Shown here one piece after another: positions 1 to 64,000 of a DNA stretch of 64,000 nt. Each line of letters begins with the position of its first letter. Position 1 is the stretch's first letter. This DNA is from Stappia sp. Its GTDB lineage: Bacteria > Pseudomonadota > Alphaproteobacteria > Rhizobiales > Stappiaceae. The DNA lies in the NCBI RefSeq assembly GCF_040110915.1, contig NZ_CP157793.1, positions 818,939 through 882,938 of the forward strand, written 5' to 3'. The position numbers and the translations under genes were made by a program. The notes under the pieces are model-generated. The model saw nothing but the letters and a program-made list of their open reading frames with translations. It had not been told where the DNA came from and ran no database searches.

Positions 1-1182
1 GCCCCAGCCCATGTGCAGGCCGAAGCGCGCGACACTGTCGACCACATTGCCGGTGAGCACCGTGTCGGCCTCCACGGCGATGCCGATGCCAAAACCCTGC
101 ACCTCGGCCGGATAGGGACCGGTGTTGACGATGTTGCGCACCAGATTGCCGCTGCAATTGGCGAGCCGTCCGCCATCGAGGAAATTGGCGATGGAGATCC
201 CGATGGCGCCGCCGTCGACCAGATTGTCGGCGATCACCGCGCCCTGGAAGCCGAATTCCGAATAGATCGCCGTTTCGCCCGACCGGAGGCAGGAATTTCC
301 CTGGATCACGATGTTGGAGCCGGCGTTGGAGCGGATCGCGGAGAACGCGCAATCGGTGACGCGGTTCCCCCGCACGACGACGCCGTGGGCGCGAAACACG
401 TTGATGCCATTGCCGTTCTGCCCCGTCCCGCCGCTGCGCGCGGCGATCCGCTCGATCCGGTTGCCGGAGACGAGCGAGCCGTCCTCGCCGGCCTGCCAGC
501 GGTAGACGAGGATGCCTGCGTTGCCGCAGTCGTGGACGTGGTTGTCGGTGATCGACAGGCCCGTGGCCTCGATGGAGCGGATGCCGGCATCGCCCGCACC
601 GGAAATCCGGTTGCCGAGGATGCGCCCGCCGCAGCGGTCGAGGGCGAGCGCCGACTTGGCGCTGCCTGTGATGGCGCAGCCCGCGATCTCCAGATCGTCG
701 ACATCGACGAAATGCAGCAGCGCCGGCGTGTATTCGCCGAGCAGGCGATTGCCGCCGTCGAAGCGGATGCCCTCCAGTCCGACCGCCGCGCCCTTCTCGC
801 AATAGAGCAGATGCCCGCCGCCGCCCTGGTAGTCGAAGCGCGTCTGGCCGGGCAGGCCGACGAGACGAATGCCCGACGGCAGCCGCAGATTGGCGACCGT
901 GTAGCGCCCGCCGGGCAGGAACAGCGCGCGGCCCCGGCTCGCGGCCGCGTCGATCGCGGTTTGCAGCAGCCGGCTCTGGTCGTCGCTCGCGTTGGGGCGC
1001 ACGCCGAACTCCGCGACATCGATGGTGCCGCGCAGATCGGCGACCCGCACCGCGGCGCGCGCCGGCGGCGCGGAGGCCGCAAGCGCGGCGAGGCCCCCGG
1101 TCAGCATCGCGCGACGGGACAGCGCGGGCCCGGACAAATCAGCGAAACGCGATCTGAAGCGTGCGGATATGGGTCGGTTCAT
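1..1182 (-). CDS. Tat-exported parallel beta-helix repeat protein, TIGR03808 type (3' end outside window)
   Basis: The frame stays open from an ATG at 1182 to the left edge, giving about 394 residues without a stop, so the C-terminus is missing. A strong AGGAGG lies 8 bases before the ATG. Residues 22-27 (SRRAML) form a twin-arginine motif followed by an Ala/Gly-rich hydrophobic stretch and an Ala-rich cleavage region, so export by Tat is likely. The rest is a series of short GN-rich beta-strand repeats typical of right-handed parallel beta-helix (pectate-lyase-like) proteins. The pattern fits the Tat-secreted repeat family TIGR03808 common in Rhizobiales. Enzymatic activity is unknown. A carbohydrate-binding or lyase role would be inference from the fold only. 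Confidence 0.8.
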   Translation of the reverse strand, partial: MNRPISARFRSRFADLSGPALSRRAMLTGGLAALAASAPPARAAVRVADLRGTIDVAEFGVRPNASDDQSRLLQTAIDAAASRGRALFLPGGRYTVANLRLPSGIRLVGLPGQTRFDYQGGGGHLLYCEKGAAVGLEGIRFDGGNRLLGEYTPALLHFVDVDDLEIAGCAITGSAKSALALDRCGGRILGNRISGAGDAGIRSIEATGLSITDNHVHDCGNAGILVYRWQAGEDGSLVSGNRIERIAARSGGTGQNGNGINVFRAHGVVVRGNRVTDCAFSAIRSNAGSNIVIQGNSCLRSGETAIYSEFGFQGAVIADNLVDGGAIGISIANFLDGGRLANCSGNLVRNIVNTGPYPAEVQGFGIGIAVEADTVLTGNVVDSVARFGLHMGWG

Positions 1183-1277
1183 GCCGGAACGTCCTCCTTG
1201 CCCCTGATGGAGCAAGAGCGATGCCGCCGGCGATGTCCCGGATCGGGACGCGGCCCGAAGCCGATCCGGCCGGGCTT

Positions 1278-1862
1278 CTAGGACGCGCTCCAGATGATGC
1301 GCTGGAGCGCGGCCCCGCGCAGCTTGTCGCTTGCCGGCAGCCGGTCGAAGGGGCCGTCGTACTGCGAGATCGCGTAGACGAGCGTGACCCGCTGCGAGCC
1401 CCGGGCCTTGCAGATCGCCATGCCGCGCCACAGGCTCTTTCCGACGCGGCAATCGCCGAGCGCGCTGCCCACCTCCGCGAAGGTCATGCCGATCCGTTCG
1501 CCGTTCGGACCCTCCAGGTGATGGGTGACGCCATGCACCTCGCGGATCTTGCCCCCCGCGCCCTTGAAGACCTGCAGAACCTGGAAGCCGTCGGAATTGA
1601 AGGCGCCGATGGCCCATTCGGTGCGCGTTTCGGTCGCCGACTGGAAGCCCTCCGTGGTGAACCCCGGCAGGGCCTGCTGAATGGCCTTTTGCGAATAGGG
1701 GGTGTCGGCGGTCAGTCCTCCGGCGCCCTGCTCGGTGATCTTGACGAGCGTGACGTCGGACGTGCGGGCGATCTGGACGGGACCGCCGTCGAGCGTGGGC
1801 GAGCAGGCGGCAAGCGCCAGGAGCGCCAGCGGGGCGAGGAGGGGAGACAGGCGTGAGCGCAT
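1278..1862 (-). CDS. DUF1131 (YfeY-like) outer-envelope lipoprotein
   Basis: This 194-residue protein has a lipoprotein signal with lipobox LAAC and the modified Cys at residue 20. The mature part matches the pattern I know from E. coli YfeY (DUF1131, an RpoE-regulated lipoprotein): an ITEQGAGGLTADTP block, a CKARGSQ block near the middle and an LPASDKL...IIW end. The function of the family is not established. An envelope-stress role is known only by association in enterobacteria. It is transcribed toward the TIGR03808 gene, 95 bases apart. A small joint operon is possible but the sequence does not prove it. Confidence 0.8.
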   Translation of the reverse strand: MRSRLSPLLAPLALLALAACSPTLDGGPVQIARTSDVTLVKITEQGAGGLTADTPYSQKAIQQALPGFTTEGFQSATETRTEWAIGAFNSDGFQVLQVFKGAGGKIREVHGVTHHLEGPNGERIGMTFAEVGSALGDCRVGKSLWRGMAICKARGSQRVTLVYAISQYDGPFDRLPASDKLRGAALQRIIWSAS

Positions 1863-2618
1863 GGCATCTCTCGAAAGGGTGTGTGGACGGGCACGCAGCG
1901 GCGCCCCGTGGACCGAAGGAGTTGCAGCCCGATAGCATTGTCGCGCGGTCGGAGAAAGCCCCGGCCGGTCGCCCGGTCGCGTTGCGGCCGCGTCCCGATG
2001 GCATCGGCCGCCGTGCCGGCCCTAGCTGCCGCGCGAACCGTGGCTCGAAAAGATGACCATGCAATTTTTACCATATGGGGCAAATCCGTAAATGCACGCA
2101 ATAGGTGTATTCTTGAAGGAATCTTACGCGGTATCACGTGCGTGCTTTTCATTATGTGCGTAATTGGTGTAGCCTGAGATTCGGGTCCTGAATGACATGT
2201 GTCGACAAATGAGGGAGTTGGATGTCGTGGGCAAGCGCGCGGTCGGTTGTATCGGGTCGGGTCGTCGCGCGCCCGCGATGACGGCGGGGCTCGCTCATAG
2301 GTATATGCTGCCATGCGCGGATCGGGTGCCGCGGGGGGCGGGGATTGTGAAGAATCTGGATTGTCGGGAGACCAGCGTGTATTCTTCGATGGGTAGAAAA
2401 AAGGCGGTGGTTGGTCCGCTGCCTGCGGATATCGGGGTGGGCGTCACACGGCCCGCGAGAGAGCGCGGGCATCGGCATCTGGGTGGCCGAAGGTGCGCAG
2501 AAGGGGCAGGCTCCGCGCGGAGCGGACGTGCCTCTTGCGCCGCAATGGAGATGCGAGGCCGGCACAGGCGCCGTCGAGACCGGCGGGGTGCCAAGCCATG
2601 ACGGAAAGGCAGGAGCGC
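1863..2618. other. Intergenic region, divergent promoters likely
   Basis: About 750 bases separate the lipoprotein and luxR genes, which diverge. The part from about 2050 to 2200 is clearly richer in A+T than its surroundings and probably holds both promoters. I see no convincing gene, tRNA or riboswitch. Several open frames here lack a ribosome-binding site and normal codon use. Confidence 0.5.
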
Positions 2619-3320
2619 ATGGCCAACCCGAATGAGATGCAGTCCAAGGCGCAGGCGATTGCCGACGCGGTGAGCGGCAAGCATGTGCTCGACGTCGTCG
2701 AGGCACAACTGCGCCGGATGGGCGCCACAAACATTCTCGTGACGGGCCTGCCGATGCCCAAGCGGCCGATCGACGGGCTCGTGCACCGCTTTCGCTGGCC
2801 GGACAATCGCGTCGGTGGCATCGAGCTCTCGGAACTGGATGCCAACGACAGCGCCCTTCTGCTCGGTCTGATGCGCTCGCGCGCCTTCGTTTGGGACGTG
2901 ACGACCGGCGACGTGTCTCATTCCGAACTGTTTGCCGCGCTTGGCGGCGACACCCAGGTCGTCGTGGTGCCGGTCACCGAGGCACATCCGTTCCAGGCGC
3001 TGGTTCTGGGCGGCGGCGCCAATCTGGAGTCCGGCAAGATCGAGCTCGCCAATCTCGAGCTGATCTGCAACTCCGCGTTCCGCCGGCTGATCGATCTGGG
3101 GGTGATCTCCACACAGCGGCCCGGCGACCTGTCGGCGCGCGAACGCCGCGTGCTCGAACTTACGGCGCTGGGCAAGACCGCGAGCGACATCGCCGGGCTG
3201 CTGGAGATTTCGCAGCGCACCGTCCACGCGCATCTGCAAAACGCCAGCGCCAAGCTCAATGCCTCGAACAAGACGCACACCGTCGTCGAGGCCCTGCGCT
3301 ACGGACAGATCAAGCTGTAG
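2619..3320 (+). CDS. LuxR-family transcriptional regulator (orphan)
   Basis: The last 63 residues form a canonical LuxR/GerE helix-turn-helix (LSARERRVLELTALGKTASDIA, then SQRTVHAHL and a KLNA block). The N-terminal 165 residues have the size of an autoinducer-binding domain, but I cannot find the usual W-x3-Y and D-P ligand residues, so AHL binding is doubtful. No luxI-type synthase is in the window, so it would be a solo regulator. The start was chosen at ATG 2619, with a purine-rich GGAAAGG 8 bases upstream, giving 233 residues. ATG 2598 in the same frame is an alternative. The long upstream intergenic region suggests it is separately regulated. Confidence 0.8.
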   Translation: MANPNEMQSKAQAIADAVSGKHVLDVVEAQLRRMGATNILVTGLPMPKRPIDGLVHRFRWPDNRVGGIELSELDANDSALLLGLMRSRAFVWDVTTGDVSHSELFAALGGDTQVVVVPVTEAHPFQALVLGGGANLESGKIELANLELICNSAFRRLIDLGVISTQRPGDLSARERRVLELTALGKTASDIAGLLEISQRTVHAHLQNASAKLNASNKTHTVVEALRYGQIKL

Positions 3321-3483
3321 TGGGGCTCAGGCCGGCCCCGGCCAGGGCGTTCCAGAGGCGGTGCGGCAGCGGTGAACACGTAACGATGAACACGGAGCGG
3401 TGAACAGGTGGACGACGTGCCCGCCGGTCGGGGGCGCTTTGCCACGGGGCGATCCGTGCTGCTGCCGGCAAGCCGTCATGTGC

Positions 3484-3525
3484 GTTGCCCAAGTTCCGTT
3501 GTCCAAGTTGCGTTGTCCAAGTGGC
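3484..3525. repeat. Three tandem 14-bp repeats
   Basis: Three adjacent copies of a 14-base unit (consensus GTTGTCCAAGTTGC) occur at 3484-3497, 3498-3511 and 3512-3525, with one or two changes each. The array lies in the 664-base gap between luxR and the MFS gene. No coding frame is credible here. Confidence 0.75.
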
Positions 3526-3673
3526 CTCGCCGGGCGAACCGGCCGGCCAGGGGCGCAGGGCGGTGATCGACGACGGGCGCAGCGTCCGGCGACCATGGTC
3601 GGCAGAGGCGGGGCGCCACGTGAAGGCGGCTGGCGCTGCGTTGGCCCGACGGCCTCGGGCGCCATCAAACGGG

Positions 3674-3861
3674 GACGCCCTTGAACCCGGACACCCTTGA
3701 ACCCGGACACCTTTGAACCCCGACACCTTCGAACCGGATCGCCTGTGAACCGAAGCGCCTGTTTACTGGACAGATGTCAAGCGGGGCGTCCATGATCGGG
3801 CTGCCCACGAGGGGATGCCTCTGAACGGGGATGCCTCTGAACGGGAATGTATGTGAGCTGA
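3674..3861. repeat. Degenerate 16-bp tandem repeat array
   Basis: At least six consecutive 16-base units run from 3674 to 3769 (type GACACCCTTGAACCCG). A second block of the same family lies at 3814-3861 (two identical copies of GATGCCTCTGAACGGG, then a decayed one). The core CC-n-n-TGAACCCG is conserved. Because 16 is not a multiple of three, the array cannot encode one repeated peptide, which argues for a non-coding minisatellite. The remaining bases of the gap 3321-3984 show nothing recognisable apart from scattered GTGAACA words near 3370-3410. Confidence 0.75.
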
Positions 3862-3984
3862 CACGGGCCCACCGCCCGGACGCGTAGGCCGATGGACCTG
3901 ATGTATTGGGGCTTGGGATCCGGGCCCGGTGATGTGACGGCCTGAGAGCCGGGCCGGACACCGAGCGGGAGCGGGGGCTCGCCG

Positions 3985-5175
3985 ATGAAGGACACACCTG
4001 AAGCGCCGGCCCGGGTCGCGCCGGTCCGGCTGGCGCTCGGCGGCTTGCTGGCGCTGGCGGCGGCCATGGGCATCGGCCGCTTTGCATTGACACCCGTTCT
4101 TCCCTTCATGAGCTATGGATTGCCGCTGACGGCGGCGCAGGCCGGGGCCCTGGCGTCCGCCAATTTCGCCGGCTATCTCGTCGGCGCGCTTGCCGCCATG
4201 TCTGCGCGCGAGGCCTGGCTGGTGCCCGGGTTCGTCGGCGCGCTCGCCGCGAGTGCCGCGACGACCGCCCTGATGGCGGCGAGCGATCATCTCGTTCTGC
4301 TGGCCGTCTTGCGCTTCGCGGCGGGGCTCGCGAGCGCCGGCGTGCTCGTCTTCGCCTCCACCCTGATCCTCGAGAGACTGACGCGCTCCGCCCGGCCCGG
4401 GCTCGCCGCGCTGCATTTCGCCGGCGTCGGCTGCGGCATCGCCCTGTCCGCGCTCGTGGTCGGCGGGCTCGGCGCGGAGCCCGGCGGCTGGCGTGTCCTC
4501 TGGCTCGGCACCGGCGGAGTGGCGGCGCTGCTGGCCTGCGCGGCGCTCGTGTGCCTGTGGCCCGCTTTGTTGCCGCCGAAGCGCATGGAAGCGGCGACTT
4601 CGGCCGCCACGCAGACCCCGGCGCGCATGTCCGGCGATCTGCTGCGACTCGCCGTGGCCTATGGCCTGTTCGGCGGCGGCTATGTGGTCACCGCGACCTT
4701 TCTCACCAGCATTCTGCGCGCCTCGCAGACGCTGGCGCCCTTCGAGGCGCCGGTCTGGGCCGCCGTGGGTCTGGCGGCGGCGGGCTCCGTCTGGGTCTGG
4801 GGCCGGGTCGCGGCGCGCATCGGGGCGGCGTCGGCCTTTGCGCTTGCCTGTGGCGTGGAGGCGCTGGGCGTCGCCGCCAGCGTGCTGGTGCCGGGGCTTG
4901 CCGGGCCGGCGCTGGCCGCGCTGCTGCTCGGCGGCACCTTCATGGGCATCACCGCGCTCGGCCTGGTGGAGGCGCGGCGCCTGTCGCAAGGGCCGCCGGC
5001 GCGGGCGCTCGGTCTGATGACGGCCTGTTTCGGGCTGGGGCAGGCGCTGGCGCCGGCGCTCGCCGGATGGCTGGCCGACCTCACCGGCGGCTTCCTGTGG
5101 CCCTCGCTCGGCGCGGCGGCCCTTCTGGTGGCCGCCGCCGGTCTCACGCGCCCGCCCGGCGCGCGGCGCGCATGA
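3985..5175 (+). CDS. YbfB/YjiJ-family MFS transporter
   Basis: The 396-residue product has about 12 hydrophobic spans. Its N-terminal signature (AAAMGIGRFALTPVLPFM) marks the YbfB/YjiJ (DUF1228) branch of the major facilitator superfamily. The substrate is unknown. The gene ends 3 bases before the stop of the convergent aminotransferase gene, so the two transcripts must overlap at their ends. A G-rich stretch lies just before the ATG. Confidence 0.85.
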   Translation: MKDTPEAPARVAPVRLALGGLLALAAAMGIGRFALTPVLPFMSYGLPLTAAQAGALASANFAGYLVGALAAMSAREAWLVPGFVGALAASAATTALMAASDHLVLLAVLRFAAGLASAGVLVFASTLILERLTRSARPGLAALHFAGVGCGIALSALVVGGLGAEPGGWRVLWLGTGGVAALLACAALVCLWPALLPPKRMEAATSAATQTPARMSGDLLRLAVAYGLFGGGYVVTATFLTSILRASQTLAPFEAPVWAAVGLAAAGSVWVWGRVAARIGAASAFALACGVEALGVAASVLVPGLAGPALAALLLGGTFMGITALGLVEARRLSQGPPARALGLMTACFGLGQALAPALAGWLADLTGGFLWPSLGAAALLVAAAGLTRPPGARRA

Positions 5176-5178
5176 GCC

Positions 5179-6036
5179 TCAGCCGTGCGCGAATTCCCAG
5201 TAGAGCTCACGGGCGCGGGCCGTGATCGGGCCGGGCTGCAGGTCGCGGTCCTCGATCCGCTTGACCGGAACGACCTTGAAGTAATTGCCGGTGGAGAAGA
5301 TCTCGTCCGCGTCGAGGAAGTCGCCGTAGCCGAGCGTGCGTTCATGCACGTCGATGCCGCTGCCGCGCAGCAGCTGGATGATGCGCTGGCGCGTGATGCC
5401 GTTCAGGAAGGTGCCGTTCCACGCCGGGGTGTGCACCGCGCCGTCCTTGACCATGAAGACATTGGCCGTCGTCAGCTCCGCCACATTGCCCAGCATGTCG
5501 AGCACGATGGCATTGTCGAAGCCGCGCGACTTCGCCTCGACGATGGCGCGCGCGTTGTTGGGATAGAGGCAGCCGGCCTTGGCGTTGACGGGCATGGTCT
5601 CCAGCGTCGGCCGGCGGAACGGCGACAGGGTGATCGCGATGGCCGCGTCGACCGGGGCGAGCTTGGCCTCGAACAGGCACAGGCAGAACCGCGTGCTGTC
5701 GGGGTCGGGCGCGATGGTGCCGATGCCTTCGCCTTCCGCCCAGTACATCGGCTTGATGTAGACGGCCGTATCGGAGGGGAACCTGGCCATGCCCTCCTGC
5801 GTCAGTTCCATCATCTCTTCCGGGCGCAGGGTCGGCTTGAGCCCGAGCGCCACGGCCGAATCGTTGAGACGCTGGCAATGCAGGTCGAGATCCGGCGTCA
5901 CGCCCTCGAAGCCGCGCGCTCCGTCGAACACGCTTGAGCCGAGCCAAGCGGCATGGCTGCGCGGGCCCATCATGGGTGGATTGCCCTCGATCCACGATCC
6001 GTCGATCCAGTTCCAGGTCTGCGACCACTCCGCCAT
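5179..6036 (-). CDS. ilvE: Branched-chain amino acid aminotransferase (class IV PLP enzyme)
   Basis: This 285-residue fold-type IV aminotransferase would catalyse the last transamination in Val/Leu/Ile synthesis or the first step of their breakdown. The PLP lysine is predicted at residue 153 in the NAKAGCLYPN block. The later GNVAELTTANVF segment is the usual phosphate-binding region of BCAT/D-amino-acid transaminase-type proteins. ATG 6036 was chosen because AAGGAGAG lies 5-11 bases upstream and the protein then starts with MAEWSQTW, a typical alphaproteobacterial N-terminus. A longer frame upstream lacks a signal. D-amino-acid or 4-amino-4-deoxychorismate specificity cannot be excluded. Confidence 0.82.
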   Translation of the reverse strand: MAEWSQTWNWIDGSWIEGNPPMMGPRSHAAWLGSSVFDGARGFEGVTPDLDLHCQRLNDSAVALGLKPTLRPEEMMELTQEGMARFPSDTAVYIKPMYWAEGEGIGTIAPDPDSTRFCLCLFEAKLAPVDAAIAITLSPFRRPTLETMPVNAKAGCLYPNNARAIVEAKSRGFDNAIVLDMLGNVAELTTANVFMVKDGAVHTPAWNGTFLNGITRQRIIQLLRGSGIDVHERTLGYGDFLDADEIFSTGNYFKVVPVKRIEDRDLQPGPITARARELYWEFAHG

Positions 6037-6397
6037 ACCGCTCTCCTTGAAATCCCCGTGCGCGGGATACCGCGCGTCGAATGCGGGGATCGAACGCCGA
6101 AGGCGCGTGAAGGTCAAGACCCGCGCGCAACCTGCGGTCAAATCGGAAGGATCATCCCTGCGTCTCCGGGTGTGGTGCGAAGAATATTTCAGGGACGCGA
6201 AAAATTCGGAATGTTCTCGCGTTTCGCCGTCTGGCCCTGCGTCGCGCCGTCGATCCGGCGGGCGAGCTGTGCGAAGACCGGGGCAACCACGTGCGGCAGA
6301 CACCTGCTGCAAACCTATCCTGCGAACCGGCGTCGAGCGGGGCCGCGCATGCCCCCGGCTGACTGCCCCACTGCCCGAAGCGCTCCTGGAGGCCTCC
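6037..6397. other. Divergent intergenic region ilvE / VOC gene
   Basis: This 361-base gap between divergent genes has a locally A+T-richer part at about 6175-6215 (AGAATATTTC, GAAAAATTC) that could contain promoters or a regulator site. I see no gene or structured RNA here. Confidence 0.4.
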
Positions 6398-6841
6398 ATG
6401 GAACAACGCCTGTCCATCGTCACGCTCGGCGTGAACGACGTCGCCGAAACCCGCCGCTTCTTCGAGGAAGGGTTGGGCTGGCGCGCCGCCGTCTACGACA
6501 GCGACGACATTGCCTTCTTCGACATGGGCGGAACGGTGCTTGCGCTCTTCGGCCGCCAAGCGCTCGCGGAGGATGCGGGCGTGACCGATGACGCCGGGCA
6601 CTTCGCCGCCGTGACCATCGCCTGGAACGGGCGCGACGAGGCGGAGGTCGATGCGGCTTTCAAGGAGGCGCTCGCGGCCGGCGCGGAGGCGGTCAAGACG
6701 CCGCAAAAGGTCTTTTGGGGCGGCTATTCCGGATATGTGCGCATTCCCGGCGGCCATCTGCTGGAGATCGCCCATGATCCCTTTTCCTCGCTCGACGCGG
6801 CCGGCCGCCTGCAGCTTCCCCCGCCCGTCTCCGGGAGCTGA
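6398..6841 (+). CDS. VOC (glyoxalase/bleomycin-resistance fold) protein
   Basis: A 147-residue VOC-superfamily protein with the expected duplicated beta-alpha-beta-beta-beta halves. The first begins with the LSIVTLGVNDVAETRRFFEE block. The second ends in GYVRIPGGHLLEIAHDPF, whose Glu is the usual metal-ligand position. TGGAGG lies six bases before the ATG at 6398. Members include glyoxalases, dioxygenases and resistance proteins. The substrate here cannot be inferred. Confidence 0.85.
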   Translation: MEQRLSIVTLGVNDVAETRRFFEEGLGWRAAVYDSDDIAFFDMGGTVLALFGRQALAEDAGVTDDAGHFAAVTIAWNGRDEAEVDAAFKEALAAGAEAVKTPQKVFWGGYSGYVRIPGGHLLEIAHDPFSSLDAAGRLQLPPPVSGS

Positions 6842-6967
6842 GGGCTTCGGCCCCGGACATTGTGCATCGCACAAATCGATTGACCTCGCCCGGCGATGGC
6901 TGTTTTCTAGGCGGCCATTCAAGAAGCACGCCGCCAGACACCACGCAGCCATGTAAGGGCCCGGGCC

Positions 6968-7648
6968 ATGTCGCCTCCCTCTGCCAAGCCGGTTTCCGTC
7001 TATGTTTTCGACGCCTACGGCACCTTGTTCGATGTCCACGCGGCGGTGCGCCGTCACGCGGGAGACCTCGGGCCGGAGGCGCAGCGTCTGTCGGCGATCT
7101 GGCGCGACAAGCAGCTGGAGTACTCCTGGACGCGCGCGCTCATGGAGCGCTATCTCGATTTCTGGGCGCTGACCGAACAGGCGCTCGACACCGCGATGGC
7201 GATCACCGGCGTCTCCGACGCCGCGCTGCGCCAGCGGCTGCTCGACGCCTACTGGCAGCTCGACTGCTACCCGGAAGTGCCGGGCGTGCTGAAGGACCTG
7301 AAGCAGGCCGGGCACAAGCTGGCGATCCTGTCGAACGGCTCTCCGGCCATGCTGGAGGCGGCCGCGCGCGCCGCCGGCATCGAGGATTATCTCGACGAAG
7401 TGTTCTCCACCGACCGGCTGAAGACCTACAAGACGCGCCCGGATGTCTACGAACTCGTGACCAACGCCTTCCGCGTCTATCCCGAGGCCGTGTCCTTCCA
7501 GTCGTCGAACCGCTGGGATATCGCGGGCGCGACCGCCTTCGGCTTCCGCACGGTGTGGATCAACCGCACCGGCGCGGCGGATGAATACACCGACCTGCCT
7601 CCGGTCGCGGTCCTGAGCGACCTGAACGGTCTGGCCGCGCTCGGCTGA
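6968..7648 (+). CDS. Haloacid dehalogenase type II (L-2-haloacid dehalogenase family)
   Basis: This 226-residue HAD-superfamily hydrolase has nucleophile Asp15 in VFDAYGTLFD, the SNGS motif II, a Lys in LKTYKTRPDVYELV and the SSNRWDIAGATAFGF motif near the C-terminus that is specific to type II L-2-haloacid dehalogenases. The family hydrolyses L-2-haloalkanoates to D-2-hydroxyacids through an aspartyl ester. Some members act on other substrates. The gene stands alone and converges on the LOG gene. Confidence 0.88.
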   Translation: MSPPSAKPVSVYVFDAYGTLFDVHAAVRRHAGDLGPEAQRLSAIWRDKQLEYSWTRALMERYLDFWALTEQALDTAMAITGVSDAALRQRLLDAYWQLDCYPEVPGVLKDLKQAGHKLAILSNGSPAMLEAAARAAGIEDYLDEVFSTDRLKTYKTRPDVYELVTNAFRVYPEAVSFQSSNRWDIAGATAFGFRTVWINRTGAADEYTDLPPVAVLSDLNGLAALG

Positions 7649-7651
7649 GCC

Positions 7652-7686
7652 GGTCCCGGGAGAGCATGGGCGACGTCGCCGGGACC
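7652..7686. terminator. Possible shared hairpin between convergent genes
   Basis: An 8-base inverted repeat (GGTCCCGG / CCGGGACC) with a 19-base loop lies between the HAD stop and the LOG stop. It has no T-run, so it may be only a weak or bidirectional transcript end. Confidence 0.35.
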
Positions 7687-7709
7687 TCCGAGGGCGTCAG
7701 CTGTGGGTG

Positions 7710-8291
7710 TCAGGTCTCCGCGCGCTCGATCCACTTCGGCGTGTCGGGCGCGGTGTAGGTCTCGAACTCGGCGATCAGCGCCTCCGGCGTGTCCGCCACC
7801 TTGACCATCGCCCGCATTTCGGGGCGCACGAAGGCCTCCTCGCGTTGCAGGTCGAGGAAGGCCAGCAGGCCGTCGTAGAAGCCGGCGACATTGAGAAAGC
7901 CGCAGGGCTTGCGGTGATAGCCGAGCTGGCCCCAGGTCCAGATCTCGAACAGCTCCTCCAGCGTGCCGGCGCCGCCGGGCAGCGCGAGGAAGCCGTCCGA
8001 CAGATCCGCCATCATCGCCTTGCGCTCATGCATGGAGGCGACGACATGCAAGGCGCTGAGGCCCTCGTGCGCCAGTTCCTTTTCCTGCAGCGCGCGGGGC
8101 AGCACGCCGACGACCTCGCCGCCCTCGGCCAGCGCGGCATCGGCGACGACGCCCATCAGCCCGACCTTCGCCCCGCCGTAGACGAGACGCCGGCCGGAGC
8201 GGGCGATCGCCCGCCCGGTCGCCTCGGCCGCGTCGCGATAGTCGGAGCGCGCTCCCATGCTGGAGCCGCAAAAGACGCAGATGGAGTCCAT
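7710..8291 (-). CDS. LOG-family protein (TIGR00730), cytokinin-type nucleotide phosphoribohydrolase
   Basis: A 193-residue Rossmann-fold protein with the diagnostic PGGAGTLEE motif (residues 105-113), a nearby MHERK block and the N-terminal CVFCGSS motif. LOG proteins cleave N6-modified or plain nucleoside 5'-monophosphates to base plus ribose 5-phosphate. In bacteria the physiological role is often unclear. The M20 peptidase gene ends 43 bases from this gene and is transcribed in the same direction, so cotranscription is possible. Confidence 0.9.
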   Translation of the reverse strand: MDSICVFCGSSMGARSDYRDAAEATGRAIARSGRRLVYGGAKVGLMGVVADAALAEGGEVVGVLPRALQEKELAHEGLSALHVVASMHERKAMMADLSDGFLALPGGAGTLEELFEIWTWGQLGYHRKPCGFLNVAGFYDGLLAFLDLQREEAFVRPEMRAMVKVADTPEALIAEFETYTAPDTPKWIERAET

Positions 8292-8334
8292 TCGAGATCT
8301 CCCGGAAATGTGGAAACGTGCGGGGGCGGGAGGC

Positions 8335-9726
8335 TCAGCCCTTCGCGAGTTCGTCGAGGACCCGCGCCCAGGAGCGGATGCCCTTGTGATAGCTCGACAT
8401 TTCGTATTTCTCGTTGGGCGAGTGCACCTTGTCGTCGTCGAGGCCGAAGCCGATCAGCAGCGAGTCCATGCCGAGCATGGTCTTGAAGTCGCCGACGATG
8501 GGGATCGAGCCGCCGCAGCCGATCAGCGCGGCCTCGCGCTCCCATTCGTCGGAGAGCGCCTTGCGCGCCTTGGCGAGCGCGGGACTGTCGAAGGGCAGGC
8601 GCAGCGCCGGACTGCCGCCGTGCTTGGCGAAGCTGACCGTGCAATCGGCGGGCAGATGCTTGCGGATGTAGGTGCGGAAGTTGAGCCGGATCTCGTCCGG
8701 ATCCTGATCGCCGACCAGGCGGAAGGAGACCTTGGCATGGGCCTGCGAGGGGATGACGGTCTTGAAGCCCGCGCCCGTGTAGCCGCCCCAGATGCCGTTG
8801 ATCTCGCAGGTCGGGCGGGTCCAGATCTGCTCCAGCGCGCCGCGGTCGGCCTCGCCGGCCGGGTGCTTGAGGTCCACGCCGCCGAGAAAGGCTTCGTGAT
8901 CGAAGCCGAGATCGTCCCACAGGGCGGTCACGTCGGCGGGCATGTCGATTACGCCGTCGTAGAAATGCGGCAGCGTCACCTTGCCCGTCTCGTCGTGCAG
9001 GCCGGCGAGGATTTCGGTCAGCACATGAATCGGATTGCGCGCCGCCCCCCCGAACATGCCCGAATGCAGGTCGCGGTCGGCCGCCGTCACGGTGATTTCC
9101 TCACCCACCAGCCCGCGCAGCATGGTGGTGATGGCCGGCGTTTCGCGGTCCCACATGCCCGTGTCGCAGACGAGCGCGAGGTCGCAGGACAGTTCGTCCC
9201 TGTTCGCCTCCAGGAAGGGATGCAGCGAGGGCGAGCCGGATTCCTCCTCGCCCTCCAGCAGCACGGAGACGGAGAGCGGCAGGCCGCCGGTTTCCGCGAT
9301 CCAGGCGCGTGCCGCCTCGACGAAGGTCATGAGCTGGCCCTTGTCGTCGGCCGCGCCGCGCGCGACGATCATCTTCGTGCCGTCGTCGCGGGTCACCACC
9401 TGCGGGTCGAAGGGCTCGCGCTCCCACAGGTCGAGCGGGTCGACCGGCTGGACGTCGTAATGGCCGTAGAAGAGCACATGCGGGCCGGGCTTGGCCGCGT
9501 CGGTCTTGTGGCCGACCACCATCGGGTGGCCCTTGGTGTCGCGCACCGTGGCCGGAATGCCGAGCGCCGTGAGCTCGCGCGCGAGCCAGTCGGCGGCGGC
9601 GCGGCAATCGCCCGTGAAGGCCGGATCGGTCGAGATGCTCTTGATCTTCAGCAGGTCGACGAGACGGTCGAGCGAGGCGTCGAAATCGGCATCGATGCGT
9701 GCCAGAACCCGGTCGAGATCGGACAT
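8335..9726 (-). CDS. M20-family metallopeptidase (dipeptidase/DapE-like)
   Basis: This 463-residue two-domain M20 zinc peptidase carries the GHYDVQP motif (His89, Asp91), the bridging acid region near residue 130 (GAADDKGQL) and the catalytic EGEEESGS block near 158-165. A dimerisation insert follows, then a C-terminal GGSIPI segment. Length and motifs match the broad-specificity dipeptidase/CNDP-like branch rather than DapE or ArgE proper, so peptide hydrolysis in the cytoplasm is the best guess. The start is ATG 9726 with GGAGA upstream. A longer frame exists but has no supporting signal. Confidence 0.87.
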   Translation of the reverse strand: MSDLDRVLARIDADFDASLDRLVDLLKIKSISTDPAFTGDCRAAADWLARELTALGIPATVRDTKGHPMVVGHKTDAAKPGPHVLFYGHYDVQPVDPLDLWEREPFDPQVVTRDDGTKMIVARGAADDKGQLMTFVEAARAWIAETGGLPLSVSVLLEGEEESGSPSLHPFLEANRDELSCDLALVCDTGMWDRETPAITTMLRGLVGEEITVTAADRDLHSGMFGGAARNPIHVLTEILAGLHDETGKVTLPHFYDGVIDMPADVTALWDDLGFDHEAFLGGVDLKHPAGEADRGALEQIWTRPTCEINGIWGGYTGAGFKTVIPSQAHAKVSFRLVGDQDPDEIRLNFRTYIRKHLPADCTVSFAKHGGSPALRLPFDSPALAKARKALSDEWEREAALIGCGGSIPIVGDFKTMLGMDSLLIGFGLDDDKVHSPNEKYEMSSYHKGIRSWARVLDELAKG

Positions 9727-9877
9727 GACAGGTCTCCGCTGGAAGGGCGCGTCTGGAAGAGCGCTTGGGTCTTCGCTTGAACGGCGCTGGAAGGAATGCC
9801 GCGCGGATGCGCGCGTCGGATCGGTCGGCGTCAGATGGCCACAGATCGCGCAGCGGGGCAAGGGCGTCGTCGGGAGC

Positions 9878-10576
9878 CTAAAGCGCGGCGACGACGCGGT
9901 CGATGGCCGCCGCGCAATGCAGGTCGGTGGTCGAGAAGGTCGGGAGATCGACGTCCTCGCCCGACAGCAGGAGGGGGATCTCGGTGCAGGCCAGCACGAT
10001 GCCCTGCGCGCCGCGCGAGGCCAGGTTGCCGATGACGCGCTGGTAGCCCGCGCGCGTTGCGTCGGTGAAGACGTCGTGCACCATCTCGTCGTAGATGCGG
10101 TCGTGCACGTAGCTGCGGTCGGGCTCGTCCGGGACGAGCGCCGCGATGCCCCTCGGCCCGAGGATGTCCCCGTAGAAGCTGCCCTCCATCGTCTTGCGCA
10201 CGCCCAGAAGACCGACCCGGGTCAGGCCGGCCCGTTCGATCGCGTCGGCGGTCGCGTCGGCGATGTGCAGGAAGGGGATCGAGAGATGCGGCTGGATATC
10301 CGGGACGAAGCGATGAACGTCATTGCAGGTGATGACGAGGAAATCGGCGCCGGCGCGTTCGGCTGCGCGGGCGGCGTCGAGGATCTGCGCCAGGGCCGCC
10401 GCCTCGTCGCGCCGGTCGATGACGGCGTCCACATAGGCCTGACGATTGACGCTTTCCAGCACGATGCGCGGCGAGGCCACTCCGCCGAGACGCCTCTGCA
10501 GACGCTGGTTGATCTGGCGATAATACTCCGCCGTCGAAACCCAGCTCAAGCCGCCGATCAACCCGATCTTCTGCAT
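9878..10576 (-). CDS. Aspartate/glutamate racemase family protein
   Basis: A 232-residue protein of the PLP-independent Asp/Glu/hydantoin racemase family. Both catalytic cysteines are present: Cys84 in VITCNDVH and Cys197 in VLACTEIPLL. The GLIGGLSWVSTAEYY start is typical of the aspartate racemase subgroup. It would interconvert L- and D-amino acids, perhaps D-Asp or D-Glu for the cell wall or for catabolism. It lies downstream of the HerA-like ATPase gene on the same strand, with 41 bases between them. Confidence 0.85.
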   Translation of the reverse strand: MQKIGLIGGLSWVSTAEYYRQINQRLQRRLGGVASPRIVLESVNRQAYVDAVIDRRDEAAALAQILDAARAAERAGADFLVITCNDVHRFVPDIQPHLSIPFLHIADATADAIERAGLTRVGLLGVRKTMEGSFYGDILGPRGIAALVPDEPDRSYVHDRIYDEMVHDVFTDATRAGYQRVIGNLASRGAQGIVLACTEIPLLLSGEDVDLPTFSTTDLHCAAAIDRVVAAL

Positions 10577-10617
10577 GCCAATCCCCGCTTGCCTTTCGAA
10601 GATGCGGCCGCCGCGCC

Positions 10618-12204
10618 TCAAAACCCCCGCTTCAGGGACCCCATGATGCCGCGCACGAGCGCGCGCCCGAGCGCCGAGCCGAGCGAGCGGGCGACGGATT
10701 TCGCCGCCGTTTCCACCACGCTGTCGCTGCGCGAGCGCCTTGTGGTGCGCCGCCGCGTCGCCGGCCGGTCGTCGCGGCCGAAATCGGGCAGCTGGAAGCC
10801 GGAGCGCGAGCGGCGGGTCTCGCCGCGCCGGCGCTCTTCCTGTTCCTCGCGCCACTGCTGGCGTTCCTCCAGCAGGGCGGCTTCCTCCGCGCGGCGCTTC
10901 AGCACCTCGAAGGCCGACTCGCGGTCCTCGACACGGTCGTAGATCCCGGACAGCGGGCTGAGTGCGATGCGGTCGCGGCGCTCGGCATCGGTGAGCGGCC
11001 CGAGGCGCGACGACGGCGGACGGATCAGCGTGCGCTGGACGACCGAGGGCACGCCCTTTTTCTCCAGCGTCGACACGAGCGCCTCGCCGACACCCAGTTC
11101 CATGATCACCTGTTCGGTGTCGAGATCCGGATTGGGGCGGAAGGTCTGGGCGGCGGCGCGCACGGCCTTTTGTTCGCGCGGGGTATAGGCGCGCAGCGCA
11201 TGCTGGATGCGGTTGCCGAGCTGGGCGAGCACCGTCTCGGGCACGTCGAGCGGATTCTGGGTGACGAAATAGACGCCCACGCCCTTGGAACGGATCAGCC
11301 GCACGACCTGTTCCACCTTCTCGATCAGCGCCTTGGGCGCCTCGTCGAAGAGCAGATGCGCCTCATCGAAGAAGAAGACGAGGCGGGGCCTGTCCGGATC
11401 GCCGACCTCGGGCAGTTCCTCGAAGAGCTCCGACAGGAGCCACAGCAGGAAGGTGGCATAGAGGCGGGGCGAGGCCATCAGCTTGTCGGCGGCGAGCACC
11501 GACACCTGGCCGCGCCCGTCGCGGGTGGTGCGCATCATGTCGCGGATGTCGAGCGCCGGTTCGCCGAAGAAGGCCTCGCCGCCCTGGCGCTCGAGCACCA
11601 GAAGCTGGCGCTGGATCGCGCCGACGGAGGCCTTGGAGACATTGCCATAGACCCGCGACAGCTCCGAGGAGCGCTCCGCCACATGGGCGAGCAGCGATTG
11701 CAGGTCCTTCAGGTCGAGCAGCAGCAGCCCTTCGTCGTCGGCCAGTTCGAAGGCGACGTTGAGTACGCCCTCCTGCGTCGCGTTGAGATCCATCAGCCGC
11801 GCGAGCAGGAGCGGCCCCATCTCCGACACGGTGGTGCGGATCGGGTGCCCCTTCTCCCCGAAGAGATCCCAGAACAGCGTCGGGAAGTCCTCGAGGATAT
11901 AGTCCTCGTCGAAGCCGATGGTGCGGGCGCGCTTTTCCAGGAAGTCCTTTTCCTCGCCCGCCGCCGCGATGCCGGAGAGGTCGCCCTTCACGTCGGCGCA
12001 AAAGACCGGGACGCCGGCGTTGGAGAAGCCCTCGGCAAGGATCTGCAGCGACACGGTCTTGCCCGTGCCGGTCGCCCCGGTGATCAGCCCGTGCCGGTTG
12101 GCGAGCTTGAGATGAAGGTATTCCGGCTTGCCCGATCCGCCGAGAAAGATCCTGTCGTCGTCCAGCACCTGTCGCTCCCACGCCGCTTGCGCGCGATTCC
12201 TCAC
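10618..12204 (-). CDS. HerA-like / DUF853 P-loop ATPase
   Basis: This 528-residue ATPase of the HerA-FtsK superfamily has Walker A GATGTGKT at 43-50, Walker [12 protein letters not shown] and a conserved [13 protein letters not shown] sensor region. The last 80 residues are a charged Arg-rich tail ending in a Ser/Ala/Gly segment. The E. coli relative YjgR is not functionally understood. DNA-linked or nucleic-acid motor activity is inferred from the family. I chose GTG 12204 because AAGG lies about 8 bases upstream and the conserved region starts immediately. The frame stays open for another 1.9 kb upstream across other genes, but only by lack of stops. Confidence 0.83.
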
Positions 12205-12321
12205 GGATCGCCTTGACAAAACCTCATGTAACCCGCGCGAATGCGCCTGTATAGCGGTTGAGATGCTTCGGCCAGTCGTGTCAGATATCGCGAGACACGC
12301 ACCGATTCTCGGGAGAGAGAC

Positions 12322-12705
12322 ATGGACGAGATCATTGGCCGCATCGCGAGTGCTGCCGGCATCGGCGAGGACACAGCGAAGCAGGCCGTCTCCATCATCC
12401 TCAATTTCCTCAACCGGGACGGACCGAGCGACAAGGTCCAGCAGATCATCGCGGCGCTTCCCGGTGCGGAAGCCTATCTGACCGAGGAAAGCAGCGGCGG
12501 CGGCCTGCTCGGCAGCCTCGGCGGCATGCTGGGCGGCGGCATGGGCGCGATGGCCGCGCTCAACGAGCTGACCAATGCCGGCCTGGACATGGAGCAGGTC
12601 CAGACCGTGACGCAGGAACTGGTCGCGGTGGCGCGCGAGCACGCCGGCGACGAGACGGTCGACGAGGTGGTCAACGCGATCCCCGGTCTCAATCAGGTTC
12701 TGTGA
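12322..12705 (+). CDS. DUF2267/DUF2780-like small helical protein
   Basis: A 127-residue protein with helical ends and a central glycine-rich linker ([19 protein letters not shown]). The layout resembles DUF2267/DUF2780-type proteins, whose function is unknown. GGGAGAGAGAC immediately precedes the ATG. It is divergent from the HerA-like ATPase gene and about 100 bases upstream of the DUF4332 gene, with which it could be cotranscribed. Confidence 0.7.
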
Positions 12706-12810
12706 AGGCGCGGTCCGGGCGGCGTTCGGTCGCCCGGCGGGGCTTTCGGCAGACTGTGAGGGCCGTCGGAGGAGAGAGACCGGCGCGGGCCGGCGACGAT
12801 GGAGGTGCAG

Positions 12811-13218
12811 ATGTCCTATTCGATTTCCGAGATTGAAGGCATTGGTCCGGCCTATGCCGAGAAGCTCAATGCGATCGGCATCAAGACGACGGCCGCCTAT
12901 CTGGAGCGGGCGAAGGACCCCAAGGGCCGCAAGGCGCTGGCCGAGGAAACCGGCATCGACGACAAGCGCATTCTGAAGTGGGCCAACATGGCCGACCTGA
13001 TGCGCATTTCCGGGGTCGGCGAGGAGTATTCCGAACTTCTGGAAGCCGCCGGCGTCGACACGGTGAAGGAACTCAAGCACCGCAACGCGGCGAACCTGCA
13101 CGCGAAGATGGCCGAGGTGAACGGCGAGAAGAAGCTGGTCCGCCAGCTTCCCAGCGCCGGCGCGGTGGAAAAATGGGTCGAGCAGGCCAAGGCGCTCGAT
13201 CCCATGATGACCTACTGA
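12811..13218 (+). CDS. DUF4332 helix-hairpin-helix protein
   Basis: A 135-residue protein whose first half reads [16 protein letters not shown], with a second [16 protein letters not shown] element. These are two helix-hairpin-helix motifs as in DUF4332. HhH motifs commonly bind DNA non-specifically, but no catalytic domain is present. The start was set at ATG 12811 because GGAGG sits 6 bases upstream. The in-frame ATG at 12799 overlaps that signal. Confidence 0.82.
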
Positions 13219-13521
13219 CGCGGGGCCACGCGCGCCTCGGACGCTGCGGAACACGCCGCCGGACGCCGTCCGGCGGGGGCGGGACACGGTGTCCGTCGAT
13301 GCCGATTCCTCAGGGTTTTTCCGTATGATGCGTTGCCGAGGGCGACGCGAGGTCCTATGTTGCCGGCGTGGGACGCGGGCGGCCGGACGGGCCGCCGCGC
13401 CGCGGACGCCGGTTTTTCCGGTGCCGCGACACAAACGAGGTTTCCCGCCGCGCGGCCGGCCGGCCGGCTGGCGGGGGGCGAGGATCTTCGCCCGACATGC
13501 TTCCATCTGGAGGATGATTTT
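13219..13521. other. Intergenic region upstream of sodB
   Basis: These 303 bases are mostly GC-rich. A T-rich patch at about 13305-13330 (CTCAGGGTTTTTCCGTATGATG) may hold the sodB promoter. I see no ORF with a credible start. Confidence 0.4.
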
Positions 13522-14121
13522 ATGGCTTTTGAACTTCCCGATCTTCCCTATGCCTACGACGCGCTCGGCCCCTATATGTCCGCCGAGACGCTGGAGTATC
13601 ACCACGACAAGCACCATCAGGCCTATGTCACCAACGGCAACAATCTGCTGAAGGACTCCGGGCTCGAGGGCAAGTCGCTGGAAGAGGTCGTGAAGGAGAG
13701 CTTCGGCAAGAACGCCGGCCTCTTCAACAACGCCGGCCAGCACTACAACCACATCCATTTCTGGAAGTGGATGAAGCCGAACGGCGGCGGCACGTCGCTT
13801 CCCGGCGGCCTGGCGTCGAAGATCGACAGCGATCTGGGCGGCTACGACAAGTTCCGCGCCGACTTCATCAACGCCGGCACGACGCAGTTCGGCTCGGGTT
13901 GGGCGTGGCTCGCCATGAAGGACGGCAAGCTCGTCATCATGAAGACGCCGAACGGCGAGAACCCGCTGGTGCACGGCGCGACGCCGCTGCTGGGCGTCGA
14001 CGTGTGGGAGCACTCCTACTACATCGACTACCGCAACGCGCGGCCGAAGTACCTGGAAGCCTTCGTCGACAACCTGGTCAACTGGGACTACGTCGACGAG
14101 CTGTTCCAGGCCGCGTCGTAA
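13522..14121 (+). CDS. sodB: Superoxide dismutase, Fe/Mn family (iron type likely)
   Basis: This 199-residue enzyme converts superoxide to oxygen and hydrogen peroxide. The metal ligands are visible: His27, His77, Asp160 and His164 (DVWEH). Gln73 in AGQHYNH lies where iron SODs carry their active-site glutamine, whereas Mn enzymes usually place it after residue 140, so the iron or cambialistic type is favoured. There is no signal peptide, so it is cytoplasmic. TGGAGGA lies just upstream of ATG 13522. A strong intrinsic terminator follows 28 bases after the stop, so it is probably monocistronic. Confidence 0.93.
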
Positions 14122-14149
14122 GCACGACGCCGGCATCTGGCAAACCGCG

Positions 14150-14180
14150 AAAGGCGGGCGACCCGGTCGCCCGCCTTTTT
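14150..14180 (+). terminator. Rho-independent terminator of sodB
   Basis: Perfect 11-base stem AAGGCGGGCGA / TCGCCCGCCTT with a 3-4 base loop, followed by TTT. This is the clearest intrinsic terminator in the window. Confidence 0.9.
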
Positions 14181-14250
14181 CGTAGAGGTGCGTGCTTGTG
14201 CCGGTTCCTCCGGGCGCGGCCCCGGCGCATGACGGGGCGGGGACGAGGCG

Positions 14251-14266
14251 TTAACCTTTTGTTAAC
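14251..14266 (+). promoter_or_regulatory. CtrA-type binding site (TTAA-N7-TTAAC)
   Basis: TTAACCTTTTGTTAAC fits the full CtrA consensus with exact 7-base spacing. It is also part of a perfect 11-bp tandem repeat (GTTAACCTTTT twice, 14250-14271). It lies 71 bases before the antitoxin gene, where a promoter would be expected. CtrA binding is inferred from the consensus known in Caulobacter and Rhizobiales. An Xre operator is the alternative. Confidence 0.6.
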
Positions 14267-14336
14267 CTTTTGGGCGCTGAGTCTGAGGGGACTGTGAGGG
14301 GCATCCTGCCGTGGCGAGGCCCGCCGGGGTCGGGAG

Positions 14337-14807
14337 ATGGGGCAGGACATCCTATCGATGGAACGCAATACGATGACGTCTGCCCGGACGAATGCAAACC
14401 CGAAATCCCTGATCGACGAGTTGGAGCGCCTGCACCGCAAGGCCGAGACCCTGGCGATTTCCTCGCCCGTCGATTTCCACGTCGAGCGTCGGCTCTTGGA
14501 CATCCTGTCGGAAATGGGGATCGCGGAGACGGAGATCGACCGGGTCGTGTTTCCCTCCGGCCGGCCGGAGGATGTGCGCAGCGCGTCGCGCCTGTCGCTC
14601 GAGCATTCCGACCGCGCCTGCCGCTTCGCCCGTGTCGTGCGCCTCGCGGAGCAGGTGTTCGACAATCACCGGAAGGCGTTCCTGTGGCTGCGCACGCCGA
14701 GCAAGGCGCTGTCGGGCCGGGCGCCCATCGAATGCCTTGGAACGGAAACCGGCGCGAATGCCGTCGAGGATCTTCTCTCGCGCATCGATTTCGGCATGGC
14801 CGCCTGA
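14337..14807 (+). CDS. Xre/MbcA/ParS-type antitoxin (DUF2384)
   Basis: A 156-residue protein whose C-terminal 60 residues carry the toxin-binding domain pattern of Xre/MbcA/ParS antitoxins (RLAEQVFDNHRKAFLWLRTP, then a short LGTETGANAVEDLL element). The N-terminal part should hold the DNA-binding helices. A RES-domain gene follows, making a type II toxin-antitoxin pair. The start is uncertain: ATG 14337 is first, while 14358 and 14373 are in frame. The promoter region contains a CtrA-type site, which is unusual for this class. Confidence 0.78.
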   Translation: MGQDILSMERNTMTSARTNANPKSLIDELERLHRKAETLAISSPVDFHVERRLLDILSEMGIAETEIDRVVFPSGRPEDVRSASRLSLEHSDRACRFARVVRLAEQVFDNHRKAFLWLRTPSKALSGRAPIECLGTETGANAVEDLLSRIDFGMAA

Positions 14808-14942
14808 CGCCCCGCCGTTCTCCCCGTGCCCGGTCGCACCGCCCCCATTCCTGAAACGCCGTTCTGGTCAGGGTGACCGATCGGTGTATGATTCCCCTTG
14901 AATGCCGGCGCGCCTGCCGCGCGCCTGCGGGGGGCGTGTGAC

Positions 14943-15401
14943 ATGCGGGTGTGGCGGCTTTCCAACTATCGCGATCTGAGCGGCCGGGGCGGTCTGGTCG
15001 CCTCCGGGCGCTGGCACAATCGCGGGCGGGCGGTCGTCTATTGCGCCGAGAGCTTTGCCCTCGCGCGGATCGAGGTGGAAGAGGGCCTCGGTCTGCCCCC
15101 GCTTCTGTGGCCCGACAGCTTCTGTCTCCTGCGCATCTCGGTGCCCGCCACCGCGACGGTCGAGGAGCTCGCCCCGCAAGACCTGCCGGATAGCTGGCGC
15201 GACGATCCGCTTGTCACGCGGCGGATCGGCGATGCCTGGCTGCGGGGCACCAGCGCGCCGCTGCTGCGCGTGCCCTCGGCCCGCGCGCAAGGATTCAACT
15301 ACCTGATCAACCCGGTGCACCGGCTGGCGGACTTTCTGGAGGTGGAGCGGGTCTTCACGCTCGACGAAATGCTCGCCGGCGACGTGTCGGAGCGTGGATA
15401 G
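14943..15401 (+). CDS. RES-domain toxin (NAD+ phosphorylase family)
   Basis: A 152-residue RES-family protein. It shows the SGRWHNRGRAVVYCAES block with the conserved Arg, Tyr and Glu, and a late NPVHRLADF element. RES toxins such as MbcT degrade NAD+ by phosphorolysis or hydrolysis, are neutralised by the cognate Xre/ParS protein, and arrest growth when free. The gene starts 135 bases after the antitoxin stop, a larger gap than in most RES-Xre operons. ATG 14943 was chosen from the GGGGGCGTGTG run just upstream. Confidence 0.83.
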   Translation: MRVWRLSNYRDLSGRGGLVASGRWHNRGRAVVYCAESFALARIEVEEGLGLPPLLWPDSFCLLRISVPATATVEELAPQDLPDSWRDDPLVTRRIGDAWLRGTSAPLLRVPSARAQGFNYLINPVHRLADFLEVERVFTLDEMLAGDVSERG

Positions 15402-15424
15402 GCCCGCCCGTTGTCCGCCCCGTC

Positions 15425-15787
15425 TCACGCGCCCTTGCGGCACTCGCGGGTGAAGGTCTGCAGCAGGAAGCCCGACATGTAGGTGAGGAAGGCGCGGCAT
15501 TCCGCCTCGGTGCGGAAGCACCCCTCGCGGGAGTAGGGACGTGTCTTGAAGTCGACCTGCTTGCGCCCGCCGATCAGGCCGCGCCACACGTTGGCGGCGC
15601 CGTATTGCGCGGTCATGCTGCGGCAGTCGTAGCGCGTGCCGTAGGTTTGCGGCACATAGGCCTCGTCGTAGGTCGGCGCGAAGAGAAGCCGTTCGACGAC
15701 CCCGTCGCCGGTCGTGGTCGAGGCGGGCGTGCAGGCGGCAAGGGCGAGACTTGCGGCAAGCACCGTGGCGGTGAAGGATTTGGTCAT
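15425..15787 (-). CDS. Small hypothetical lipoprotein
   Basis: A 120-residue protein with a lipoprotein signal and lipobox LAAC at about residues 16-19. The mature part has four cysteines (DCRS, GCFR, ECRA, ECRK) that could form disulfides in the periplasm. I do not recognise the family. It converges on the RES gene with 23 bases between stops. Confidence 0.65.
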   Translation of the reverse strand: MTKSFTATVLAASLALAACTPASTTTGDGVVERLLFAPTYDEAYVPQTYGTRYDCRSMTAQYGAANVWRGLIGGRKQVDFKTRPYSREGCFRTEAECRAFLTYMSGFLLQTFTRECRKGA

Positions 15788-15910
15788 GCGATCCTCGATC
15801 GAACGGGCAAGGGTGGCGCGCCGCGTCGCCGGACCTGGAGGCGGGGCGGGCGACGGCGTGCCGGCGTGTCCGCGCTAAGACTTCCGCCAACGCGAAACAA
15901 GGACGACGCC

Positions 15911-16591
15911 GTGACGGACAATGCGATCAATGCCGGGACACTGCAAGCCCTGGATCTGCCCGGCGTGCCGCGAGAGATTGCCGCGCGCATCTCCGCCGAG
16001 GCGCAGGTTCTCGACCTGCCGCAGGGGCAAAGGGTGTTCGCGCCCGGCGAGGCCTGCCGGGGGTGGATCCTGGTGCTCGCGGGCAGCGTGCGCGTGACCT
16101 TCACCGCCGACACGGGGCGCGAAATGGTGCTCTACCGCGTCGGCGCGGGGGAGACCTGCGTGCTCACCACGGCGTGTCTCCTCGGCGACGACCTATATGC
16201 GGCGACCGGCGAGACGGAGGCCCCGACACGCGCGCTGATGCTGCCGGCCGGGCGCGTCGCGGCGTTGCTTGACGAGTCGCCCGCCTTCCGGCGGCTGGTG
16301 TTTCGCGGCTTCGGGCATCGGCTGGGCGAGATCCTCAAGACGATGGAGGATGCCGTCTTCCACCGTGTCGACGCCCGGCTGGCGCGCCTGCTGCTGCGCC
16401 GCGCCGGCGGCGACGGTTGTCTGCGGGCCACCCAGGCGGATCTGGCGACCGATCTGGGCACGGCGCGCGAGGTGGTGTCCCGCCTGCTGGCCCGCTGGGC
16501 GGCGCAAGGGATCGTCGACCGGCGCCGGGGCGAAATCGCGGTGCTGGACCGCGCGCGGCTGGAACGCCTGTGTCCGGACGACCCGGCCTGA
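15911..16591 (+). CDS. Crp/Fnr-family transcriptional regulator
   Basis: A 226-residue protein with an N-terminal cyclic-nucleotide-binding-like beta-barrel (about 10-125), a long dimer helix (ILKTMEDAVFHRVDARLARLLL) and a winged HTH with recognition segment DLGTAREVVSRLLARW. There are no N-terminal FNR cysteines. Cys at about residues 45, 80 and 84 could matter for sensing. It starts at GTG 15911 with AAGGA 7 bases upstream. The next gene encodes a DUF2892 membrane protein and a CRP-like palindrome lies between them, a layout resembling E. coli ygaV/ygaP regulation although that regulator is of another family. Confidence 0.85.
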   Translation: MTDNAINAGTLQALDLPGVPREIAARISAEAQVLDLPQGQRVFAPGEACRGWILVLAGSVRVTFTADTGREMVLYRVGAGETCVLTTACLLGDDLYAATGETEAPTRALMLPAGRVAALLDESPAFRRLVFRGFGHRLGEILKTMEDAVFHRVDARLARLLLRRAGGDGCLRATQADLATDLGTAREVVSRLLARWAAQGIVDRRRGEIAVLDRARLERLCPDDPA

Positions 16592-16623
16592 TCCGCCCGT
16601 GTCATGCTCCGGTTCGCATCCTG

Positions 16624-16638
16624 TGTGACCTAGTCACC
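16624..16638. promoter_or_regulatory. CRP/FNR-like palindrome upstream of DUF2892
   Basis: TGTGACCTAGTCACC contains a perfect inverted repeat GTGAC-N3-GTCAC. It resembles the Crp site TGTGA-N6-TCACA but has one base less in the spacer. It lies 33 bases after the crp-type gene and about 105 bases before the DUF2892 start, a position suited to local control by the neighbouring regulator. Confidence 0.5.
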
Positions 16639-16742
16639 GACGCCCGCGCGCCCGGGCGCTAGGGTCGTTCCGTCAGACATCGGCCGCATGTCGGCCCGCG
16701 CGACAGGCGACGGGCGGCACGGCCCGCACAGGAGGCAGTCTC

Positions 16743-16952
16743 ATGGCACTCGTCACCACCAACGTCGGCTCGACCGACCGCATCATCCGCATCGTCGCCG
16801 GACTGGCGCTCATCGCCTTCGCGCTGTTCGGCCCCGCCGACATCGCCTGGAAATGGGTCGGCTGGATTGGCGTCGTGCCGCTGGTCACCGCGTTCCTGCG
16901 CTGGTGCCCGGCCTACACGCTCGTTGGCATGAACACCTGCAAGACGAACTGA
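16743..16952 (+). CDS. DUF2892 (YgaP-like) small membrane protein
   Basis: A 69-residue protein with two transmembrane helices (about 15-31 and 37-52) and the WCPAYTLVGMNTC ending characteristic of DUF2892. Related domains form the membrane anchor of rhodanese YgaP, but no rhodanese domain is present here. CACAGGAGGCAG lies just before the ATG. The function is unknown. Link to the preceding Crp/Fnr regulator is by position. Confidence 0.85.
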   Translation: MALVTTNVGSTDRIIRIVAGLALIAFALFGPADIAWKWVGWIGVVPLVTAFLRWCPAYTLVGMNTCKTN

Positions 16953-16971
16953 GGCGAACTCCTCCCCCTTG

Positions 16972-17046
16972 CCCCGTCGACAAAAGGGGCCCCGTCGACA
17001 ATAGGGGCCCCGTCGACAAAAGGGGGGCCCGATCGACAATAGGGGG
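16972..17046. repeat. Four 18-bp self-complementary tandem repeats
   Basis: Units CCCCGTCGACAAAAGGGG at 16972-16989, 16990-17007 (AAAA to AATA) and 17008-17025, plus a fourth altered unit to 17046. Each unit carries CCCC and GGGG ends around the palindrome GTCGAC, so each can fold alone or pair with its neighbour. The array begins 20 bases after the DUF2892 stop and may act as transcript end or attenuator. Confidence 0.8.
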
Positions 17047-17189
17047 AAAAGGCACGGACCGGCGGCGTCGCCGACCAGCCACGGACGGCGCCGGCGGGCC
17101 TTGCGCGGACCGGAGACGACGGGGTCTCCGGTCCTTCCTTTCGTGCCGACGTCCGGACCCCCGCGCGTCAGCGCTTGCGGCCCTGCGCA

Positions 17190-17753
17190 TCAGCGCTTGC
17201 GGAAGGTCAGATCGACCGTGCCCACGACGATCCCGTACTTCATGACATCGGCCGTGTTGCGCACCGTGCGCGCGTCCACCCTGGTGAGCGTGTCGAAGAA
17301 GCGCAGTGCGACGGGTCCGTCCCCGGTCGCGACCTCGGCGGCATAACTGAAGGTGATGCTCGGGCCCCCGGCGCGGATCGTCACCGGATTGAGCACGTCG
17401 GAGCGGGTGCCGATGTAACGGTCGGCCGCGACCTTCTGGAAGAACCAGACCTTGGTGTCGCGTTCCCCGTCGTCATAGGCGAAATCCTCGCGCAGGCGCA
17501 GGGTGAAGGTCTTCGGGTTCCAGGTCCCGTGCGTCACCACGGTGAACTCCCGGCGCACCCCGGCGATCCCGCTTTCGAACACCCCCTTGCCGACCGTGCG
17601 GCCCTGGAAATACTCCTCCAGAACGAGGGCATCCGATTTGGCCAGAGCGGCCGGGGCGGCAAGGGCCATCGCCGCGAGCGACGACACGACGGCCAGCGCC
17701 GGCCACAGGCGCCGCAATCCGAAAGAGGTGCGGGAAGGAATGGCAAAGGGCAT
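17190..17753 (-). CDS. DUF3833 secreted protein
   Basis: A 187-residue protein with an N-terminal signal sequence (hydrophobic 18-35, cleavage near AALA at 36-38) and the LEEYFQGRTVGKGVFE start of the mature domain typical of DUF3833. It is predicted to be a periplasmic beta-rich, lipocalin-like protein. The function is unknown. No lipobox cysteine is present, unlike many DUF3833 members. Confidence 0.78.
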   Translation of the reverse strand: MPFAIPSRTSFGLRRLWPALAVVSSLAAMALAAPAALAKSDALVLEEYFQGRTVGKGVFESGIAGVRREFTVVTHGTWNPKTFTLRLREDFAYDDGERDTKVWFFQKVAADRYIGTRSDVLNPVTIRAGGPSITFSYAAEVATGDGPVALRFFDTLTRVDARTVRNTADVMKYGIVVGTVDLTFRKR

Positions 17754-17865
17754 GGGCAGGGTCTCCGGGTGAGAATTTGCCCCTGTCTACGTGCCACCCA
17801 CCGCCCCGGATCGCGCGGCCGGATCGCGGCCCGGCGCGCGCCCGGGACCGCGACCGGGAGTGCGG

Positions 17866-20016
17866 TCAGGCCTTGCCGACGACCGACAGCGCGAAGGCGT
17901 AGTTGAGCGCGACTTCCTTCAGGCGGTCGAAGCGGCCCGAGGCCCCGCCGTGGCCGGCGTCCATGTTGGTCTTGAGGAACAGCGGCGCATCGCCGGTCTT
18001 GCGCTCGCGCAGCCGCGCGACCCATTTCGCCGGCTCCCAATAGGTCACGCGCGGATCGGTCAGCCCGCCGACGGCGAGGATCGCCGGATAGGCTTTCGCC
18101 TCGACGTTGTCATAGGGCGAATAGGCGGCGATGACGCGGTAGTCCTCTTCCCGCGCGAGCGGGTTGCCCCACTCGGGCCATTCCGGCGGGGTGAGCGGCA
18201 GCGTCTCGTCGAGCATGGTGTTGAGCACGTCGACGAAGGGCACCTCGGCGATGATCCCGCCGAAGGCGTCGGGCGCCATGTTGGCGACCGCGCCCATCAG
18301 CATGCCGCCGGCCGATCCGCCCTGCGCCACGATCCGCTCCGCCGAGGTGAGGCCCTCGCCCGCCAGATGCCGCGCGGCGGCGATGAAATCGGTGAAGGTG
18401 TTGGCCTTGGTCTCCCGCCGGCCGTTTGCGTACCAGCGAAAGCCCTTGTCCTTGCCGCCGCGGATATGCGCGATCGCATAGACGAAGCCGCGGTCCACCA
18501 GCGACAGGCAATTGGTGTTGAAGCTCGCCGGGATCGTGATGCCGTAGGAGCCGTAGCCGTAGAGCAGGCAGGGCGCGGAGCCGTCGAGCGGCGTGTCCTT
18601 GCGATAAAGCAGCGTGACGGGCACCGTCTCGCCGTCCGCCGCCGGGGCGTGGATGCGCCGGGTGACATAGGCGTCCCTGTCGTGGCCCGAGGGCACCTCC
18701 TGCGTCTTGCGAAGCGTGCGCGCGCGCGTCTCCATGTCGTAGTCGAAGACCTGCGACGGCGTGGTCATCGAGGAATAGGAGAAGCGGATGCGGTTGGTGT
18801 CGAACTCGTAGCCGTCCGAAAGCCCCAGCGAATAGGCCTCCTCGTCGAAGGCGATCGCATGCTCGGTGCCGTCGGCGAGCCGGCGCACGACGATGCGCGG
18901 CAGGCCGTCCTCGCGCTCCAGCCGCACCATGTGCTTGGCATAGACCGTGTGCGACAGGATCAGCCGGCCCGGCACATGCGGCACGAGATCGGACCAGGCG
19001 GCGCGCCCCTGGCCCGCGCGCACATCGGCGAGCCGCGCGGTCGCGATGCGGAAATCCTCCGCCCCGTCGGCATTGGTCAGGATGACGAGCCGGTCGCCGC
19101 CGTCGTCCTCGATGGAATACTCCACCGCCGTCTCGCGCGGGGCCACCAGCAGGGGCGCGGCGGTCGGATCGTCGGCCGGGATGAGCCGGACTTCCGAGGT
19201 TTCATGGTCGTGCACGTCGATGACGATGAAGCGGCCCGACTGGGTCTTGCCCACACCCATGAAGAAGCCGGCGTCCGGCTCCTCGTAGACGAGCACGTCG
19301 TCGGCGACATCCGTGCCGATCTCGTGGCGGAAGAGTTTCGACGGCCGGTGATTGGCGTCGAGGCGGACGTAGAACACATGGCGCCCGCAGGCCGACCACA
19401 CCCCGCCGCCGGCGGTGTCGGGGATGCGGTCCGGCAGGTCTTCCCCGGTCGCGAGATCGCGGATGGACAGGGTGAAGAACTCCGAGCCGGTGTCGTCATG
19501 CGCCCAGGCGAGGCGGCTGTGATCGGGCGCGTGCATCGCGCCGGCGAGGCGGAAATAGGCCTTGCCCTCGGCCTCGCGGTCGCCGTCGATCAGCACCTCC
19601 TCGCGGGCGCTGTCGCTGCCCCCATCCGCGCTTTGCATGTCCTCGCTGTCCATGTCCTCGCGGGGAATGCGCACCAGCCGGGGGTGCTGACCGCCGGTGA
19701 CATAGCGCACGCCGTAGGCATAGGCGCCGTCGGGGGAGGGAACGGAGCTGTCGTCCTCCTTGATGCGGCCCTTCATCTCGGCGAAGAGCGTGTCCTGCAG
19801 GTCCTGCGTGTGGGCGAGCCCGGCCTCGAGATGCGCGTTTTCCGCCTCCAGATAGGCGCGGATGTCGGCGTCGAGCGTGTCGGGCGCGCGCATCACCTCC
19901 TGCCAGTTGTCCGCCCGGAGCCAGGCGTAATCGTCCGTTCGCGTGATGCCGTGGACGGTGTGGGTGACGGGGCGCCTTGCGGCGCGCGGAGCGGGGGTGT
20001 TCGGTCGGTTCAGCAT
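17866..20016 (-). CDS. ptrB: Oligopeptidase B (S9A prolyl-oligopeptidase family)
   Basis: A 716-residue cytoplasmic serine peptidase with an N-terminal seven-bladed propeller and a C-terminal alpha/beta-hydrolase. The catalytic triad is visible: Ser in QGGSAGGML, Asp in GGLTDPRV and His in MDAGHGG. The YGYGSYGI block is typical of the oligopeptidase B branch, which cleaves short peptides after basic residues. The start is ATG 20016. The frame continues upstream into the divergent clpS region without a signal. It is divergent from clpS with 91 bases between them. Confidence 0.92.
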   Translation of the reverse strand: MLNRPNTPAPRAARRPVTHTVHGITRTDDYAWLRADNWQEVMRAPDTLDADIRAYLEAENAHLEAGLAHTQDLQDTLFAEMKGRIKEDDSSVPSPDGAYAYGVRYVTGGQHPRLVRIPREDMDSEDMQSADGGSDSAREEVLIDGDREAEGKAYFRLAGAMHAPDHSRLAWAHDDTGSEFFTLSIRDLATGEDLPDRIPDTAGGGVWSACGRHVFYVRLDANHRPSKLFRHEIGTDVADDVLVYEEPDAGFFMGVGKTQSGRFIVIDVHDHETSEVRLIPADDPTAAPLLVAPRETAVEYSIEDDGGDRLVILTNADGAEDFRIATARLADVRAGQGRAAWSDLVPHVPGRLILSHTVYAKHMVRLEREDGLPRIVVRRLADGTEHAIAFDEEAYSLGLSDGYEFDTNRIRFSYSSMTTPSQVFDYDMETRARTLRKTQEVPSGHDRDAYVTRRIHAPAADGETVPVTLLYRKDTPLDGSAPCLLYGYGSYGITIPASFNTNCLSLVDRGFVYAIAHIRGGKDKGFRWYANGRRETKANTFTDFIAAARHLAGEGLTSAERIVAQGGSAGGMLMGAVANMAPDAFGGIIAEVPFVDVLNTMLDETLPLTPPEWPEWGNPLAREEDYRVIAAYSPYDNVEAKAYPAILAVGGLTDPRVTYWEPAKWVARLRERKTGDAPLFLKTNMDAGHGGASGRFDRLKEVALNYAFALSVVGKA

Positions 20017-20107
20017 GAGGCGGAGGTAGGCGGTTCGCCGCGCGAAGGCAAGGGTCGCGCGCCCGCGCGCGTGCAAATCCGCGCCGCCTGTGATATGAAA
20101 CACGCCC

Positions 20108-20413
20108 ATGACCGACAATGCGACCAAACTGGCGCCCGGAACCAAAACCCGGACGGAGCGTCCGCGCCTCTACAAGGTGCTTCTGGTGAACGACGACTTC
20201 ACTCCGCGCGAATTCGTCGTGGCGGTGCTGAAGGCCGAGTTCCGCATGTCCGACGACGAGGCCTTCAAGGTGATGCTGACCGCCCACCAGCAGGGCGTCT
20301 GCGTCGTCGCGGTCTATCCCCGCGACGTCGCCGAAACCAAGGCCACCCGCGCCAGCGACGCCGCCAAGGCCCACGGCTTCCCCCTGAGGTTCGAGACCGA
20401 ACCGGAGGCGTGA
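20108..20413 (+). CDS. clpS: ATP-dependent Clp protease adaptor ClpS (ClpS2-like)
   Basis: A 101-residue N-recognin that delivers N-degron substrates to ClpAP. The LYKVLLVNDDFTPREFVV stretch holds the NDD residues that contact the N-terminal amino acid, followed by the MLTAHQQG helix and the VAETKA segment. The FRMSDDEAF and GVCVVAVY variants look like the second alphaproteobacterial paralogue (ClpS2) rather than the ClpA-linked ClpS1. No clpA is next to it. Confidence 0.9.
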   Translation: MTDNATKLAPGTKTRTERPRLYKVLLVNDDFTPREFVVAVLKAEFRMSDDEAFKVMLTAHQQGVCVVAVYPRDVAETKATRASDAAKAHGFPLRFETEPEA

Positions 20414-20919
20414 GGGGGATAGCGAGCGGAGTTGCATCCGCGGTGAGGCCCAAGCATCGCACTGTCCGCTAAAGGGATGCGGGAAACATATCCCGGCCGC
20501 GCCGCCCTCCACCTCGGTCGGGGGCGTCATTTGACACAGGACCGCCGCCTGCGCGGTGTCCGTGGTGACCACCAGGCCGAAAGGGCAGCCGGTTTACCTC
20601 CCATTTCGGGGCCGGCCACGCCAGTTAGCGGCGTACCGCCACATCCACCCCACCCACCTGCGTCACCCCGGCCTCCGAGCCGGGGTCCATTGGGGCCCTC
20701 AGCCGGTCCGCGTTAGCGCAACGGCCGCCCGAGATCGGGCGCTCTTGGATACCTCCGCAAGCGTTTCAGCGCGGCGGGCAGGTCGCGTCGCCGGCGCGTT
20801 CCGCCGCCGCCCCGCCCAGAGGGACGTCGGCCGACCCGAGGGCGGCGCAGTCGGGCGCGGGAGCGGCGAGACGCACTGCCGACTCGCCTTCGACGAAGAT
20901 CCCCGGCACAAGTTCCGCC
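20414..20919. other. Intergenic region between clpS and the IS5 remnant
   Basis: About 500 bases. One REP-like palindrome lies at 20661-20705. The stretch 20706-20919 is GC-rich and does not resemble the transposase that begins after it, nor any gene I recognise. Confidence 0.4.
20661..20705. repeat. Short REP-like palindrome
   Basis: GTCACCCCGGC ... GCCGGGGTCCATTGG forms an imperfect hairpin and matches the left half of the 200-bp repeats at 29.6 and 33.4-33.9 kb, including the trailing CCATTGG. Confidence 0.6.
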
Positions 20920-21072
20920 ATGGGTCGAGCGATGCGCCTTGACGTAGCTGCTTTCGATGGAGGTGCTCTTGGTGACCGCGCCCGGACGCCGCGAGCGCTT
21001 CGACCAGATCCGCCCAGAACCGTTTGCGGGACCAGCGGTTGAACCGCTTATAGATCGTCGTCGAAGGCCCAT
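20920..21072 (-). pseudogene. IS5-family transposase remnant (N-terminal half)
   Basis: On the minus strand this stretch encodes the blocks AYGPSTTIYKRFNRWSRKRF, then DLVEALAASG, then (after a frameshift) VTKSTSIESSYVKAHRS. These are the DDE-transposase region around the first catalytic Asp in the IS5/IS1031 group. It breaks off abruptly at both ends. It is about 85-90% identical by eye to the same part of the copy at 23.0-23.16 kb. Confidence 0.75.
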
Positions 21073-21139
21073 AGGCTGTCAGCCGTCGCATTGGCTACCC
21101 TCGTCGCGTTCTGGCTATAATTGAGCCTGGAGCCTAGCC
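21073..21139 (+). mobile_element. Inverted tail of an IS5-family element
   Basis: On the plus strand this reads LSAVALATLVAFWL-stop, the C-terminal end of the same transposase, followed by about 19 bases resembling the end of the copy at 22.7 kb. It is fused head-on to the minus-strand N-terminal remnant at 21072, so a deletion or inversion has joined two oppositely oriented copies. Confidence 0.7.
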
Positions 21140-21195
21140 TATGAACGGGTACATTCAGTGGAGCAGGTCTCTTGCAGTGGCCCGAGTAAAAGCGT

Positions 21196-22668
21196 TTAAG
21201 TTCCAGACAATATTGATTTGATTAAATGGTTCATTGGTGATGAATTAGCGAAATACTCAAGCTTATGATTGCGTGATATCGGCAATAGACTTCTGTGACC
21301 GACCGCACTTGCCCATGCGAGCCAATCAGAACGGCCAGCAACAAGTTGTTCGTCACGCATTTCCACAAGCCCAAATCGGTTGTCGGAGATTTCCAAAATC
21401 TTGGCCTTTGAGATAATTGAAGCATTCGGATGATTGTAGAGCCTTGAAATGATTTCAGGGGCGTATTTTGTGTTCATCGCATAGTCTTGCAAAATCCAAG
21501 CAAACCAGAATATTTGATATTCTTGCAAGCCACCGTAATAAGTGGCTGCAGAAATCATTTCTCCGATAAAATCATTATCTTCGATGTGCTTGCAGAATGA
21601 CCAAATGTTTTTGGCCAAGTGGGGGAAGCTCGTGGCAAAGTGCGCAAGGTGAGGCTGCACTTCCTCGGGATGGTCACGAAAAAGGCTCAGGACAAGCTCA
21701 GCGTCTTCTTCCTCAAGGTGCCGCGATTTTAGGAGTTCTCGTAGGTATTCAAGTTCTTTATCTGTAATCTGAATTTCTTCAAACGCAGATTCAAAGTCAT
21801 CCAGATATACGAGACGCGCAGCCTTTCTGCGTTTGGCGAGCAAGTTGGCCTTCACTTCGTCAATGTTATCTTCGACTTGTGCGGCGACAGCGCCGCCAGC
21901 AACAGTCTTGCTGGGGTTGACCGTCAAACCCTTCTGGCCAAGTAATTTTTGTATCAAATAAAAATCTTCTTTCAGCGTTTCTTGATCGTCTGAGTATAGG
22001 ACAAAGTCATCCATGAAACGGACAACAGCGCTAGACTTAATTCCGTGGTGCTGTTCGATAAATCGCAGAAAGTCACTGCCGACCATTTTGGCGGGGTACA
22101 TTCCCTGCGGCCAACAGTCGATGCTCCGCCCTGAGTTGCTTTGCCTCAAATATGTGCCAAGGGCGCTCACGTCGTCCATATCGACACCCAGGTTGGCAAA
22201 CCATGCAACAATGTCGTGGTGGTAAATGCCGTTGAAATATGAAGCGACATCAAAGCTCAAAGAATGGTCGAACTTTGCAGCATATGCGACAACTGCTTTC
22301 TTGTATCCCGTATAGGAAGCTGTTGCGGGAATAGGTTTCCCATCTTCAAAGCGATATCCGAAGTGCTTTTTGTCATTGTGGAAAGGCTTGCGAAACTTTG
22401 AACGATTTCGGAAGACTACGTCATACAGAAAGAACTCAGACACAGGGTCAAGCTTCACAGTTCGACGAAGATGGTTCCGAGGCTTTGACGCATATACGCG
22501 CGTCTGCGCGAGAAATTGGTAGGATTTGTCTTCGTCTGATTTGCTCAAACACCTTTGAATATGAGAACTAATTTCAACTGCTCCGTTGCCAATGAGAAAT
22601 CGGCACGTTTCCATCGGAAACAGTGTGCTGGTGAAATCGTATTCGAAAAATTCTCTGGACGTCTGCAT
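21196..22668 (-). CDS. Reverse transcriptase, Abi/UG (defence-associated) type
   Basis: A 490-residue RT. Motif A is FDVASYF (139-145), motif B has PQG (187-189), the catalytic motif C is FMDD (218-221) instead of YADD, and motif D is KGLTVNPSKT (246-255). Residues 290-490 look all-helical with repeated short helices, as in the HEAT-like C-terminal part of Abi and UG/DRT antiviral RTs. There is no maturase (X/HNH) domain and no msr/msd is seen, so a group II intron or typical retron is unlikely. I cannot assign a DRT subtype. Base composition is far more A+T-rich than the neighbours, indicating transfer. ATG 22668 lacks a clear ribosome-binding site. The gene sits between inverted IS5 ends. 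Confidence 0.85.
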   Translation of the reverse strand: MQTSREFFEYDFTSTLFPMETCRFLIGNGAVEISSHIQRCLSKSDEDKSYQFLAQTRVYASKPRNHLRRTVKLDPVSEFFLYDVVFRNRSKFRKPFHNDKKHFGYRFEDGKPIPATASYTGYKKAVVAYAAKFDHSLSFDVASYFNGIYHHDIVAWFANLGVDMDDVSALGTYLRQSNSGRSIDCWPQGMYPAKMVGSDFLRFIEQHHGIKSSAVVRFMDDFVLYSDDQETLKEDFYLIQKLLGQKGLTVNPSKTVAGGAVAAQVEDNIDEVKANLLAKRRKAARLVYLDDFESAFEEIQITDKELEYLRELLKSRHLEEEDAELVLSLFRDHPEEVQPHLAHFATSFPHLAKNIWSFCKHIEDNDFIGEMISAATYYGGLQEYQIFWFAWILQDYAMNTKYAPEIISRLYNHPNASIISKAKILEISDNRFGLVEMRDEQLVAGRSDWLAWASAVGHRSLLPISRNHKLEYFANSSPMNHLIKSILSGT

Positions 22669-22717
22669 GGCAACACGCGTGGCACAAATCTGTTTGATTG
22701 TTAAGCTCTAGACTCAA

Positions 22718-23315
22718 TTATAGCCAGAACGCGACGAGGTTAGCCAAGGCGACGGCGGAAAGAAAGTTCCTGGCGAGTTTGTTGTAGCGGGTTGCGACAC
22801 GGCGAAAATCCTTCAGGCGGCAAAAGGCGTTCTCGATGAGATGTCGGCTCTTGTAGCGGGACTTGTCATAACGGATGGCGCGCTTTCGGTTGGAACGACC
22901 GGGAATGACCGGGATGATTGCGCCCTGGCGCGAGCGCTTTCGCAGACTGTTGGCGTAATAGCCCTTGTGGGCGAGCAGTTATTTCGCCCCCTCTTCCGCC
23001 ATAGGCCGAGCGATGCGCCTTGACGTAGGTGCTGTCGATGGAGGTGCTTTTGGTGACCGTGCCGGACGCCGCGAGCGCTTCGACTAGGTCCGTCCAGAAC
23101 CGTTTGCGGGACCATCGGTTGAAGCGGTTGTAGATCATCGTCGAAGGCCCATAGTCTGCCGGACAATTGCACTACCTGCAGCACACTTTGAGCACATGGA
23201 TAATGCCGGAAATCACCCGACGGTCATCGACCCGGCGCGCGCCGCCCTTGTTCCTCGGCAAGAGCGGTTCGATGACCGCCCATCGCTCATCCGACAACCA
23301 AAACAAGCGCCCCAT
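22718..23315 (-). pseudogene. IS5-family transposase, internally deleted and frameshifted
   Basis: The minus strand encodes the N-terminus (MGRLFWLSDERWAVIEPLLP), the AYGPSTMIYNRFNRWSRKRF block, VTKSTSIDSTYVKAHRSAYGG, then after a jump KGYYANSL and the C-terminal KDFRRVATRYNKLARNFLSA...LVAFWL-stop. The middle (catalytic domain after HRSAYGG) is missing and the frame is broken at several points, including near 23165-23180, so it cannot be active. Its 3' end, outward from 22718, is the inverted partner of the tail at 21.1 kb. Confidence 0.8.
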
Positions 23316-23462
23316 CCAAGCCACCGCCCCATTGATTGAAAATCTTGAAGCTGGCTTGGTGCGTTAAATCAATACGATCAATAGGTTTTGACCCTATATC
23401 CCATTCTCATCTACCAACTAGCGTTTTCGGCTCCCTCAGGAAAGTGTGCCGCGTAATGCCCC

Positions 23463-26543
<3,081 letters not shown>

Positions 26544-26629
26544 GGCCGCAATATGGTCCGAAAGGCCGGCGACGGAAACCCCGTCGTTCCGGCTTTGTCC
26601 GGGGCGCGGTCCGGAGCGGGCGCCTTCGC

Positions 26630-29299
26630 TCAGCGCCGGGCAGGTTCGTGGATCAGCGCCTCGGGCAGCAGCGGTTCGGCCTGCGGTCGTCCGATCAGGA
26701 AGCCCTGGCCGTTGGTGCAGCCGGCGAGCGCCAGAAAGGCCTTCTGCTCCTGCGTCTCGATGCCCTCCGCCGTGGTGTCCAGTCCGATGTTGCGGGCCAG
26801 ATTGGCAATGGTCGAGACGATCGACGCCGAGGTGTGATCGCTGGTGATGCGCGAGACGAAGGAGCGGTCGATCTTGATCTTGTCGAGCGGGAAGCGGTGG
26901 AGATAGCTGAGCGAGGAAAAGCCGGTACCGAAATCGTCCAGCGCGATCCGCGTTCCCAGGGCGCGCAGGGCCTGGATTTCGGTCAAGGTGGCGTCATTGC
27001 GCTCGATCAGCACATTTTCGGTGATCTCGAACTCCAGCCGCGCCGGGTCAAGCTGCCATTTGGCCAGCACCCGTTCGACAGCGCCGACGAACATGTCCTT
27101 GCCGAGCTGGCGCGGCGAGACATTGACCGACACGCAGACGTCCGCCGGCCAGTGCATCGCCTCCTTGACCGCGGTCTCCAGAACCCAAAGCCCCAGATCG
27201 TCGATCGTGCCGAGATCCTCCGCGATGGGGATGAACTCCGACGGCGGCACCATCGTGCCGTTCGGGCATTGCCAGCGCAGCAGCGCCTCGTGGCCCACCA
27301 CCCGGTCGTGTGCGAGATCGATGATCGGCTGATAGTGCAGGGCGAAGGTCTCGGCCTTGGCGGCGGTCAGAAGCTTGCCCTCCAGGCGCTTGCGCCGCGT
27401 GATCTCGCGTTCGATGGTCTTGTCGAATTCCCGGAAGCCGATCTCGCGCTGCGACTTGATCTTGTAGAGCGCGCTGTCGGCGCGGGTCATGATCTCGGCC
27501 CGCGACCGACAATCGGGGGTGATCGCGGCGATGCCGATGCTGACGCCGAGCTTGACCCGCAGGCCGTCGAAGACATGGGTGCGGGCGATCTCGTCGATCA
27601 CGCGTCGCGCCTGGGCCTCCGGCCTGTCGTCGCCTTGCGTGCCGGGCCGGAACAGGATCGCGAATTCGTCGCCGCCCAGACGCGCGGCCAGATGCCGTTC
27701 GCCGGCGACCCGGTCGAGGATCGCCGCCACGCGCTTCAGCACCGCATCGCCCAGGGAATGGCCGTAACTGTCGTTCACGGTCTTGAAATCATTGAGGTCG
27801 ACCAGCATCAGCGCCTCGCCGGACGCGCCCGCCGCGCCGCGGCGCACGGCCTCCTCCAGCGCCTGGTCGAAGGCCGCGCGATTGGCGAGGCCGGTCAACC
27901 CGTCGCGCTCGGCCGCCTCGCGCAATTGCGCGGCCGCACGCTCCTGCTCGGTGATGTCCTCGTGAGTTTCCACCCAGCCGCCGTCCGGCATGGGGGCGAC
28001 GGTGACGGCGATCACCCGATCCGGCGTGAGTTGCATGCGCGTTCGGTAGATCTCGCCGCGCCCGACCCGCTCCCAGATCCGCCGCATCGCCTCGTCCGGG
28101 TCGAGATGGAAATTGCCGTGCTCGCGGTGATAACGCAGAAAGCTCGTGTAGTGCCGTCCCACGGCCGCCACGTCCCTCGGCATGTCGAACAGATCGAGCG
28201 CGCGCTGGTTGACGAGCACCAGACAGCCGTCCTTGTCGAGCACCGCCACGCCGTGTTTCATCGACGACAGGGTGACCTCCAGATTGCGCGACTTCTCCGA
28301 GGCCTCATGGGCGGTCTGGCGCAGGTCGGCTTCCAGCTGACGCAGGTCCGTGATGTCGGAATGCACGCCGATCGCCTCGTCGCCGGGACGTCCGCCCTCC
28401 AGGCGGAACTGCCCGGTCGCGCGCACCCAGCGCGGCCAGTCCCTGTCCTGGCGCACCCGCACCGTCACGTCGAAGGCCGCGCCCGTGCGCCGCGCGGAGG
28501 CGATGGCCGCGTCGAGCGCCGGCCGGTCTTCCTCCACGATGCGCTCGCGCCAGGCGGCATAGCTGCCGGAGAAGGTTTCGGGATCCAGGCCGTAAAGGGC
28601 AAGCCCCGCCTCGTCCAGCGTCACGCGGTCCATGGCGCGATCGTATTGCCAAAGGGCCAGCTGCGCCGAGGCGCGCGCCAGATCGGCTGTGATCACCGCG
28701 TCGCTGAGCGCGTCCTGGTTCTGCTTGGCGCGCAGCACCTCGCGGGTGGTCAGGCCGAGCACGACCACGCCGGAGATATTGCCGATCAGCAGATAGGGCC
28801 AGGCCACCGCGAGCAGGCTCAGGCCGAAGGCAATTCCGGAGCCGATGAAGAGGGCGGGAACGGCGAGCAGCGTTCCGACGGCGGAAATGGCCACCAGATC
28901 GCGCAGCGTCGGCAGGCGCCGCTTGACCGACAGAAGATAATAGCCCGCCGCCCATCCGGCGCCGGCGTAGAAGAAGAAGCTGAGGATCCCTCCGACGACG
29001 GCCGGCCCGCCCACCTGATATCGGGCGATGGCGCCGATCGCGGCGGTCAGCAGGCCCGCCACGGGCCCGGCGTAGAAGGCCGACAGGATCGCCGGTCCGG
29101 CGCGGGTGTCGAAGGTCGCGCCGTTGGGAATGCTGAGCGGGACATTGACCACCATCACGCTCATCGCGCCGAAGGTGCAGCCGATGACGACCTTGCTCAC
29201 AATGGCATGGCGCGACACGTCCAGCGTGATGCGCAGGAAGAACAGCACGAGGGCGCCGAACGACAGCAGGCCGAGATTGGAAACGTATTGCAGCAGCAT
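26630..29299 (-). CDS. Membrane diguanylate cyclase/phosphodiesterase (5TM-PAS-PAS-GGDEF-EAL)
   Basis: An 889-residue cyclic-di-GMP enzyme. Residues 1-195 hold six or so hydrophobic spans resembling the 5TMR-LYT sensor domain. Two PAS-like regions follow (about 215-330 and 345-455), then a GGDEF domain with intact [11 protein letters not shown], and an EAL domain with GHEALLRW, a [14 protein letters not shown] block and a TTAEGIET end. Both catalytic motifs look intact, so bifunctionality is possible. ATG 29299 was chosen. A TTG at 29335 is in frame but neither start has a good ribosome-binding site. Confidence 0.87.
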
Positions 29300-29879
29300 C
29301 GATGGGGTCCGCGGTCCGGCGTGTCGCGATCTCAACGGAAGTTTATATTTTTCCTACGTGGACCTCGAGGGATAGATCTTTAAGAGACCTGATTCTGCAT
29401 TGTTTTTCAAATGATCACACAAATGTGAGTGCTTACCTCTCCGCATTGCCGACGTTGCGGAGGCAGAAAACGACTTTATCGATATTTTCCTGCAAGTCCT
29501 GACATTGTGAGGTTTCGCGAGGCAAGATGGGCCGCCGGCCGGCGCGGATGCGGGCCGGCACTCTCCGCGAGCCTTGAGCGCCGCCGTCATCACGCAGCCT
29601 CGAGCCCACTCCGGCGTCACCCCGGCCGAGCGTCCGCGAGAGCCGGGGCCCATTGGCACCCGAGCGGGTGGGCATGGGGCGAGGGGGGGGGCGCTGTCCG
29701 CACCGCCACTCCGGCTCGGGCATCGATTGGCCCCCGGCTCGCCGGCTTCGCCTGCGTCCGGGCATACGCGGGCCGGGCTGGGGATGCGGGCACGCCGGGC
29801 GTTGCGGCGGTGGGGCGAAGCGCCTAGCGTCGGGTTGCATTCGCGCCTTCCGCCACCAACGCAGTCCAGCCGTTGCCCC
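29300..29879. other. Intergenic region with promoter-like AT-rich part and a 200-bp repeat
   Basis: The part 29340-29520 is A+T-rich and probably contains promoters for the GGDEF-EAL gene. The part 29569-29767 is one copy of the dispersed palindromic repeat. No gene is credible. Confidence 0.5.
29569..29767. repeat. Dispersed ~200-bp REP-like repeat, copy 1
   Basis: Shares most bases with copies at 33397-33598 and 33686-33893. Each copy holds two palindromes: CCCCGGC...GCCGGGG followed by CCATTGG, and a CCCCGG...CCGGG hairpin around CTTCGCCTGCG. The copy lies about 110 bases before the repeat-protein gene. Confidence 0.8.
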
Positions 29880-32084
29880 ATGTCCGAAAACCCGCTGCCG
29901 ATGCCCATCCGATCCAAGGCGGATATCGACGCGCTTGAGGCGCAGGGCGAATTGACGCGTGCCGAAAATGCCCTGATCGCGGGCTGTCAGGCCGGAGAGA
30001 TGGTCGTTCTGGAGGACGGCACGCGCCCTTCGGACCCGAGCGACGGCCGCACCGTGCGCGCCGACCTGCTGCGCTACCTCATCCTCGGCGGCTGCGACGG
30101 CTGCCGGGTGCACGAGCGCGGCGTAGGGCTCCAGGGAGCCTGGGTGGCGGGGGCGCTGGATCTCAGCTTCGCCACGGCGCGCGGCGCGACGCTGATGCGA
30201 AACTGCATGTTAGAGATGGGAATTCTGGCGCCGCAGGCGCGGCTGCAGCGACTCGATCTCGCGGGCAGCCGGCTTCCGGGGCTCTTTGCGTCGCGCGCGA
30301 GCGTCTCAGGAAACGTCTGGCTCGCCCGCCTCGAGAGCGCCGGGCCGGTCGACCTCGTCGGCGCCGAGATCGGCGGGCAGCTTGACTGCGACGGCGCCAA
30401 GCTCGACGGCGGCGACGGAAATGCGCTCAACGCGCACAGCGCAACGATCACCGGCGGCGTGTTTCTGCGACAGCTTGAGAGCACCGGAACGGTTGATGTA
30501 ACCAGCGCCGAGATCGGCGGGCAGCTTTCGTGCAACGGCGCTAAGCTTGACGGCGGCGACGGAAATGCGCTCAACGCGCAAGGTGCAACGATCACCGACG
30601 GCGTATTTCTGCTGAAGCTCGAGAGCACCGGAACGGTTGATGTTAACAGCGCCGAGATCGGTGGGCAGTTGGACTGCAGCGGTGCCAAGCTCAACGACGA
30701 CGGCGGCGGTGAAGCGCTCAACGCGCAAGGGGCGACAATCACCGGCGATGTCTTTCTGGAGGGGTTTAAGAGCAGCGGCGAAGTGAACCTTGCGGGCGCC
30801 GAGATCGGCGGGCAGCTTGCCTGCACGGGCGCCAGGCTCGACGGCGGCGGCGGGATGGCGCTCAATGCCCACAGTGCAACGATCACCGGCGGCGTGTTTC
30901 TGCTGAAGCTCGAGAGCACCGGCAAGGTGAACTTGGCTGGCGCGGAGATCGGCGGGCAGCTTGCCTGCAACGGCGCCAAGCTCGACGGCGGCGATGGGAC
31001 GGCGCTCAACGGGCAACGCATGCAGGTCTTGGGCGGCATGTTCTGGCGCGACCTGGTGTCGGTGAATGGCGCGGTAGTCCTGCACGCAGCGCATGTCGCT
31101 GATCTCGTTGATGATCGCGCAAGTTGGGAAAAGGTCCGCAATCTCAGCCTCGTCGGCATGACCTATGACAATGTGGTGGGGCCGCTCGACATGGACATGC
31201 GGCTCGCCTGGCTCAAGAAGGGCGCACGGCTCGGCAGTGACTTCCATCCGCAGCCCTATCAGCAGCTGGCCAAGGTCTTGCGGGAGAGCGGGCATCGCAC
31301 CGAGGCGCGCAGGGTCCTGATCGCCAACGAACGGGAGCAGCGGCGGGCCGCCCGGCGCCGCTGGCGCGCGGAGCGGCGCTTTCGGCGCGATTTACGATGG
31401 TACAGCATCAATCCATCCGAGGCGACGCACGCGGTCTTAACGAGGTCGGCGCAGTTGGCGGGCGACCTTGCTGCACGGCTGGCGCCTGTGTTCAACCGTT
31501 TGCACGGCGATCCGGTGGGGGACCGCGTCCCGGACCCGCATGAGCGTGGGCTGGCGCAACTCAACTTCCGCAATCGCCTGCTCTGGGCCAACGTGAAAAC
31601 ACGCCTGCGGATCGCCGGGAGCCATATCGGCGACCGCATCCTGCGCACCGTGACCGGCTATGGCTATGCGTCGCTGCGCAGCCTGTGGGCGCTTGCCCTG
31701 CTGATCGCTGCGATGGCGGGTCTTGCCCAATCCGCCTGGACCGCCGGGGATTTTGCGCCGAACTCCCCCGTCGTGCTGCTGTCGCCCGGCTGGACGGAGA
31801 TCGCCAACGGCCCGCTCGGGGCGTCGGTGAACGCGGCCGCCGTTTGGTCCTCCGGCACCGGGGCCGGGCGCGATTACGAGACCTTCAACGCGCTCGCCTA
31901 TGCCATCGACGTGGTGGTGCCGCTCGTGGAGCTCGGGCAGGAGGCGGCGTGGTCGCCGTCGCCGGCGCGCGGATGGTGGGGCGCGGTGACCTTTTACGCG
32001 CAAAAAGTCTTCGTGCTTGCCGGCTGGATCGTCGCCGCGATCTTCGCCGCCGCCGTCACCGGCCTCATCCGCCGCGACGACTGA
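29880..32084 (+). CDS. Membrane-anchored repeat protein (five 48-residue units), 'membrane-associated oxidoreductase' type
   Basis: A 734-residue protein. Residues 151-391 are five head-to-tail 48-49-residue units (pattern GAEIGGQL-C-GAKLDGGDG--ALNA--ATITGGVFL--LES-G), predicted to stack as a pentapeptide-like beta-helix. A charged coiled segment rich in Arg (about 470-510) follows, and two or three hydrophobic spans lie in the C-terminal 140 residues (around 600-615 and 705-728). Rhizobial homologues are often annotated 'membrane-associated oxidoreductase', but no redox motif is visible, so I would not claim an enzyme. The DNA of the repeats is nearly identical, implying recent expansion. 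ATG 29880 lacks a good ribosome-binding site, so the start is uncertain. Confidence 0.75.
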   Translation: MSENPLPMPIRSKADIDALEAQGELTRAENALIAGCQAGEMVVLEDGTRPSDPSDGRTVRADLLRYLILGGCDGCRVHERGVGLQGAWVAGALDLSFATARGATLMRNCMLEMGILAPQARLQRLDLAGSRLPGLFASRASVSGNVWLARLESAGPVDLVGAEIGGQLDCDGAKLDGGDGNALNAHSATITGGVFLRQLESTGTVDVTSAEIGGQLSCNGAKLDGGDGNALNAQGATITDGVFLLKLESTGTVDVNSAEIGGQLDCSGAKLNDDGGGEALNAQGATITGDVFLEGFKSSGEVNLAGAEIGGQLACTGARLDGGGGMALNAHSATITGGVFLLKLESTGKVNLAGAEIGGQLACNGAKLDGGDGTALNGQRMQVLGGMFWRDLVSVNGAVVLHAAHVADLVDDRASWEKVRNLSLVGMTYDNVVGPLDMDMRLAWLKKGARLGSDFHPQPYQQLAKVLRESGHRTEARRVLIANEREQRRAARRRWRAERRFRRDLRWYSINPSEATHAVLTRSAQLAGDLAARLAPVFNRLHGDPVGDRVPDPHERGLAQLNFRNRLLWANVKTRLRIAGSHIGDRILRTVTGYGYASLRSLWALALLIAAMAGLAQSAWTAGDFAPNSPVVLLSPGWTEIANGPLGASVNAAAVWSSGTGAGRDYETFNALAYAIDVVVPLVELGQEAAWSPSPARGWWGAVTFYAQKVFVLAGWIVAAIFAAAVTGLIRRDD
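30330..31052 (+). repeat. Five in-frame 144/147-bp tandem repeats inside the membrane repeat protein
   Basis: The units begin at each LES-G (or FKSSG) block. The second and third differ at only a few bases over long stretches, so unit gain or loss by recombination is likely. Confidence 0.85.
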
Positions 32085-32110
32085 CGCGGCGCGCGCGCCA
32101 ACTGCTGTCG

Positions 32111-32146
32111 GCGCCCCGACCCCGGATCTCCGGCTTCGCCTGCGTC
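32111..32146. repeat. Half-copy of the REP-like repeat at the IS110 left flank
   Basis: This is the right-hand palindrome of the 200-bp repeat (CCCCGGATCTCC...GTCCGGGG). It ends shortly before the IS110-family element, with the left half of the repeat absent. Confidence 0.6.
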
Positions 32147-32182
32147 CGGGGTTGTTCGTTTGAAGGAGTGTTAGAGTGGGGG

Positions 32183-32298
32183 CGGTCTCCCGGCCCATAG
32201 ATTGCCGGGAGACCGGTGGCAGGCGACCGTTCCGGGATTGGGTTTCCACCCGTCGTCATCAGGGTCCCTGCCGCTTCCTTTTCCCGCTTGGAGAGTTG
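32183..32298 (+). ncRNA. Candidate IS110 bridge RNA region with perfect hairpin
   Basis: A perfect 12-base stem (CGGTCTCCCGGC at 32183-32194, GCCGGGAGACCG at 32204-32215) with a 9-base loop lies in the 5' non-coding end of the IS110 element. That is where IS110-group elements encode the bridge RNA that specifies donor and target. Target- and donor-binding loops have not been folded here, so this is a positional inference. Transcript limits are unknown. Confidence 0.45.
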
Positions 32299-33309
32299 AT
32301 GGGGCCTCTGGCTGTCACCACGCCCGCGAACAATCCGAAGCCTGATCAGGATACCACCGCCATGGCTTTTCTGGAACATGCCCCACCCCATGTCGTCGGC
32401 ATCGATGTCTCGAAGCAGACGCTGGCCGTCTCCGCCTGTCGCGGCAATGCGGCGCGCAGCGTCGCCAACACGACCCGCGCGATCCGCAAGCTCGTCGCCG
32501 GCCTGCCTTCCGGCACGCTGGTCGTCTGCGAGCCGACCGGCGGATATGAACGCCTGCTGCTGGTTGAACTCAGGGCCGCAGGGGTCCCCTGCCACCGGGC
32601 CGACACCTTGAAGGTCAAGGCTTTCGCACGCTCCTTCGGACGCCTGGCCAAGACCGACGCGATCGACGCCGGTCTGCTCGCCGCCTACGGGCAGGAGCGC
32701 TGGCAGCGCCTGTCGCTGCATCAGCCAAGCGGAGACACACAGGCCAGGCTGGCCGCGCTCGTGGCCCGTAGGCAGGATCTCATGGCGATCCGGGTCGCCG
32801 AGCTCAATCGGGCCAAGTCTCCGGGCTGCGCGTTGATTGCCTCTTCCTGCAAGGCGCTCCTGCGGACGCTGGACCGGCAACTGGCGGCGCTCGATACAGC
32901 CATCGACGCGCTGTGCGTCCGCTGCAGACTGCTTGCCCGGCGCATCGCTCTTTACCGCAGCCTTCCGGGCGTGGGGCCGCGAACCGCCATCGCACTCGCC
33001 GCCACCATGCCCGAACTGGGGACGATGACCGGCAAGCAGGCCGCCTCTCTCGCTGGCCTTGCTCCGCACCCCAGAGACAGCGGGACACTCCGGGGCTACA
33101 GAAAGACCCGCGGCGGACGCCCGCAGATCCGCTCCCTCCTGTTCATGGCCGCCCTTGGCGCGGCACGCAGCAAGGGCCCGTTAAAGCCCTTCTATCAACG
33201 ACTTGTCGAAAACGGAAAGAAGAAGCTCGTCGCTCTCACGGCCGTCATGAGAAAGATCGTCGTCATCCTAAATGCACGCATGAGAGACGAACTCAACGCA
33301 ATGAGTTGA
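32299..33309 (+). CDS. IS110-family transposase (DEDD recombinase)
   Basis: A 336-residue enzyme with the RuvC-like DEDD domain: Asp36 (GIDVSKQT), Glu78 (CEPTGGYE), Asp120 and Asp123 (KTDAIDAG). Its C-terminal transposase_20 domain has the helix-hairpin-helix LPGVGPRTA and the conserved Ser261 in RDSGTLRG. All key residues are present and there is no frameshift, so the protein may be active. TTGGAGAG lies about 7 bases before ATG 32299. An internal ATG at residue 22 is an alternative. Confidence 0.92.
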   Translation: MGPLAVTTPANNPKPDQDTTAMAFLEHAPPHVVGIDVSKQTLAVSACRGNAARSVANTTRAIRKLVAGLPSGTLVVCEPTGGYERLLLVELRAAGVPCHRADTLKVKAFARSFGRLAKTDAIDAGLLAAYGQERWQRLSLHQPSGDTQARLAALVARRQDLMAIRVAELNRAKSPGCALIASSCKALLRTLDRQLAALDTAIDALCVRCRLLARRIALYRSLPGVGPRTAIALAATMPELGTMTGKQAASLAGLAPHPRDSGTLRGYRKTRGGRPQIRSLLFMAALGAARSKGPLKPFYQRLVENGKKKLVALTAVMRKIVVILNARMRDELNAMS

Positions 33310-33358
33310 TGACGCGGAGAGGGGGCTGTTCTGGCGGGATCGGGGCTCGTGCGCCGCG

Positions 33359-33393
33359 TCATCCCGGGCAAGGCAAAGCCGCGACCCGGGATC
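33359..33393. repeat. Short palindromic repeat (CCCGGG...CCCGGG)
   Basis: TCATCCCGGG, a 14-base loop rich in GCAAAGCC, then CCCGGGATC. It is a hairpin of the REP kind directly downstream of the IS110 element and a few bases before copy 2 of the 200-bp repeat. Confidence 0.55.
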
Positions 33394-33396
33394 GGA

Positions 33397-33598
33397 GAGC
33401 CCCGAAAGGGCGCCGCTATCACGCGGCCTCGCGTCCACTCCGCCGTCAGCCCGGCCGAGCGTCCGCGAGAGCCGGGGCCCATTGGCGCCCGAAGGGCACG
33501 TGATGGGGCGAGGGGATTGCCGCGCCGCTGTCCGCACCGCCACTTCGGCTCCGGCATCGATTGGGCCCCGATCTCCGGCTTCGCCTGCGTCCGGGGGC
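33397..33598. repeat. Dispersed ~200-bp REP-like repeat, copy 2
   Basis: Starts with GAGCCCCGAAAGG and contains both palindromes of the family. It is about 90% identical by eye to copy 3, 88 bases further on. Confidence 0.82.
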
Positions 33599-33685
33599 GC
33601 GCGGAGAGGGGGCGACGGGGAGCGCGGGGCGGCGGCCGCGCGCTGCCGTTTGAGGCATTCTCAGGCGCGTGCCCGCGCGGTGCGG

Positions 33686-33893
33686 GAGCCCCGAAAGGAT
33701 GCTGCGATTGCGGGCCTCTCGATCCCACTCCGCCGTCACCCCGGCCGAGCGTCCGCGAGAGCCGGGGCCCATTGGCACCCGAGCGGGAGGGGATGGGGCG
33801 AGGGGATTGCCGGGCCGCTGTCCGCACCGCCGCTTCGGCTCCGGCATCGATTGGGCCCCGGATCTCCGGCTTCGCCTGCGTCCGGGGGGACGC
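33686..33893. repeat. Dispersed ~200-bp REP-like repeat, copy 3
   Basis: Same orientation and structure as copy 2. It ends 17 bases from the msrB stop codon, so it may serve as the 3' structure of the msrB transcript. The gap 33310-33910 holds nothing else I recognise. Confidence 0.82.
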
Positions 33894-33910
33894 GGGAGAG
33901 GCGGCGCGCC

Positions 33911-34324
33911 TTACGCGTCTTCCTCGAAGATCATCGCGGTGCCGTTCATGCAGTAGCGCAGGCCGGTGGGGGCGGGGCCGTCGGGGAAGACGTGGCCCAG
34001 ATGCCCGCCGCAGGTGCCGCAGCGGATTTCCGTGCGCACCATGAAGTGCGAGCGGTCCTCGTGCTCCGTCACCGCCTCGGGCGACACCGCCTCGAAGAAG
34101 CTCGGCCAGCCGCAGCCGGCGTCGAACTTGGTATCGGAGCGAAACAGCGGCGATCCGCAGCCCGCGCAGGAATAGAGGCCGGGGCGAAACGTGTCCCAAT
34201 AGGGGCCGGTGAAGGGCCGCTCGGTGCCGGCGCGGCGCAGCACGTGAAATTGCTCCGGCGTGAGCTCTTCCTTCCACTCGGCGTCGCTCTTTTCGACCTT
34301 TTGGTGATTCGATGCATTCGTCAT
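33911..34324 (-). CDS. msrB: Peptide-methionine (R)-S-oxide reductase
   Basis: A 137-residue methionine sulfoxide reductase B that repairs Met-R-sulfoxide in proteins. Zinc ligands are Cys53, Cys56, Cys102 and Cys105 (CAGC and CGTC). The nucleophile is Cys125 in RYCMNGTAM, and GHVFPDGP is intact. The usual Ser after the Asn is a Gly here. No signal peptide is present, so it is cytoplasmic. It is divergent from the mrp operon. Confidence 0.93.
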
Positions 34325-34559
34325 GGGGCTCGGTCCGACTTTGCGAGGGCGTTCTGCAACTTGGGAAATAGGCGTGCCCGCGGGTCCTGACAACTCGGCC
34401 TGCGACAATTGTCGAAACCTATGGGAGCGCGTGCGGTATTCGCTTGCTCCCGCAGGGGGGGCGGTTATATGTGGGGCAAATCTTAACCAACTCCCGATAG
34501 ACACGCACGAATCGTTCCTTTGACCGGTCGTCCGGCCGGTTCATCTTTCTGGGGGAGCC

Positions 34560-36959
34560 ATGCCGCTCTTTGGACCCGAGGCGACGTTCATCGCCGTATT
34601 GGCGCCGTTTGCGGCCGCGATCCTCGCCCCGGCGCTGACGCGCGCGATGGGGCACAACGCCGCCTGGCCGCTGGCCATCGTTCCGGCCGCCGTCTTCGTC
34701 TTCTTCGCCGGCCTCGTGGCGCCCGTCGCCGAGGGGCAGACCTTCACCCCGGCGGTCGACTGGGCACCGGCCTATGGCGTCACCTTCTCGTTCTACATCG
34801 ACGGCCTGTCGACGCTCTTCGCGCTGCTCATCTCCGGCATTGGCACCTTCATCATTCTCTATGCCGGCGGCTACCTCAAGGGTCACGTCCATCAGGGGCG
34901 GTTCTTCTCGTTCCTCTTCCTGTTCATGGGCGCCATGCTCGGGCTCGTGCTCGGCAACGACCTGATCACGCTCTTCGTCTTCTGGGAGCTGACCTCGATC
35001 ACCTCCTTCCTGCTGATCGGCTTCGACCATCTGCGCGCCGCCTCGCGCCGCGCCGCGATCCAGGCGCTGGTGGTGACCGGCGGCGGCGGCCTGTCGCTGC
35101 TCGCCGGCTTCCTGCTGATCATGGCGGTGACGGGCGAGGCCAACATGTCGGCGGTGCTGGCCAGCGGCGACACGCTGCGCGAACACGGCCTCTACGCGCT
35201 GATCCTGGTGCTGATCCTTGGTGGCGCCTTCACCAAGTCGGCGCAGTTTCCCTTCCACTTCTGGCTGCCCAACGCCATGGAGGCGCCGACGCCGGTCTCC
35301 GCCTTCCTGCATTCCGCGACCATGGTGAAGGCGGGCGTCTATCTGCTGATGCGCATGCATCCCGTGCTCGGCGACACCATGCTGTGGACGACGATCCTGC
35401 CCCTGTTCGGCGGGGCGACGCTGATCGTCGGCACGCTGCTCGCCGTGCGCCAGACCGACCTGAAGCTGATGCTCGCCTATACGACCGTCGCCTCGCTCGG
35501 TCTGCTCGTCATGCTGACCGGCACCAGCTGGGAAAAGGCGATCGAGGGCGCGGCGCTCTATCTGCTCGCCCATTCGCTGTTCAAGGGCGCGCTCTTCATG
35601 GTGGCCGGCACCATCGACCACGAGACCGGCACGCGCGACATCACGCGGCTCGGCGGCTTGCGCTCGGCCATGCCGATCACCTTCCTGGCGGCCTGTTTCG
35701 CGGCACTCTCCATGTCCGGCCTGCCGCCCTTCGTCGGTTTCATCGCCAAGGAATATCTCTACGCCGGGATCTGGGGCGAGGGCGGCGCGCATTACGCGCT
35801 GACGGCCACGGCCGTGATCGGCAACGCGCTGATGCTGGTGATCGCCGCCGCCGTCGTGATCCGCCCGTTCCTCGGCGCCAGGGTCGAGACGCCGAACCAC
35901 GCGCATGAAGGCCCGGTGCTGCTCTTCGCCGGCCCGGTGGCGCTGTCGGTGACGGGGCTCGTGACCGCGCTTCTCGCGCATTCCACCGGCGTGCTGCTGG
36001 TCGCGCCCGTCGTTACCTCCATCATGGGGACGACGAGCACGGTCGATGTGCATCTCATCCCCGGGTACATCGGCGCGGCGTTGATCCTTTCGGTGCTGAC
36101 GGTGGCGCTCGGCATCGTCTTCTATCTCAAGCTCGACGCGCTGCGTGCCGGCATGGCCGGGGTGCTCTCGGCCATCGGCTGGGGGCCGGACAAGGGCTTC
36201 GACCAGGTGATCTCCGGCATCGTGCGCGGCGCCACGGCGGTGACCCGCGTGCTCCAGACGGGGCGGATGGACGTCTATATGACGCTCACCTTCCTGATCG
36301 CCGCGGCCGCGCTGATCGTTCCGCTGACGGTGACCGGCAACTGGCCGACGACGATTTCCATGCCCGACTTCCGCTTCTACGAGTGGGGCGTGCTGGGGAT
36401 CGCGGCGATCGGCCTGGTCGCGGTGCTGATCGCCCGCACGCGGCTCACGGCCATCGTGTCGCTCGGCATCCAGGGATTTGCCGTCGCGCTGATCTTCATG
36501 CTGTTCGGCGCGCCGGATCTTTCCTTCACGCAGTTCATGGTCGAGACCCTGTCGGTGGTGATCCTGGCGCTGGTGATGACCCGGCTCAACCTGCAGCCGC
36601 GCGACCATCGTCCGATGGGCTACCGGGTGCTGCACGGCGGAATCTCGGCGGCGATCGGCATCGGCTTTGCCGCGTTGTTGATCCGCATCACGCAGTTTCC
36701 CTTCGACCGCTCGCTGTCCGACTTCTTCGAGGCCTACAGCCGCACCATCGCCCACGGGCGCAACATCGTGAACGTGATCCTGGTGGACTTCCGCGGGTTC
36801 GACACCTTCGGCGAGATCGCCGTGGTGATGCTGGCCGGCCTGTGCGTGCTCGCCCTCATCCGGGTGCGGCCGAAGGGGTCGGCGGCGCGGACGGAGCCGG
36901 ATCCCGAAACGCCGGATGAGGCCGCGCCCAAGACGACGCCCGAGGAGGTGCGCGCATGA
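34560..36959 (+). CDS. mrpA: Mrp/Mnh Na+(K+)/H+ antiporter subunit A
   Basis: A 799-residue, about 20-span subunit homologous to NuoL of complex I, with the Proton_antipo_M region ([22 protein letters not shown]) and a C-terminal MbhD/MbhE-like portion. With MrpB-G it forms a multi-subunit secondary antiporter in the inner membrane for Na+ or K+ efflux and alkaline-pH tolerance (Pha system in Sinorhizobium, where A and B are fused). Here A and B are separate genes. GGGGGAG precedes the ATG, and the stop overlaps mrpB by four bases (ATGA). Confidence 0.94.
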
Positions 36960-37375
36960 GAACGATCATCTTCCGCACCATCGCGCCCTATCTGGCCGCG
37001 CTGATGGTGCTGTTCTCCATCTTCGTGCTGCTGCGCGGCCACAACGAGCCCGGCGGCGGCTTCATCGGCGGGCTGATCGCGGCCTCGGCCTTCGCGATCT
37101 ATGGCATCGCCTGCGGCGTGGCGGCGGTGCGCCGCGCGATCACCCTGCACCCGATGACGATCTCCGCCATCGGCCTGTTTCTCGGCGGGGTGGCCGGGCT
37201 GCCGTCGCTGTTCACCCAGCAGCCCTATATGACCAGCCAGTGGTGGTACGTCAGCGCCTTCGGCGTGGAGATCCCGCTGTCGACGCCGCTGTTCTTCGAT
37301 ATCGGCGTCTACATGGTGGTGGTCGGCTCGATCACCTCCATCGCCCTGGCGCTGGAAGAAAGGGAGAGCGACTGA
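36956..37375 (+). CDS. mrpB: Mrp antiporter subunit B
   Basis: A 139-residue four-span MnhB-domain protein. The [17 protein letters not shown] block is the family signature. It overlaps mrpA by 4 bases and mrpC by one base, so translation is coupled. Confidence 0.93.
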
Positions 37376-37752
37376 TGGAAGCCGCGCTCGCCATTCTGAT
37401 CGGGCTGTTCTTCGCGATCTCGATCTATCTGCTGATGTCGCGGCAGATCGTCCGCGTCCTGCTCGGCATCGCGATCCTGTCCAACGCGGTCAATCTGCTG
37501 ATCTTCGCCTCGGGCCGACTGCTGCGCGGCGTGCCGCCGGTGATCCCGGAGGCCTATCAGGTGCCGCAGGAGACCATCGCCAACCCGCTGCCCCAGGCGC
37601 TGATCCTCACGGCCATCGTGATTTCCTTCTCGCTCTTCGCCTTCCTCCTGGTGCTGGCCTTCCGCGCCTATCAGGAGCTGGGCACGGACGACACCAACGA
37701 GATGCGGGTTGCCGAGCCGACCGGCGAAACCGCGCCGCCACAGGGGTACTGA
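37375..37752 (+). CDS. mrpC: Mrp antiporter subunit C (NuoK-like)
   Basis: A 125-residue three-span protein of the NuoK/MnhC family, with LLGIAILSNAVNLLIF and the PLPQALILTAIVISF block that carries the conserved proton-path region. The last 20 residues are a hydrophilic tail. It starts on the stop codon of mrpB. Confidence 0.93.
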   Translation: MEAALAILIGLFFAISIYLLMSRQIVRVLLGIAILSNAVNLLIFASGRLLRGVPPVIPEAYQVPQETIANPLPQALILTAIVISFSLFAFLLVLAFRAYQELGTDDTNEMRVAEPTGETAPPQGY

Positions 37753-37756
37753 TCGC

Positions 37757-39346
37757 ATGGCCGCTCCCGATTCCGCCGTTGCCGTGGACTATGCGCAGGC
37801 CATGCGCATGGACCCGGTCCTGCCGGGTGACTGGCTCCTGGTCGCGCCGCTGCTGATCACGCTTCTGGGCGGCGCGCTCTGCCTGATGGCGCGCAAGAAC
37901 ACGCAGTCGCAGCCCAAAATCGCGATCATCTTCCTGGTTTTGCTGGTGCTGGCCTGTGGCGGGCTGCTCGCGCGGGTGCTCGACAAGGGCGTGATCACAC
38001 TGGTCGCCGGCGGCTGGCTGCCGCCCTTCGGCATTGCCTTCACGGTGGATGCGCTGGGCGCGACGCTCGCTTTCACGTCCTCCATCGTCGCGCTTGCCGC
38101 CGCCGTCTACGGCATCAGCGACGTCGATCATTCCGGCCGGCGCTACGGCTTTTATCCCTTCCTGCTGCTGCTGCTGACCGGCGTCTGCGGCGCCTTCCTG
38201 ACCGGGGACATCTTCAACCTCTACGTCTGGTTCGAGGTGCTGCTGATCTCGTCCTTCGGCCTGCTGATCCTCGGCAACGAACGCGCGCAGCTCGACGGCG
38301 CGGTCAAATACGCGATCCTCAACATCATCGCGACGACCCTGTTCCTGATCGCGACCGGCCTGCTCTACGGCATCGTCGGCACGCTCAACATGGCCGACAT
38401 CGCGATCAAGGTGCGCGCCGTGGAGGCGGACGGGCCGCTGATGACGGTCGCGGTGCTCTACTTCATGGCCTTCGCGATGAAGGCGGCGGCCTTTCCGGTC
38501 AACTTCTGGCTGCCGGCCTCCTATCACACGCCGCGCATCGTGATCGCGGCGGTCTTCGCGGGCCTGCTGACCAAGGTCGGCGTCTATGCGCTGCTGCGCA
38601 TCTTCGGCATCATTCTGCCCGATGCCCGCCTTGCGCTCGACGACCTGATCGCGGTGGTCGCCATCGCCACCATGCTGACCGGCGTGCTCGGCGCGCTGGC
38701 GCAGACGGACGTGCGCCGGCTGCTCGGCTATCTGGTGATCTCCGGCATCGGCTCGATGCTGGCGGGTCTGGCGATCGGCACCACGCCGGCGCTGTCCGGC
38801 GCGATCTTCTACGCCGTGCATTCGATCCTGGTGATGACGGCGCTCTACATGGCCGCCGGCATGATGCGCGCGCTCGGCGGCTCCTATTCGCTGCGCGAGC
38901 TCGGCGGGCTCTACCGCGCGAGCCCGGCGTTCGCCGGCGTCTTCCTGATGCTCGGCTTCGCGGTCGCCGGACTGCCGCCCTTTTCCGGCTTCTGGCCGAA
39001 GGTGATCCTCGTCGATGCCGCGCTGGTCGGCGGGCACGGCTGGATCGCGGCGGCGATCCTCCTGACGGGTCTGCTCACCACCATCGCGGTCGGGCGGGTG
39101 TGGATCTACGCCTTCTGGCGCGGCGGGCCGGAAGGCACGGCCGACGGCCAGATGACGGCGCTCGCCGCGCCGGCGCCGGGCACGGTCGGGGCGAACGTCT
39201 GGCTGCCGCTCGGGCTGCTGCTCGGGCTTGTGGTGCTGATCGGCCTGCAGCCCGAGTTCATGATGCAGATCTCGGGCCGGGGCGGCGCGGGGCTGAGCGA
39301 TGCGACGGGCTATCTGCGGTCGGTCTTCGGAGACACGGTGCAATGA
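37757..39346 (+). CDS. mrpD: Mrp antiporter subunit D (NuoM/N-like)
   Basis: A 529-residue, about 14-span antiporter-like subunit. The conserved Glu lies in [14 protein letters not shown] and the Lys in [17 protein letters not shown], the residues known to be essential for transport in MrpD. It starts 5 bases after mrpC and overlaps mrpE by four bases. Confidence 0.94.
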
Positions 39347-39819
39347 CAAGTCTCTTTCTGATCAACATCCTGCTGGCGCTCGCCTGGGGCGCGGTGACCG
39401 GCAGTTTCGCGGCGGTCAATCTCGCCTTCGGCTTCGTGCTGGGGGCGGGGGCGCTCTACATCATCCGCGAACAGGTCGGCACCCGCAGCTACCTCACGCG
39501 CGCCTGGCAGATCGTGGACCTTGCCTTCACCTTCCTCTACGAGTTGGTGCTTTCGGCCTTGCGCGTCGCGGGGATCGTGCTCAGGCCGAAGATCGAGTTG
39601 CAGCCGGGCATCATCGCCTATCCGCTGACGGTCGACCGCGACTTCGAGATCACCATGCTGGCGAACCTGATCACGCTGACGCCGGGCACGCTCTCCGTCG
39701 ACGTGTCGGAGGACCGCAAGCACCTCTATGTGCACTGCATCGACGTGCCCGATCCGCAAGGCACCATCGACGACATCAAGAACGGGTTCGAACGCAAGAT
39801 CCTGGAGGCCTTCCGATGA
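39343..39819 (+). CDS. mrpE: Mrp antiporter subunit E
   Basis: A 158-residue MnhE protein with two or three N-terminal membrane spans and a cytoplasmic domain containing [12 protein letters not shown] and LYVHCIDV, the family hallmarks. It has four-base overlaps with mrpD and mrpF. Confidence 0.93.
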
Positions 39820-40172
39820 GTGGCATGGCCGCCTTCTCGACGCAGTTCCTCGAGGCCTGCGTGAACATCTCGCTGGCGATCCTCACGGTCGCCTTCCTCC
39901 TGATCGTGGTGCGGATCGTGCGCGGTCCGACGCTGCCCGACCGGGTGGTGGCGCTCGACATGCTGGTGGCGGTGGGCATCGGTTTCATCGCGGCCATCGG
40001 CGTGAAGACCGACTATTACCTCTATGTCGACATCGCCATCGCGCTCGGCCTGGTGGGCTTCCTGGCGACGGTGGCCTTCGCCCGCTTCGTGCTCAACCGC
40101 GGCGTGGCCAAGGATCCGACCATCGTGGACGAAGTCAACGAGACCATCGCCAGAAGGGAGGCGGGCCAATGA
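39816..40172 (+). CDS. mrpF: Mrp antiporter subunit F
   Basis: A 118-residue three-span MrpF protein. The [14 protein letters not shown] block, with its conserved Asp, is diagnostic. It overlaps mrpE and mrpG by four bases each. Confidence 0.93.
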
Positions 40173-40504
40173 CGCCGCTGTTCGAAATCGCCGTCGGGAT
40201 CGTGCTCGTGGTGGGCTCGATCTTCGCGCTGATCGCCTCGCTCGGTCTGCTGCGGCTGAAGGACGTCTACATGCGCATGCATGCCGGCTCCAAGGCGGGA
40301 ACGCTCGGCTCCGGCCTCATGCTCATCGCCCTGGCGGTGCACGCGCATCAGATCGATGTGATCACCCGCGCCTTCGCCGGGGTCGTGTTCTTCCTGCTGA
40401 CAGCGCCGATCGCCGCGCATCTTCTGGCGAAGGCCGCCTTCGAGGCGGGATATCGCCCCTGCGCTGACACCAAGATCGACGAAATGCCGAAACGCGACGG
40501 GTGA
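40169..40504 (+). CDS. mrpG: Mrp antiporter subunit G
   Basis: A 111-residue three-span MnhG protein with the [22 protein letters not shown] signature. It is the last gene of the seven-gene operon. No intrinsic terminator is evident after it. Confidence 0.93.
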
Positions 40505-40830
40505 GCCACTGTGCGCCGCGTCCGGTTTGCGCCCGTTACCGGTCGGCTTACGCCCGCAGGTTATTAGGGGTCTGCTTTGTTACGCGGGGCGCTAAACTAC
40601 GAAACGTTCCCGATTTCGTGCGGGATTATAATCGATAAGGTCGAATTCACTGAAGTTTTTGCTTGTCGTCTCATAGACGGCGATATATAGGGAATACATG
40701 CTGATCTGACGACAGAATCACAGTCAGAACCCATTTGGCGGCAATATCCGACAAGTACGTTTTGCGCATTTGGGCAGGCTCAATCGTCGATCTATTACCG
40801 ATGTGTTCCGTCGTAACTAGTGGGTGGAAA
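40505..40830. promoter_or_regulatory. AT-rich control region upstream of mucR
   Basis: This 326-base gap is A+T-rich from about 40560 to 40800. MucR proteins bind such DNA and usually repress their own genes, so autoregulation is likely. TTGTCG near 40662 and TATAGG 17 bases later could be -35/-10 elements. No gene is seen. Confidence 0.45.
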
Positions 40831-41247
40831 ATGACTGAAACGGTCGCCGACGACAACCTTATCGATCTGACCGCGGACATCGTCTCGGCGTATGTCTCCA
40901 ACAACACCGTTGCCTCGACCGACCTCGCGGGACTTATCAACGAGGTGTACAGCGCTCTGCATCGCACCAGCACCGCGGCCGTCGAGCCGGAGCCGGAGCC
41001 GCTGAAGCCGGCCGTGCCGATCAAGAAGTCGGTGACGCCGGACTACATCATCTGTCTCGAGGACGGAAAGAAGTTCAAGTCGCTGAAGCGCCATCTGCGC
41101 ACGCATTACGACATGTCTCCGGAAGAATACCGCGAGAAGTGGGGTCTTGCGCCGGATTACCCGATGGTGGCTCCGAACTATGCGGCGGCCCGCTCCGAGC
41201 TCGCCAAGAAGATGGGCCTCGGCCAGCAGCGCAAGCGCACCAAGTAA
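40831..41247 (+). CDS. mucR: MucR/Ros-family zinc-finger transcriptional regulator
   Basis: A 138-residue regulator of surface polysaccharide, motility and cell-cycle genes in Rhizobiales. The zinc-finger core [20 protein letters not shown] is followed by the [12 protein letters not shown] block. As in other MucR proteins (but not Ros), the second ligand position is Asp (CLED). The N-terminal half contains the oligomerisation segment of this H-NS-like family. ATG 40831 follows GGGTGGAAA. A hairpin terminator lies 28 bases after the stop. Confidence 0.94.
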
Positions 41248-41275
41248 TCAGACGCGATTTTCGCGCTCCGACAGC

Positions 41276-41304
41276 AAAGCCGCCGTGACCCTCACGGCGG
41301 CTTT
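41276..41304 (+). terminator. Terminator-like hairpin after mucR
   Basis: Perfect 13-base stem AAAGCCGCCGTGA / TCACGGCGGCTTT with a CCC loop. The T-run is only the three Ts within the stem end, then G. Confidence 0.75.
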
Positions 41305-41451
41305 GTCGTATCCGGAGCGCGGATTTTGCCCGTGTCGCGGACTTTGCCCAGCGTCCGGGGGGCTGATTCCGGGACCTGTGTGCCGGGCGGCTCGGGCAGG
41401 TCTTGCCACAGGGGCCGTCGCGGCGCGGCCGGGACCGGCGGCGTGGCAACG

Positions 41452-41511
41452 GCGGCGAGGTCACAGGCGGCGAGGTCACAGGCGGCAAGGTCACAGGCGG
41501 CGAGGTCAGGG
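41452..41511. repeat. Four 15-bp tandem repeats
   Basis: GCGGCGAGGTCACAG is repeated at 41452, 41467, 41482 (one change) and 41497 (end altered). The array lies at the 3' end of the low-confidence gene below. The surroundings 41305-42340 contain further short direct repeats (GTGCCAGCCTCT near 41910-41940). Confidence 0.7.
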
Positions 41512-42018
41512 GCGCCGGTCGCGGGCTGCCAGACAGCGTGCCATGGCGTTTAGCTGGGCGAGCGCCGCCAGACGGTTCGGATCGTGCAGCCAGGAGCCGT
41601 CGCGGGCATGGTGGCGCGCCACAGCGAGCGCCCCGCGCAGCCAGGCTGCGGCGTCCGCCGTGTCCGGCGCAGGGCTATCCGCCGTTGCGCCGCCCGACTG
41701 ATCGCCGAAGGGCGCGCGGCGCGCCGCATGTCCGACATCGCCAAGACTTGCGGCAGTCCCCCCGAAAGCGCCTGCGGGCCACCGCAGCCTTGCGTGGAGG
41801 CGCTGGAAAAGCGCGTCGCAGGCATCGCGCCGTCCGGCTCCATGCGGGCAGGGGGCGGAAAAGGGACAGACCCCCGTCCCGCCGCCGTGCCGGCCTTTGA
41901 CCCGACCTCTGTGCCAGCCTCTGTGCCAGCCTCTGTGCGGGACGTCCGGAGCCGGTCCCATGAGACTTGCCCGTGCGGTGTCGGCGGACTGGACCCTCTC
42001 GGGTGAAACAGGGGACAT
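41506..42018 (-). CDS. Hypothetical protein (uncertain start)
   Basis: The last 50 residues (DAAAWLRGALAVARHHARDG, then SWLHDPNRLAALAQLNAMAR) have normal codon use for this genome and look like a real helical domain. The upstream part is Pro/Arg/Gly-rich with short repeats and may be non-coding or frameshifted. The start at 42018 is a guess. It is divergent from the DnaA-C-domain gene. I do not recognise a family. Confidence 0.35.
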   Translation of the reverse strand: MSPVSPERVQSADTARASLMGPAPDVPHRGWHRGWHRGRVKGRHGGGTGVCPFSAPCPHGAGRRDACDALFQRLHARLRWPAGAFGGTAASLGDVGHAARRAPFGDQSGGATADSPAPDTADAAAWLRGALAVARHHARDGSWLHDPNRLAALAQLNAMARCLAARDRRP

Positions 42019-42340
42019 GGCGGCGGTTCCGGTAATCGGGGCGGGGGAAGGACCCGCAGGGCCCCCGGCCCTTGTTGCGGCGCCCGTGCGGTCGGCGCCT
42101 GTGCAGTCGACGCCTGTGCGGTCGGCATCAGTGTCGCGGCGCATCTCTCTCTGTGGCGCGGACCAGCGGCGCGGACCGCGCGGCGCAGCCAAGGATACCG
42201 CCGTGGACGCCCCTCGCGGATAACTGCAGCCGACTTGTGAAAAATCGAAAGGAGCGCCTGCACGACTTATCCCCGGGCGCATCTCATCCGCGTAATGATA
42301 TAGGAATAAAAACCTATGATTGTTCGGGGAGCAGGAGTTC

Positions 42341-42784
42341 ATGGAGCAGGATATGTTTGTGTCACAGGTCGAAAAGAGCGGACAGGGACCGGCGGGCGGG
42401 ATGCCTGCCGGGCACGGCGCGGGGGGGCGTCGGCAGGATCAGGCCGCGGGCGGGATTGATCCGCGCGGGGTCAATCTTCTGGTGACCGCCTGCGTGATGT
42501 CGGTGTTCCGGGTGTCTCACGAGGAGATCTTCCGCCCCACCCGGGGCCCGGCGCGGATCGCGCTGGCGCGTCAGGTGGCGATGTATCTGCACCATGTGGT
42601 GTTGCGGCAAAGCCTGAGCTCGGTGGCGCATTGTTTCGCGCGCGACCGCACGACGGTCTCCCATGCCTGCCAGACGGTGGAAGACCGGCGGGACGACGCG
42701 GCCTTCGACGCGCTGATCCTCTCGCTGGAGCGCGCGATCGGCGCCGGACTTGCCCATCTGAGCGGCGAGGAGGGGGACGCGTGA
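42341..42784 (+). CDS. DnaA C-terminal-domain (domain IV) protein
   Basis: A 147-residue protein with a disordered N-terminus and a Bac_DnaA_C helix-turn-helix: ARQVAMYLHHVVLRQSLSSV, then CFARDRTTVSHACQTVED, matching the DnaA-box-binding signature D-x-T-T-V-x-H-A. The AAA+ domain of DnaA is absent, so it cannot initiate replication alone, but it could bind DnaA boxes as a regulator or competitor. It starts at ATG 42341 (42353 possible) and overlaps or abuts the DUF6456 gene. Confidence 0.82.
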   Translation: MEQDMFVSQVEKSGQGPAGGMPAGHGAGGRRQDQAAGGIDPRGVNLLVTACVMSVFRVSHEEIFRPTRGPARIALARQVAMYLHHVVLRQSLSSVAHCFARDRTTVSHACQTVEDRRDDAAFDALILSLERAIGAGLAHLSGEEGDA

Positions 42785-42786
42785 CG

Positions 42787-43599
42787 ATGCCGGGGGACAG
42801 GGCGAAACCGCAGGCGGCGCGCGAGCGCGATCTCGACCGTCTGCTGGCGCGGCTGGCGCGTGCCCCGCGCTGGTCTCCGCAAGCCGGAAAGCCGCGCGCG
42901 GACGGGGCCATCCTCGCCCTTGCGCCGCAGGGGAGTGCCGACTCTTCCCTGCGCCCTGTCGAGGTCGCGCCCGCCGTGCTGCGGCGCGCGCATCGCGCCC
43001 AGCTTCTGGAGCGCAGCGGGGACGGCGCGCTGGCGCTTTCGGATCTCGGCCGGGCGCGACTTGCCCGCAAGGCCGGAGGCGAGGACGGGTATCGCCGGCA
43101 GCACCAGACCTGGGCCGAGGCCCGGCATGCGGAGTCGGGCGGGACGGACCGGACACTCACCGTCAACACGAGCGAAAGCCCGCTCGCCTGGCTGCGCACC
43201 CGCAAGGGTCGCGATGGCAAGCCGCTTCTCGATGCGGCGCAGTTCGAGGCCGGCGAGCGGCTGCGCGCCGATGTCACCTTCGGTCGCATCGGACCGGATC
43301 TGGCCCGGCCTTCCTGGCAGGGGTTGATGACCGGCGGGGCCGGGCGCGGCACGGGGCCGGGCGGCGGACTGGCCGATCTGACCGACGCGGGGATCGCGGC
43401 GCGTGTGCGGGTGGAACGGGCGCTGGCCGCCGTCGGTCCGGAGCTTGCCGGCATTCTGATCGACGTGTGTTGCGAGTTGCGCGGTCTGGAGCACTGCGAG
43501 AAGGCGCGCGGCTGGCCGCCGCGCACGGGCAAGGTGGTGCTTGCGCTCGCGCTGACCCGGCTCGCCCGGCATTACGGTCTGGACGGCCCGGCGCGGTAG
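42787..43599 (+). CDS. DUF6456 domain protein
   Basis: A 270-residue protein. The C-terminal half has the DUF6456 pattern (ESPLAWLRTRKGRDGKPLLD, FEAGERLRADVTFGR, then LIDVCCELRGLEHCEK and a final helix). It typically follows the DnaA-C-domain gene in Rhizobiales, and the present spacing (2 bases, or a GTGA overlap if GTG 42781 is used) supports cotranslation. The N-terminal part looks like a winged-helix (ERSGDGALALSDLGRARL). The function is unknown. Confidence 0.78.
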   Translation: MPGDRAKPQAARERDLDRLLARLARAPRWSPQAGKPRADGAILALAPQGSADSSLRPVEVAPAVLRRAHRAQLLERSGDGALALSDLGRARLARKAGGEDGYRRQHQTWAEARHAESGGTDRTLTVNTSESPLAWLRTRKGRDGKPLLDAAQFEAGERLRADVTFGRIGPDLARPSWQGLMTGGAGRGTGPGGGLADLTDAGIAARVRVERALAAVGPELAGILIDVCCELRGLEHCEKARGWPPRTGKVVLALALTRLARHYGLDGPAR

Positions 43600-43623
43600 G
43601 CGCAGGGGCGGCTCAGTTGGATT

Positions 43624-44055
43624 TCAGGCGGCGGCGAGCGCCGAGCGCGCGTCGGCGCGGATCTTCTCCACCATGGCCTTCAGCCCGTTGGCGCGCTGCG
43701 GCGTGAGGTGTTCCTTGAGGCCGATGCGCTGGAACACCGCGTCGATGTCGGTCTCGACGATCTCGCTGGCGGTCTTGCCGGAGTAGGTGGCGAGCACGAT
43801 GGCCACCAGACCCTTGACGATGTGCGCGTCGCTGTCGCCCTGGTAGACGAGATGCGGCGCGCCGTCGGCATCGGGCTCGACGTGTTTGGTCAGCCACACC
43901 TGCGAGACGCAGCCGCGCACCTTGTTGTCCTCGGTGCGTGCGTCCTCGGGAAACTCCGGAAGCATCCGGCCCAGTTCGATCACGTAGCGATACCGGTCGT
44001 CCCACTCGTCGAGGAACTCGAAGTTGTCGAGGATTTCGGAAAGCGCTGGGATCAT
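43624..44055 (-). CDS. sufE: SufE-family cysteine desulfuration protein
   Basis: A 143-residue SufE with sulfur-accepting Cys49 in VRGCVSQVW. It takes persulfide sulfur from a SufS-type cysteine desulfurase for Fe-S cluster assembly. The GLVAIVLATYSGKTASEI block is typical. No other suf genes are nearby. It converges on the DUF6456 gene. Confidence 0.92.
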   Translation of the reverse strand: MIPALSEILDNFEFLDEWDDRYRYVIELGRMLPEFPEDARTEDNKVRGCVSQVWLTKHVEPDADGAPHLVYQGDSDAHIVKGLVAIVLATYSGKTASEIVETDIDAVFQRIGLKEHLTPQRANGLKAMVEKIRADARSALAAA

Positions 44056-44274
44056 GACACCTGGTCTTGCTCGCGGACGGATAGGGGCGTGCCCGCCTAT
44101 ATAGGGGCTCGCGCGGCCGGAGGAAACCGTTCCCGCGGTCGGCGGGCGGCGGGAGAAGAGAAAAGCCGCCGGCGATCAGGGCAGCAGATCGCCGGCGGGT
44201 GGCGGGACGAACCGCCAAGGAAGGCGCTGAGGTCTTGGAGTGTGCAGGCGCCGGTAAAGGAAATCGCGGATGGC

Positions 44275-44757
44275 TCAGACGCTGGGTGCGCCCGAGCGCG
44301 GCTTGGGGTGCGGGACCGCCGCTGCGCCCGGCGCGGGCTCGGTGACAGGCCGGCTTGCCGAGGGCATGGTCTCGGGCAACTCCAGCGCCCATTCCGGCTC
44401 CAGGTCGGCGGGCGTCAGCGTCCCGGTCGCGCCGGTCGTCAGGCCGTCTCCTGAGGGCGCTTGAGTCGCGGCGCCGGGGGTCTGCCCGTCGTCATGCTCG
44501 TCGATGAACTCATAAAGCGCCTGAGCGCTGACCTTGGCCCGCGCGCCGATCTGGGCGATCGCCTGGCCGCCCGTCGCGCAGGTCTCGGGATTGCGCTCGC
44601 AAAAGCCGCTGAGGTCGCTCAGCGTGGATTGCGCCGCGACGAAGGCCGCGACCGGGGACACGCCCGGGGATGTCTGCTCGGTGTCCGAGCCGGTGTCGAT
44701 CGGCAGAAGCAGAAGAACCAGGCCGATCCAGAATGCGCTTCTCAGCAGAAAGAACAT
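44275..44757 (-). CDS. DUF5330 protein
   Basis: A 160-residue protein with one N-terminal membrane segment (about 3-21) followed by a conserved FCERNPETCATGGQA block with two Cys, as in DUF5330 of Rhizobiales, and a disordered Pro-rich tail. The function is unknown. It probably faces the periplasm. Confidence 0.78.
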   Translation of the reverse strand: MFFLLRSAFWIGLVLLLLPIDTGSDTEQTSPGVSPVAAFVAAQSTLSDLSGFCERNPETCATGGQAIAQIGARAKVSAQALYEFIDEHDDGQTPGAATQAPSGDGLTTGATGTLTPADLEPEWALELPETMPSASRPVTEPAPGAAAVPHPKPRSGAPSV

Positions 44758-45121
44758 GGTCGCCGCCCTCGTCAGTACGTTCGTTCAGGTCGTTCTTGTC
44801 GTCGGCCGCGGTCGCCCGGAACGGGTCGCCGCGATCCGTTATGAAAGGCATCCTAGACGAGGCGTGCGAAGATGCGGTTGCGCGGCAAACGGGCATTTTC
44901 ATAAAGGTCGACTCGACTTTTCGGAAAAATCGTCTCGAATTTTAGCAATCGCGTTTACCGCCCGGAACAGGCCCGGTTAGGCGGTGTCTGGCCCGGTCCG
45001 CCCGTCCCCCGAGCCGACGCGCGCGGCGCGAAAAGCGGTGGTTTCATGGTTCCTTAAGCCGTTCCCGCCACCATTGCGGACAAGACCGGGAACCAGGCGG
45101 CCTGAGGGCCGGGACCAAATC
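44758..45121. other. Divergent intergenic region DUF5330 / histidine kinase
   Basis: This 364-base gap has an A+T-richer part at 44895-44945 that includes an imperfect inverted repeat (CGACTTTTC / GAAAAATCG). Promoters for both genes probably lie here. No gene or known RNA is seen. Confidence 0.4.
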
Positions 45122-46978
45122 ATGATGTCAGTTTTCGCGGACCTGCTGCGGCACCTCAACGCAAGTGTCGATGCGCTGGTCCATTCCTCGGTGGCGCAGG
45201 ACGCCGCCCAGTTCCGCCGTCAGCGCGCCTTCATCGTCGGCCATCTCGCCGGGGGCGCCCTGGCGCTCGCCGCGCTGCCGATGGTGCTTGCGCTGCACGG
45301 CCCGGCGCCGCTGCCGCTGGCGCTGGTGTTCGCCTGGGCGACATCGCAGATCCCGCTCGCCATGATGGTGTCGCGCTCGGGCGAACTGGCCCGCGCGCAG
45401 ACGATCGCCGCCGTGCTGTCGGCGACCTTCTTCGCCGGGCTCGCCGCGCTCTCCGGCGGGCCGGCCTCGCCGGTGCTGCCGCTGCTGCTGCTGGCGCCGC
45501 TCGAGGCCGCCTTCACGTCGAGCCGGCGTGCGGTCGCCGGCGTGCTCGTCTGGTGCCTTGCCCTTGGCGCCGGGCTCTGGCTGCCGTCGCTTCTTGGCGT
45601 CGGTGCGCCCGCCCCGACCGCGCAGGTCGCCGGGTGGCTCTCCGTCGAAACCCTTGCGCTGGCACTCGGTCTCGCGCTGGCGACCCTGCTGGCCCTGCGA
45701 CTGGTGACGGAGCTGCGGGCCGCGCAGCGTCAGACGGACACGGCCCGGGCGCGTCAGGCGCGTCTTGCAGCCCACGGCGGACAGGCCGTGGCCGAACACG
45801 GCGAGGGCGGGCGCATCGTGACGCTGACGCCGAACGCGCGCACCGTCACCGGTCTGTCGCCCGAGGCCCTGATCGGCGAGGGGTTCTTCGCCCGGCTGCA
45901 TGTGGCCGACCGTCCGCTCTTTCTGAAGGCGCTCTCCGATACGGCCGCCGACGGGGTGGCGCGCGACATCGCCCTGCGCCTGCGCACGGGCGACACGCGC
46001 CCCGGAGAGGCCGGCATCGCCGGCTACCGCACGCTCGGCCTGTCGATCCTGCGCGAGGGCGGACAACATGACGGGAAGGCCGGTGCGGTCGTCTCGGTGC
46101 TGCGGGATCTGGAACCGGTCCGCGCGCTCGAGGCCGAACGCGATGCCGCGCTTGCCCGCGCGGCCGCCGCGGAAGAGGCCCGCTCGCGCTTCCTGGCGAC
46201 CGTCAGCCATGAACTGCGCACCCCGCTCAACGCGATCCTCGGCTTCTCCGACCTGCTGCGCCAGACCGGCGCGCAGGCCCCGGACGCGACCCCGGAACTC
46301 GCGAAAACCCGCGAGTACGCCGAACTGATGCATGCCTCCGGGGCGCATCTTCTGCAGGTGGTCAACGACATGCTGGACATGGCCCGCATCGAGGCGGATC
46401 AGGTTCGTCTGGTGGCGGAGCCGTTCGATGCGCGGGCCTGCCTCGACGGTTGCCGGCGGATGATGGTGCCCGAGGCCGACCGCGCCGGCGTCCGCCTGTC
46501 GACCGACATCCCGCAGGATCTCGGCCTGTTCGTCGGCGACAGCCGCGCCTGCCGGCAGATCGTGCTGAATCTGGTGGCGAATGCCGTGAAATTCACGCCG
46601 GAGGGCGGGCGCATCGTGTTGTTCGCCCGTCGCGAGAACGGCGGGCTGGCCTTCGGTGTGCGCGACACGGGCATCGGCATGTCGGCCGAGGACGTGGCGC
46701 GCGTGACCGAACCCTTCGTGCAGGCAAGCACCGGTCTGGCGCGCTCGCACGAGGGGATCGGTCTGGGTCTTGCCGTGGTGAAGGGGCTCGCCGAACTGCA
46801 CGGCGGGCGGCTGACGCTCGACAGCCGTCCGAACGAAGGCACCTGCGCGAGCGTGTTCCTGCCCGCGCGCGCCGCAAACGCACCGGCGAAGGTCGCCGTT
46901 CTGGACCAGACCGCCGGGGCCGCCGCCGCGCCCGTGTCGGCCGAGGACGGCACCACCCCGCTCCAGCGGATCGCGTGA
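45122..46978 (+). CDS. PAS-domain membrane histidine kinase (DivJ/PleC-like)
   Basis: A 618-residue kinase with five or six membrane spans in residues 35-200, a PAS-like domain (about 235-350), the dimerisation/phosphoacceptor helix with His363 in FLATVSHELRTPLNAILGFSDLL, and an HATPase_c domain (N box NLVANAVKF, G boxes GIGMS and GIGLGLAVV). There is no receiver domain. The layout and the downstream peptidoglycan-binding and DUF1491 genes resemble the DivJ-type cell-cycle kinase locus of Rhizobiales. That assignment is inference. No cognate regulator is adjacent. Confidence 0.85.
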   Translation: MMSVFADLLRHLNASVDALVHSSVAQDAAQFRRQRAFIVGHLAGGALALAALPMVLALHGPAPLPLALVFAWATSQIPLAMMVSRSGELARAQTIAAVLSATFFAGLAALSGGPASPVLPLLLLAPLEAAFTSSRRAVAGVLVWCLALGAGLWLPSLLGVGAPAPTAQVAGWLSVETLALALGLALATLLALRLVTELRAAQRQTDTARARQARLAAHGGQAVAEHGEGGRIVTLTPNARTVTGLSPEALIGEGFFARLHVADRPLFLKALSDTAADGVARDIALRLRTGDTRPGEAGIAGYRTLGLSILREGGQHDGKAGAVVSVLRDLEPVRALEAERDAALARAAAAEEARSRFLATVSHELRTPLNAILGFSDLLRQTGAQAPDATPELAKTREYAELMHASGAHLLQVVNDMLDMARIEADQVRLVAEPFDARACLDGCRRMMVPEADRAGVRLSTDIPQDLGLFVGDSRACRQIVLNLVANAVKFTPEGGRIVLFARRENGGLAFGVRDTGIGMSAEDVARVTEPFVQASTGLARSHEGIGLGLAVVKGLAELHGGRLTLDSRPNEGTCASVFLPARAANAPAKVAVLDQTAGAAAAPVSAEDGTTPLQRIA

Positions 46979-46989
46979 CGGAGATGTCC

Positions 46990-47781
46990 ATGCGCCGCTC
47001 CCGGCACCAGCCGCGTTCATCCGACCCCCGTCCCGGCCTCGAGGAGGCGCTGGACCCGTCCGGGTCCGGTTCCTCCGCGCTCGACAACCCCGTCGCCGCC
47101 GGCGGCTGGCTGGTGATGGCGCTCACCGGCTTTCTGATCGTCGCCAATGCGACGCTGTTCCAGAGTGCGCGGCATCCCGCCCCGCTGGTCGCGACCCGCG
47201 AGGCACCCCAGCCGGTCGCCAGCGAGGCGCCGGTTGTGGAGCCGAGCCCGGCGGAGCTGGAGCGCCAGCGGCTGGTGCGCGACGTGCAGGTCGAACTGCG
47301 GCGCCTCGGGCTCTACGAAGGCACGCTCGACGGGCTGAAGGGCCCGGCGACCGAGCGCGGCGTGCGGGCCTATCAGCGCACGCGCGGCCTGCCCGAGACC
47401 GGGCTCGTCGACACCGCGCTGCTCGCCCGACTGGCGATGGACACCGGCGGGACGACGGCCGAACCCTCCGGGCCGCCGATCCCGCCGCGCGCGCCGGAGG
47501 CAACCGGCGCCGCGTCCGCGCCCGTGCCGCCCGCTCCGGTTGCCGGCACGCAGGGCGGGGCCACGGCGTCCGTCCAAAGAGATGCACGCCTCGCCCGCGT
47601 GCAAAAGGCGCTCGCCGACCTCGGCTACGGTCCCATCGACATCGACGGGCTGATGGGCAGCCAGACCGCCAGTGCGATCCGCCGCTTCGAGCTCGACCGG
47701 GGCATGGCGATCACCGGCGAGGCGGATGCCGAGCTGGAGCGCGAGATCGAACGGGTGCTCGGGCGCCCCTTGCCGCGATAG
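46990..47781 (+). CDS. Peptidoglycan-binding-domain protein with one membrane anchor
   Basis: A 263-residue protein with a single transmembrane helix near 38-55 and two PG_binding_1 domains: one around 90-135 (LGLYEGTLDGLKGPATERGVRAYQ, broken here as LGLYEG and LDGLKGPAT), one around 200-245 (LGYGPIDIDGLMG). A Pro/Ala-rich linker separates them. It would tether the inner membrane to the cell wall. ATG 46990 was chosen from GGAG 6 bases upstream. ATG 46984 is also in frame. The gene starts about 10 bases after the kinase stop, so an operon is likely. Confidence 0.85.
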   Translation: MRRSRHQPRSSDPRPGLEEALDPSGSGSSALDNPVAAGGWLVMALTGFLIVANATLFQSARHPAPLVATREAPQPVASEAPVVEPSPAELERQRLVRDVQVELRRLGLYEGTLDGLKGPATERGVRAYQRTRGLPETGLVDTALLARLAMDTGGTTAEPSGPPIPPRAPEATGAASAPVPPAPVAGTQGGATASVQRDARLARVQKALADLGYGPIDIDGLMGSQTASAIRRFELDRGMAITGEADAELEREIERVLGRPLPR

Positions 47782-47796
47782 GCCAGGGGGACCGGG

Positions 47797-48138
47797 ATGC
47801 GCGTCACATCGGATTTCTTCGTCTCGGCCCTGGTGCGCCGCTGTTTCGCGGAAGGCGCCTATGCAACGGTGCTGGCACGGGGGGCGCGCGAGGCCGGCGC
47901 GATCTTCCTGATCGTCGACCGCCGCGACGGGCGCAACGACCTCTACACGCCCGCGCCGCAATCGGTCTTCGACGAGGAAACCTCCGGCGCGCGCATGTTC
48001 GAGCGGCGCCTGAGCGAGGCCGCGCGCGAGGCCGTCGACGCGGTGATCGCCTCCGAACGGCGCATGGACCCGGATATCTGGATCGTCGAGATCGAGGACC
48101 GCGAGGGGCGCATCTTCTGGGACGTCGCGGACGACTGA
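47797..48138 (+). CDS. DUF1491 protein
   Basis: A 113-residue protein of the alphaproteobacterial DUF1491 family. The MRVTSDFFVSALVRRCF start and DPDIWIVEIEDREGR end are characteristic. The function is unknown. It is 15 bases from the preceding gene, presumably the last gene of the kinase operon. Confidence 0.87.
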   Translation: MRVTSDFFVSALVRRCFAEGAYATVLARGAREAGAIFLIVDRRDGRNDLYTPAPQSVFDEETSGARMFERRLSEAAREAVDAVIASERRMDPDIWIVEIEDREGRIFWDVADD

Positions 48139-48283
48139 CGCCGCCGGCGCTGCCCCAACCCCATGCTTGTCACCGGCCGGTCACATAGGCTTTTCATAGT
48201 CCGCGCTCCTTTCCATATGCTCGCGGCGCCGGGCGATCCTCCGCTCGCCTGCCGCATCAGCCACCGGGAGATGACCGCCCGCC

Positions 48284-49333
48284 ATGTCGGTTTCCATTCG
48301 CGCCCTCACCAAGCGGTTCGGCCCGCATACCGCGCTGGACAATGTGTCGGTGGAGATCGACCCGGGGAGCTTCTTCGTGGTGCTCGGGCCCTCGGGCTGC
48401 GGCAAGTCGACCCTGCTCCGGCTGATCGCCGGCCTCGAGACGCTGGACGCGGGCGAAATCGCCATCGGCGGCGAAACGGTCGCAAGCCCCCGCCATCACG
48501 TGCCGCCGGAAGCGCGCAATGTCGGCGTGGTGTTTCAGTCCTATGCGCTGTGGCCGCACATGAGCGTGCGCGACAATGTGGCGTTTCCGGTGGAAACGGC
48601 CGGCCTGCCCGCGGAAGAGCGCCGGCGGCGCGTGGACACGAGCCTCGAGACGGTCGGTCTCGCCGGGTTTGCAACCCGCAAGCCGGCCTCGCTTTCGGGC
48701 GGCCAGCGCCAGCGCGTCGCCCTGGCGCGCTGTCTCGCCCAGGCCGCGACGACGATCCTGATGGATGAGCCGCTCGCCAACCTCGATCCGCATCTGCGCC
48801 AGGCGATGGAAGAGGAACTGGCCGCCTTTCACCGGGCGAACGGCGCCACCACGCTCTACATCACCCACGATCAGCGCGAGGCCATGGCGCTTGCCGACCG
48901 CATCGCGCTGCTGTGGGAGGGCAGGCTGCTGCAGGCGGACAGTCCCGAAGCGCTCTATCGCCGTCCCGCGAGCGAACGCGTCGCCCGCTTCATCGGCCGC
49001 TCGGCGCTGGTCGACGCGCGGATCGAGTCAACGGACGGTGCATCGGGCAATGTGACCTGCGGGCCGTTTTCGCTGGTCGCCGACCTTGCGCCCGGCACGC
49101 CCGCCGGTCCGGGGCGTCTCGTCCTGCGGCCCGAGGATGTGCGGCTTTCGGGCGAGGCGGAGGCGGTGCGGGGCACGGTGGCGCGGGCGACCTATCGCGG
49201 CGGCTTCTGGGAGGTGGACCTCGACGTGGAGGGCGTGAGCGCCCCGCTGGTTGCGCATGCGCGCGGCCGTGTCGCGCCCGGCGAGCGGGTGCCCGTCGCG
49301 CTCACCGGCGGCTGGGTGCTGCCGCAGGACTGA
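48284..49333 (+). CDS. ABC importer ATPase (FbpC/PotA type)
   Basis: A 349-residue ATPase with Walker A GPSGCGKST (35-43), signature LSGGQRQRVALAR, Walker B TTILMDEPLANLDP, H-loop ITHDQREAMALAD and a C-terminal TOBE domain. It belongs to the Fe(III)/spermidine/2-aminoethylphosphonate importer group. It is encoded on the strand opposite to, and convergent with, the permease and binding-protein genes, yet is the only ATPase near them and most likely energises them. Confidence 0.88.
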   Translation: MSVSIRALTKRFGPHTALDNVSVEIDPGSFFVVLGPSGCGKSTLLRLIAGLETLDAGEIAIGGETVASPRHHVPPEARNVGVVFQSYALWPHMSVRDNVAFPVETAGLPAEERRRRVDTSLETVGLAGFATRKPASLSGGQRQRVALARCLAQAATTILMDEPLANLDPHLRQAMEEELAAFHRANGATTLYITHDQREAMALADRIALLWEGRLLQADSPEALYRRPASERVARFIGRSALVDARIESTDGASGNVTCGPFSLVADLAPGTPAGPGRLVLRPEDVRLSGEAEAVRGTVARATYRGGFWEVDLDVEGVSAPLVAHARGRVAPGERVPVALTGGWVLPQD

Positions 49334-49383
49334 CGCGGGGGTGCCCGGCGGGCACGATGCGCAGCAGCCCTCGGCCATGACCG

Positions 49384-51096
49384 TCAGTCCCGCCAGGGAA
49401 TGGTTCCGGGCGGCACGTGGCGGGCGAGCGCATTGACCGCGATCATCACCACCACCGTCGCCACCACCGTGACGCTCGACATGGCGGCGGCGAGCGTCGT
49501 GTAGCCGCCATCCTCGTAATTGAAGATCGTCGTGCCGATGGTTTCGTTTCCCGCCGACCACAGCAGCGCCGACACGGTGACCTCGTTGTAGGCGGTGAGA
49601 AACACCAGGATCGCGCCCGAGGCCGCCGCCGGCGCCACCAGCGGCGCATAGATGCGGGTGAGACGGCGGGCGAAGCCCGCGCCGCTGACGCGGGCGGCAT
49701 CGTCGAGCGAGCCGTCGATCTGCACATAGGCCGCCGTCACCGACTTCAGCCCGATGGCGAGAAACACGCCGACATAGGCGATCAGGATGATGACGAGCGT
49801 GCCGTAGAGGCTGACGCCGAGACCCGGCAGCGGGCGCAGGAACATCAGGATGAAGGCGATCGACATGACGAGGCCCGGCACCGCGTAGGCGACATCGGCC
49901 TGGGCGGCGAGCGCACCGGCGATACGCTGCGCGGCCCCGCGCCGCACCACGAGGAAATAGCCGAGCAGGATCGACAGGCCGGCGATCAGCACGGCGGCGA
50001 TGCCGGCGATCAGCGTGGAGTTGGCGAAGGCGCGCAGCGTGACGGACTGGCGGAACAGGATTTCCGCGAAATTCGCCAGCGTGAACGTGTCGGCGGCGAG
50101 CGGCAGGCCGTAGGTGCGCACCAGCGCGGTGGCGAGCAGCGAGGCGGCCGGAAGCACAAGCGCGAGCGCAATGAAGCCCCACAGGCCGGCCTCCGCGAGC
50201 GGGCGCATCCGGCCCAGATCGACGGCCAGCGGCTGCTGCGGCAGGCCGACAAGGGCATTGCGCATGCGCGATTGCACCAGAAACTGAAGCGCGATGAGCA
50301 CCAGCGTCACCAGCGCGAGGATCACCGAGATCAGCGCGACGTTGCCGATCACGTCCGGACCGAAGCCGGCGAGCCGGCGCCAGATCAGCACGGGCAGCGT
50401 GGTGTAGCGCGCCGGAATGCCGATCAGCGCATTGATGCCGAAATTGCCGAGCGCGCTGACGAAGGCGAGCATGAAGCCGGCGACAAGCGCGGGCGCGAGC
50501 AGCGGCAGGGTGATGCGCAGGAGCAGGCGCGGGGCGCGTGCGCCGCACACCCGCGCGGCGTCGCTCAACTCGCGCGGAAAGGCCCGCAGCGCGGCGCGGA
50601 CCACGAGAAACACGATGGGCATGTGCTGCAGCGACAGAAGCGCCACCAGCCCGGGCAGCGAATAGACCGGATGGGCGCTGCCCGGCGGCGGGGCGAGGCC
50701 GAGCCATTGCAGCACGGGGCTTGCCGGCCCGAGCGCCTGGCTCCAGGCGATCGCCGTCACATGCGGCGGGATCATCATCGGGATGAGGATCAGAAAGACC
50801 AGCGCGCCCTTGGCGCGGACGTTCGTCAATCCGATGCCGAGCGCAAGCACCGTGCCGACCACGGTGGCCACCAGCGCCGACAGGAAGCTGCTTTCCAGCG
50901 AATTCCAGAGCGCGCGCTGCACGGAGCGGCTGTCGGCCGTCTCCATGAGGGGCGCGAGCGTAAGCGTGCCTTCGGGCGCAAGCCCGACGGCGAACAGAAG
51001 CGCGAGCGGCAGCCCGCAAAACAGCGTGACGACGACGCAAACGGCGGCAAGGGACAGGCCCTCGCCGCCGCGAAACGCGCGAAGCGGTGCGAACAC
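49384..51096 (-). CDS. ABC importer permease with two fused transmembrane domains (FbpB type)
   Basis: A 570-residue permease with about 12 spans. Two BPD_transp_1 units are visible, each with an EAA-like loop (DAARVCGARAPRLLLRITLP and DDAARVSGAGFARRLTRIYAP). Fused permeases of this size are typical of Fe(III) FbpB, ThiP and PhnV-like systems. It begins 3 bases after the binding-protein stop, so the two are cotranscribed. Confidence 0.9.
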   Translation of the reverse strand: MFAPLRAFRGGEGLSLAAVCVVVTLFCGLPLALLFAVGLAPEGTLTLAPLMETADSRSVQRALWNSLESSFLSALVATVVGTVLALGIGLTNVRAKGALVFLILIPMMIPPHVTAIAWSQALGPASPVLQWLGLAPPPGSAHPVYSLPGLVALLSLQHMPIVFLVVRAALRAFPRELSDAARVCGARAPRLLLRITLPLLAPALVAGFMLAFVSALGNFGINALIGIPARYTTLPVLIWRRLAGFGPDVIGNVALISVILALVTLVLIALQFLVQSRMRNALVGLPQQPLAVDLGRMRPLAEAGLWGFIALALVLPAASLLATALVRTYGLPLAADTFTLANFAEILFRQSVTLRAFANSTLIAGIAAVLIAGLSILLGYFLVVRRGAAQRIAGALAAQADVAYAVPGLVMSIAFILMFLRPLPGLGVSLYGTLVIILIAYVGVFLAIGLKSVTAAYVQIDGSLDDAARVSGAGFARRLTRIYAPLVAPAAASGAILVFLTAYNEVTVSALLWSAGNETIGTTIFNYEDGGYTTLAAAMSSVTVVATVVVMIAVNALARHVPPGTIPWRD

Positions 51097-51099
51097 GGA

Positions 51100-52080
51100 T
51101 TATCCGCCGAAGATCTCTTCGAAGGTCATCTTGTTGGCGGCGTCTTCCTCCAGCGCCTTGGCCGGGTCGAAGTCGAGCAGCTTGATGTCCGCGCGATCCG
51201 GGAAGCCGGCCGGCGGCGCGATGTCCGGGTGGGCGGGCAGATAGCCCTGATCCGCGGCAAGCTGCTGCCCCTCGGCCGACAGAAGGAAGTCGATGAAGGC
51301 CTTGGCCGCGTCCGGGTTCCGCGCGGTGGAGAGGATCGCGGCCGGCTCGGTCACCGCCGACACGCCTTCCTCGGGGAAGACGAAGGCGACCGGCGCCCCG
51401 TCCGCCGCGCCGCGGATCGGCAGGAAGTCGACGACGAAGCCGTAGAGCTTCTCGCCGCCGGCGACGGCGCGATAGGTGCCGCCGTTGCCGCCCTGCGGAT
51501 TGGCCCCCTGGTCGGCGAGGCCTTCGTAGTAGTCCCAGCCGAGATCGGGATGGCCGGTGATCGCGGCCATGTGGATGGTCGCCGCTCCCGAGGTGAGCGG
51601 CGAGGGCATGGCGATGCGGTCCTTCGCCTCCGGCTTCAGAAGGTCCTTGTAGGAGGTCGGGATCATCTCGGCGCTGGTGTTGTAGACGATGCCGGTGGTG
51701 ATCAGCTTGGTCGAGAAATAGGTCTTGTCGGCGTCCATGATCGCCGGATCGTAGGCCGAGACGTCGGCGGCCTCATGGGCCATCAGTCGGCCTTCCTGCT
51801 TCAGGCCTTCCATGGTGACCATGTCGGCGATGAGCAGCACGTCGGGCTGGGGATTGCCGGCGGCGAATTCGGCGCGCAGCTTCGCCATGATCTTGGTGGT
51901 GCCGTCGCGCACCCACTCGACCTCGACGTCCGGGTGTTTCGCGACGAAGGCATCCACCGTCTGCTGGGCGTCGGCGTTCGGCTGCGAGGTGTAGAGGACG
52001 AGCTTGCCGGAAACGTCGGCAAGCGCCGGCGTCGCGAGGGTGGCGGCCAGCAGCGTGGCCAGAAGTCTGGTCTTCATCAT
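51100..52080 (-). CDS. Periplasmic solute-binding protein of the ABC importer
   Basis: A 326-residue type II periplasmic binding protein with a Sec signal (cleavage after ALA at about residue 21). Its sequence is like the ferric/2-aminoethylphosphonate group (LVLYTSQPNADAQQTVDAF). The adjacent tyrosine pair that ligates Fe(III) in FbpA is not visible in the region GGEKLYGFVVDFLP, so the substrate may be an organophosphonate or another anion instead of iron. GGGGAGACG precedes the double ATG. No obvious Fur or Irr site is seen upstream. Confidence 0.85.
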   Translation of the reverse strand: MMKTRLLATLLAATLATPALADVSGKLVLYTSQPNADAQQTVDAFVAKHPDVEVEWVRDGTTKIMAKLRAEFAAGNPQPDVLLIADMVTMEGLKQEGRLMAHEAADVSAYDPAIMDADKTYFSTKLITTGIVYNTSAEMIPTSYKDLLKPEAKDRIAMPSPLTSGAATIHMAAITGHPDLGWDYYEGLADQGANPQGGNGGTYRAVAGGEKLYGFVVDFLPIRGAADGAPVAFVFPEEGVSAVTEPAAILSTARNPDAAKAFIDFLLSAEGQQLAADQGYLPAHPDIAPPAGFPDRADIKLLDFDPAKALEEDAANKMTFEEIFGG

Positions 52081-52196
52081 CGTCTCCCCATGGGTCGCGG
52101 CCCGCGGCGCGGGCGATGACGCGCCTTACCAACGCCATGTAACAGTTTGTTGTGCGGCTTCGACGATTTCTACGGGGAAAGACGTATCGCGGCAAA

Positions 52197-53516
52197 TCAG
52201 CCGGCGGTGCGGCGACCCGAAGGCAGCGAACGGCGGGCCGGCGCGGGCGCGGTCTCCGCCTCGCCCCGGCGGCGCTCCGCGTGAGCGATCCCGTCTTGCA
52301 AAGGTCGGTGGGTCGCGGTCCGGGAGGGGGCGGTCGTTTCGGCGTTCGTCTCGTCGCCGGTCTCGGCGCGCGGGGCGAGATCGGCGAGATCCGCCCGCAG
52401 GCCGTTCACCAGCAGCATGGCGGCGCGCGGGGTGATCGCGGCATGCAGGCGCAGGAGATCGCGCATGCGCTCCAGCGGCAGCGTCTCGCCGAACAGGCGC
52501 ACCAGGATGCGGCCCGTGTCGGCGTCGCTCGTACCCAGCGCGCGCAGGCAGGCGACGATGGCCTCGCCGCCCGCGTCGTCGAGAATGCCGGCGGCCACAT
52601 CGGCCGGCAGATCGAGCGTATAGGCGAGGTGGGCCGCGAAGGCGGCCCGCCCCCCCGACAGCGCGGCCTCGACCAGGGACTTCAGCACGTCGGGCTTGAA
52701 ATGCGCGGCAAGGATGCGCGGATCGCCCTTGCGGGCCAGTTCCGACAGGGTGCGCGCCTCGGCCGCCGCGATCGCTTCCATGCGCCCAGCGGCGTCGAGC
52801 GCCAGAAACAAACGAAAGAGCAGCGGCGCGGACAGCGCCTTGCGCCGCGCGAGATCCGGGGCCACCGCCTCGAGCACCTCCGCGCGCGTGATGAGCGCGG
52901 CGAGGGCGTCGTCGTCGGGGGCGATATCGTCGCGGGCGAGCAGCGCGCGCAGGGTGTCGGGGGCCGCTTGCGCGAAGAGGGCCGTCACAACCCGCGCCGG
53001 CAGCGGCCGGCGGTCGGCGATCACGGCGCGCACGGTCTCGGGCCCACGCGTCACGCGGTTGACGAGCGAGGCCTCGGCGATGGGTTGCGGCGTGGCCAGC
53101 GCGGCGGCCGACACTTCCGGGTCCGGGTCGAAGGCGAGCAGCGCCAGGCAGCCGTTCGGCGCATGCGGATAGGGCGCGAGCAGGCGTGCGATGATCCGGC
53201 GATGGGGCACGGGCGTGTCGCGCAGCAACTGGCGGAACAGCTCCTCGAACTGCTGGCGTTCGCGCGGCGTATGCGCGGAGGCCGCCACATAGAGCTCCGT
53301 CGCGGCGAGCAGCACATGGGCCTTGCGGGTGCGCCCGCCCTCATAGGGCAGATCCACGACCCCCTCCATCGGCAAAACGCCGGAGGGTCTGGACGCCGAC
53401 GCCCCGCCGTCGGCCGGCGTGCGAGGGTCCTTGCGCGGATCGGTGGGGCTCTTCACGGGTGTCGACACGGTCGGAAACGGAGACGCTGAACAGGGACGGC
53501 CGCGCCGTCGGACCAC
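52197..53516 (-). CDS. DUF2336 protein (start uncertain)
   Basis: A 439-residue protein if translated from GTG 53516. The DUF2336 region of short helical, HEAT-like repeats (RRIIARLLAPYPHAPNGCLA, DPDPEVSAAALA, ALITRAEVLEAVAPDLARR) fills residues 65-380. The ends are disordered. Other starts (GTG about 53457, ATG about 53369) are possible because none has a clear ribosome-binding site. The family function is unknown. Two CtrA-type sequences lie in the divergent upstream region. Confidence 0.72.
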   Translation of the reverse strand: MVRRRGRPCSASPFPTVSTPVKSPTDPRKDPRTPADGGASASRPSGVLPMEGVVDLPYEGGRTRKAHVLLAATELYVAASAHTPRERQQFEELFRQLLRDTPVPHRRIIARLLAPYPHAPNGCLALLAFDPDPEVSAAALATPQPIAEASLVNRVTRGPETVRAVIADRRPLPARVVTALFAQAAPDTLRALLARDDIAPDDDALAALITRAEVLEAVAPDLARRKALSAPLLFRLFLALDAAGRMEAIAAAEARTLSELARKGDPRILAAHFKPDVLKSLVEAALSGGRAAFAAHLAYTLDLPADVAAGILDDAGGEAIVACLRALGTSDADTGRILVRLFGETLPLERMRDLLRLHAAITPRAAMLLVNGLRADLADLAPRAETGDETNAETTAPSRTATHRPLQDGIAHAERRRGEAETAPAPARRSLPSGRRTAG

Positions 53517-53569
53517 GGGCGTCGCGCGGCCTGAAGACCGCCCGACCGGTTCAAAGTCTCAGAAAAGAA

Positions 53570-53585
53570 TTAGCGAGCTGTTAAA
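53570..53585. promoter_or_regulatory. Near-consensus CtrA-type site
   Basis: TTAGCGAGCTGTTAAA has TTAG-N7-TTAA, one mismatch from the CtrA consensus. It is 54 bases upstream of the DUF2336 start on the divergent side. Confidence 0.4.
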
Positions 53586-53672
53586 CATGTTGGCCGCGCA
53601 CGGCCGCCTGCGCCGCAGGGATCTCCGCACCCCCTCAGGCTCGCTTGCAAATTGCATTGCCGCAAGGCGCTC

Positions 53673-53688
53673 TTAACAGCTTGTTAAC
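53673..53688. promoter_or_regulatory. Perfect CtrA-type site (TTAA-N7-TTAAC)
   Basis: TTAACAGCTTGTTAAC fits the full consensus and is also nearly palindromic. It lies about 100 bases before the small gene at 53789 and 160 bases from DUF2336. Confidence 0.6.
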
Positions 53689-53788
53689 CCTGACTCGCGC
53701 CTACTGACCTTGCGGCAGGGCGATGAGCGGCCGGCCGCCGGCCCCGGACACGGCACGCGATCCTGCGCCGGGGCGCATGGAGGATGCC

Positions 53789-54001
53789 ATGGGCACTGTG
53801 CTGACTTTCGATGCCACAGCACGCCCGGCGCGCTCTGTCGAGCGTCGGGCACCGCGCAGCGGAGCGGACTGCGGCGAGATTATTCTCTTTCCCGGCGTGC
53901 GCATGGAGCGGCATGCGCTTGATCTCGCCGCACGAATCGGGCGCAACAGTTCGGGCGATCCGCAACGCGGCGCGGATCGGGACACCGGACGCACGCTCTG
54001 A
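53789..54001 (+). CDS. Small conserved-looking hypothetical protein
   Basis: A 70-residue protein. ATG 53789 has GGAGG 6 bases upstream, better than the earlier in-frame ATGs at 53723 and 53777. The GEIILFPGVRMERH block resembles short alphaproteobacterial proteins of unknown function. It has no membrane span. Promoter-proximal CtrA-type DNA suggests cell-cycle control. Confidence 0.6.
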   Translation: MGTVLTFDATARPARSVERRAPRSGADCGEIILFPGVRMERHALDLAARIGRNSSGDPQRGADRDTGRTL

Positions 54002-54085
54002 CACGGATGCGTGCCGACATGGACGCACGCTGAAGCCGGGCGGGATGCGCCCGGCGGCAAGGCCCGCGAGCGGAAAGGCGGGGGA

Positions 54086-54916
54086 GTGACGACCACATCG
54101 AGGCGATGCGCGGCGCATCGGTGCCGCACGGCGGTCGCCCTGGCCTGCGTCGGACTTGCGCTCGCGGCCTGTCAGCGGCCGACGGGCGATTTCGGGCGCG
54201 CCGCCCCTTCCGTCGTTCACGACAGGCTGATGCCGCAAGCGGGGGCCGAACTGGCGACACGGCGCGGCGAGCCGGTGTCGCGCTTCAATCTCACCGACGA
54301 CGAACGCGAGCTGCGCGACCGGGGCTGGACGCTGATCCGCCCGCCGTCCTCCAAGGACTGGATCGAGGGCAGCCGCACCGAGCTGATGCGCACCCGCATC
54401 CTGCCCGAGACCGGCGGAAGCGCGGATGCGAACCGCTACTATGCCTATCTGCGCTCCGACCGCTACGCCTCCAGCGAAGTGCGCTACGACCGGGTCATCG
54501 CCGATGTGACGGCGGACGCCGCCCTCGTCGATCCGTTCTGCCGCGTGGTGATGCGGGTGGAAAAGGCCGATCAGGAACGCCTGCGCGCGCTCGGCCGGCG
54601 CAAGGTGTCGACGGCGGAGGAACTCGCCGGCGCCCAGGCGCGGGTGTGGGAAAACCGCCGCTACACGGATTGGGCGGCCCAGGCGCTGCGCTACCGGCTG
54701 GTCTCCTATCGGCAGGCGATCGACGCGCTGGAGATCGAGACCCCCTCGAGCGACAAGGTCTGGGACGCCAACACCGCCTGGAAGCGTCTGGCGGCCGAGA
54801 TCATCCGCCTGGAAAAGGGCTGCGACGACGACAACCGCTACGGCCAGAGCGAGCCGCCGCGCCGCTCGCGCATCTATTCCAACTGGGGCACGGAGCGCGC
54901 CGCACCGCAGAAGTAG
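54086..54916 (+). CDS. Hypothetical lipoprotein
   Basis: A 276-residue protein with a lipoprotein signal (lipobox ALAAC, Cys near 29). The mature part is rich in charged residues and helices (RYYAYLRSDRYASSEVRYDR, YRLVSYRQAIDALEIE). I do not recognise a family. GTG 54086 was chosen because it gives a normal-length signal peptide. ATG 54011 is an alternative with an unusually long leader. Confidence 0.7.
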   Translation: MTTTSRRCAAHRCRTAVALACVGLALAACQRPTGDFGRAAPSVVHDRLMPQAGAELATRRGEPVSRFNLTDDERELRDRGWTLIRPPSSKDWIEGSRTELMRTRILPETGGSADANRYYAYLRSDRYASSEVRYDRVIADVTADAALVDPFCRVVMRVEKADQERLRALGRRKVSTAEELAGAQARVWENRRYTDWAAQALRYRLVSYRQAIDALEIETPSSDKVWDANTAWKRLAAEIIRLEKGCDDDNRYGQSEPPRRSRIYSNWGTERAAPQK

Positions 54917-54943
54917 CGCGGACCGGCGCCGGAGAGGCGCCCG

Positions 54944-56266
54944 CTACCGGTAGAGATCGGCGCGTGTCAGGGGAATGGCGGGCGGTCCCTTCGCGGTCTT
55001 TCCGGCAAGCGTCTGATAGATGCGCGCCGACCCGCGATGGAAGGTAAGGGCGCAGCCGCCGAGATAGGCGACCCACAAGCGATAAAGCTCGGGACCGGCC
55101 AGCGCTTCTGCCTCCGCGCGGCGTGCCGTCAGCCGCTCGCACCACACCTGCGTCGTGCGTTCGTAGTGCTGACGCCAGTTCTCCACGTCCTGCACCTCGA
55201 AGCCGGCCTTCTCCATCTCCGCGACCGTGTGGCCGATGTCGTCCAGTTCGCCGCCGGGAAAGATGTACTTCTGCAGGGCGCGTTGCTCTGGGCGCTTGAT
55301 CAGCCGGCGCCGTCGGCGTTTCGCGCGCCGGGAGATCGCGTGGTTCAGGAACAGCCCGTTCGGCGCCAGCAGCCGCTGGACGGTCGCGAAATAGGCGGGG
55401 ATGTTGTCGAGCCCGATGTGCTCGTACATGCCCACCGACACGATCTTGTCGAACTGACCGGTGAGATCGCGGTAATCCTTGAGTTCGAAGGTCACCCGGT
55501 CGGCGATCCCGAGCGCTTGCGCCTTCGCGCGGGCGAAGGCGAGTTGCTCTTCCGACAGGGTGACGCCATGCCCGGTGACGCCATGGTGGCGCACGGCGTG
55601 GCACAGCAGGCCGCCCCAGCCGCAGCCGATGTCGAGCAGCGTCTCCCCGGGCGTCAGCCGCAGCTTGCGGCAGGTGACCTCGAGCTTGGTCTGCTGGGCT
55701 TCCTCCAGCGTCGCCTCGGGGGAGGGGAAGCAGGCGCAGGAATATTGCATCTCCGGATCGAGGAAGAGGCGGTAGAAGTCGTTGCCGACATCGTAGTGAA
55801 AGCCGATGAAGCGCTTGTTGTCGCGCGCCCCCTGGCGCGTCCGCCCGTCGGCGGCGCCGGCAAAGCCGCGCGTCGCGTCCGGCGAGATGGCCGGCGCGGT
55901 GAGGAGCGGCCAGGCGGCGCGGGCGAGCGTGGCCTTGCCCAGCTTGCGCAGACGCCGCCGCGCCGCCCGGTCGATGGCGAAGGGACGACCGATGTCGATG
56001 AGCGTGCCGCCGGAGATGTCGATGTGACCGTGGGCGTAGTGGCGGATCAGGCGGTCGAGCGACGGCCGGCGCAGCAGCGAGGGCAACACGCCGGGCGCGT
56101 TGATCTCGAGCATCAGATCCGGCACGACGGTCTGCCCCAGCGGTTCGATCGAACCGTCCCACAGGCGCACGGAGAAATGCGCGTCCATCGCGGACCGCAC
56201 GAGGCCGAGAAGATGCCGCGTCGCCGCGAGCGTTTTCGCGTCCCGGCCGGTCGTCGGTTCGCTCAT
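54944..56266 (-). CDS. cfa: Cyclopropane-fatty-acyl-phospholipid synthase
   Basis: A 440-residue S-adenosylmethionine-dependent enzyme that adds a methylene bridge to cis-unsaturated phospholipid acyl chains. The SAM site is LLDIGCGWGGLLCHA. The bicarbonate/active-site region SVGMYEHIGLDNIPAYF and FIFPGGE-like KYIFPGGELDDIG are present. The N-terminal lipid-binding part is complete. It converges on the lipoprotein gene. Confidence 0.9.
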   Translation of the reverse strand: MSEPTTGRDAKTLAATRHLLGLVRSAMDAHFSVRLWDGSIEPLGQTVVPDLMLEINAPGVLPSLLRRPSLDRLIRHYAHGHIDISGGTLIDIGRPFAIDRAARRRLRKLGKATLARAAWPLLTAPAISPDATRGFAGAADGRTRQGARDNKRFIGFHYDVGNDFYRLFLDPEMQYSCACFPSPEATLEEAQQTKLEVTCRKLRLTPGETLLDIGCGWGGLLCHAVRHHGVTGHGVTLSEEQLAFARAKAQALGIADRVTFELKDYRDLTGQFDKIVSVGMYEHIGLDNIPAYFATVQRLLAPNGLFLNHAISRRAKRRRRRLIKRPEQRALQKYIFPGGELDDIGHTVAEMEKAGFEVQDVENWRQHYERTTQVWCERLTARRAEAEALAGPELYRLWVAYLGGCALTFHRGSARIYQTLAGKTAKGPPAIPLTRADLYR

Positions 56267-56290
56267 GGGTCGGTCCTCTTTCGATGCGGC

Positions 56291-56893
56291 CTAGAAGTCG
56301 CGCAGGGTGGGGGCGGGCGTCTCCTCGCCAAGCGTCGCGCAGCGCGCGGCCTCCAGTTCCGCGATGATCCGCGCGCGGTTGAGCGGATCGCCGTCGAAGG
56401 CGCGCAGCAGCGCATAGCCCTGGATTTCCGCGGTTTCGATCACGATCAGATCCTCAAGCCCCGGAGGCGGGTTTTCCCGGAGCAGGCTCAATTGTTGCGG
56501 CGTGAGAACCAGCACGTCGAGCCGGCCGTCGTTGCCGGACGTGCGGTCGTTGAGACTGTAGACGGCCTCGCCCCTTGCATTGAACAGGGCGAAGGACCAG
56601 AAGGGCGGCGGCAGGGCCGCCTCGATGCGCAGCGGCCCGCGCGCAAGGTCGAAGCGGCAGGCCGCATGCAGCATCTGCGGATCGAGCAGCGGCAGCGGCT
56701 CGGCGCCCGCGCGCGTTTCCGGCAGGCGGTTGAACACGCCGTCGGGGCCGAAGACCGCCACGCGCGCATGCGCGGTCTGAGGCACGACGGCGGGAACGCT
56801 CATCACCGCGGCGACATGCACGATGCCGCCGAGAAACAGTCCGGCCAGCGCGATCGCGCCCCAGCGGGCGAAGCGGAGGGCGTGCGGGCTCAT
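56291..56893 (-). CDS. DUF1254-type membrane protein
   Basis: A 200-residue protein with an N-terminal membrane segment (about 12-32) and a DUF1254-like domain (RVAVFGPDGVFNRLPE, FALFNARGEAVYSLNDR). It starts with an ATGA overlap inside the DUF1214 gene, so the pair is translationally coupled. Such pairs are common in Rhizobiales but without known function. Confidence 0.8.
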   Translation of the reverse strand: MSPHALRFARWGAIALAGLFLGGIVHVAAVMSVPAVVPQTAHARVAVFGPDGVFNRLPETRAGAEPLPLLDPQMLHAACRFDLARGPLRIEAALPPPFWSFALFNARGEAVYSLNDRTSGNDGRLDVLVLTPQQLSLLRENPPPGLEDLIVIETAEIQGYALLRAFDGDPLNRARIIAELEAARCATLGEETPAPTLRDF

Positions 56894-57549
56894 CGGCAGC
56901 GTCCCCGCCGGATCTCGGGCATCGGCACATTGGCGACGCCGGTGCCGGTGGTGAGCGGCGTGTCGTAGAGCCGCAACGCGAGCACAAGACCGTCGGCGTC
57001 CGGCGCGGTGGGCAGCCAGTTGCCGGGCCGCGCTCGCGCGGCGGTGCGGATCTCGAAGGTGCCGTCCGGCCGGCGCAGGATCTGCCGGCTGTGAAGGCCG
57101 GCGCGCGGATTGACCGTTTCGGTCAGCCTGAGCGATGCGTCCAGCGCCGTCAGCGTCCACAGCCGGGCCGGGGCGGCCTTGCCCGTGATCAGATATTCGC
57201 AGGCCGGGGTGAGGGGCGCGCCGGCGCTGTCGGTCGTGGCGAAGAAGATCAGCCCCTCGCCGGAGGCCAGCGGCACGCGGCCGGTGCGCGCGTGCGTCGC
57301 GGCGGAATAGGGATCGGCCTCGGGCGTGCCCTCCACGGGATGCGCCTCCCACGCGCCAAGCCGCAACCGGTCGAAGGTCGCGCCGCGCTCGATGGCGAGA
57401 TAGGCGCTGCCGAGCCCCGACACCAGCGCGATCGTCAGCACCGCCGCCAGCGTGGCGGCGAGGCTGCGGCGCGGACGGGCGAGGATCGGGGGAACCGGAT
57501 CGGCGCGATACCCGTCGGTTTCCGGATTGCGATCAAGGGCAAGGGTCAC
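56890..57549 (-). CDS. DUF1214 membrane protein
   Basis: A 219-residue protein with an N-terminal membrane span (about 31-50) and the DUF1214 beta-rich domain (NPRAGLHSRQILRRPDGTFEI, GNWLPTAPDADGLVLALRLYD). GTG 57549 overlaps the last codons of the PBP1A gene by four bases (GTGA) and its own end overlaps the DUF1254 gene. The three form one operon. Confidence 0.83.
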   Translation of the reverse strand: MTLALDRNPETDGYRADPVPPILARPRRSLAATLAAVLTIALVSGLGSAYLAIERGATFDRLRLGAWEAHPVEGTPEADPYSAATHARTGRVPLASGEGLIFFATTDSAGAPLTPACEYLITGKAAPARLWTLTALDASLRLTETVNPRAGLHSRQILRRPDGTFEIRTAARARPGNWLPTAPDADGLVLALRLYDTPLTTGTGVANVPMPEIRRGRCR

Positions 57550-59744
57550 GGGCGGGCCGGCTCCGCGTTCGCGACGCGCGTGTCGGCGGGCAGTGCGGCC
57601 CGCGCGCCGAGGGCCTCCAGCCGGGCGCCGATTTCTTCCAGAACCGCCATGGAGGGCTCGCGCAGCAGGCGCGGGCTGCCCGGCGCACCGCCGTTTCCAT
57701 CCGCTACCAGCGCCGGATCGTCTGCCTGCGGCGGCCGGTCGACGCCCGGCATCGGCTTCAGTTCGATGCCCTTGTGCGCATAGTCCATGATGGTCTGCCA
57801 GGTCATCGCCGGAAGGCTGCCGCCGGTCATGCGCCCGGTCGAGCTGAAATCGTCGTTGCCGAACCACACGGCGGCGGAATAATTGCCGGTGTAGCCGACG
57901 AACCAGGCATCGCGATAGGCCTGCGTCGTGCCGGTCTTGCCGGCGGCGGTGACGCCGGGCACCTGGGCGCGCCGGCCGGTGCCCGCTTCCACCACGTTGA
58001 CCAGCACGTCGTTCATCTCCGCCGCCTTTTCCGCCGGGAAAAGCCGCTGCGGCGGCGTGCGGTGGCGCGCGGCCTCATAGACCGTCTCGCCGGCGGAGTT
58101 CTTAACCTCCAGGATCGGCGTCGGCGTCACCTTCAGCCCGCCGCTGGCGAAGGCGCCATAGGCGGCGCTCATGTCGAGCACCGTGACCTCCGCCACGCCG
58201 AGCGGCAGCGCGCGGGTGATCTTCAACTCGGTGGTGATGCCCATGGCCTTGGCGATCTCCACGATCTTGTCGCGGCCGAGCGCCTGGGCGAGGCGGACGG
58301 GGATCGTGTTGATCGACTTGGTGAGCGCGAGCTTCAGCGATACCGGTCCGCGATAGCTGCGGCCGTAGTTGCGCGGGCTCCAGCCGCCGATGCTGATCGG
58401 CGCGTCGGGCACGATGGAGCGCGGCGAATAGCCGTTCATGAAGGCGGTGATATAGACGAAGGGCTTGAAGGAAGACCCCGGCTGGCGGACCGCGTCGACG
58501 GCGCGGTTGAACTGGCTGGCGCCATAGTCCTTGCCGCCGACCATCGCCCGCACCGCGCCGGTTTCCGGCACCACGACGGCGACGGCGCCTTCCTCCACCC
58601 GGTAGCGCTGGCCGTACTGGCGCAGGGTGTCGAGGATCGCGCGTTCCGACTGGCGCTGCAGGCCCGGATCCAGCGTCGTGCGCACGGTCAGGATGCGGTC
58701 GTTGGCAAGCGCCGGGTTGGTGCGCGCCAGCTCGCGGACCTGGGCGAAGGCATAATCGAGAAAGTGATCGGGCGAGCGCTCGCGGCTGCGGTCGACCGCG
58801 ACCGCCGGGTTGCGCCGCGCGCCGATCACCTGACCCTCGGTCATGAAGCCGGCCTGCACCATGTTGGTGAGCACCTCGTTGGCGCGCGCGCGCGCCGCCG
58901 GGAGGTTGATGTGCGGGGCGAACTTGCTCGGCGCCTTGAACAGGCCGGCGAGCATGGCGGATTCCGCCAGCGTGAGGTCGCGCACGCTCTTGTTGAAATA
59001 GAACTCGGAGGCCGCCGCGACGCCGAAGGTGCCGCCGCCCATGTAGGCGCGGTCGAGATAGAGCTTCAGGATCTCGCGCTTGGTCAGATTGACCTCGAGC
59101 CAGAGCGCCAGGAACGCCTCGTTGATCTTGCGCTCCAGCGTGCGCTCGTTGGACAGGAACAGGTTCTTGGCGAGCTGCTGGGTGATCGAGGACCCGCCCT
59201 GCACGACCGTGCGGGCGCGCACGTTCTCCACCATGGCGCGGAAGGTGCCGAAGACGTCGATGCCGAAGTGGTAGAAGAAGCGGCGGTCCTCCGTCGCCAG
59301 CGCCGCCTTGACGAGATGGTCCGGGATCTCCTCCAGCGGCACCGTGTCGTTGAGCAGGATGCCGCGGTGGCCGATCACATTGCCGAAGCGGTCGAGGAAG
59401 GTGACGGAAAAGTCGTTGGTGGTGCGCCAGTCCGAGCGCGCGGTCTTGTCCATCGCGTCCTGGGCGAAGGACAGCATCACGATCAGACCGAGCACGCCGA
59501 AGGTGACGCCGTCGGAGGCAAGTTCCGCCGCGACCCGCCCCGCACCGCGCGCCCGGAACTTCCGCAGCCAGGCCGAGTAGCCCTCAAGCCCGCGCCGCAG
59601 CGCGGTGAAGACCCGCCAGAGCGTCGTGTCCACCCAGGCATCCCATGAGAGCAGCCGCGCCCGCAGTTTCGAGGACGCGGGCACCCGGGGCGGCCCACCT
59701 TCGGAGGAGTTGCCGGGATCGGGGGCGCCGGATCGCTGGTTCAC
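57546..59744 (-). CDS. mrcA: Class A penicillin-binding protein 1A
   Basis: A 732-residue bifunctional peptidoglycan synthase. It has one membrane segment near 80-95, a GT51 glycosyltransferase with catalytic Glu about 152 in [13 protein letters not shown] and [15 protein letters not shown], and a transpeptidase with Ser424-Lys427 (GSSFKPF), a KSINT box and KTGTTQ. All catalytic motifs are intact. It starts at GTG 59744. The frame stays open to 59918, but that start would overlap the divergent ycgN gene. Downstream DUF1214 and DUF1254 genes are coupled to it. Confidence 0.92.
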
Positions 59745-59908
59745 CTTGTCCGTCCGTTCTGCTATGCGGGGCACGCGCGACGCGGCCACGGGGACGTGGC
59801 CGGGGCTGCCCGCCGGAGCGCCGCGCGGGCCAGATCTGGGAGGCCACGCGCCGGTCGCCCCGTTGTACTCCCGTTCAGGCGCCGGATTCAAGAAAAGGCA
59901 GGGCACAG

Positions 59909-60454
59909 GTGAGCGCACACCATGGCGAGAACGCCTCGGACGCCGAAGCGGCGCCGTTCTGGCGCCGCAAGACGCTCGGCGAACTGACGGGCGAGGAATG
60001 GGAGGCGGTTTGCGACGGCTGCGGGCGCTGCTGTCTCAACAAGCTGGAAGACTGGGACACCGGCGAGATTGTGTGGACCGAACTCGCCTGCACGCTGTTC
60101 GACGATCAATCCTGCCGCTGCCGCGACTACGACAACCGCCTCGCCAAGGTGCCTGACTGTCTGCCGCTCGACGCCGAGACGGTGCCGCAACTGACCTGGC
60201 TGCCGCCGACCTGCGGCTATCGCCTGCTCGCCGAGGGACACGATCTCTACTGGTGGCACCCGCTCGTGTCCGGCGATCCCCACACGGTGCACGCTGCCGG
60301 CATCTCCGTGCGCGGCAAGTGTCGCAGCGAGGACGGCATCGCCATCGAGGATTACGAGGCCTTTGTGGTCGACTGGCCCGGCGAAAACCCGATGGCCGAG
60401 GACGTCAGCGGCGGGGACAGCCCGGCGGCGACAGGCGGAAGTGTCAAGAAATAG
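59909..60454 (+). CDS. ycgN: YcgN-family cysteine-cluster protein (UPF0260)
   Basis: A 181-residue UPF0260 protein with the [19 protein letters not shown] motif, CRCRDYDNR, and [13 protein letters not shown]. The clustered cysteines suggest a bound metal or Fe-S cluster. The function is unknown. GTG 59909 has AAGGCAGGG upstream. It is followed by an intrinsic terminator at about 60513-60544, or by a small separate transcript (next entry). Confidence 0.88.
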
Positions 60455-60463
60455 GAAAAAATT

Positions 60464-60545
60464 CTTGACAGCGATCCGCTGATCGACTAGGGTTCAGGCA
60501 TGGTCGAAATGGTGCGCCCGGGCGGAAGCCTTGGGCGCATTTTTA
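60464..60545 (+). ncRNA. Promoter plus short terminated transcript: candidate small RNA
   Basis: TTGACA (60464-60469) is followed after exactly 17 bases by TAGGGT (60487-60492), and then a stem TGCGCCC / GGGCGCA (60513-60519, 60533-60539) with TTTTT. If used, the promoter would yield a transcript of about 45-50 bases. The hairpin may instead be just the ycgN terminator. No conserved RNA family is recognised. Confidence 0.4.
60513..60544 (+). terminator. Rho-independent terminator downstream of ycgN
   Basis: Seven-base stem TGCGCCC / GGGCGCA with a 13-base loop, followed directly by TTTTT. Confidence 0.7.
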
Positions 60546-60578
60546 TTGGGCGAACCTGCGGGGGAGCCGCGAAGGGCG

Positions 60579-61526
60579 TCAGCGCGCCCGGTCGGATCCG
60601 CTCCCGTCTTTCGACGTCTCGCCGGGCGTCGCGTCCGGTGTTTCGGGATCGTCGAGATGATCGAGGTCGGTCTCGGCATCCTGCGCGTCGTCTTCCGCCG
60701 CATCGGCCTCCGACGTCTCCACCCTGTTGCCCGACGCATAGGCCGCATGTGCGCGGCAGGCGAGTGGAATCGAGATCAGATAGGCCGTGACGCCGATGGC
60801 GAGCATCTCGAAGGGGAAGGTGACGAGCAGCGCCACGAAGAGCACCGCCGCGACGAAGAGCGGCAGCACCAGATCGCGGCGGATGCGGCTGCCGAGCTTC
60901 TTGCCCGAGTAGGTCGGCAGGCGCGACACCATCAGCAGCGCCATGGCCACCACATAGACCGCGACGACCGGGGCGAGCCCCGCCCAGTGCGGCAGCAGGC
61001 CGATGAGTTCGAGATAGACCGGCAGCAGCACGCTGAGTGCCCCGGCAGGCGCCGGCACGCCGGTGAAGAAATTGACCGCCCAGGCGGGCTTGTCCGGATC
61101 GTCGATGGAGACGTTGAAGCGGGCGAGCCTGAGGGCGGCGGAGATGGCGAAGATCAGCGCCGCGATCCAGCCGATGGAGCGCACCTCGTCGAGTAGCCAC
61201 GAATAGAGGATGATCGCCGGCGCCACGCCGAAATTGACGAAATCGGCCAGCGAATCGAGTTCCGCGCCGAAGCGCGAGGTGCCCTTCAGCAGCCGCGCGA
61301 CGCGCCCGTCGAGCGCGTCGAGCACGGCGGCGATGACCACCGCGCCGATGGCGAAGTCCCAGCGCGCTTCGAGCGCCATGCGGATGCCGGTGAGGCCCGA
61401 GCACAGCGCCAGCAGCGTGACGAGATTGGGCAGGATCAGCCGGAGCGGCACGCGGCGGAAGCGCGGGGCCCGACCGCGCCGGCGGCGTGTGGGACCCGGA
61501 TCGTAAGGGGCGAAGGGCGCGGACAT
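60579..61526 (-). CDS. pssA: CDP-diacylglycerol-serine O-phosphatidyltransferase
   Basis: A 315-residue integral membrane enzyme making phosphatidylserine from CDP-diacylglycerol and serine. The CDP-alcohol phosphotransferase motif is complete (LDALDGRVARLLKGTSRFGAELDSLADF, with its Asp residues), within about eight spans. The last 60 residues form an acidic tail. It is 10 bases downstream of psd on the same strand, so the two sequential steps to phosphatidylethanolamine are cotranscribed. Confidence 0.93.
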   Translation of the reverse strand: MSAPFAPYDPGPTRRRRGRAPRFRRVPLRLILPNLVTLLALCSGLTGIRMALEARWDFAIGAVVIAAVLDALDGRVARLLKGTSRFGAELDSLADFVNFGVAPAIILYSWLLDEVRSIGWIAALIFAISAALRLARFNVSIDDPDKPAWAVNFFTGVPAPAGALSVLLPVYLELIGLLPHWAGLAPVVAVYVVAMALLMVSRLPTYSGKKLGSRIRRDLVLPLFVAAVLFVALLVTFPFEMLAIGVTAYLISIPLACRAHAAYASGNRVETSEADAAEDDAQDAETDLDHLDDPETPDATPGETSKDGSGSDRAR

Positions 61527-61536
61527 GACGGGACCT

Positions 61537-62238
61537 TCAGCTCACGCGGGTGAGAACGGCGTCGCGGGTCTCGGCCGCGAGATCGGCGATCACGGTCTCG
61601 CCGGCGATCATCGTCTGGCCGACGGCGACGCTCACCCGCGTCTCCAGCGGCAGATAGACGTCGAGGCGCGAGCCGAAGCGGATGAGGCCGAAGCGCTCGC
61701 CGGCGCGCAGGTTCTCGCCCTCGCGCACGAAACACACGATGCGCCGCGCCACGAGACCGGCGATCTGCACGACGCCGACGCGCGTGGTGCCGCTTTCGAT
61801 GACGAGGCCGTTGCGCTCGTTGTCCTCGCTCGCCTTGTCGGATTCGGCGTTGAGGAACTTGCCGGCGCGATAGGCGACGCGGGTGATCCGCCCGCCGACC
61901 GGCGCCCGGTTCACGTGGCAGTTGAAGACATTCATGAAGATGCAGACCCGCATCAGCGGCTCGGCGCCGAGGTCCATCTCCGGCGGCGGCACGGCCTGGC
62001 CGATCTGGCACACGGTGCCGTCGGCCGGCGACACGACGAGACTGTCGTCGACCGGCGTGACGCGCGGCGGATCGCGGAAGAAATAGCACACCCAGCCGGT
62101 GAGGATCAGGCCGATCCAGAACAGCGGATCGGCGAACCAGCCGACGACCAGCGTCACGCCGGCGGCGATCGCGATGAAGGGCCAGCCCTCGCGATGGATG
62201 GGCACGAAAGTCTTGGAGATCGTATCGCTCAGCGACAT
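61537..62238 (-). CDS. psd: Phosphatidylserine decarboxylase
   Basis: A 233-residue short-type PSD proenzyme that turns phosphatidylserine into phosphatidylethanolamine. The self-cleavage site is Gly189-Ser190 in [11 protein letters not shown], which generates the pyruvoyl group. [16 protein letters not shown] is the family signature. Two N-terminal membrane spans are present. The start was set at ATG 62238 (MSLSDT), ten codons inside the longest frame. Confidence 0.93.
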
Positions 62239-62367
62239 GCACGGGTCCGTTCGAATGGGCGGGGGCACGCGACGGCGCGTGCCCGACCGCCCCTTTTCAC
62301 CGCTGGCGCGCGGAAAATCAATCCGCGACCCGGCTTGCTGCGTTCGCCGCGAACGGCGGCGCGGCGA

Positions 62368-64000
62368 TCATTCGGCCGGCATGTCCTCGCCGGCGCGGGG
62401 CCCGCGCACCACGAAGCCCGTGTCGTCGCGGGTGGCCGCGCGCAGCCGTTCCTCGGCCTCGCTCGCCTCCTGCTGGCGCGCCCACATGGAGGCGTAGAGA
62501 CCGCCGGCGGCGAGCAGGTCGTCGTGACGCCCGCGCTCGACGATCTGGCCCTTTTCCAGGACGAGGATCGTCTCGGCGTTGACGACGGTCGACAGCCGAT
62601 GCGCGATCACGACGGTGGTGCGGTTCTTCGACACCTGGTCGAGGGCGGCCTGGATCTCGCGCTCGGTATGGGTGTCGAGCGCCGAGGTCGCCTCGTCGAG
62701 AATGAGGATCGGCGGGGCCTTGAGGATCGTGCGGGCGATGGCGACGCGCTGCTTCTCGCCGCCCGACAGCTTCAGCCCGCGCTCGCCGACCTCGGTGTCG
62801 AAGCCCTGCGGCAGCGCCTCGATGAACTCGGCGATCTGCGCCAGGCGCGCGGCCTCGCGCACCTCGTCGTCGCTGGCGTCCGGGCGGCCGTAGCGGATGT
62901 TGTAGGCGATGGTGTCGTTGAACAGCACCGTGTCCTGCGGAACCATGCCGGTCGCCGCGCGCACGGAAGCCTGCGTGACGTCGCGCAGGTCCTGCCCGTC
63001 GACGGTGATGCGTCCGCCGGTGACGTCGTAGAAGCGGAACAGCAGCCGCGAGATGGTCGACTTTCCGGCCCCCGACGGCCCGACGATGGCGACCGTGTGC
63101 CCGGCCGGCACCTCGAAGGAGATGCCCTTCAGGATCGGGCGGTTGGCGTCGTAGTGAAAGGCCACGTCCTGAAAGCGGATCGTTCCGCCGTCGACGGCGA
63201 GCGGAGGGGCTCCGGGCTTGTCGGTGATCTCGGCCGGCTCGGCGAGCAGGGCGAACATCGCCTCCAGATCGGCGAGCCCCTGGCGGATCTCGCGATAGAG
63301 GAAGCCGATGAAATTGAGCGGGATCGACAGCTGCAGCAGCAGCGCGTTGATCATGACGAAGTCGCCGAGCGTCTGCGTGCCGGCCATGACGCCGCGCGCC
63401 GACATCACCATGCACACGGCCGTTCCGACCCCGAGAATGACGGCCTGCCCGAAGTTGAGCCAGGCGAGCGACGTCCAGGTGCGCGTGGCGGCGTGTTCGT
63501 AGCCCTCCATGGCGCGGTCGAAACGGTCGGCCTCGAGCCGTTCGTTGCCGAAATACTTGACCGTCTCGAAATTCAGAAGGCTGTCGATGGCCTTGGAGTT
63601 GGCGTCCGTGTCGCTGGCGTTCATGGCGCGGCGGATGCCGATGCGCCAGTTCGAGGTCTGCACCGTGAACCAGGTGTAGGCGACGATCATCACCGCGACC
63701 ACGAGCACATACATCGCGCCGAACTGGTACCAGATCACCGCCGCCATGATGGCGAATTCGAAGATCGTGGGAATGCCGTTGAGGATCGTGAAGCGGACGA
63801 TGTTCTCGATGCCCTTGATGCCGCGTTCGATGACGCGCGACAGGCCGCCGGTCTTGCGCTGCAGGTGAAAGCGCAGCGACAGCAGATGCAGATGGCGAAA
63901 CGTGCGAAAGGCGAGCTGGCGCACCGCATGCTGGCCGACGCGGGCAAACAGCGCGTCGCGCAGCTGGTTGAAGCCGACGAAGAGAATGCGGGCGACATTA
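62368..64000 (-). CDS. Atm1/HMT1-type ABC exporter, permease-ATPase fusion (5' end outside window)
   Basis: The frame is open from the right edge to 62368, giving 543 residues plus a stop. The N-terminus is missing. The transmembrane part (HLHLLSLRFHLQRKTGGLSR, ETVKYFGNERLEADRFD, MINALLLQLSIPLNFIGFLYR) is diagnostic of the ABCB7/Atm1 branch. The nucleotide-binding domain has Walker A GPSGAGKST, signature LSGGEKQRVAIART and Walker B ILILDEATSALD. Homologues export glutathione or glutathione-metal/sulfur species. A conserved disordered tail follows. Confidence 0.92.
   Translation of the reverse strand, partial: NVARILFVGFNQLRDALFARVGQHAVRQLAFRTFRHLHLLSLRFHLQRKTGGLSRVIERGIKGIENIVRFTILNGIPTIFEFAIMAAVIWYQFGAMYVLVVAVMIVAYTWFTVQTSNWRIGIRRAMNASDTDANSKAIDSLLNFETVKYFGNERLEADRFDRAMEGYEHAATRTWTSLAWLNFGQAVILGVGTAVCMVMSARGVMAGTQTLGDFVMINALLLQLSIPLNFIGFLYREIRQGLADLEAMFALLAEPAEITDKPGAPPLAVDGGTIRFQDVAFHYDANRPILKGISFEVPAGHTVAIVGPSGAGKSTISRLLFRFYDVTGGRITVDGQDLRDVTQASVRAATGMVPQDTVLFNDTIAYNIRYGRPDASDDEVREAARLAQIAEFIEALPQGFDTEVGERGLKLSGGEKQRVAIARTILKAPPILILDEATSALDTHTEREIQAALDQVSKNRTTVVIAHRLSTVVNAETILVLEKGQIVERGRHDDLLAAGGLYASMWARQQEASEAEERLRAATRDDTGFVVRGPRAGEDMPAE

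Follow-up and report, generated by a model that had tools for sequence, protein, structure and literature searches.

The 64,000-nucleotide stretch of Stappia sp. DNA analysed here (the window) contains a reverse transcriptase (RT) gene that lies between clpS and uvrB in a GC-rich chromosome, with pieces of old insertion sequences around it. The locus raises the question of which RT family the gene belongs to, how it came to this site and how its product might act. We refer to the gene as drt5, for reasons given below, and its features are listed in Table 1.

Table 1. Features of the drt5 locus, in window coordinates
Feature	Position	Strand	Remarks
drt5 (DRT type 5 / UG16 reverse transcriptase)	21196..22668	-	Intact, 490 aa; from the ORF, profiles, alignment and dN/dS
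Codons of RT motif C, FMDD (residues 218-221)	22006..22017	-	From the sequence; invariant in 8/8 aligned Drt5 proteins
C-terminal half, residues 271-490	21196..21858	-	Helical by prediction; Drt5 models are its only PADLOC matches
Insertion-sequence end just upstream of drt5	22702..22762		Inverted copy of 21076-21136, 61 nt, 89% complementary
Inverted insertion-sequence end just downstream of drt5	21076..21136		61 nt; pairs with 22702-22762
Decayed IS4/5-type insertion sequence	22705..23345	-	Matches the apparently whole L043 copy at the same site
Second fragment of that insertion sequence	20913..21078	-	About 90% identical to 22994-23158

The open reading frame of drt5 starts with ATG and is uninterrupted, with no internal stops. 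The RT motifs named in the first-pass annotation are all present: FDVASYF at residues 139-145, PQG at 187-189 and FMDD at 218-221. In an alignment of eight Drt5 proteins F139, D140, A142, Y144, F145, P187, G189, F218, M219, D220 and D221 are invariant, the catalytic residues D140, D220 and D221 among them. Pfam places RVT_1 on residues 128-257 (43.3 bits; cut-off 29.6) as the sole match at E<=1. No maturase, nitrilase or phosphohydrolase domain is found at that threshold; the annotation of an RT without a maturase domain is thus upheld.

A search of the protein against RT families, as the first-pass annotation had proposed, identifies it clearly. With hmmscan, the PADLOC model for Drt5 (PDLC02181) matches residues 2-487 with 674 bits (E = 4e-203), and the NCBIfam equivalog NF041750.1 (antiviral reverse transcriptase Drt5), for which the curated cut-off is 550 bits, matches residues 7-487 with 666.2. 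The next families in PADLOC are Drt8 (PDLC03783, 86 bits) and RT_UG20 (PDLC03758, 79 bits), which leaves Drt5 nearly 600 bits ahead of any other. Both resemble the protein over much of its length, but far more weakly than Drt5 and with no match to residues 271-490. The N-terminal 270 residues on their own have Drt5 as their best match with many UG RTs behind it, whereas the C-terminal 220 (residues 271-490) match the Drt5 models (242 bits) and nothing else in PADLOC at E<=1. The likeness to DRT5 therefore takes in nearly the whole length, the RT motifs and the C-terminal half. Within the RT part there are also PADLOC matches to Drt6 (E 6.5e-11), Drt4 (E 3.4e-8) and Abi-P2 (E 2.5e-7), all of them outscored by RT_UG20, UG31, UG19, UG33, UG21 and UG32. 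According to the accessible part of PMC7699616, DRT type 5 is UG16 in Gao's numbering. Because the Drt5 models of two libraries match, far above the curated cut-off, the placement is resolved, and the gene almost certainly belongs to DRT type 5 (UG16), an anti-phage RT family that already has a name. The first-pass annotation had held that no named DRT type could be assigned, and this no longer stands; its broader reading as a defence RT of Abi/UG type agrees with the matches in both libraries, the antiviral function being predicted from family membership.

Two other identities have to be weighed against DRT5. There is a weak match to the group II model group_II_RT_mat (24.5 bits), and the group II intron maturase 6me0 is found by sequence profile (E 0.0023), as might be expected if this were the RT of a group II intron or of a retron, with a cognate RNA of its own. 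The maturase model (TIGR04416), however, has a cut-off of 300 bits, and there is no match in Rfam at E<=1 across positions 20400-23600 and hence no intron or msr RNA. Given the missing maturase domain and the lead of the Drt5 model, this identity, which the first-pass annotation had itself raised, is refuted by the profile searches and has next to no chance of being correct. The second concerns the name. Two proteins called DRT5S and DRT5L carry out protein-primed synthesis and are placed in class 3 in the accessible text of PMC13275509, and on the shared name the window protein might be thought to be a class 3 DRT as well. In the same text the defining mark of class 3 is a nitrilase or phosphohydrolase domain, and the window protein differs from DRT1 and the class 3 UG RTs in having neither (RVT_1 only, Pfam E<=1), which makes membership of class 3 very improbable. 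The shared name is probably a numbering clash, DRT5S and DRT5L belonging to UG5, although the accessible text of PMC13275509 contains neither 'UG5' nor 'UG16'. On this reading the biochemistry of DRT5S and DRT5L should not be transferred to Drt5/UG16.

We searched several collections for relatives of the DRT5 protein. Among GTDB contigs 24 stretches matched the search pattern and five of these, in four loci, encode a relative. The close ones are in Thioclava SK-1 (92% identity; locus L003), a Rhodobacteraceae MAG (88%; L001) and a Paracoccus MAG (85%), and Cochlodiniinecator has a 37-residue remnant. Plasmids have relatives in 4 of 72,556 records (42-52% identity); three of the four are annotated as drt5, and those that are 51-52% identical carry this name in public annotation. 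No relative was found in 50,697 phage records. There is one among 69 candidate stretches of viral contigs (40% identity), and further protein and pattern scans of viral contigs gave the same contig again or no match. The window protein groups with the copies that are 85-92% identical, in contrast with the DRT5 members on plasmids and the viral contig, which are 39-53% identical to it in the aligned set.

In a sample of genomes from the order, 13 of 397 match the window protein at E<=0.001 and only the window's own genome does so at full length. One genome (G375) has a drt5 copy in three pieces, two of them with a stop, and another (G366) has a C-terminal remnant; the other ten matches are partial, around the RT domain, and 22-29% identical. 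A possible fusion protein in G366 (L007) was rejected: the long frame that joins the C-terminal remnant overlaps a 465-aa ORF in another frame, and we read it as a product of chance. The Drt5 model itself matches one of 14 genomes of the genus and one of 87 of the family (E<=1e-20) and one of 398 drawn from the phylum (E<=1e-40). These samples overlap, and in each the match is the window's own genome. This suggests that the host most likely gained drt5 horizontally. The GC content of drt5 is 45.6% (GC3 0.487) compared with 68.8% (GC3 0.905) for uvrB and 66% (GC3 0.882) for clpS, and both the composition and the distribution are in line with the mobile, horizontally acquired gene of the first-pass annotation. 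That annotation had also described a low-GC island. In 500-base windows GC is 0.46-0.57 over positions 21000-23499, which hold drt5 and its adjacent flanks, and at least 0.65 in all the remaining windows of 14500-24999; the low GC is therefore real, but the "island" is essentially one gene beside insertion-sequence remnants.

The gene order clpS-uvrB is kept in all four of the genus genomes examined (of 13 others), none of which (L042, L043, L044, L045) has a match to the Drt5 model. In L043 this site is occupied by an insertion sequence of about 778 bp that looks complete and encodes DUF4096 and DDE_Tnp_1 transposase domains, and L045 has a shortened copy. The site in L044 is without the element and there is no match to it in L042, so this IS4/5-type element is present at the clpS-uvrB site in two of the four relatives. 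The gap, at window positions 20413-23463, thus contains the insertion sequence whole, shortened or not at all in the four genomes, and because it varies in this way it may be a recurrent insertion site. In the window, two inverted 61-nt ends of the element bracket drt5, and the upstream one lies about 35-45 bp from the start codon. A search for the element in the window's genome, in which 40 of 70 first-look candidates were scored, found it only in its three places at this locus. The drt5 gene may have been carried in on a composite transposon or have entered through recombination with the resident element, and we favour neither route.

A gene left between the remnants of such elements could be a relic, stranded and unexpressed and without a present function. 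There are only element remnants around drt5, and a promoter search upstream of it found no promoter-like site (two sites in the stretch against 1.9 expected, which is the chance level). Broken or partial copies also exist elsewhere, in G375, G366 and L004. Against this, the ORF is of full length without stops and the divergence from the Thioclava copy is mostly synonymous (dN 0.041, dS 0.425). Pairwise dN/dS is 0.097 against this copy (L003), 0.075 against L001 and 0.055 against L002; the ratios rest on these three close relatives, distant ones having given no usable dS. The ratios show selection for the protein, part of which may have been exerted in other hosts, and we regard a relic as unlikely. 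On sequence grounds a chance origin of the gene is excluded, both by the match to the family model (E = 4e-203) and by the low dN/dS.

The next question is whether the DRT5 protein needs a partner. Several UG RTs need an RNA, and the first-pass annotation had suggested a protein plus an upstream RNA as one possibility. At the DNA level the nearest relative, L003, resembles the window over drt5 itself, 35 bp upstream and 16 bp downstream, and no further. We compared the 600-bp flanks of eight Drt5 genes (E<=0.01) and found none shared between the window and any relative. The one upstream flank that is shared is that of L023 and L024, which have similar plasmid neighbourhoods and share the downstream flank too; further matches are insertion-sequence pieces within the window. 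With no conservation in these flanks and no match in Rfam, nothing points to an RNA partner and the suggestion of an upstream RNA is not borne out, although there may be an RNA that is absent from Rfam and particular to the window locus. The same data bear on the idea that DRT5 works like the class 2 DRTs (DRT2, DRT9) and copies a non-coding RNA encoded nearby. The mechanism of DRT5 is left open in the accessible text of PMC13213688, which would leave room for it. However, the insertion-sequence end close to the start codon, the short reach of the similarity to L003 and the confinement of a shared upstream flank to L023 and L024 make a class 2-like mode of action improbable. The flank comparison also gave a weak match (74 columns, 72%) downstream of drt5 between L001 (9482-9555) and L002 (9464-9531), whose insertion sites differ, and this is possibly a trace of the end of a mobile unit.

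Protein partners are likewise not apparent. In the window the neighbours of drt5 are the insertion-sequence remnants, clpS and uvrB, and no partner is found at the locus, in keeping with the first-pass description of a single gene. No neighbour common to the carrier loci was seen in the ORF lists, part of the neighbours having been profile-scanned, and this lack of a shared neighbour fits a self-sufficient gene. A conserved ATPase partner was considered and rejected: the gene upstream of drt5 in L023 and L024 is HerA, which forms a separate defence pair with SIR2 in PADLOC, and inspection by eye of the ORF lists of L001, L002, L003, L025 and L046, in which few ORFs were profile-scanned, showed no ATPase partner. 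Gao et al. reportedly tested a DRT5 representative, and DRT5 is said to be a single gene without an RNA or protein partner.

The first-pass annotation had also described about 200 helical residues at the C terminus. An AlphaFold2 model, built on five sequences, has a mean pLDDT of 49.2 and values below 50 for residues 1-226 (the RT half). Residues 291-420 are the only part that is fairly confident throughout (block pLDDT 68-90) and they are predicted to be mostly helical, so the description is supported for this part but the rest of the model is poor. This helical part aligns with DRT4 (9vdv; Z 8.0, rmsd 4.5, 138 residues) and DRT6 (9wy8; Z 7.5, rmsd 3.5, 129 residues), in both cases at a similar position in the chain, just after the RT domain. 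HEAT/ARM and designed repeats, though unrelated, reach equal or better scores, and because of these ties in Z the solenoid matches do not single out an Abi fold. Foldseek found no match to the model of the protein at E<=0.001. By sequence profile the best of the solved structures is 7r08 (E 2.7e-4), which we take to be Abi-P2, and it is followed by 9wy8 (E 5.6e-4) and then by 6me0 and the bacterial RT 9ioa (both E 2.3e-3).

How might the protein act? We consider it likely, by analogy, that the horizontally acquired gene encodes a single-gene anti-phage RT, an abortive-infection polymerase like the class 1 Abi RTs, and UG16 (DRT5) is presumably counted in class 1. In the accessible part of PMC9508834, AbiK and Abi-P2 are oligomers with an RT lobe and a helical lobe that carry out tyrosine-primed, template-independent DNA synthesis, the priming tyrosines being residues 44 and 61, respectively. 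DRT4, also a single-gene DRT, makes random single-stranded DNA, and a phage-triggered factor (ORF55) lets this DNA accumulate (PMC13213688, accessible text). As of 2026 no dedicated mechanism is established for DRT5, as far as the accessible texts of PMC13213688 and PMC13314766 go, and our literature search, mostly of open-access papers, found none devoted to a UG16 protein.

The RT lobe of the window protein is related to those of class 1 (AbiK, Abi-P2, DRT4, DRT6), a helical lobe is predicted after the RT domain and no RNA partner is seen. Because the protein resembles AbiK, Abi-P2 and DRT4 in its RT, in its predicted helical tail and in showing no partner, a class-1-like mechanism is our best guess, and we favour it slightly. 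By this mechanism the RT lobe and the C-terminal helical lobe would form an oligomer, the enzyme would prime on one of its own residues and its product would be untemplated single-stranded DNA. Phage infection would stabilise or unleash this synthesis, and growth arrest before phage release would amount to abortive infection. Tyrosines Y59, Y82, Y105, Y119 and Y122 are invariant in all eight aligned Drt5 proteins. Y59 is a candidate for the priming residue and no more than that: by number it is near residue 44 of AbiK and residue 61 of Abi-P2, but numbering alone is no evidence.

There is also a difference from class 1, in that none of the class 1 models in PADLOC matches the C-terminal half of the window protein at E<=1. 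The family could have a DNA product or a means of phage sensing unlike those of any described DRT, by way of its own C-terminal helical domain, which matches no other PADLOC model; the window copy would then serve well as an example. We regard this possibility as unlikely.

With the placement that was left open earlier now settled as DRT5, the window gene is a further member of a known family and as such an ordinary find. As the mechanism of DRT5 is called unestablished in 2026, a well-behaved new member is of modest practical value. What the loci do show is how drt5, a rare defence gene, travels. Of the close copies, the one in the window has insertion-sequence ends beside it, that of Thioclava is next to a tRNA gene and an integrase, and that of the Rhodobacteraceae MAG is surrounded by complex I genes; the distant forms occur on plasmids, where HerA defence genes adjoin them, and on a contig that also carries genes for phage packaging. 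In Thioclava (L003) the genes ahead of drt5 are one for tRNA-Ser and one for an integrase. In L001 drt5 is flanked on one side by Oxidored_q4, followed by a flavodoxin-like gene, and on the other by Oxidored_q6 and Complex1_30kDa. It thus stands within the respiratory complex I cluster (L001:6600-11044), and there is no mobility gene among the four neighbouring ORFs scanned. As two of the GTDB relatives are metagenome bins, the neighbourhoods of the Rhodobacteraceae and Paracoccus MAG copies call for caution. On the Phaeobacter inhibens plasmid (L023:2513-7455) SIR2 and HerA are just upstream and drt5 comes directly after them, HerA being seemingly split over separate frames. L024 also has HerA upstream, and its stretch opens at the start of the record, so that genes before HerA are out of view. 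Finally, the Drt5 protein of the viral contig (L046:756-9589) is 39-40% identical to the window protein and is encoded on 11.5 kb together with ParA-like, portal and terminase genes; this is probably a prophage-borne defence gene.
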